From positions 1 to 22,699 of IMG/VR virus record IMGVR_UViG_3300024252_000090: 22,699 bases of DNA. One strand, given 5' to 3'. Shown piece by piece: positions 1 to 22,699 of the stretch (its first letter is position 1; the number at the start of each line of letters is the position of its first letter). Both the position numbers and the translations under genes were made by a program. The DNA comes from a virus. A model generated the notes under the pieces. It had not been told where the DNA came from. It worked only from the letters and a program-made list of their open reading frames with translations, and ran no database searches.

Positions 1-1
1 T

Positions 2-145
2 TATTGCTCCAGCTGGAGCAACGCTAAGATTGAGCTGGAAGAAATTTATGAAGCCGTGTTTGGTGACAATGCTATTAATAAGTATAGCCACGCTGAACTG
101 ATAGAGAGACTGTTTGAGATGTATGATAAATACATAACTAAATAA
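2..145 (+). CDS. C-terminal end of an unknown protein (5' end outside window)
   Basis: An open frame runs from the left edge to a TAA at 143-145 and encodes about 47 acidic, helix-prone residues ending in YDKYITK. Only the C-terminus is visible and I do not recognise a family. Its stop overlaps the ATG of the next small ORF (taATG). The first bases of the visible part contain a perfect 18-bp palindrome and look richer in G+C than the genes that follow. Without the upstream sequence the product cannot be named. Confidence 0.5.
   Translation, partial: YCSSWSNAKIELEEIYEAVFGDNAINKYSHAELIERLFEMYDKYITK
4..21. repeat. Perfect 18-bp palindrome
   Basis: TTGCTCCAGCTGGAGCAA is identical to its reverse complement over all 18 bases. 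It lies inside the coding frame that ends at 145. With no T-run after it, an intrinsic terminator is unlikely. It could be a protein-binding site or chance, and its left context is cut off by the window edge. Confidence 0.7.
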
Positions 146-231
146 TGTATTCATATAGTCCTAACTGGATGGGACCAGTAGGGGTGGATTGGTATGAGAA
201 ACATAATATTCCTTATACCATTGAGATGTAA
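145..231 (+). CDS. 28-residue conserved-looking phage mini-protein
   Basis: ATG 145 overlaps the preceding TAA by one base and the frame stops at TAA 229-231. The peptide begins MYSYSPNWMGPVGVDWYEKH and ends in IPYTIEM. The pattern 'YSPNWMGP...WY' resembles the N-terminus of a small hypothetical protein I recall from many phages, where the chain usually continues and contains a 'GGRID'-like motif. Here it stops early, so this is either a minimal form or a remnant. No clear Shine-Dalgarno (SD) sequence precedes it, and translation would depend on coupling to the upstream gene. The function is unknown. The family link is from memory and was not searched. Confidence 0.5.
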   Translation: MYSYSPNWMGPVGVDWYEKHNIPYTIEM

Positions 232-245
232 AGGAGATAAAGAAT

Positions 246-1037
246 ATGATTATTCAACCAATGAGTGATTTACATATAGAGTTTGAGGGAGGTAAAAATA
301 TATTACAAGTACCTGTCTTAGAAAGAAGTGATGCTTTAATCTTGGCAGGAGATATAGATATAGGTTATGATAAGGAACTTGAGTACTTAAAAAGATTAAG
401 TGGTGAACATGAGAAGCCTATCTTCTTTGTATTAGGTAATCATACTTTTTATAATAAAGGTAATATAGATGATATTAGAAATAAATGGAGAGATGAATGG
501 GATAATAATATAGATAATTATAATATCATTTATCTTGACGAAGGTTTAGATTATAGTATAGATGACACCTTATTTGTAGGAGGTATTTTATGGACAGATT
601 TTAATAATTCCGAAGAGAAAATAAAGGTATTGGCTGGACAAAAGATGAATGATTTTTATCAGACTCTTATGAATAAAGGTGAGCCTTTTACACCTACTCG
701 AAGTATTGAAGAACATTATAAAATTAAACAAAGTATAAAAGAAAGTATACAAACTAAAGAGGATAATATAAATAAAGTAGTTGTCATCTCTCATCACTTA
801 CCATCTTTAAGAAGTGTAGATATGCGTAGATATGGTGACTCTGATATCAACTATGCTTACTATTCTAATTTAGAAAAGTATATGGAAGAGCTACCTATTA
901 ATGTATGGGTACATGGTCATACACATGGTAGTAAGAATTATATGTTAGGTGATACAAGAGTAGTTTGTAACCCTCGTGGTTATTATAACTATGAAGAGAA
1001 TATAGATTTTAATCAAGAGCTTCTTATTGAAGTTTAG
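246..1037 (+). CDS. Calcineurin-like metallophosphoesterase
   Basis: This 263-residue protein has the two-metal phosphoesterase motifs in order: SDLH (D8, H10), GDID (D36), GNH (N65, H66), SHH (H183, H184) and HGHTH (H223, H225, H227). The fold hydrolyses phosphomono- or phosphodiesters with Mn/Fe-type metals in the cytoplasm. The exact substrate cannot be read from sequence. The ATG at 246 follows an AAGGAG-type SD at about 232-237. The length is typical of a stand-alone phage phosphoesterase. Two genes downstream lies an Rnl2-type RNA ligase. In bacterial Pnkp RNA-repair enzymes a calcineurin-type 2',3'-phosphatase is joined to a ligase, so a role in healing RNA ends is a reasonable inference, but nucleotide or DNA-end phosphatase activity is equally possible. 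Confidence 0.88.
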   Translation: MIIQPMSDLHIEFEGGKNILQVPVLERSDALILAGDIDIGYDKELEYLKRLSGEHEKPIFFVLGNHTFYNKGNIDDIRNKWRDEWDNNIDNYNIIYLDEGLDYSIDDTLFVGGILWTDFNNSEEKIKVLAGQKMNDFYQTLMNKGEPFTPTRSIEEHYKIKQSIKESIQTKEDNINKVVVISHHLPSLRSVDMRRYGDSDINYAYYSNLEKYMEELPINVWVHGHTHGSKNYMLGDTRVVCNPRGYYNYEENIDFNQELLIEV

Positions 1038-1100
1038 ATAAAAGGAGGTAAAGAGAAAGAAGATTGGAAGTATTATTATTAATTATTAAAAGGACTAAAT

Positions 1101-1292
1101 ATGAAAGCAAGAGACTATACAGTATTAAGTAGAGCTATTGAAATAGGTATTGAGCAAGGTTACAATAACGCTTATAAATATAACGATGATCCTAAAGAAC
1201 AAGAGTTTATAAATGCGTTGGAAGAAGCTATCCTTATGGAGATAAGTGATGTCTTTGATTTTGATGAGGGTTCTAACCTTGTTAACCTTTAA
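1101..1292 (+). CDS. Small acidic protein of unknown function (63 aa)
   Basis: The ATG at 1101 follows AAAGGA at about 1088-1093. The 63-residue product is acidic and predicted mainly helical, with no Cys, membrane segment or recognisable motif. It sits between the phosphoesterase and the RNA ligase, and its 3' end overlaps the ligase start by about 40 bases in another frame, so the two are probably translated together. Just upstream, at 1041-1049, there is a second strong SD (AAAGGAGGT) without a usable ATG behind it. I do not recognise the family. Confidence 0.6.
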   Translation: MKARDYTVLSRAIEIGIEQGYNNAYKYNDDPKEQEFINALEEAILMEISDVFDFDEGSNLVNL

Positions 1293-2214
1293 AAAGTATA
1301 ATAAGATAGAGAACTCTAATAGACTTAGAATAATTGAATTTGTTAAAGAACATATAAATCCTAATATCCTTTGGCATATCACAGAGAAAATACATGGTGC
1401 TAACTTCTCATTCCTATGTGATGAAGAGGAAGTTAAAGTAGCTAAGAGATCATGTATAACTACATCTGATTTCTTTTCAGCACAAGAAGTTGTTTTAAAA
1501 TACTCTTTAAAAGTACAACATTTATATGATCTACTTAAAAAAGATAGACCTTTACTTAAAAGTATACAATTGTATGGTGAGCTTTATGGTAATGGTATTC
1601 AAAAAGAAGTTATATATGGTGAGAAAGACTTTATAGTATTTGATCTTTTATTACAATATGGTAATAAAAAGTACGAGTATGTAGATATAGAATTACTTAA
1701 AGGTTTGTGTGATAAAGTAGATATACCTTTCATACCTATACTTAAGAAAGATTTAACTTTCAATGAAGCATTGGAATATGATGAAGAGTTTATTACTTTA
1801 TTAAATAATAAAGAAGATAACTATAGTGAAGGAATAGTTATTAGACCTCAAGTTAATTTATTCTTACCTAAAGGTTCACGTATTCTATTAAAGAAGAAGA
1901 ATAATAAGTTTAAAGAAAGAAGTAGTAAGAAGATTAAAATTAAAAAAGTATTGGATAAAGAGAATCAAAAATTACTTTCATTACTCTTAACTTACTTAAA
2001 TGATAATAGAGTTAATAGTGCTTTATCTAAGATAGGTGAAATCACATATAAAGACTTTGGTAAGTTATTGAAAGAAGTAGCTTTAGATATTTTAAATGAG
2101 ATAGATCTAGTAAAAGAAATACCTAAAGAAGTTAGTAAAGCTTTTAATAAAGAAGTATCTTTATACCTTAGGAAAGATTTTATGAATATTATAGATAGGA
2201 GTAATAATGAATGA
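1249..2214 (+). CDS. RNA ligase, T4 Rnl2 family
   Basis: The protein shows the nucleotidyltransferase motifs of Rnl2-type ligases, which seal 3'-OH/5'-phosphate RNA nicks with ATP. Numbered from ATG 1249: motif I EKIHGANFS with adenylated Lys47, motif III YGELYGNGI (Glu111), motif IIIa DFIVFDLLL, motif IV EGIVIRP (Glu194) and motif V ILLKKKNNKF. The N-terminal FKKYNKIENS matches the start of T4 Rnl2 (MFKKYSSLEN). The C-terminal part, with 'SKIGEITYKDFGK', resembles the Rnl2 C-terminal helical domain, and the length (about 311-321) is near T4's 334. Start choice is uncertain. ATG 1249 has GGAG at 1238-1241, but TTG 1279, preceded by GAGGG at about 1265-1269, would start exactly where the family begins. 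It overlaps the upstream gene and, by 8 bases, the helicase gene. Confidence 0.9.
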   Translation: MSLILMRVLTLLTFKKYNKIENSNRLRIIEFVKEHINPNILWHITEKIHGANFSFLCDEEEVKVAKRSCITTSDFFSAQEVVLKYSLKVQHLYDLLKKDRPLLKSIQLYGELYGNGIQKEVIYGEKDFIVFDLLLQYGNKKYEYVDIELLKGLCDKVDIPFIPILKKDLTFNEALEYDEEFITLLNNKEDNYSEGIVIRPQVNLFLPKGSRILLKKKNNKFKERSSKKIKIKKVLDKENQKLLSLLLTYLNDNRVNSALSKIGEITYKDFGKLLKEVALDILNEIDLVKEIPKEVSKAFNKEVSLYLRKDFMNIIDRSNNE

Positions 2215-3847
2215 TGAAAGCAATTTCCTCTACCATACAAGATGTAAAAAGTGTGGTTCTTCTAACGCTAATAGTGTTTATGATGATGGGCATTACTATT
2301 GCTATAGCTGTAATACTTATACCTCTAGCACTGATAGTAGTACCTATAACTCTAATACTAGACCACAGAGAAAGAAGGAGAAACCCAAGATGTTAAATGA
2401 TATTATATTAAATAAATATAATAAGGCTACTTATAAACCTATTAGTGATAGAAATATTTCTTTAGATACTTGTAAGAAGTATGGAGTTAAGACTGATGAA
2501 CAAGGGGTACAATGGTATCCTTATTATGATAACGATAATAATATTACAGGTTTTAAAATTAAATCTAAAGATAAAGATTTTAAAGTATTAGGTACTATCT
2601 CAAATATGTTATTTGGCTCTCATCTATTTCAACAGTCAGGTAGGTATATAAGTATTGTGGAAGGGGAGACAGATGCATTAGCCGCCTTTCAAATGACAGG
2701 TAGTAAATGGGCTAATGTAAGTATACCTAATGGAGCTCAAGCAGCTAAGACAACTATTAAGAATAACTTAGAATACTTGGAATCTTTTGACAATGTTATT
2801 ATTAATTTTGATAATGATAAACCAGGACAGGAAGTAATACCTAATGTTAGTGAAGTATTCTCTCCCAATAAAGTTAAGATACTTACTTTGAGAGAATTTA
2901 AAGATGCTTGTGATTACTTAAAGAATAATAGACAAGCATTATATATACAAGAGTGGTGGAATAGTAGACCTTATTTAACATCAGGTATTGTTCCTTTCTC
3001 TCAAGTGTGGGATAGTTTTGTAAGTAGAGGTCATGAAGAGATTATACCTTTCCCAGAATCATTTGGTATGTTAAACTCAATGATGAATGGAGGTATTGCA
3101 CATGGTGAGATTACTATTGTAGGTGCATTGACAAGTGTAGGTAAGACTACTATGGTGAATGAGATCTTATATAATCTATTAGTCAACACTAATAAAAAGA
3201 TAGGTGGTGTATTCTTAGAAGCCTCTTTAGGTGAGGTGGTTGAAGGTTTGTTAGGTATTCATACTGATCGTAACTTAACATTGGAAGATAAGAAATCTTT
3301 AGATTATAGTGCTTTGAGGAAATCTTTTGATACTTTAGTTGAAGATGAGAAGTTATACTTATTAGATCATAATGGTGCAGTGGATGCTGATGAACTCTTC
3401 CTTAAACTTAGAGCTTTAATTAAAGGACAAGGTTGTGAAGTTATTCTTATTGACCCTTTACAAGCAGGAGTAACTAGTAATGAGAATGGAACCATTGATG
3501 CCTTTATGGATAAGACACTTAAACTAGTTAAAGAAACTAATGCCTCTATTATTATTGTATCTCATATGAGAAAACCTAGTGCTAAGAACCCACATGATGT
3601 TAGTGAATATGATACTAAAGGTAGTGGTAGTATTAATCAAATAGCTTTCAATACTATTCTTTTATCCAGAGATAAGTTTGCAGAAAGTGAAGTAGCTAAG
3701 AATTCAACTATGGTTAGGTTAGCTAAATGTAGAAGAACAGGAGTTACTGGTGAAGCAGGTTGGTTATTTTATAACAATGCTACAGGTAGAATTGAAAGAG
3801 GTGAGTCACCTGAACTGATGGAAGCTAATGCAATAGAGGAGTTTTAA
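2207..3847 (+). CDS. Replicative primase-helicase, T7 gp4-like
   Basis: This 546-residue protein has the full T7 gp4 layout. An N-terminal zinc ribbon (C13, C16, C32, C35) and a TOPRIM primase core (VEGETDALAA with E152; FDNDKPG with D202, D204) precede a RecA/DnaB-type ring helicase. The helicase has Walker A GALTSVGKT (K313), a VFLEAS element, Walker B VILIDPL (D416), a motif-3 segment IIIVSHMRKP and the motif-4 region KGSGSINQIA. It would unwind DNA ahead of the polymerase and make RNA primers. The ATG at 2207 has AGGAG at 2197-2201 and overlaps the ligase stop (ATGAATGA). The C-terminus is acidic and ends in Phe (ELMEANAIEEF), like the T7 gp4 tail that docks on the polymerase. An in-frame internal start at codon 62 is described separately. 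Confidence 0.96.
   Translation: MNDESNFLYHTRCKKCGSSNANSVYDDGHYYCYSCNTYTSSTDSSTYNSNTRPQRKKEKPKMLNDIILNKYNKATYKPISDRNISLDTCKKYGVKTDEQGVQWYPYYDNDNNITGFKIKSKDKDFKVLGTISNMLFGSHLFQQSGRYISIVEGETDALAAFQMTGSKWANVSIPNGAQAAKTTIKNNLEYLESFDNVIINFDNDKPGQEVIPNVSEVFSPNKVKILTLREFKDACDYLKNNRQALYIQEWWNSRPYLTSGIVPFSQVWDSFVSRGHEEIIPFPESFGMLNSMMNGGIAHGEITIVGALTSVGKTTMVNEILYNLLVNTNKKIGGVFLEASLGEVVEGLLGIHTDRNLTLEDKKSLDYSALRKSFDTLVEDEKLYLLDHNGAVDADELFLKLRALIKGQGCEVILIDPLQAGVTSNENGTIDAFMDKTLKLVKETNASIIIVSHMRKPSAKNPHDVSEYDTKGSGSINQIAFNTILLSRDKFAESEVAKNSTMVRLAKCRRTGVTGEAGWLFYNNATGRIERGESPELMEANAIEEF
2376..2392 (+). promoter_or_regulatory. Internal ribosome site and start for a short helicase form (4B-like)
   Basis: AGGAG at 2376-2380 lies 9 bases before an in-frame ATG at 2390-2392, which is codon 62 of the primase-helicase. 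Starting there would give a 485-residue protein without the zinc ribbon. T7 makes 56-kDa gp4B from Met64 of gene 4 in the same way. The near-identical position and good SD make a two-form arrangement likely, though expression is inferred. Confidence 0.65.
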
Positions 3848-3849
3848 CA

Positions 3850-3948
3850 ATGAGTTATTATGTACCAAAGGAACCTAATAATAATATATATGCTATACTT
3901 ATACTAGTAGTATTTATAATATTATTTAAACTTATTGCTGGAGGTTAA
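3850..3948 (+). CDS. 32-residue single-pass membrane peptide
   Basis: ATG 3850 follows AGGAG (3837-3841) by 8 bases, one of the better ribosome sites in the window, and the frame ends at TAA 3946-3948. The polar start MSYYVPKEPNNN is followed by an uninterrupted hydrophobic stretch of about 17 residues (IYAILILVVFIILFKLIA). Its last codons (GGA GGT) are the SD of the DNA polymerase gene, so its translation may feed ribosomes to the polymerase. I do not recognise it. It may anchor replication proteins to the membrane, act as a small lysis or exclusion peptide, or serve mainly as a coupling leader. Confidence 0.65.
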   Translation: MSYYVPKEPNNNIYAILILVVFIILFKLIAGG

Positions 3949-3949
3949 T

Positions 3950-5698
3950 ATGTTATTTGTAGATATAGAAACGAATGATATTAAAGCTACTAAAATATGG
4001 TGTGTATGTGCTAAAGATTTAGATGGTAATAGCTATGAATGGAGAAGGGATGTTACCTTTGAAGGACTACAAGAAGTTTTAGATAGTTATGACAAGATTA
4101 GTTTTCATAATGGTATAGGGTTTGATATACCGATTCTTAAAAATATATTAAATATAAATATAGATCAAGATAAAGTAGTAGATACTTTAGTTCTTTCAAG
4201 GCTAGCCAATCCTTCCAAAGAGGGTGGACATTCCTTAAAAGCTTGGGGAGAATATTTAGGGAATTATAAAGGTGATTATAATAACTGGCTTTTTTTAACC
4301 GATGAGATGGTAGCTTACTGTCATCAAGATGTGGAAGTTACTATTCAAACTTATAAACATTTAATAAAAGTATTGAAAGGTTTTAGCCCAAAGTCTATTA
4401 ATCTTGAACATGAAGTACAATGGATTATTCAAGAACAGATTAGAAATGGTGTCTTATTTAATGAAGAGAAAGCATATATACTTTTAGGTAAACTCTTGGA
4501 GAAACAGATAATACTTAAAGATGAAGTACAACAAGTATTCATACCTCTACCTACTCCTATAAGAGAGGTACAGCCCAAGTATAAGAAAGATGGTAGCTTA
4601 TCTATAGTAGGATTGAAAGCCTTGGAGAACCCTTTAAAGACAGTACAAGGAGCATTCACACTTATAGAGTTCAAAGAATTTAACTTAGGTAGTAGACAAC
4701 AGATAGCTCAATATCTTATTAGGTTTGGTTGGAAGCCTAAAGACTTTACTGATAAAGGTAATATCATTATTGATGAAGGTGTTTTGGCTAAAGTAAAGGA
4801 TATAAAAGAAGCTCTTTTAATTAAAGAATATATGCTTGTTAGTAAAAGGATATCAGCTATCAATGGTAAGAAGAAATCTAATGGTACTGGAGGCGGTTGG
4901 TTGACTCATATTAATAGTGATGGTAGGATTCATGGTAATGTAAATACTTGTGGTGCTGTCACTGGTAGGATGACTCATAGTAGTCCTAATATGGCACAAG
5001 TACCTTCAATATCTTCACCCTATGGTAAGGAGAGTAGAGAGCTATTTATAGTATCTAAAAATTATAAGTTAGTTGGTTGTGATGCATCAGGTTTAGAATT
5101 AAGAATGTTGGCTCATTATATGAATGATGAGAAGTATACCAATACTATCCTTACAGGAGATATACATACAGCTAATCAGAATGCTGCTGGATTACCTACT
5201 AGAGATATGGCTAAGACTTTCATCTATGGTTTTTTATATGGGGCTGGTGATGCTAAGATAGGAGAGATTGTAGGTAAGGGAGCTAAAGAAGGTAAAAAAT
5301 TAAAAGAAACTTTCTTAAACAATACTCCTGCCTTAAAGATCTTAAGAGATAAAGTATTGGTAGCTAGTGAAAGAGGTTATCTTAAAGGTTTAGATGGTAG
5401 AAAATTACATGTAAGAAGCACTCATGCAGCTTTGAATGTCTTATTACAAGGTGGTGGAGCCATAGTTATGAAGAAGGCATTAGCTTTAGTTTATAAGTAT
5501 TCTAAAGAAGAGAACTTAGATTTTAAATTAGTTCTCAATATTCATGATGAGTGGCAGTGTGAAGTTAAAGAAGAAGATAGTATTAGATTTGGAGAGTTAA
5601 GTGTTAAAGCTATTAAAGACGCTGGAGATTACTTCAACTTTAGATGTCCCTTAGATGGGGAATATAAGATTGGAGATAGTTGGTATGATACACATTAA
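3950..5698 (+). CDS. DNA polymerase, family A, T7 gp5-like, with 3'-5' exonuclease
   Basis: Start ATG 3950 is placed 5 bases after GGAGG (3940-3944); an upstream in-frame TTG at 3935 lies inside the preceding small gene. The 582-residue protein carries the proofreading exonuclease motifs DIETN (D5, E7), FHNGIGFDIP (D59) and YCHQD (D127). The polymerase motifs are A CDASGLELR (D378), B RDMAKTFIYGFLYGAG (R418, K422, Y426) and C IHDEW (H532, D533). Tyr at the O-helix position matches T7 polymerase. Similarity to T7 gp5 is strong around GRIHGNVNTCGAVTGR. It is about 120 residues shorter than T7 gp5 (704). The loop corresponding to the thioredoxin-binding insertion (about residues 195-245) is much reduced, and another insertion before GLDGRKLHVRS is missing. 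It is the phage replicase and works with the helicase just upstream. Confidence 0.96.
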   Translation: MLFVDIETNDIKATKIWCVCAKDLDGNSYEWRRDVTFEGLQEVLDSYDKISFHNGIGFDIPILKNILNINIDQDKVVDTLVLSRLANPSKEGGHSLKAWGEYLGNYKGDYNNWLFLTDEMVAYCHQDVEVTIQTYKHLIKVLKGFSPKSINLEHEVQWIIQEQIRNGVLFNEEKAYILLGKLLEKQIILKDEVQQVFIPLPTPIREVQPKYKKDGSLSIVGLKALENPLKTVQGAFTLIEFKEFNLGSRQQIAQYLIRFGWKPKDFTDKGNIIIDEGVLAKVKDIKEALLIKEYMLVSKRISAINGKKKSNGTGGGWLTHINSDGRIHGNVNTCGAVTGRMTHSSPNMAQVPSISSPYGKESRELFIVSKNYKLVGCDASGLELRMLAHYMNDEKYTNTILTGDIHTANQNAAGLPTRDMAKTFIYGFLYGAGDAKIGEIVGKGAKEGKKLKETFLNNTPALKILRDKVLVASERGYLKGLDGRKLHVRSTHAALNVLLQGGGAIVMKKALALVYKYSKEENLDFKLVLNIHDEWQCEVKEEDSIRFGELSVKAIKDAGDYFNFRCPLDGEYKIGDSWYDTH

Positions 5699-5715
5699 TA
5701 AAAGGAGCTTAAGAA

Positions 5716-5925
5716 ATGATATATGATTTTAAATGTGAAGTATGTGAACATGTATATGAGGTGTGGTCTGCTATGAATAAAAGAGATGAGCCTGATATAT
5801 GTCCTAAATGTCAACATAAAAGCCATAGGATTATAACAAGTAATGAAACAGGGTTTATTTTAAAAGGGAATAAATGGGCTAATGGTGAAGCAAGGAGAAG
5901 GTATGGGGATAATACAACCTATTAG
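5716..5925 (+). CDS. FmdB-type zinc ribbon protein
   Basis: The 69-residue protein begins MIYDFKCEVCEHVYE and has two CxxC pairs (C7/C10 and C29/C32), followed by GFILKGNKWANG. This is the arrangement of the FmdB/CxxC_CXXC_SSSS small regulatory-protein family. One zinc ion is expected. The family's molecular role is poorly known, and nucleic-acid or protein binding is usual for such ribbons. The start has AAAGGAG at about 5700-5706. It sits between the polymerase and small unknown genes of the replication operon, so it is probably an early or middle accessory factor. Confidence 0.8.
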   Translation: MIYDFKCEVCEHVYEVWSAMNKRDEPDICPKCQHKSHRIITSNETGFILKGNKWANGEARRRYGDNTTY

Positions 5926-5963
5926 AGGTGTAACTTTAAAAAGAAAAGAGGTATATAGCTTAT

Positions 5964-6170
5964 ATGTTATATAAGAACAAGCATTATATTGTTATAGTAA
6001 CTAACGATGATGAAGGTGATAAAAGTAATAAAGGGATATATCATGTTATTAGTATAGCTACCAGTGTTATAGAATATAAAACATATATGATGCCAGAAGC
6101 TTTTCAAGTAGCAGATGACTTATCAGAAATGTTAAACGAATATGAACTAGGCAAGAGGATATTACATTGA
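5964..6170 (+). CDS. Small protein of unknown function (68 aa)
   Basis: This 68-residue soluble protein has a beta-rich first half (HYIVIVTNDD..GIYHVISIATSVIEY) and a helical second half (PEAFQVADDLSEMLNEYELG). The ATG at 5964 has only a weak, distant SD (AGAGG near 5947-5951). Its stop TGA (6168-6170) overlaps the TTG start of the next gene, and its last codons contain that gene's SD. No family is recognised. Confidence 0.6.
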   Translation: MLYKNKHYIVIVTNDDEGDKSNKGIYHVISIATSVIEYKTYMMPEAFQVADDLSEMLNEYELGKRILH

Positions 6171-6397
6171 GTAAAAGAAGAAATCATTTAAAGACATTAA
6201 GAAAAGGTGCTCATAAATATGCACATCAATTATTTAAAGAAGTCTTACCACAGGAGGAAATACAAAAGTTAAAAGGACATGAAGAACTTCCTAGAACTTA
6301 TGAGAAAATTAATGAAGGTGGTACATTAAGAGTTAGTAAGAGATGTTATAAAGGTATTTATAAAAAAGTAAAGGAAGAATACTATGCCAACTATTAA
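6167..6397 (+). CDS. Small basic protein of unknown function (76 aa), TTG start
   Basis: The frame opens at TTG 6167, which overlaps the preceding TGA (TTGA) and is preceded by GAGGA at 6155-6159 with 7-base spacing. No in-frame ATG gives a sensible product, so a TTG start with coupled translation is the best reading. The product is strongly basic (SKRRNHLKTLRKGAHKYA at the N-terminus, many Lys later), which suggests nucleic-acid binding. The 3' end overlaps the exonuclease start by 14 bases. The family is not recognised. Confidence 0.6.
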   Translation: MSKRRNHLKTLRKGAHKYAHQLFKEVLPQEEIQKLKGHEELPRTYEKINEGGTLRVSKRCYKGIYKKVKEEYYANY

Positions 6398-7223
6398 TAC
6401 TTTATTGGAAGACATTAATCATTTTATTACAACTAAAGAAATAAGTGTTAATGATAAAGAGAAAGAAAGGATTATAAAAGAGACGATAAAAGATATTGAA
6501 TATGCTTTGAGGGACTTCCTTTCTCCCAGAGAGAGTGATAAGAAACCTCATTTAAGAGCTTCTAATATTGGACATAATGATAGAAAGTTATATTATGATA
6601 TGAATGGTGATAGTGAGGAAGAGAAACTTAGTCCTCAACTATTAACTACTTTCTTACAAGGACATATCTTAGAAGCAGTTATACTAATGTTTGTAGAGAT
6701 GAGTGGTCATGAGGTAAGTAGTAAACAAGTAGAGGTAGAGTTGGAAGGTATTATAGGGCATATAGACTGTGTTATAGATAATACATTGATAGATATTAAA
6801 ACTGCATCTCCTTATAGCTATGTAGAGAAGTTTGTAAAAGGAGGTATCTTAGAAGGGAAGGATGATTTTGGCTATGCTTTACAAGCTGACTTATATGCAC
6901 AAGCTTTAGGGTTGGAAGAGAGAGGTTGGTTAGCCATGAATAAAGCTAGTGGTGCTATGACACTTCTTATTAATGATAGCTTTATCAATAATGCTAAAGA
7001 ACAAGTTAAAGAGAAGAAAGAGCTAATAGCTAAGAAAGAATTACCTCCTCGTTGTTATAATGATAAAGAAGATGGTAAAGGAGGTAATAAAATATTAGAG
7101 AAAGGGTGTCAATGGTGTAGACATAAGTTCCATTGTTGGGAAAACTTGAGAGGTTTTAAATATTCAAATGGAGTTAAATGGTTTACACATGTAGAAAAAG
7201 AACCAAAGGTTGAAGAGATTTAA
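6384..7223 (+). CDS. Cas4/RecB-like PD-(D/E)XK exonuclease with Cys cluster
   Basis: This 279-residue protein has the RecB-type nuclease pattern: an entry motif LRASNIGHNDRKLYY, a helix with H94 and E97 (GHILEAVI), D128 (GHIDCVID), the D137-x-K139 pair (LIDIKTA) and the QADLY motif (Q168). The C-terminal Cys group C224, C242, C245, C251 (last three as C-x2-C-x5-C) resembles the Fe-S or zinc cluster of Cas4/AddB nucleases. The likely role is single-strand or end-directed exonuclease acting in phage recombination, replication or host DNA breakdown. It occupies the place of T7 gene 6 exonuclease, downstream of the polymerase, although it is unrelated in fold. The start is ATG 6384 after AAGGA, overlapping the basic gene upstream. 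Confidence 0.85.
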   Translation: MPTINTLLEDINHFITTKEISVNDKEKERIIKETIKDIEYALRDFLSPRESDKKPHLRASNIGHNDRKLYYDMNGDSEEEKLSPQLLTTFLQGHILEAVILMFVEMSGHEVSSKQVEVELEGIIGHIDCVIDNTLIDIKTASPYSYVEKFVKGGILEGKDDFGYALQADLYAQALGLEERGWLAMNKASGAMTLLINDSFINNAKEQVKEKKELIAKKELPPRCYNDKEDGKGGNKILEKGCQWCRHKFHCWENLRGFKYSNGVKWFTHVEKEPKVEEI

Positions 7224-7242
7224 CTAAAAAAGAAGGAGTAGT

Positions 7243-7728
7243 ATGAATGAGAAAATGAAAAATAATTATACAAACTGGCAAGGTATAGGTACAGATTATA
7301 AGAATAATTTTGGTTTTGTATATAAAGTAAGTGACCCTATAAGCGGTCTCTTTTATATTGGTAGAAAGAATTATTGGGCTTATAAGACTGTTAAAAGTAG
7401 GCGACATAAGAGACCTGAGAATGATATAAATAATAAGTATTTTAAAGATAACTTTAAAGAGAGTGATTGGAAAACATATAAAACTAGTGCTAGGAATAAA
7501 GATTTTAAAAAACTAATAAAGGAGAAAGAAGATACATTAACTTGGGAAGTCTTAGTTAATTGTGGTACTAAAGGATTACTTAATTACTTAGAAAACTTTA
7601 TTATTCTTAAGTCTTCAGACTTCTTACTAGATCCTTTATGTCAGAATGGACATGTAGGTAAGATATATAAACCAAGTATACTTATAAGAGAAACTCTTAA
7701 AGATAATTATATGGAGTTAGATAAATGA
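7243..7728 (+). CDS. GIY-YIG-like endonuclease (Seg/homing type)
   Basis: The 161-residue protein has a GIY-YIG-type core. The first motif is altered to 'GFVYKV' (residues 24-29) and the second is FYIGRK (Y38, I39, G40, R41). A basic segment follows, and then the catalytic Glu117 in NYLENF and the family's closing Asn135 (CQNGHVGK). Such proteins nick DNA and are often free-standing homing endonucleases in phages. The placement between replication genes agrees with a mobile passenger, although host- or rival-genome cleavage is also possible. SD AAGGAG lies at about 7231-7237. The 3' end overlaps the next gene by ATGA. The base composition does not differ obviously from its neighbours. Confidence 0.75.
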   Translation: MNEKMKNNYTNWQGIGTDYKNNFGFVYKVSDPISGLFYIGRKNYWAYKTVKSRRHKRPENDINNKYFKDNFKESDWKTYKTSARNKDFKKLIKEKEDTLTWEVLVNCGTKGLLNYLENFIILKSSDFLLDPLCQNGHVGKIYKPSILIRETLKDNYMELDK

Positions 7729-7934
7729 ATATAGAAGAAGTGAGATGCTGGCGTTGTGGTGAAGATGGTAGTGAGGCTGAGATAGATCAATACGCAGGTT
7801 GTAATAGTTGTGGAGAAACAAAAACATTAATGACTTTTGATGAAGCTTGTGACTTATTAAATGAAAGCTACATTACAGGTATTAATATTTATGATATTAT
7901 TAAAGAGAGAAGAAAGGGAGTATTTTATGACTAG
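7725..7934 (+). CDS. Small zinc-ribbon protein (69 aa)
   Basis: ATG 7725 overlaps the endonuclease stop (ATGA). The N-terminal half has two Cys pairs, C8-x2-C11 and C26-x2-C29, with the look of a zinc ribbon (RCWRCGEDG ... GCNSCGE). The second half is helical (TFDEACDLLNESY). A single zinc site is expected. The role is unknown, and nucleic-acid or protein adaptor is the usual guess for such ribbons. The last 8 bases overlap the next gene. Confidence 0.65.
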   Translation: MNIEEVRCWRCGEDGSEAEIDQYAGCNSCGETKTLMTFDEACDLLNESYITGINIYDIIKERRKGVFYD

Positions 7935-8136
7935 AGAAGTAATAATTACATTGAGTGAAGATAGTGAAGGAGCTATAGATATTAATTTTGATTTAGGTAA
8001 AGATTTTGAGAGGAGTGAAAATAAGTCTGATATGATTTATACATTAGCTGCCTCACTTTTTAAATCTGTGGAAGATATGCTTAAGACTATGGAAGAGTGT
8101 ATAGAGAAAGGTGATGAGTGTGTCAATGACTTATGA
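7927..8136 (+). CDS. Small acidic protein of unknown function (69 aa)
   Basis: ATG 7927 is chosen over an in-frame ATG at 7861 because GGGAG (7916-7920) sits 6 bases before it, and because 7861 would overlap deeply with the zinc-ribbon gene. The protein is acidic: a short beta-like start (TREVIITLSED) is followed by amphipathic helices with two late Cys (MEECIEKGDEC). The family is not recognised. It overlaps the genes on both sides. Confidence 0.6.
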   Translation: MTREVIITLSEDSEGAIDINFDLGKDFERSENKSDMIYTLAASLFKSVEDMLKTMEECIEKGDECVNDL

Positions 8137-8386
8137 GACTTTAACTAAACCTAAGCCCAGTCCTTATGAACAAAATACTTATAGGGATATAGTTGATAAA
8201 CCTGCACATTATAATCAAGGGACTATTGAGGTTATTGATTATATATTAGATCAACAATTACCTTATACTTTAGGTAATGCTATTAAATATATAAGTCGTT
8301 GTAGATTTAAAGGTAGTGAGAAAAGAGATTTGGAGAAAGCTATATGGTATTTAAATAAGTATAAGGAGACTATTAAAGATGAGTAA
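8114..8386 (+). CDS. DUF3310 protein, T7 gp1.7-like (putative nucleotide kinase)
   Basis: The core 'DKPAHYNQGTIEVIDYI ... GNAIKYISRCRFKG ... DLEKAIWYLNKY' is the DUF3310 signature found in many phages. T7 gp1.7, a member, has been shown to be an unusual nucleotide kinase active on dGMP and dTMP. The present protein is short (about 90 residues) and consists almost only of the domain. The start could be GTG 8111, ATG 8114 (AGAG at 8103-8106) or ATG 8126, and the conserved region does not discriminate. It overlaps the ribonucleotide reductase gene by 8 bases, which fits a role in dNTP supply. Confidence 0.82.
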   Translation: MSVSMTYETLTKPKPSPYEQNTYRDIVDKPAHYNQGTIEVIDYILDQQLPYTLGNAIKYISRCRFKGSEKRDLEKAIWYLNKYKETIKDE

Positions 8387-10280
8387 AGTACAAATGAAAA
8401 CCCCTTGGGGTCCTACAGGATATATCACATATAAACGAACTTACTCTAGGGATTTACCCAATGGTAGATGTAAAGAAGAGTGGAGTGATACCGTAGATAG
8501 AGTTGTTGAAGCAACCAATACCCAACTTAATTGTAATTTTAATGATAAAGAGAAAGAAGATATTAGAGATATGATGCTCTCTCTTAAAGGTACTGTAGCT
8601 GGTAGATTCTTATGGCAATTAGGTACTAGAACAGTGGATCAATTAGGACTTCCTTCCTTACAGAATTGTGCCGCTGTAGTAATTAATGAACCTATCAGAC
8701 CTTTTACTTGGACATTTGAGAAGCTTATGTTAGGTTGTGGGGTTGGCTTTAATATTCAAAGAGAGAATGTATATCAACTACCTAAGATTAAAAAGAAGAT
8801 TGAAATCATTAGAGTAGCTGATAATGGTGCAGATTTTATTGTACCTGATTCTAGGGAAGGATGGGTTAAACTTTTAGGTAAAGTACTTAAAGCCTCCTTC
8901 TATACTGGTCAAGGGTTCTCATATAGTACTACTCTTATTAGAGCTAAAGGTTTACCTATTAAAGGTTTTGGAGGGACAGCTAGTGGTGGTGAGATCTTGG
9001 TGGAAGGTATAGAAAAGATTGTTACACTTCTTAACTCTAGGGTTACAAGAAAGCTAAGACCTATTGATGCTTTAGATATAATGAATATTATTGGTTCTAT
9101 TGTAGTAGCTGGGAATGTAAGGCGTAGTGCTTTACTAGCTTTGGGAGATTATGATGACTTGGAATACTTGAGAGCTAAGAGATGGGACTTGTTTGATATA
9201 CCTAATTGGAGAGCTATGAGTAATAACTCAGTAGTCTGTTCCAATACAGATGATCTACCTGAAGAGTTTTGGGAAGGTTATAAAGGTAATGGTGAGCCTT
9301 ATGGACTTATTAACTTAAAAGCTAGTAGACGTATGGGTAGAACAGACGAAGTAGAATATCCCGATCCTGATGTAGAGATATATAATCCTTGTGCTGAACA
9401 ATCTTTAGCCAATCATGAGACATGTTGTTTAGCTGAAGTATACTTACCTAATATAGAAAGTATGGCAGAGTTAATGAAAGTACTGAGATACTTGTATCGT
9501 ATTAATAAACATTCTTTAGATCTTCCCGATGCTAGTAGTAAAGAAACAGAAGCTATTGTAAATGAGAATATGAGAATGGGTATAGGTGTTACAGGTTACT
9601 TACAATCTACTAAAGAACAACAAGGCTGGTTAGCTACGGCTTATACTTACTTAAGAGATTATGATAAGACATATAGCAAAGAGCATGGTTTTAATGAAAG
9701 TATTAAACTAACTACAGTAAAACCTAGTGGTACTTTAAGCCTCTTAGCAGGAGTAACTCCAGGAGCACATCCTGGTTATAGTCAGTATTTTATTAGACGT
9801 ATATCTATGGATGCTGAATTAGACTTGGTAGATATTTGTAGAAGTAAAGGCTATCATATTGAGTATAAAAGGAACTTTGATGGTACTGAGGATCATACCA
9901 CAGTCATTGTAAGTTTCCCTTCTTCCTATCCTAAAGGAGCTAAACTAGCTAAAGATATGACAGCTATTGATCAATTAGAAGTAATTAAAAGACTTCAAAA
10001 AGAATGGTCGGATAATAGTGTCAGTGTTACTATTTATTATAAGAAGGAAGAGTTAGATAGTATTAAAGAATGGTTAAGTATGAATTATGTAAATGTAAAA
10101 TCTGTATCTTTCTTACTACATAGTGATCATGGTTTTGCCCAATCACCTTTTGAAGAAATTGATAAAAAGACTTATACTAAGTTAATGAAAACTGTACAAC
10201 CTATTACAAATGTAGGTGAGTTAAATATGGAAGATTTAGATATTCAGGATTGTGAAGGAGGTGCATGTCCAGTGAGATAA
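8379..10280 (+). CDS. nrdJ: Class II (adenosylcobalamin-dependent) ribonucleotide reductase
   Basis: This 633-residue protein resembles the monomeric RTPR of Lactobacillus leichmannii. Active-site features are C97 (SLQNCAAV), the finger-loop NPCAE with thiyl Cys338 and Glu340, and the partner C349, 11 residues on, as C408/C419 in RTPR. KPSGTLSLLAGVTPGAHP forms a phosphate-binding loop. The C-terminal swinging-arm motif is CEGGACPVR (C625, C630). It would reduce ribonucleotides to deoxyribonucleotides using coenzyme B12, so the host must make or import cobalamin, and it needs no oxygen. It is about 100 residues shorter than RTPR (739). The motif spacing shows no sign of an intein. The start, ATG 8379, overlaps the DUF3310 stop. 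The codons for EGGA also form the SD of the next gene. Confidence 0.94.
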   Translation: MSKVQMKTPWGPTGYITYKRTYSRDLPNGRCKEEWSDTVDRVVEATNTQLNCNFNDKEKEDIRDMMLSLKGTVAGRFLWQLGTRTVDQLGLPSLQNCAAVVINEPIRPFTWTFEKLMLGCGVGFNIQRENVYQLPKIKKKIEIIRVADNGADFIVPDSREGWVKLLGKVLKASFYTGQGFSYSTTLIRAKGLPIKGFGGTASGGEILVEGIEKIVTLLNSRVTRKLRPIDALDIMNIIGSIVVAGNVRRSALLALGDYDDLEYLRAKRWDLFDIPNWRAMSNNSVVCSNTDDLPEEFWEGYKGNGEPYGLINLKASRRMGRTDEVEYPDPDVEIYNPCAEQSLANHETCCLAEVYLPNIESMAELMKVLRYLYRINKHSLDLPDASSKETEAIVNENMRMGIGVTGYLQSTKEQQGWLATAYTYLRDYDKTYSKEHGFNESIKLTTVKPSGTLSLLAGVTPGAHPGYSQYFIRRISMDAELDLVDICRSKGYHIEYKRNFDGTEDHTTVIVSFPSSYPKGAKLAKDMTAIDQLEVIKRLQKEWSDNSVSVTIYYKKEELDSIKEWLSMNYVNVKSVSFLLHSDHGFAQSPFEEIDKKTYTKLMKTVQPITNVGELNMEDLDIQDCEGGACPVR

Positions 10281-10660
10281 AGAAATGTACTCAATGTAAG
10301 AAAGAAAAACATATAACAGAATTTAATTTAAAAGGAGATAAAAAGAAATGTAAAACTGGTAGACGTAGTTATTGTAAGGTCTGCTCAAAAGCTTATTGGT
10401 TAGCACATAAATTTAATATTACTTTAAAAGACTATGATAAAATGCTAAGTAATCAAAATAATAAATGTGGTATTTGTCAAACATCTTTTAATAGTATAGA
10501 TAAAAGAACTGGCAACCAAAGAGCTTTTGCTGTAGATCATGACCATAAAAGTAATGAGATTAGGGGTTTATTATGTAGTAAATGTAATATAGGACTAGGT
10601 CTTTTAGGAGATACTTTAGAAGACTTACATAAAGCTGTGAAATATTTAGAAAGTAAATAG
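10265..10660 (+). CDS. Endonuclease VII-type HNH nuclease with extra zinc finger
   Basis: The 131-residue protein has an N-terminal CxxC/CxxC pair (C8/C11, C37/C40). The recombination endonuclease VII core follows, with structural zinc pairs C68/C71 and C104/C107, the ββα-metal motif VDHDH (D91, H92, H94) and RGLLCSKCN (N108). T4 endonuclease VII (gp49) cuts Holliday junctions and branched DNA. No T7 endonuclease I homologue is seen in the window, so this may do the resolving. A free-standing homing role next to the ribonucleotide reductase is the alternative. The start, ATG 10265, has AGGAGG a few bases upstream inside the reductase gene, and the overlap is 16 bases. Confidence 0.85.
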   Translation: MSSEIKKCTQCKKEKHITEFNLKGDKKKCKTGRRSYCKVCSKAYWLAHKFNITLKDYDKMLSNQNNKCGICQTSFNSIDKRTGNQRAFAVDHDHKSNEIRGLLCSKCNIGLGLLGDTLEDLHKAVKYLESK

Positions 10661-10668
10661 GAGAATAT

Positions 10669-10875
10669 ATGTATAATATAGTGTTAGATGTAAATTATAA
10701 GAACTTTATAGTTAAATGTAATGAGAAAATGGAAGAAGGTTGGGAACCTATTGGTGGGTTAAGTGTCTTCTCCAATGAGTTAGCTCAATCTTTTATTAAA
10801 TCAAAAGCTTTTATTAAACCAAAAGAAGTGGTGGGGCTTAAGAAAGGTAGAGGTAGACCACCTAAAAATGTATGA
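10669..10875 (+). CDS. DUF1737-like small protein with C-terminal AT-hook
   Basis: The 68-residue protein has the pattern 'GWEPIGGLSVF' with a preceding helix (FIVKCNEKMEEGW), as in the small DUF1737-type domain. It ends in KKGRGRPPKN (residues 58-67), a textbook AT-hook core (GRGRPP) that binds the minor groove of AT-rich DNA. The window is strongly AT-rich, so a phage-DNA-binding role is plausible. SD AGGAG at about 10660-10664 precedes ATG 10669. The gene overlaps the next by 8 bases. The domain assignment is by pattern only. Confidence 0.65.
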   Translation: MYNIVLDVNYKNFIVKCNEKMEEGWEPIGGLSVFSNELAQSFIKSKAFIKPKEVVGLKKGRGRPPKNV

Positions 10876-11008
10876 GGTTATAGAATGTGATAAATGCCCT
10901 TATAACCCTTTAACTAAATGTTTAAAAGGATGTAAGATTTTAAAAAAGGAGAAAATAAAAGATAAAGACTTAATAAAAGAAGAGAAAATAAAAGATAAAG
11001 AGGATTAA
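10868..11008 (+). CDS. 46-residue Cys/Lys-rich small protein
   Basis: ATG 10868 overlaps the upstream stop by 8 bases (ATGTATGA) and the frame ends at TAA 11006-11008. The first half has four Cys (C7-x2-C10, C18-x3-C22), which could hold a zinc ion. The second half is a charged Lys/Glu/Asp tail containing KEKIKDK and its duplicate KEEKIKDK. The tail is encoded by a 20-bp perfect direct repeat with a 33-base period. No strong SD is seen, so coupled translation is assumed. The function is unknown. Confidence 0.5.
   Translation: MYEVIECDKCPYNPLTKCLKGCKILKKEKIKDKDLIKEEKIKDKED
10949..11001 (+). repeat. 20-bp direct repeat, 33-base period
   Basis: GAGAAAATAAAAGATAAAGA occurs at 10949-10968 and again at 10982-11001 without a mismatch. 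It lies within the tail of the 46-residue protein, and the 11-codon period keeps the reading frame. This looks like a short tandem duplication. Confidence 0.8.
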
Positions 11009-11012
11009 AGAT

Positions 11013-11588
11013 ATGGATGTTAAAGTAGTAAAAGAAGAAGGATATGAAGAAGCCCTTTTAGGTCTGGGGCTTTCCTTTTATAAAGAGAGTGAAGACTTAG
11101 ACCTATGGTGGGATGATAAGAAGTTAGATAAGATGAGGAAAGTAGCTAAGAAACTAAGCCAGAAAGGTCCCAGCCATAGTAAGTTTATTAGGTTATGTAA
11201 TCTAACTATTCTTATTAAAGCTCCCAGATTCTTTTGGTCAGAGTTTGATACTTATAAGATAGGTACTACAGGTTTAAGTGCTTCAACTATGCATACATTG
11301 TTAAAAGAACCTTTAACTCAACAACATTTTGAGTATCCTTTATTAGGTACATATTTAGATTATTTAAATAGACTTATAAAAGAAGGTAACTTTAAGATAG
11401 AGTCAATGAAGAATGCGTTGCCAGAAGGCTATTTACAAACTAGATTAATCTTAATGAACTATCAAACCTTAAGAACTATTATAGCTCAAAGACAAAATCA
11501 TAGATTACCACAATGGAGAATGTTTATTAAAAAAATGAAAGAACAAGTTAAGTATAAAGAATTATTGGAAGGAGTAAATTATGAGTGA
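11013..11588 (+). CDS. Conserved phage protein, divergent ThyX-like
   Basis: The 191-residue protein has the blocks 'SHSKFIRLCNLTILIKAPRF', 'WSEFDTYKIGTT', 'SASTMH' and 'LPEGYLQTR', followed by 'NYQTLRTIIAQRQNHRLPQW'. I recall a widespread phage family with these blocks. Their order and spacing parallel flavin-dependent thymidylate synthase ThyX ('RHR..S.NE.S', then an R/N-rich helix with R..QW). The ThyX RHRxxS signature itself is not kept, so ordinary dUMP methylation should not be assumed. Its place near DUF3310 and the reductase suits a nucleotide-metabolism role. GAGG about 10 bases before ATG 11013 is the SD. It overlaps the next gene by 8 bases. Confidence 0.6.
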   Translation: MDVKVVKEEGYEEALLGLGLSFYKESEDLDLWWDDKKLDKMRKVAKKLSQKGPSHSKFIRLCNLTILIKAPRFFWSEFDTYKIGTTGLSASTMHTLLKEPLTQQHFEYPLLGTYLDYLNRLIKEGNFKIESMKNALPEGYLQTRLILMNYQTLRTIIAQRQNHRLPQWRMFIKKMKEQVKYKELLEGVNYE

Positions 11589-11715
11589 ATTATTATTAGT
11601 ATTTATTATTAGTTTTCTATTAGGTATATATAGTACAAGAATAGATATTAAAGTTAATACTTGGTTAAAAAATAGAAAGAATAAAATAGATGAACATGAA
11701 GGAGAAAGTGTATGA
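11581..11715 (+). CDS. 44-residue membrane protein
   Basis: ATG 11581 is preceded by AAGGAG (about 11567-11573) and overlaps the upstream stop by 8 bases (ATGAGTGA). The frame ends at TGA 11713-11715, overlapping the next ATG. An N-terminal hydrophobic helix (ELLLVFIISFLLGIY, residues 3-17) is followed by a charged tail of about 27 residues rich in Lys/Arg/Asn and then Glu. The positive residues after the helix suggest the tail is cytoplasmic. A small holin-like or inner-membrane regulator role is possible but unproven. Confidence 0.6.
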   Translation: MSELLLVFIISFLLGIYSTRIDIKVNTWLKNRKNKIDEHEGESV

Positions 11716-11975
11716 TGGATTATAAAGTATTGGTGGACGAACCTTATTTAGTTATTAGTGATGATTATAGATTAGGACCTAACCCTAAATGGGGTGATGA
11801 AGAGTTCTACTTGGAAGATAATATTGGTAGAGGTATTCCTTTCACTTGGAAAGACTTAGATAAGTTAATTAAGGGTCTTAATAATTTAAAAGTAGTTAAA
11901 GAAGTTATTAAAGAATTGGAAGAAGATAGAGTTGAAAAAAGACTATTTAAGTATTTAAAAGAAAAATTAATTTAA
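11712..11975 (+). CDS. Small protein of unknown function (87 aa)
   Basis: ATG 11712 overlaps the preceding TGA (ATGA) and has GGAG at 11701-11704; ATG 11715 is an alternative. The N-terminal half is beta-like (YKVLVDEPYLVISDDYRLG) with GIPFTWKDLDKLI in the middle, and the C-terminus is a charged helix (VVKEVIKELEEDRVEKRL). It is the last gene of the long + strand operon before a new promoter. The family is not recognised. Confidence 0.6.
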   Translation: MMDYKVLVDEPYLVISDDYRLGPNPKWGDEEFYLEDNIGRGIPFTWKDLDKLIKGLNNLKVVKEVIKELEEDRVEKRLFKYLKEKLI

Positions 11976-11983
11976 AATAAAGC

Positions 11984-12012
11984 TTGACATTTGTGTAGAA
12001 GTATGTTATAAT
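11984..12012 (+). promoter_or_regulatory. Consensus sigma70 promoter with extended -10
   Basis: TTGACA (11984-11989) and TATAAT (12007-12012) are both perfect and 17 bases apart, with TG at 12004-12005 one base before the -10. The expected transcription start is near 12019, and the 76-residue exported protein begins 28 bases later. I saw no comparable promoter between other + strand genes. It would be strongly read by host RNA polymerase and overlaps a perfect inverted repeat (see the operator entry). Confidence 0.92.
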
Positions 12013-12019
12013 ACTTCTA
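11996..12019. promoter_or_regulatory. Inverted repeat over the -10, probable operator
   Basis: TAGAAGTAT (11996-12004) and ATACTTCTA (12011-12019) are perfect reverse complements with a 6-base centre, spanning the -10 and the predicted start site. Two 9-bp half-sites 15 bases apart centre to centre suit a dimeric repressor that would block the promoter. The same sequence could fold into a hairpin in DNA, but only its last bases are in the RNA, so a DNA-level operator is the better reading. No repressor gene is recognised in the window. Confidence 0.65.
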
Positions 12020-12046
12020 TCTTTTAATTAAACAAGGAATATAAAT

Positions 12047-12277
12047 ATGAATAAAGTAATTGTAAGTGGTATGGTAGGAATTTTAGCTATGAGTAGTGCT
12101 CAAGCTTTTTGGGATTTCAGTGATAATCTAGAAGGTAAAGGTACTTTTGAGATGTCTATGAAGGTTGATAGTTTGTATGATACGGCTGCTGATTTAGAAA
12201 GTAATGGCTACTTTATGGAAGCAAATAAAATCTATCATAAAGAATATTTAAAAGCTAACCCTTATAGTATTGACTAA
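12047..12277 (+). CDS. Exported small protein with TPR-like hairpin (moron-type gene)
   Basis: The 76-residue protein has a signal peptide: MNK, a hydrophobic core VIVSGMVGILAM, then SSAQA with likely cleavage after A20. The mature part is about 56 residues, begins FWDFSDN and should lie in the periplasm of a Gram-negative host. Residues 46-72 (DTAADLESNGYFMEANKIYH, then KEYLKANPYS) fit a single tetratricopeptide-like helical hairpin (G-Y..EA..Y....K.NP). SD AAGGA (12034-12038) is 8 bases before ATG. Unlike its neighbours the gene has its own consensus promoter and terminator, and it does not overlap any gene. A host-acquired or host-modifying role (envelope stress, exclusion of other phages, protection) is inferred. 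The exact function is unknown. Confidence 0.82.
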   Translation: MNKVIVSGMVGILAMSSAQAFWDFSDNLEGKGTFEMSMKVDSLYDTAADLESNGYFMEANKIYHKEYLKANPYSID

Positions 12278-12298
12278 TCTTAATATTATATAGACGAT

Positions 12299-12341
12299 AA
12301 AAAAACCCTTAAGGACATTATAGTTCTTAAGGGTTTTTTTT
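12299..12341. terminator. Bidirectional intrinsic terminator between convergent operons
   Basis: AAAAAAACCCTTAAG (12299-12313) pairs with CTTAAGGGTTTTTTT (12326-12340). The stem extends inward through GAC/GTT with one G-U pair, leaving the loop ATTATA. A-run and T-run flank the two sides, so it should stop transcription from the + strand moron gene and from the - strand virion genes. Confidence 0.93.
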
Positions 12342-12373
12342 ATTTAAGGGTTTTTTTATTTAAGGGTTTTATT
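12326..12373. repeat. Three tandem copies of the terminator 3' arm
   Basis: TTAAGGG followed by a T-run occurs at about 12327, 12344 and 12360 (period 17 and 16). Each copy could pair with the single CCCTTAA arm upstream. The last codons and stop of the - strand gene (PLNKTLK, TAA at 12356-12358) are built from these repeats. Confidence 0.8.
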
Positions 12374-13780
12374 TAAAGGATTCTTTAATGTATAACCCTT
12401 ATTCTTTAATTTAGTTGTCACGTTAGTTCTCTCACTATCATGTATTATATTACCTTTTCTTTTTAGATGATAACGTTTATAAAGTTCTAAGAAGTCCTCA
12501 ATCTTTTTATCTTTTAAAAGTTCTTTAATATAATGATCTGAACCTTTATCAGTAACATCACCAGGTTTTCTACCTTGTCTAAATAGGTTAGCTAGTAATA
12601 CAGCCGTTGCTTGATCCTTATTAAGTTTACGAGCATCCTTATGTTCTTTCAAATTAGTAAACCATTCTGGTTCATTAGTACTATCACCAAAGTAATGATT
12701 ATTCCTAGACATTCTATTAGTAGCTGAGGTTATTTCACTAGGTCTAAATTGATATAAACCTCTGGCTGAGTCTGTAGGGTTATTGGTATCGTAGGTATAA
12801 GCATTACTATTATTAGTTGACTCAATATCAGCAAACCTATCTGCAATATCTTCCAAGGATTTAACATTCTTAGAGTTATATTTATCTAATCTAATAAGTT
12901 CCTTAGCTATTATATTCTTAGTCTCAGGGTTGGACGGAGTGTTAGCTTCAAAGTCTATAACTTCTTCCTTAACTTCTTCCTTAACTTCTTCTTTATTTAC
13001 CAAACCTCTTTGAGCATACCCTGGTTTATTTATTAAAGCATCTAAAGTAGTAAAAGGTACTCTTGTAATACCTTCAGCTCTCTTTATACTTTGCTCTATT
13101 AAGTTATTGGAAGATAAATAATCTCTTCCTTCTTCAGCTGCTCTTCTACCCCAATCAACACCTACTTGATTCTCTTCATAATCGTGACCAGCATCAGCCT
13201 CACCTTTACTAGTTAAACTAAGCATATAATCTTTTCGTTGATATAAATAACCCCAAGAATCTCTTATTTCTTCAACTTCCTTAGCATCTTCTATATTACC
13301 TTCCGATCTTAATTTTTGTATAAGTTTAGTAGTCTTATATCCCCAATCATAACCACCCATTATATTCTCAGTTTGATCTAGCTCCCCTTGATCTAAATAT
13401 TTATATTCATTAACAAGCTTATCTTCCAAGTGGATATGATGGTCTATATGCTTATCAGCTATAGCCTTATATTTAGTTTCTCTTAATTCTTTTGCTTCCA
13501 TACCTTTCTTATAGAACTCCCAAACACCCATCTCTGACATAGGATTAGGACGAGCTTTAAGTGGTTCATCGTCTTTAAGTGGTTCATCGTCTTTATTAAC
13601 AGGTATAAAAGAACCTGTTGTTATATCATAGACTGATGTGATATCCTCACCACCATCATAAGGTCTTCCTTTATTTAAGTCTAAGGTACTTTCATTTTCT
13701 TCTTGACCTACTAAATCATTAACTTCATCAGTACTTTTATTTTCTTCTAGTAAATCATCTAAGTGTATGCTAGTCTCCAT
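12356..13780 (-). CDS. Virion protein with C-terminal lytic-transglycosylase-like domain
   Basis: The N-terminal about 280 residues of this 474-residue protein are acidic and low in recognisable motifs. They contain tandem repeats KDDEPLKDDEPLK (63-75) and EEVKEEVKEEV (264-274). The C-terminal part (about 290-440) has an SLT-like pattern: IADRFADIESTNNS with candidate catalytic Glu320, SARGLYQFRPSEI (338-350), TAVLLANLF, and LELYKRYH near the end. This matches soluble lytic transglycosylases that cut peptidoglycan glycan strands. In T7 the equivalent activity sits at the N-terminus of internal protein gp16 and helps DNA entry. Here it is probably a separate ejected or virion-borne hydrolase. 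The start (rc ATG at 13778-13780) follows AGGA in the end of the upstream gene. It is the last gene of the virion operon and ends in the shared terminator. Confidence 0.72.
   Translation of the reverse strand: METSIHLDDLLEENKSTDEVNDLVGQEENESTLDLNKGRPYDGGEDITSVYDITTGSFIPVNKDDEPLKDDEPLKARPNPMSEMGVWEFYKKGMEAKELRETKYKAIADKHIDHHIHLEDKLVNEYKYLDQGELDQTENIMGGYDWGYKTTKLIQKLRSEGNIEDAKEVEEIRDSWGYLYQRKDYMLSLTSKGEADAGHDYEENQVGVDWGRRAAEEGRDYLSSNNLIEQSIKRAEGITRVPFTTLDALINKPGYAQRGLVNKEEVKEEVKEEVIDFEANTPSNPETKNIIAKELIRLDKYNSKNVKSLEDIADRFADIESTNNSNAYTYDTNNPTDSARGLYQFRPSEITSATNRMSRNNHYFGDSTNEPEWFTNLKEHKDARKLNKDQATAVLLANLFRQGRKPGDVTDKGSDHYIKELLKDKKIEDFLELYKRYHLKRKGNIIHDSERTNVTTKLKNKGYTLKNPLNKTLK
12961..12991. 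repeat. 12-bp tandem repeat in coding sequence
   Basis: CTTCTTCCTTAA is repeated about 2.6 times and encodes the EEVKEEVKEEV run of the 474-residue - strand protein. It is an in-frame, slippage-type repeat. Confidence 0.75.
13556..13591. repeat. Perfect 18-bp tandem duplication in coding sequence
   Basis: TTTAAGTGGTTCATCGTC is present twice head to tail (13556-13573 and 13574-13591), encoding DDEPLK twice in the 474-residue - strand protein. The perfect match suggests a recent duplication. Confidence 0.85.
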
Positions 13781-13781
13781 A

Positions 13782-15920
13782 TTAAAATCCTAAGCGTCTC
13801 ATTTGAGCTTTCTCTATATCAGATGTTAAAAACTCTTGTGCTTTCATCTTATCAGAATAAGAGAATTTATAATCATCTTGATAGAAAGTAATCATAGCTT
13901 CTATAGATCTGGCTACTTTACCACCAACTTTAATAGGTTTGGTTAAATCATGATTAAGAATAGTATTTAAAACTCTTACTCGTGCAGGATTAGACATCCA
14001 TTTACCCAATGCTTTAGGTCCTGTTAAGATAGCTGTAGTTGTAGCCACACCTGCTAAAGGGTTGAAGAAACTTACACCACCACCTAAAGCTACTGCTTTT
14101 AGACCTGCCATAACTTTTGCTGGGGCTTGCATAGCTGCATTGGCTTGTGCAAACTTAACTAAGTAAGCTAATCCTTGATCTTCATGTTTAAATGCAGTAT
14201 TACTGGCAGCTATAAACTTCTTAATTAACTTCTGTTGGTTCTTATTAAAAAGTTCTTCAAATACTCTATTTTTATTTTTATTAGTTAAAATACTATTTAA
14301 TATTTTAGGATCAAAGAAATCAGAACCTTCTGCCTTAGCTGATGTAAAAGCTTCTCTTAACCAAGCACCTTGTACATCCCCCATGATTTTCTTAGAGCTA
14401 AAACCTTTTGGAGAGAGTTTACTTCGATAAGCCAATATTTTCTTTAAAGCTCTTATATCACTAGGTTTATTAGTTTTATATAAAGCAGTACCTACTGCCC
14501 CCAGATCTTCTGCATCCATAAGAGTAAATAAATTTCTTACAAAGCGTTTGTTTGTAGTTTGTTTACCTAACCTATAAAACTCACTTGCTTTCTCATATAG
14601 TTTTAATGTTTTACCATCACCATACACATCAATAGCTTTACGCATAGCTCCTGTAATATCATGTACACTTTGAGATACTATTGCTTCAGCTTTAGTCTTA
14701 CCTACTTCATTACCAATGTTTCTTTGTATAGCTAGGATGTTTGATCTTAGAGATTGAGCATCTTCAAAAGATAAATATTTAGGTAGTTTAATAATACGAT
14801 CTATTAAAGTACCTTGCGCATCACCTTTACCTATATCAGAGATATGTTTATATTTTTCATTTATCTTATTGAAAGAGTCTTTTAAAATAGTCATATCTAC
14901 TACTTGATTAGTATTTCTCATTACAGCTTTACCCGTAGCAGGTTCAACTATAATATCTCCTTTATATCTTACAGGTTGTGTTACTTGAGCTTTTTTCATT
15001 ACATCATCAATCTGTTTATACATAAGAGAACTAATATCTCTATGTAATACATCAGTATCTTTTAAGACAGATAGGACAGATCTAGCCAAGCCTTCCTCAT
15101 TAATTTCTTTCTTAGCCATCTTAGAGAAATTATTAATGAGGTTATTACCCCAATTATTTAAAGCTTTCTGATTCTTTATATCTAATTCAAATAAAGTTTC
15201 TTTACCTATAGGAGCATTTCTAACTATACCTGCCAATGTATGTAAGATATTATTATCTACAACTTGTGCTACATTTAAAGATCCTCCATAACTTTCAAAC
15301 CTTCTATGTTGTTTTAAACGTAGCTCTATACTAGGTGTGGGAGTGAATAACTTAGTCTTACCATACTGCCATACTTTAGAACCTACTTTAAAAAAGGCTT
15401 GTCCCATCATTTCAGCTATGGCTTCTTCCTCACCAGCTTCTACCGACCTCATAAAAGCTTCTTCAAAGCCAGATGCTTTATTAGGATCATCACTAATAGT
15501 CTTATAAGCTTCAGTAGTTGCTTGACCTGTCATACCTCCTATAGTAGCTCCTCCCAAGGCTCCCACAGCTTTAGCAAGAGGATGAGGAGGAGCTAGTGTA
15601 AAACCTCTACTAGCTCCTACCATACCTGCTGTAAGTTGAGGTGCTTCTTCTTTAAGGAAATTAGAAGCTTGATCCCAAAAAGTACTTTCTTCTTTTTCTT
15701 CCAAGATAACATCGGTACTATCATCGGTATAAGAAGCTTCCAAAGCACGTATATCTTCTAAAGTAAAATCATCTTTGAAAGTATCTTCTTTAACATCATA
15801 AGAAGCTTCTTTAGCATGCATATCTTCTAAAGCACGCATATCTTCTAAAGTGAAATCATCATCATCTTTAGTGGGAGTACTTACCTCAGTAATATTCTCT
15901 TCCATAGTTTTAATATCCAT
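13782..15920 (-). CDS. Large internal/DNA-ejection-type virion protein (712 aa)
   Basis: The acidic N-terminus has a duplicated helix motif DFTLEDMRALED / DFTLEDIRALEA (residues 22-33 and 51-62). A Gly/Ala-rich hydrophobic stretch (about 94-133, LTAGMVGASRG... ALGGATIGGMTGQ) follows, then a long helical middle. A second Gly/Ala-rich hydrophobic stretch lies at about 605-638 (VMAGLKAVALGGGVSFFNPL). This build, soluble helices with glycine-zipper membrane segments, is typical of podovirus internal proteins that leave the capsid and form the trans-envelope channel (T7 gp15/gp16-like role). That assignment rests on layout and position, not on a named motif. The start is uncertain: rc ATG at 15918-15920 overlaps the upstream stop by 11 bases and lacks a strong SD, and Met6 is an alternative. 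Confidence 0.65.
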   Translation of the reverse strand: MDIKTMEENITEVSTPTKDDDDFTLEDMRALEDMHAKEASYDVKEDTFKDDFTLEDIRALEASYTDDSTDVILEEKEESTFWDQASNFLKEEAPQLTAGMVGASRGFTLAPPHPLAKAVGALGGATIGGMTGQATTEAYKTISDDPNKASGFEEAFMRSVEAGEEEAIAEMMGQAFFKVGSKVWQYGKTKLFTPTPSIELRLKQHRRFESYGGSLNVAQVVDNNILHTLAGIVRNAPIGKETLFELDIKNQKALNNWGNNLINNFSKMAKKEINEEGLARSVLSVLKDTDVLHRDISSLMYKQIDDVMKKAQVTQPVRYKGDIIVEPATGKAVMRNTNQVVDMTILKDSFNKINEKYKHISDIGKGDAQGTLIDRIIKLPKYLSFEDAQSLRSNILAIQRNIGNEVGKTKAEAIVSQSVHDITGAMRKAIDVYGDGKTLKLYEKASEFYRLGKQTTNKRFVRNLFTLMDAEDLGAVGTALYKTNKPSDIRALKKILAYRSKLSPKGFSSKKIMGDVQGAWLREAFTSAKAEGSDFFDPKILNSILTNKNKNRVFEELFNKNQQKLIKKFIAASNTAFKHEDQGLAYLVKFAQANAAMQAPAKVMAGLKAVALGGGVSFFNPLAGVATTTAILTGPKALGKWMSNPARVRVLNTILNHDLTKPIKVGGKVARSIEAMITFYQDDYKFSYSDKMKAQEFLTSDIEKAQMRRLGF

Positions 15921-17712
15921 AAGTTTTTAAAGCTTTCTTAGTTTTACTATCAGACCAACCCATCTCTTTAGCACTCTTCATAATCTGTTCTAAAGAAAGA
16001 GCTTTAGGTTTCTCACCTTTAGATCTACGCTTATTAGTCTCTCTAGCCCATTGTATAGTTAGTAGATTAGGTACACTTACACCTTGTTTTTGTGACCAAG
16101 CCTCAATGACTTCATCTTCATATCCTGCAAAGAGTAATGCTTTCTGTCTATTTAAGATAGCTCTATATCTCTTTAAACCTCTAGCAATGTTCATGTCTCC
16201 TCTACCACCACCTATACCAAACTCAGTCATAAGCCTATTAAGCTCATTGGTAGTTACGGCAGCACCAGATCTAATCTTAAGTTCCCTATTAAATAAAGAA
16301 GCAAGAGTCTCTCTAAGTCCTATAGCTTCTTTAGATCTATCATCCCCCAACTCAGCTAAGACTCCATATATCTGATCAGGTATAAACCCTTCTATAATAC
16401 CATAACCAGGAATGTCCATAGTATCCACACCTTTACTTATTAAGAACTTACCAAAAACTTCTTCTACTTGTTCTAAAGCTGGTTCAGTACCTTTAAAAAT
16501 AGTTTCATATTTAGATGACAGATCTTTACTATCACGATTAAACCTTTCTCTTTTATTCTCTTCTTCTCTTGCCGTTAATCGTTCCTTTTGTAGCTCTTCT
16601 CTACCTTCCTGCTCCCTTCCATAATCAGCTAGCTTTTCCTCTTCCTCCTCTTTTTTTAATTCATCTTTTTTCTGCTGGCTTCTTTCTTCATAAGTACCTT
16701 TAGTACTTGTAAATATACCTTTACCTTTATTTTCATTTAAACTACTTAAAGCTAAATCTCTAAGATTATAAGAGACACCTTGCTTATCTAAGTTATCTAC
16801 TTTGGAAGCTACATCAAAACTTATACGTTGTATTTGATCTAAAGATAAATTTTCAAATTCAGGGTATAATTTAGGATTGGAGTATTGATCATAAAAAACC
16901 TTAGTCTTCTCCTTTAAAGCATTTATTTTAACATCATCTCTTTTAGGTAGTACTTTATCTACTCTAGTAAGATTACCATCAGTATCTAATCTAGAAACAA
17001 CATTACTTTGTGACTCCTCATCCCAGTGAGTAATGAATTCCTTAAATTTAGGAGTAGGTTTCTTCTCAACAACTTTGCCATTTTCTATTTTATAATTAAG
17101 CCTATCCTTCATAGATAAAGATGCCATCTGATAAACAGCCAATATATTATCGGGGACATCATACTGAAGTGCTATTCTTGCTCTTATAGCCGCCCTCTCT
17201 CCTTCCTTTCTTTTGTGTTCTTTACTCTCTTTACTTTCTAAAGGACTTACATTTGTTCTAGGTGTTAAAGTACCATCATCCTTTACCTGATAAATAACTG
17301 TCGCCCCTGTCTCTTCATTGACATAAGTTAAATCTTTGCTATATTTAGGAGGTTCTTTCTTTTTGATAAGTTTACCTTCTTCTATTTCATATTTAACACG
17401 ATCATCCTCTTCAATATTAGATAACTGATATACGACAGGGCTATCAGGATCAAGACCATAAGTAGTAGCTATTCTCTTTCTTTTCTCTAAATTTTTACCC
17501 TCTTTCCTTTTCTCAACTCTTACCACCTCTTCATTACTTAATCTATCCTTTAACTTAACCATATCTGTTTTTAAAGCCCTTTCAATCTCATCGGCTTTTT
17601 CTTGTTTTCTAGCCGCCCTCTCTTCCTTATCTAAAAGAGCTTGTTGCTCCTTCTGACTTTTTTTATCTGCCGTATAACCTTTAGCTATACCTCCTAATAG
17701 ACTTCCTAACAT
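15910..17712 (-). CDS. Coiled-coil virion protein with internal duplication (600 aa)
   Basis: The short glycine-rich start MLGSLLGGIAKGY is followed by a highly charged helical region. Two copies of a roughly 93-residue module (about 68-160 and 167-259) share KRKEG, VYQ, DR.-YKIE-GK and a beta-like YxVxxDGxLT segment. A dense Glu/Lys/Arg coiled coil covers about 340-395. The C-terminal third has LKIRSGAAVTTNELNRL (about 478-494), a pattern I recall from phage tail and internal virion proteins. It is probably an internal core or ejection protein. The start (rc ATG 17710-17712) overlaps the upstream stop by one base (TAATG), with GGGAG about 10 bases before it. No enzymatic motif is seen. Confidence 0.65.
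   Translation of the reverse strand: MLGSLLGGIAKGYTADKKSQKEQQALLDKEERAARKQEKADEIERALKTDMVKLKDRLSNEEVVRVEKRKEGKNLEKRKRIATTYGLDPDSPVVYQLSNIEEDDRVKYEIEEGKLIKKKEPPKYSKDLTYVNEETGATVIYQVKDDGTLTPRTNVSPLESKESKEHKRKEGERAAIRARIALQYDVPDNILAVYQMASLSMKDRLNYKIENGKVVEKKPTPKFKEFITHWDEESQSNVVSRLDTDGNLTRVDKVLPKRDDVKINALKEKTKVFYDQYSNPKLYPEFENLSLDQIQRISFDVASKVDNLDKQGVSYNLRDLALSSLNENKGKGIFTSTKGTYEERSQQKKDELKKEEEEEKLADYGREQEGREELQKERLTAREEENKRERFNRDSKDLSSKYETIFKGTEPALEQVEEVFGKFLISKGVDTMDIPGYGIIEGFIPDQIYGVLAELGDDRSKEAIGLRETLASLFNRELKIRSGAAVTTNELNRLMTEFGIGGGRGDMNIARGLKRYRAILNRQKALLFAGYEDEVIEAWSQKQGVSVPNLLTIQWARETNKRRSKGEKPKALSLEQIMKSAKEMGWSDSKTKKALKTYGY
16936..17511 (-). repeat. Two copies of a ~93-residue module, 99-residue spacing
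   Basis: Residues 68-160 and 167-259 of the 600-residue virion protein can be aligned along their length (KRKEG..., VYQ(L/M), DR(V/L)(K/N)YxIExGK). They have diverged at most other positions, so the duplication is old compared with the nucleotide-level repeats elsewhere in this operon. Confidence 0.75.
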
Positions 17713-18218
17713 TATACTTTCTCCCTAATTTGTGCTAGTAAAGAAGGTTGAATTTCCTCTTCAATTTTCTCTTCCAATTCTTCAACCTCACCTTTAACTT
17801 CATCATCATTACTATATCTATAAGTATCATCTTTTAAAGTCTTTGTCATATCGTCTTTATCTAGATTAAATTCAATGTCAGCTTTAAGACATATAGCAAT
17901 CAATACATATAAAATAGGTTCCATTAGTAGTAACATTACATCAGGATTCCATTTACCTTTTTTAAAACCTTGATAAGTTATAAGATTAACAAAGAACTCT
18001 AAAGGTACTCCTTCCTCAGCTAAAGAAATAAACTGATATAGTTTATCTTCATTTGTAAGTAAAGGGTGTATAGCTTCTAAGATAGCTTCATTTACATCGG
18101 TAATTTGAGGAGGCTTCTCCCAAGCTTGTGGATTGGAAGGATCTTGTGTTAAAGACATACCTGCTATAGGTGCTTTAAAAGTGGTATCTTCTACTTGCTG
18201 TCTATGATTAATTTTCAT
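17712..18218 (-). CDS. Small virion protein, 'WEKPP' family (168 aa)
   Basis: The N-terminus contains APIAGMSLTQDPSNPQAWEK followed by PPQITDVNEAI. A helical part reads 'LAEEGVPLEFFVNLITYQGF' and 'NPDVMLLLMEPILYVLI'. I recall this layout (G.SLT..P.N..WE.PP, then GVP...V) in conserved virion proteins of marine phages. The role is unconfirmed; assembly factor or minor tail/neck component are options. The hydrophobic segment at about 94-111 could be a core helix or weakly membrane-inserted. The acidic C-terminal coil (EVEELEEKIEEEI) may mediate oligomerisation. The start has AAGG about 11 bases upstream. Confidence 0.6.
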   Translation of the reverse strand: MKINHRQQVEDTTFKAPIAGMSLTQDPSNPQAWEKPPQITDVNEAILEAIHPLLTNEDKLYQFISLAEEGVPLEFFVNLITYQGFKKGKWNPDVMLLLMEPILYVLIAICLKADIEFNLDKDDMTKTLKDDTYRYSNDDEVKGEVEELEEKIEEEIQPSLLAQIREKV

Positions 18219-18223
18219 TTTAT

Positions 18224-19426
18224 TTATACCTTAGATATTAGGTTTTGAGATTGTCCCCAATTAGCAATAGTTTGTTGTGCTCTCAGTCTTTGGTCTTGAC
18301 TAGCTTTGGGATCACTTAATATTAACTGAGCTTCATATGAAGTCATAGACCCACCTACCCTTGTACCACTACTAGCTGTGGGAGCTTCATTGGGGTCGGT
18401 AAACTTATAAGATGTTGAGGGGGTACTTAAAAGAGAAGATTCTTCAGGAGTTTTAAGTTTTTTAGGGAGTTTAGTTGTTTGTGTAGGTATGACATTTATA
18501 GGATATTGTGTAGCTTCCGTAGTTGCTTTTAAACCTCCACCTGTATATTCATAAGCACCTGTCTCTTTACTTACTTCATAATCAAAAGACATACTACGTT
18601 GTGCGCCACCTGTTTGTTCCCATAAAGCTGTACCTTGTTCTAAACCTGTAGATGTTTGATCCATATAATCTACCACTTCACCTTGGAAATGTTTAGGTGT
18701 TATATTAAAATCTTTATAGAAGTTCTTAGCTACATTTTCATTATAACCACCTTCTTTAGCCAAGCCTACCAGATCCTCTTCACCACCAATGGAAGCTGTT
18801 TCAGCCCACATCTGTTGTGTTTGTTGAGGTATAGTTTTATAATCACCGCTTTCATTAATATTTATTTTATTAGTTTTATAAGAAATCTCTTGTCCTGCTT
18901 GAGGACTATTAATATTTCCACCTTCATTTAAGAATGTTTGAGAGCCTTCAGTTAATGAAGTCCAACCTTCGCTAATAGTAGAGGCTCCACCTTTAATAGC
19001 ACCACTAATCTTATCGGTTAAACCTCCTTCACTAGCGTTCCAACCAGTTTTAGCTCCTTCAAATACCTTACTTGCTCCATGACCAATAGCTCCACCAGCA
19101 GCACCTACCAAAGCTCCTTTAATATCACCACCACTAGTAATAAAACCAGTGACAGCACCTTTAGCCATAGCTCCATATAAAGCTGCATAAGGTCCTGTAA
19201 ACATAGAAGCAAAGGCTCCTGCACCAGGTAATATAAAGTTCAAGGCTATGGAAGCTAAAGGACCTAATTTACTAAAAGCTTTACCTATACCTTTAACTGC
19301 TTTACCTATACCTTTAACTACTTTTTTAACTGTTTTACCTACACTTTTAACTACTTTTTTAGCGCCTTTAACTACGCCTTTAGCTACGCTTTTAACTCCT
19401 CGCCATACACTACTAAAGAAACCCAT
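18224..19426 (-). CDS. Membrane-active virion protein with cationic amphipathic N-terminus
   Basis: This 400-residue protein opens with about six 7-residue Lys/Val/Gly units (residues 11-52, such as VKSVAKG, VVKGAKK, VVKSVGK), forming a strongly basic amphipathic helix. A hydrophobic stretch (LASIALNFILPGAGAFASMF, about 57-76) comes next, and then a Gly/Ala-rich glycine-zipper region (about 84-120). The rest is polar, with Gln/Thr/Ser-rich segments. Proteins of this build occur among phage tail and ejection proteins, where they can insert in membranes. A channel or envelope-penetration role is inferred. SD AGAGG lies about 11 bases before the rc ATG (19424-19426). It lies 34 bases downstream of the long repeat protein. 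Confidence 0.65.
   Translation of the reverse strand: MGFFSSVWRGVKSVAKGVVKGAKKVVKSVGKTVKKVVKGIGKAVKGIGKAFSKLGPLASIALNFILPGAGAFASMFTGPYAALYGAMAKGAVTGFITSGGDIKGALVGAAGGAIGHGASKVFEGAKTGWNASEGGLTDKISGAIKGGASTISEGWTSLTEGSQTFLNEGGNINSPQAGQEISYKTNKININESGDYKTIPQQTQQMWAETASIGGEEDLVGLAKEGGYNENVAKNFYKDFNITPKHFQGEVVDYMDQTSTGLEQGTALWEQTGGAQRSMSFDYEVSKETGAYEYTGGGLKATTEATQYPINVIPTQTTKLPKKLKTPEESSLLSTPSTSYKFTDPNEAPTASSGTRVGGSMTSYEAQLILSDPKASQDQRLRAQQTIANWGQSQNLISKV
19271..19396 (-). repeat. Tandem 7-codon Lys/Val repeats
   Basis: Codons 11-52 of the 400-residue virion protein are degenerate 21-base units that read, on the + strand, as recurring CTTTAACT / TTTACCTA words. They encode alternating Lys and Val/Ile/Gly. 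Confidence 0.7.
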
Positions 19427-19460
19427 AATATATTACCTCTTCTATTTTATTTATATTTAA

Positions 19461-22400
19461 CTAATCGCCTTCAAAGAAGCTTGTTGTTAGTTCCCACAAA
19501 GCTGTACCAACAGCCGTAGCATTATCTGCTTTAATACCCATAGATTTCAATAACTGATCATTCTCATTTCCCAATGTAGCAATAAGTAATTGAGTCTGTC
19601 TACTCTTACCTTGCTCACCTTCTAAAAACTCCCATTGAGCATTATCTCGTGTCTCTTGCCATAGTTTAGACATGGCATCACTGGAGAGATTAAAAGCATT
19701 GATAGCGTTGGCTTGATTAACAGCATTGATACCTGCCGTATCAGCAGTATTCATATTTCTACGCCATTGAACATTACTGGAATCAATTTGATATTCCATA
19801 GAAGCGTTGAAAGATTCTCTTTGGAACTCTACTTGTTCCTCAAATTGCATTAAAGATTTATATAGTTCTGTATTATAAAGCTCTATTGCTTGATCATTAT
19901 TGGCTTCAATAGCCAAAGCTTTATTCTTTTCAGTAGCATTAAACATCTCCATACTATCATCTCTAGCTTTATTATTAAGCTCAATGTTAGATTGTAAAGT
20001 AGAAATAAATTTATTTATATCATTTTCAGTAGAGGAAGCAAATTGTTTAGCTGCATTCTCCACCGCTACATTACTTAATAGTACTTGTTGAGACCATTGA
20101 TCATTGAGAATCTCAGCTTGTTGACTATTACTTAAATTAGCTATATCTAGTTGTAAGAAATGTTTAGCATTCTCTACCTGTGCTTGTTGACTATTACTTA
20201 AATCAGTCATATCTAAAGCAGCCATGTTAGTGGCATTAAGCATAGCTCCTTGCTGTCTATTACTTAGATCTGTAACTGTCATGGTTTGTAAGAACTTACT
20301 ATTAGCTAACTCTACTTGTTGATTGAGATCTAACGTCTTAAGATCAATATTCAACTCTGCTTGTGCATTAAAGGTAGCTGCTTGTTGAGCGTTACTTAAA
20401 TTAGCAATGCCCATCTGTTGGGCAAGTTCAGTATTATATTTACCTACCTCAACTCTAGATTGAAATTCAGCTAAAGCAGTCTGCTGATCTACTGTCATCT
20501 GATCTCTACTAGCTTCATTAAGAGCTGCAAGGTTAGCAAACTCTACCTTACCTTCCATATCAAGGTTAACTAACTTAACATCTTGACTTAGTTGTTGAAA
20601 GAACTTATCTGAATCTACAGTTGCTTGCCATTGAGATAAATTACTTTGTTGTTCAGTAGAGAACTGTGCTCTAAAAGAAGTATTCTTCTCAGCCATTACA
20701 GCTAAATCTACGTTAGTAGTAACATCTAAGTTCTTAAACTCTAAGGCTTGTGCTAGCTGTGTATTGAACTGACCATTAGATACTTTAGTCTGATATTCAG
20801 CCAAAGCAGACTGTTGGTCCACATTCATCTGATCTCTACTAGCTTCATTAAGAGCTGAAAGGTTAGCAAACTCTACCTTACCTTCCATATCAAGATTAGC
20901 TAACTTAATCTGAGTCCCTAACTGCTGAAAGAACTTATCTGAATCTACAGTTGCTTGCCACTCTAAGACAGCTTCTTGTTGATCAATACTGAATGTCTCT
21001 CTAAAGGCTTCATTCTTAGCTTGCATATTAGCCAAAGCTACATTAGTAGTTACATCTAAGTTCTTAAAGTTAAGAGCTTGTGCTAGTTGTGTATTGAACT
21101 GACCATTAGATACTTTAGATTGGAACTCAGTAAGAGATTTCTTCTCTTCAAAAGTCATAGAAGCTAGATCAGCTTGTGACTTAGCTTGTAGGTTAGCAAA
21201 CTCTACCTTACCTTCCATATCAAGATTAGCTAGTTCCATTTGCTGTTGGAACTGTTCATTATTAGCTACAAAGTTTACATATTGATTAAGTTTACCTAGA
21301 CGTAGCTGATTCTCTACAGACATATTAGCAGCATCAGCAGTATTCAAAGCACTGAGATTCGCCAGCTCTAACTGTAGATCATTACTTAGATTAACTTGAG
21401 TCATCTGCTGAGCAAAGTCAGCATTCTTAACCTTAAAGTTAATTAGAGTCTCATACTCTTTCAGTTCTTGTTGTGCATCAAAAGTAAACTGCTCACTCTG
21501 AGACTGATTCATAGCTCTCAAGTTTTCTACTCGTATTGACTGCTCATTAGTCAAGTTAGCCATGCGAATATCTTGAGTTAAGTTAGCTTGTAACTCATTA
21601 GCTCTTTGTTGATTATCTTGATTCTTGTTTGCTTGTAACTGCAAAGTTTGTGCGTTGCTTTGTGCAATAGGAGTAGCAGCAGTAATGATAGCATTAAATA
21701 ATGAGTCTCTAGCAATAGAGGATCGACCCATACCTCTAGCAGCAAGGGCAGCATCTACTTTCTCTACAGCAGGTCTTGCCCATGTAGGTATCTCATTATT
21801 CTCTAAAGGCTCTAGAAGAGTTTCTAGTTGACTAGACACTAATGCTTCTATAGGCATTTGAGCAATAGCAGCAATTACTTTAGGGTCATCTAAGTCATCT
21901 AAGGCTGCTTCACCTTGAGTGATTTCTCTTACCGCTTCCCCTACTTTATCTGAGCCAGAAACTACCGATGCAGTGCCTCCTGTGATAGCTCCTATAGTAG
22001 CTGCATAATTAGCGGGAGCAGTACTGTCTAAGATCTTGTTAATCTCTCCTTCAGTAATATGAGCAGCCTCACCTAAGATCTCAGTATCAATTGTAGAGAC
22101 TTGCTTAGCTACATCAGCAACATTACTATTTATTTCGTTAGTAGAACCTTGAGCCACTTCTGCAGTAGTAGTAGCAGTCTTTCTAGTAGCTACTTCTCCT
22201 ACTTCACCTATAGCAATCTGAGAAGGTCCTTCAGCTATTAGATCTTTAGTAACAGTATCTACTAACCTAGTAACACCTGTTACAGGGTCTTGTATAATAT
22301 TAACTGACCGACCTGCTTGAGTAGCTTGAGTAAAAGCAGACTTCAATTCAGGAGTTTGTAAGTCGTTAATAGTAAGTTTATCAGGTCCTTCAGCTTCTAA

Positions 22401-22699
22401 GGTTTTATCAATAGTCGTTACATCCCTTGTAACACCTTCTACATCTGTAATAGGTTCTACCTGCTCTGCTTTACCTTCAGCACCTTCCATAGTTACGTCT
22501 GTAATAGATGTTTGTTCTTCAGCAAGAGCCGCTACTTCGCCAGCTTTTGCTCTTTTAGCTGCTTCGGCTTCTGCGGTAAGACCTTCTGATTTAACTTCTT
22601 CTACTTGTTGAGTAAGAGTATCTTTTGTCTGTGCTTGAGTTAAAGCTTCATCTCTTTGTACATCACTAATAGTTTTGACATTATCTTCATAAGTTTTAG
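19461..22699 (-). CDS. Very long virion rod protein with 55- and 22-residue repeats (N-terminus outside window)
   Basis: The frame stays open through the right edge. The first internal ATG is at 22488-22490, but 69 more codons (A/E/Q/T-rich) lie upstream without a stop, so at least 1078 residues are encoded. Numbered from that ATG, residues 1-300 are variable, with a duplicated (L)xAEGP segment (31 and 84) and a Gly/Ala stretch (165-180). From residue 312 the motif (A/V/K)NL(D/S/T) recurs at 312, 367, 422, 477, 532, 587, 642 and 697, exactly 55 residues apart, then every 22 residues to 807. Both are multiples of 11, as in hendecad coiled coils. The C-terminal about 200 residues are Asn/Gln-rich helices. 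I infer a long fibrous virion component (tail fibre stalk, internal core or tape-like protein). No enzymatic motif is seen. Confidence 0.7.
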   Translation of the reverse strand, partial: KTYEDNVKTISDVQRDEALTQAQTKDTLTQQVEEVKSEGLTAEAEAAKRAKAGEVAALAEEQTSITDVTMEGAEGKAEQVEPITDVEGVTRDVTTIDKTLEAEGPDKLTINDLQTPELKSAFTQATQAGRSVNIIQDPVTGVTRLVDTVTKDLIAEGPSQIAIGEVGEVATRKTATTTAEVAQGSTNEINSNVADVAKQVSTIDTEILGEAAHITEGEINKILDSTAPANYAATIGAITGGTASVVSGSDKVGEAVREITQGEAALDDLDDPKVIAAIAQMPIEALVSSQLETLLEPLENNEIPTWARPAVEKVDAALAARGMGRSSIARDSLFNAIITAATPIAQSNAQTLQLQANKNQDNQQRANELQANLTQDIRMANLTNEQSIRVENLRAMNQSQSEQFTFDAQQELKEYETLINFKVKNADFAQQMTQVNLSNDLQLELANLSALNTADAANMSVENQLRLGKLNQYVNFVANNEQFQQQMELANLDMEGKVEFANLQAKSQADLASMTFEEKKSLTEFQSKVSNGQFNTQLAQALNFKNLDVTTNVALANMQAKNEAFRETFSIDQQEAVLEWQATVDSDKFFQQLGTQIKLANLDMEGKVEFANLSALNEASRDQMNVDQQSALAEYQTKVSNGQFNTQLAQALEFKNLDVTTNVDLAVMAEKNTSFRAQFSTEQQSNLSQWQATVDSDKFFQQLSQDVKLVNLDMEGKVEFANLAALNEASRDQMTVDQQTALAEFQSRVEVGKYNTELAQQMGIANLSNAQQAATFNAQAELNIDLKTLDLNQQVELANSKFLQTMTVTDLSNRQQGAMLNATNMAALDMTDLSNSQQAQVENAKHFLQLDIANLSNSQQAEILNDQWSQQVLLSNVAVENAAKQFASSTENDINKFISTLQSNIELNNKARDDSMEMFNATEKNKALAIEANNDQAIELYNTELYKSLMQFEEQVEFQRESFNASMEYQIDSSNVQWRRNMNTADTAGINAVNQANAINAFNLSSDAMSKLWQETRDNAQWEFLEGEQGKSRQTQLLIATLGNENDQLLKSMGIKADNATAVGTALWELTTSFFEGD
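20073..21557 (-). repeat. Protein repeat array: eight 55-residue spacings then 22-residue units
   Basis: The NL/DL landmark positions in the long virion protein are spaced 55 residues seven times in a row, then 22 residues five times, with no insertion or deletion. 55 is five and 22 is two hendecads, pointing to a continuous right-handed-type coiled-coil rod. Confidence 0.88.
20461..21235 (-). repeat. 330-bp near-identical tandem DNA repeat
   Basis: Words such as GGTTAGCAAACTCTACCTTA occur at 20531, 20861 and 21191, and GAATCTACAGTTGCTTGCCA at 20611 and 20941. GTATTGAACTGACCATTAGA occurs at 20761 and 21091. All are exactly 330 bases apart. The unit equals two 55-residue protein repeats and points to recent duplication of a double unit. 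Confidence 0.92.

What the first reader, a model, noticed from the sequence alone, without database searches (positions are those of the whole stretch)
11984..12341. Self-contained 'moron' cassette: consensus promoter, exported 76-aa protein, terminator
The sequence shows a perfect TTGACA-17-TATAAT promoter with TG extension, a gene with signal peptide and TPR-like hairpin, and a strong terminator. It sits at the junction of two long converging operons whose other genes are packed and promoterless. This is the layout of phage morons (independently transcribed genes that alter the host). The product's fold, a single exported TPR-like hairpin, is unusual and I do not know a described counterpart.
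Basis: partly seen in the sequence, partly recalled or inferred. Interest (0 to 1): 0.75.

Follow-up and report, generated by a model that had tools for sequence, protein, structure and literature searches.

The report
Phage's exported small protein gene
A low-GC (probably marine) virus of bacteria carries, where its two gene blocks meet, a tiny gene with its own strong host-type promoter that makes a protein sent out through the cell membrane; a distant sister virus has a very different version at the same spot, so it looks like a resident, fast-changing gene (perhaps one that keeps rival phages out) and not a freshly inserted cassette.

Summary
The promoter, signal-peptide ORF and strong hairpin are really there, and the promoter is beyond chance (TTGACA-17-TATAAT with TG; 0.055 expected per window for 12/12, none of 200 simulations also had TG). 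'Self-contained moron' is only partly right. The terminator is bidirectional and also ends the converging operon. No terminator separates the gene from the upstream operon, so read-through is expected. The one relative whose junction is held (L006; NrdJ 83%, ThyX-like 69% identical) has a diverged exported protein at the same place and orientation (BLASTP E 0.009; shuffle p about 0.003), with a weaker promoter and its own bidirectional terminator. That argues for a resident, fast-evolving accessory gene, not an inserted block. The TPR-like hairpin is inconclusive: AF2 gives two helices at moderate confidence, Foldseek's top hits are mostly TPRs but at E of 3 or more, Pfam finds nothing, and L006 shows no such motif. 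Best guess: a periplasmic accessory factor made early by host RNA polymerase, most likely acting on the envelope or excluding superinfecting phages, working like (not homologous to) T4 Spackle. Function untested. New member of a known kind; modest interest.

The parts
11984..12012 (+). sigma-70-type promoter TTGACA-17-TATAAT with TG extension; predicted start at about A12019
   Evidence: 12/12 match; 0.055 expected per window, 0 with TG in 200 Markov copies
11996..12019 (.). perfect 9-bp inverted repeat TAGAAGTAT-GTTATA-ATACTTCTA overlapping the -10 and start site; candidate operator
   Evidence: (I13); no second copy in the window at 4 or fewer mismatches
12034..12038 (+). Shine-Dalgarno AAGGA, 8 nt before the ATG
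12047..12277 (+). 76-aa ORF, signal-peptide-like residues 1-20, mature part 56 aa and acidic
   Evidence: probable divergent homologue at L006:4440-4748
12297..12345 (.). bidirectional intrinsic terminator shared by the two converging operons
   Evidence: same arrangement at L006 about 4763-4804
12344..12376 (.). two further partial copies of the TTAAGGGTTTTT arm of the terminator; one 16-bp copy can pair perfectly with the 5' arm
   Evidence: D2, I4
11712..11975 (+). last gene of the rightward operon before the promoter; no terminator between it and the exported-protein gene
12356..13780 (-). last gene of the converging operon, 474 aa, with a lysozyme/transglycosylase-like motif
   Evidence: Pfam Phage_lysozyme2 only at E 0.072

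Best explanation
The locus is a resident, fast-evolving accessory gene of a small group of low-GC phages with T7/podovirus-like replication genes. It encodes a Sec-exported periplasmic protein (56 aa mature), made by the host's own sigma-70 RNA polymerase from an internal promoter at the end of the rightward operon, topped up by read-through, and ended by a terminator that also stops the leftward operon. The dyad over the -10 may let a dimeric DNA-binding protein tune it. The most likely job is to act on the host envelope during infection, above all to exclude superinfecting phages, in the manner of T4 Spackle (periplasmic, alpha-helical, early). Shown: promoter, ORF, hairpin and dyad as sequence. 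Probable: export, homology with L006. Inferred only: timing, operator, exclusion.
For: 12/12 extended promoter. Only predicted signal peptide among 26 window proteins. Bidirectional terminator here and in L006. L006 has a 102-aa exported-type protein at the same junction and orientation, colinear match E 0.009, shuffle p 0.0028 for the mature parts. L006 has TTTACT-17-TATAAT upstream, 10/12, chance 1.5% for an 85-nt region. The protein is far more diverged (29%) than its neighbours: NrdJ 83%, ThyX-like 69%, 712-aa protein 41%. T4 Spackle precedent: 97-aa early periplasmic helical protein, 75 aa mature, that inhibits the tail lysozyme (PMC7677548).
Against: No family match in Pfam, NCBIfam, PHROGs or PADLOC and no cultured relative, so function is not supported by homology. 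Only two distinct junctions are known. The neighbouring lysozyme-like gene is not next to the gene in L006, which weakens an inhibitor-of-neighbour model. Promoter use, export and host are unverified. The protein has no cysteines, whereas Spackle has a disulfide.
Confidence: 0.4

Rival explanations
1. True moron: a cassette gained by insertion, present or absent as a block, expressed from its own promoter to change the host.
For: Own consensus promoter and an exported product with no match in phage libraries; almost no gene of this kind in relatives searched.
Against: The only relative with a readable junction keeps a probable homologue at the same site; the terminator is shared; no base-composition step at the gene.
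Confidence: 0.25
2. A lysis-stage or virion-related gene (for example an envelope factor helping lysis or a late minor component) that happens to have a good promoter.
For: It lies beside the gene block that includes a lysozyme-like protein (weak) and no holin, endolysin or spanin was recognised in the window.
Against: No lipobox cysteine or second transmembrane segment; transcribed with the replication operon, away from the structural genes; host-type promoter.
Confidence: 0.15
3. A phage copy of a small exported protein of the host (auxiliary gene taken from the host).
For: The signal peptide with an alanine-aromatic cleavage site in both phages looks bacterial; the promoter is host-type.
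Against: No convincing homologue among 84,980 species genomes with a close-relative search (its one hit, L040, lies inside a 1233-aa repetitive protein and is chance) or in plasmids. The search only reaches close relatives.
Confidence: 0.15
4. The promoter serves something else (for example a small RNA ending at the terminator) and the ORF is incidental.
For: The transcript would be only about 320 nt (from the predicted start to the terminator).
Against: Good Shine-Dalgarno, signal peptide, probable homologue with the same features in L006; no Rfam family.
Confidence: 0.05

Closest known systems
T4 Spackle (gp61.3), superinfection-exclusion protein
   Same: Small phage protein with a cleaved export signal (97 aa, 75 mature), alpha-helical, made early, works in the periplasm (PMC7677548)
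   Different: No sequence match; no cysteines here while Spackle has a disulfide; predicted fold here is at best two helices; function untested
Phage/prophage morons of lambdoid phages
   Same: Accessory gene with its own promoter and a terminator
   Different: Terminator shared by two operons; probable homologue kept at the same site in the relative; no presence/absence shown; no sign of lysogeny in the fragment
TPR and Sel1-like repeat proteins (CpoB/YbgF, H. pylori HcpC)
   Same: The predicted helix pair is ranked nearest to TPR structures by Foldseek, and HcpC is the only phmmer hit in the PDB
   Different: All scores are insignificant (E of 3 or more, and 0.12); one hairpin only; Pfam TPR models do not match

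Membership tests
Phage moron | own promoter | tested here: met
   12/12 extended promoter directly upstream; use in vivo not tested
Phage moron | own terminator | tested here: inconclusive
   Strong hairpin follows but it is bidirectional and also ends the converging operon
Phage moron | present or absent as a block among close relatives | tested here: not met
   The one relative with a readable junction has a diverged counterpart there; sample of two
Phage moron | expressed to benefit or alter the host, often in lysogeny | not testable with these tools
   no expression data; no integrase or repressor recognised among the proteins read in this fragment
TPR protein | match to a TPR sequence profile | tested here: not met
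   no Pfam family up to E 10
TPR protein | antiparallel helix pair of TPR geometry | tested here: inconclusive
   AF2 without alignment: helices 23-32 and 36-50 of the mature protein, pLDDT about 67-77; with the two-sequence alignment mean 48 and one long helix in this region; Foldseek 12 of 15 hits are TPR proteins but E 3.1-9.5
T4 Spackle-type superinfection exclusion | exported periplasmic small helical protein | tested here: inconclusive
   signal peptide by crude criteria; helices moderate
T4 Spackle-type superinfection exclusion | sequence homology to Spackle | tested here: not met
   no such hit in Pfam, PHROGs, phage tblastn or PDB sequences
T4 Spackle-type superinfection exclusion | binds and inhibits the phage's virion lysozyme | not testable with these tools
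   needs purified proteins

The most novel reading that the evidence does not exclude
A new family of periplasmic exclusion proteins in uncultured phages, evolving fast at a fixed site, expressed from a host-type promoter gated by an operator over its -10, each matched to its own phage's entry apparatus.
Probability: 0.15. Interest if true: 0.5.

Novelty: new member of a known kind. Interest (0 to 1): 0.3.

Why it matters
If the gene excludes rival phages, it would be a case of phage-phage competition in uncultured phages, with a fixed genomic slot where such genes could be looked for. If not, it is still a useful correction: a perfect promoter plus terminator at an operon junction does not by itself make a moron.

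Tried and rejected
Searching IMG/VR with the 76-aa protein, the L006 protein, the ThyX-like protein (alone and as two alignments), the 474-aa and 712-aa proteins and NrdJ: only two distinct phages with this junction emerged; all 8 viral scans are used. L010, L011, L015, L018, L025, L043 share single genes but not the junction. The genome-contig hit L040 (Thermoguttaceae) was rejected as chance. A host among sulphur-oxidising Gammaproteobacteria was considered from memory of similar signal peptides but could not be tested, so it is not claimed; 'probably marine' also rests on memory of the sample types, not on a tool result. Phage isolates share only replication genes (NrdJ at best 61%, primase 35%) or nothing. 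The promoter dyad is not a chance-proof feature in itself: 4 perfect dyads with arms of 9 or more occur in the window against 2.5 expected; only its exact position makes it interesting, and L006 does not share it.

Full report
What is there. The window is a 22,699-bp virus record of 32.6% GC without a match in 50,697 phage records at the DNA level. A rightward block (metallophosphatase-like and ligase-like proteins by reading, primase-helicase, DNA polymerase, an exonuclease-like protein, class II ribonucleotide reductase, ThyX-like protein) meets a leftward block of long, probably virion, proteins at about 12.3 kb; GC skew changes sign there. At the meeting point lies the claimed cassette.

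Promoter. TTGACA-17-TATAAT with TG at 11984-12012 matches 12 of 12 positions. In Markov copies of the window 0.055 sites of 12/12 are expected, and in 200 copies none also had TG. It is the only promoter-like site of 11/12 or better placed before a gene. A perfect 9-bp inverted repeat, TAGAAGTAT-GTTATA-ATACTTCTA (11996-12019), covers the -10 and the predicted start. It lies upstream of, or at, the start of the transcript, so it would act as DNA, as an operator would. Dyads of this size are not rare in this AT-rich sequence (4 found, 2.5 expected), so this is a lead only.

Gene. ORF 12047-12277 has a Shine-Dalgarno and encodes MNKVIVSGMVGILAMSSAQA|FWDF..., a Sec signal by crude criteria (one search reported an earlier A as best-scoring cleavage; the AQA|F site is my reading). 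None of the other 25 window proteins passes; 0.3% of shuffles of the protein do; 4 of 168 random ORFs do. No match in Pfam, NCBIfam, PHROGs, PADLOC.

Terminator. The hairpin at 12297-12345 folds at -22.6 kcal/mol (z -6.2) on the plus and -22.0 (z -6.1) on the minus strand, with A-run and T-run flanks. It therefore serves both operons. The pattern scan did not list it, presumably because its stem runs into the T-run. No terminator lies between the upstream gene and the promoter, so the unit is not insulated.

Relatives. IMG/VR holds near-identical fragments of the same phage (L004: three differences in 6.5 kb, then mismatches where the contig ends inside the terminator; L005, L044, L045) and one distinct phage group (L006, L007, L008, L009). 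L006 alone reaches the junction. There, after the counterpart of the 87-aa gene, stands a 102-aa protein with a signal-like N-terminus (...ATNASA|FFGNN), then a bidirectional terminator (-22.2 and -24.4 kcal/mol), then the leftward block with the 712-aa homologue. The two exported proteins align colinearly over 48 columns, 29% identity, E 0.009 for the single comparison; shuffling gives p 0.0028 for the mature parts. Position, direction and export signal make homology probable. L006 has TTTACT-17-TATAAT before the gene (10/12; 1.5% chance in 85 nt). Thus gene, slot, terminator type and probably promoter persist while the sequence diverges faster than its neighbours (NrdJ 83%, ThyX-like 69%, 712-aa protein 41%).

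Fold. AF2 on the mature protein alone gives two helices (23-32, 36-50) at pLDDT of about 67-77, overall 60; with the two-sequence alignment it gives one long helix there and a mean of 48. Foldseek's 15 hits are mostly TPR proteins (12) but E is 3.1 to 9.5. phmmer's only PDB hit is HcpC (1ouv; a Sel1-like repeat protein, from my own knowledge), E 0.12. L006's protein has no such motif by eye. The TPR idea is possible, not shown.

Mechanism. Export plus a host-type promoter points to action on the envelope of the infected cell early on. Among known phage proteins of this size and location the best-understood is T4 Spackle, which binds the incoming phage's tail lysozyme (PMC7677548). The gene converging on ours encodes a 474-aa protein with a lysozyme-like motif, but Pfam gives only E 0.072, and L006 has a different 105-aa gene at that spot. 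So exclusion is my leading guess, with the target open. Lysis functions and a host-derived auxiliary gene remain possible.

Verdict. A real, well-delimited transcription unit for an exported accessory protein; 'moron' in the strict sense is not supported on a sample of two; interest is modest until more relatives or an experiment give it a function.

Noticed in passing
window 11013-11588 and L006, L010, L011 homologues: ThyX-like protein (phrog_6721, E 4e-32; Pfam Thy1 E 3.7e-5, just under the cut-off) in which the place of the RHR motif of ThyX (recalled, not aligned here) appears to hold SEFDTYK/R-x-G; invariant EFDT in four diverse phage copies. It may be a ThyX-fold protein with altered chemistry.
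   Followed up: partly
window 1-113; L015 94-206: 94.7% identical DNA between the window's left end and a phage contig whose ThyX-like protein is only 55% identical, suggesting recent exchange of a small gene or a chimeric contig end.
   Followed up: partly
window 4-21: Perfect 18-bp palindrome TTGCTCCAGCTGGAGCAA at the extreme contig end, absent from L015, which has TAGTTGGAGCAA there; looks like an assembly fold-back.
   Followed up: partly
L004 end (window 12306-12315): The near-identical contig ends inside the terminator hairpin with five mismatches in ten bases, probably an assembly break at the hairpin.
   Followed up: yes
window 12344-12376: Two extra tandem copies of the terminator's TTAAGGGTTTTT arm at the 3' end of the converging 474-aa gene; they could pair with the 5' arm in place of the main one.
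   Followed up: no
window 19461-22697: A protein of at least 1078 aa, running off the contig, with recurring segments such as NLDMEGKVEFANL; probably an internal virion or tail protein.
   Followed up: no
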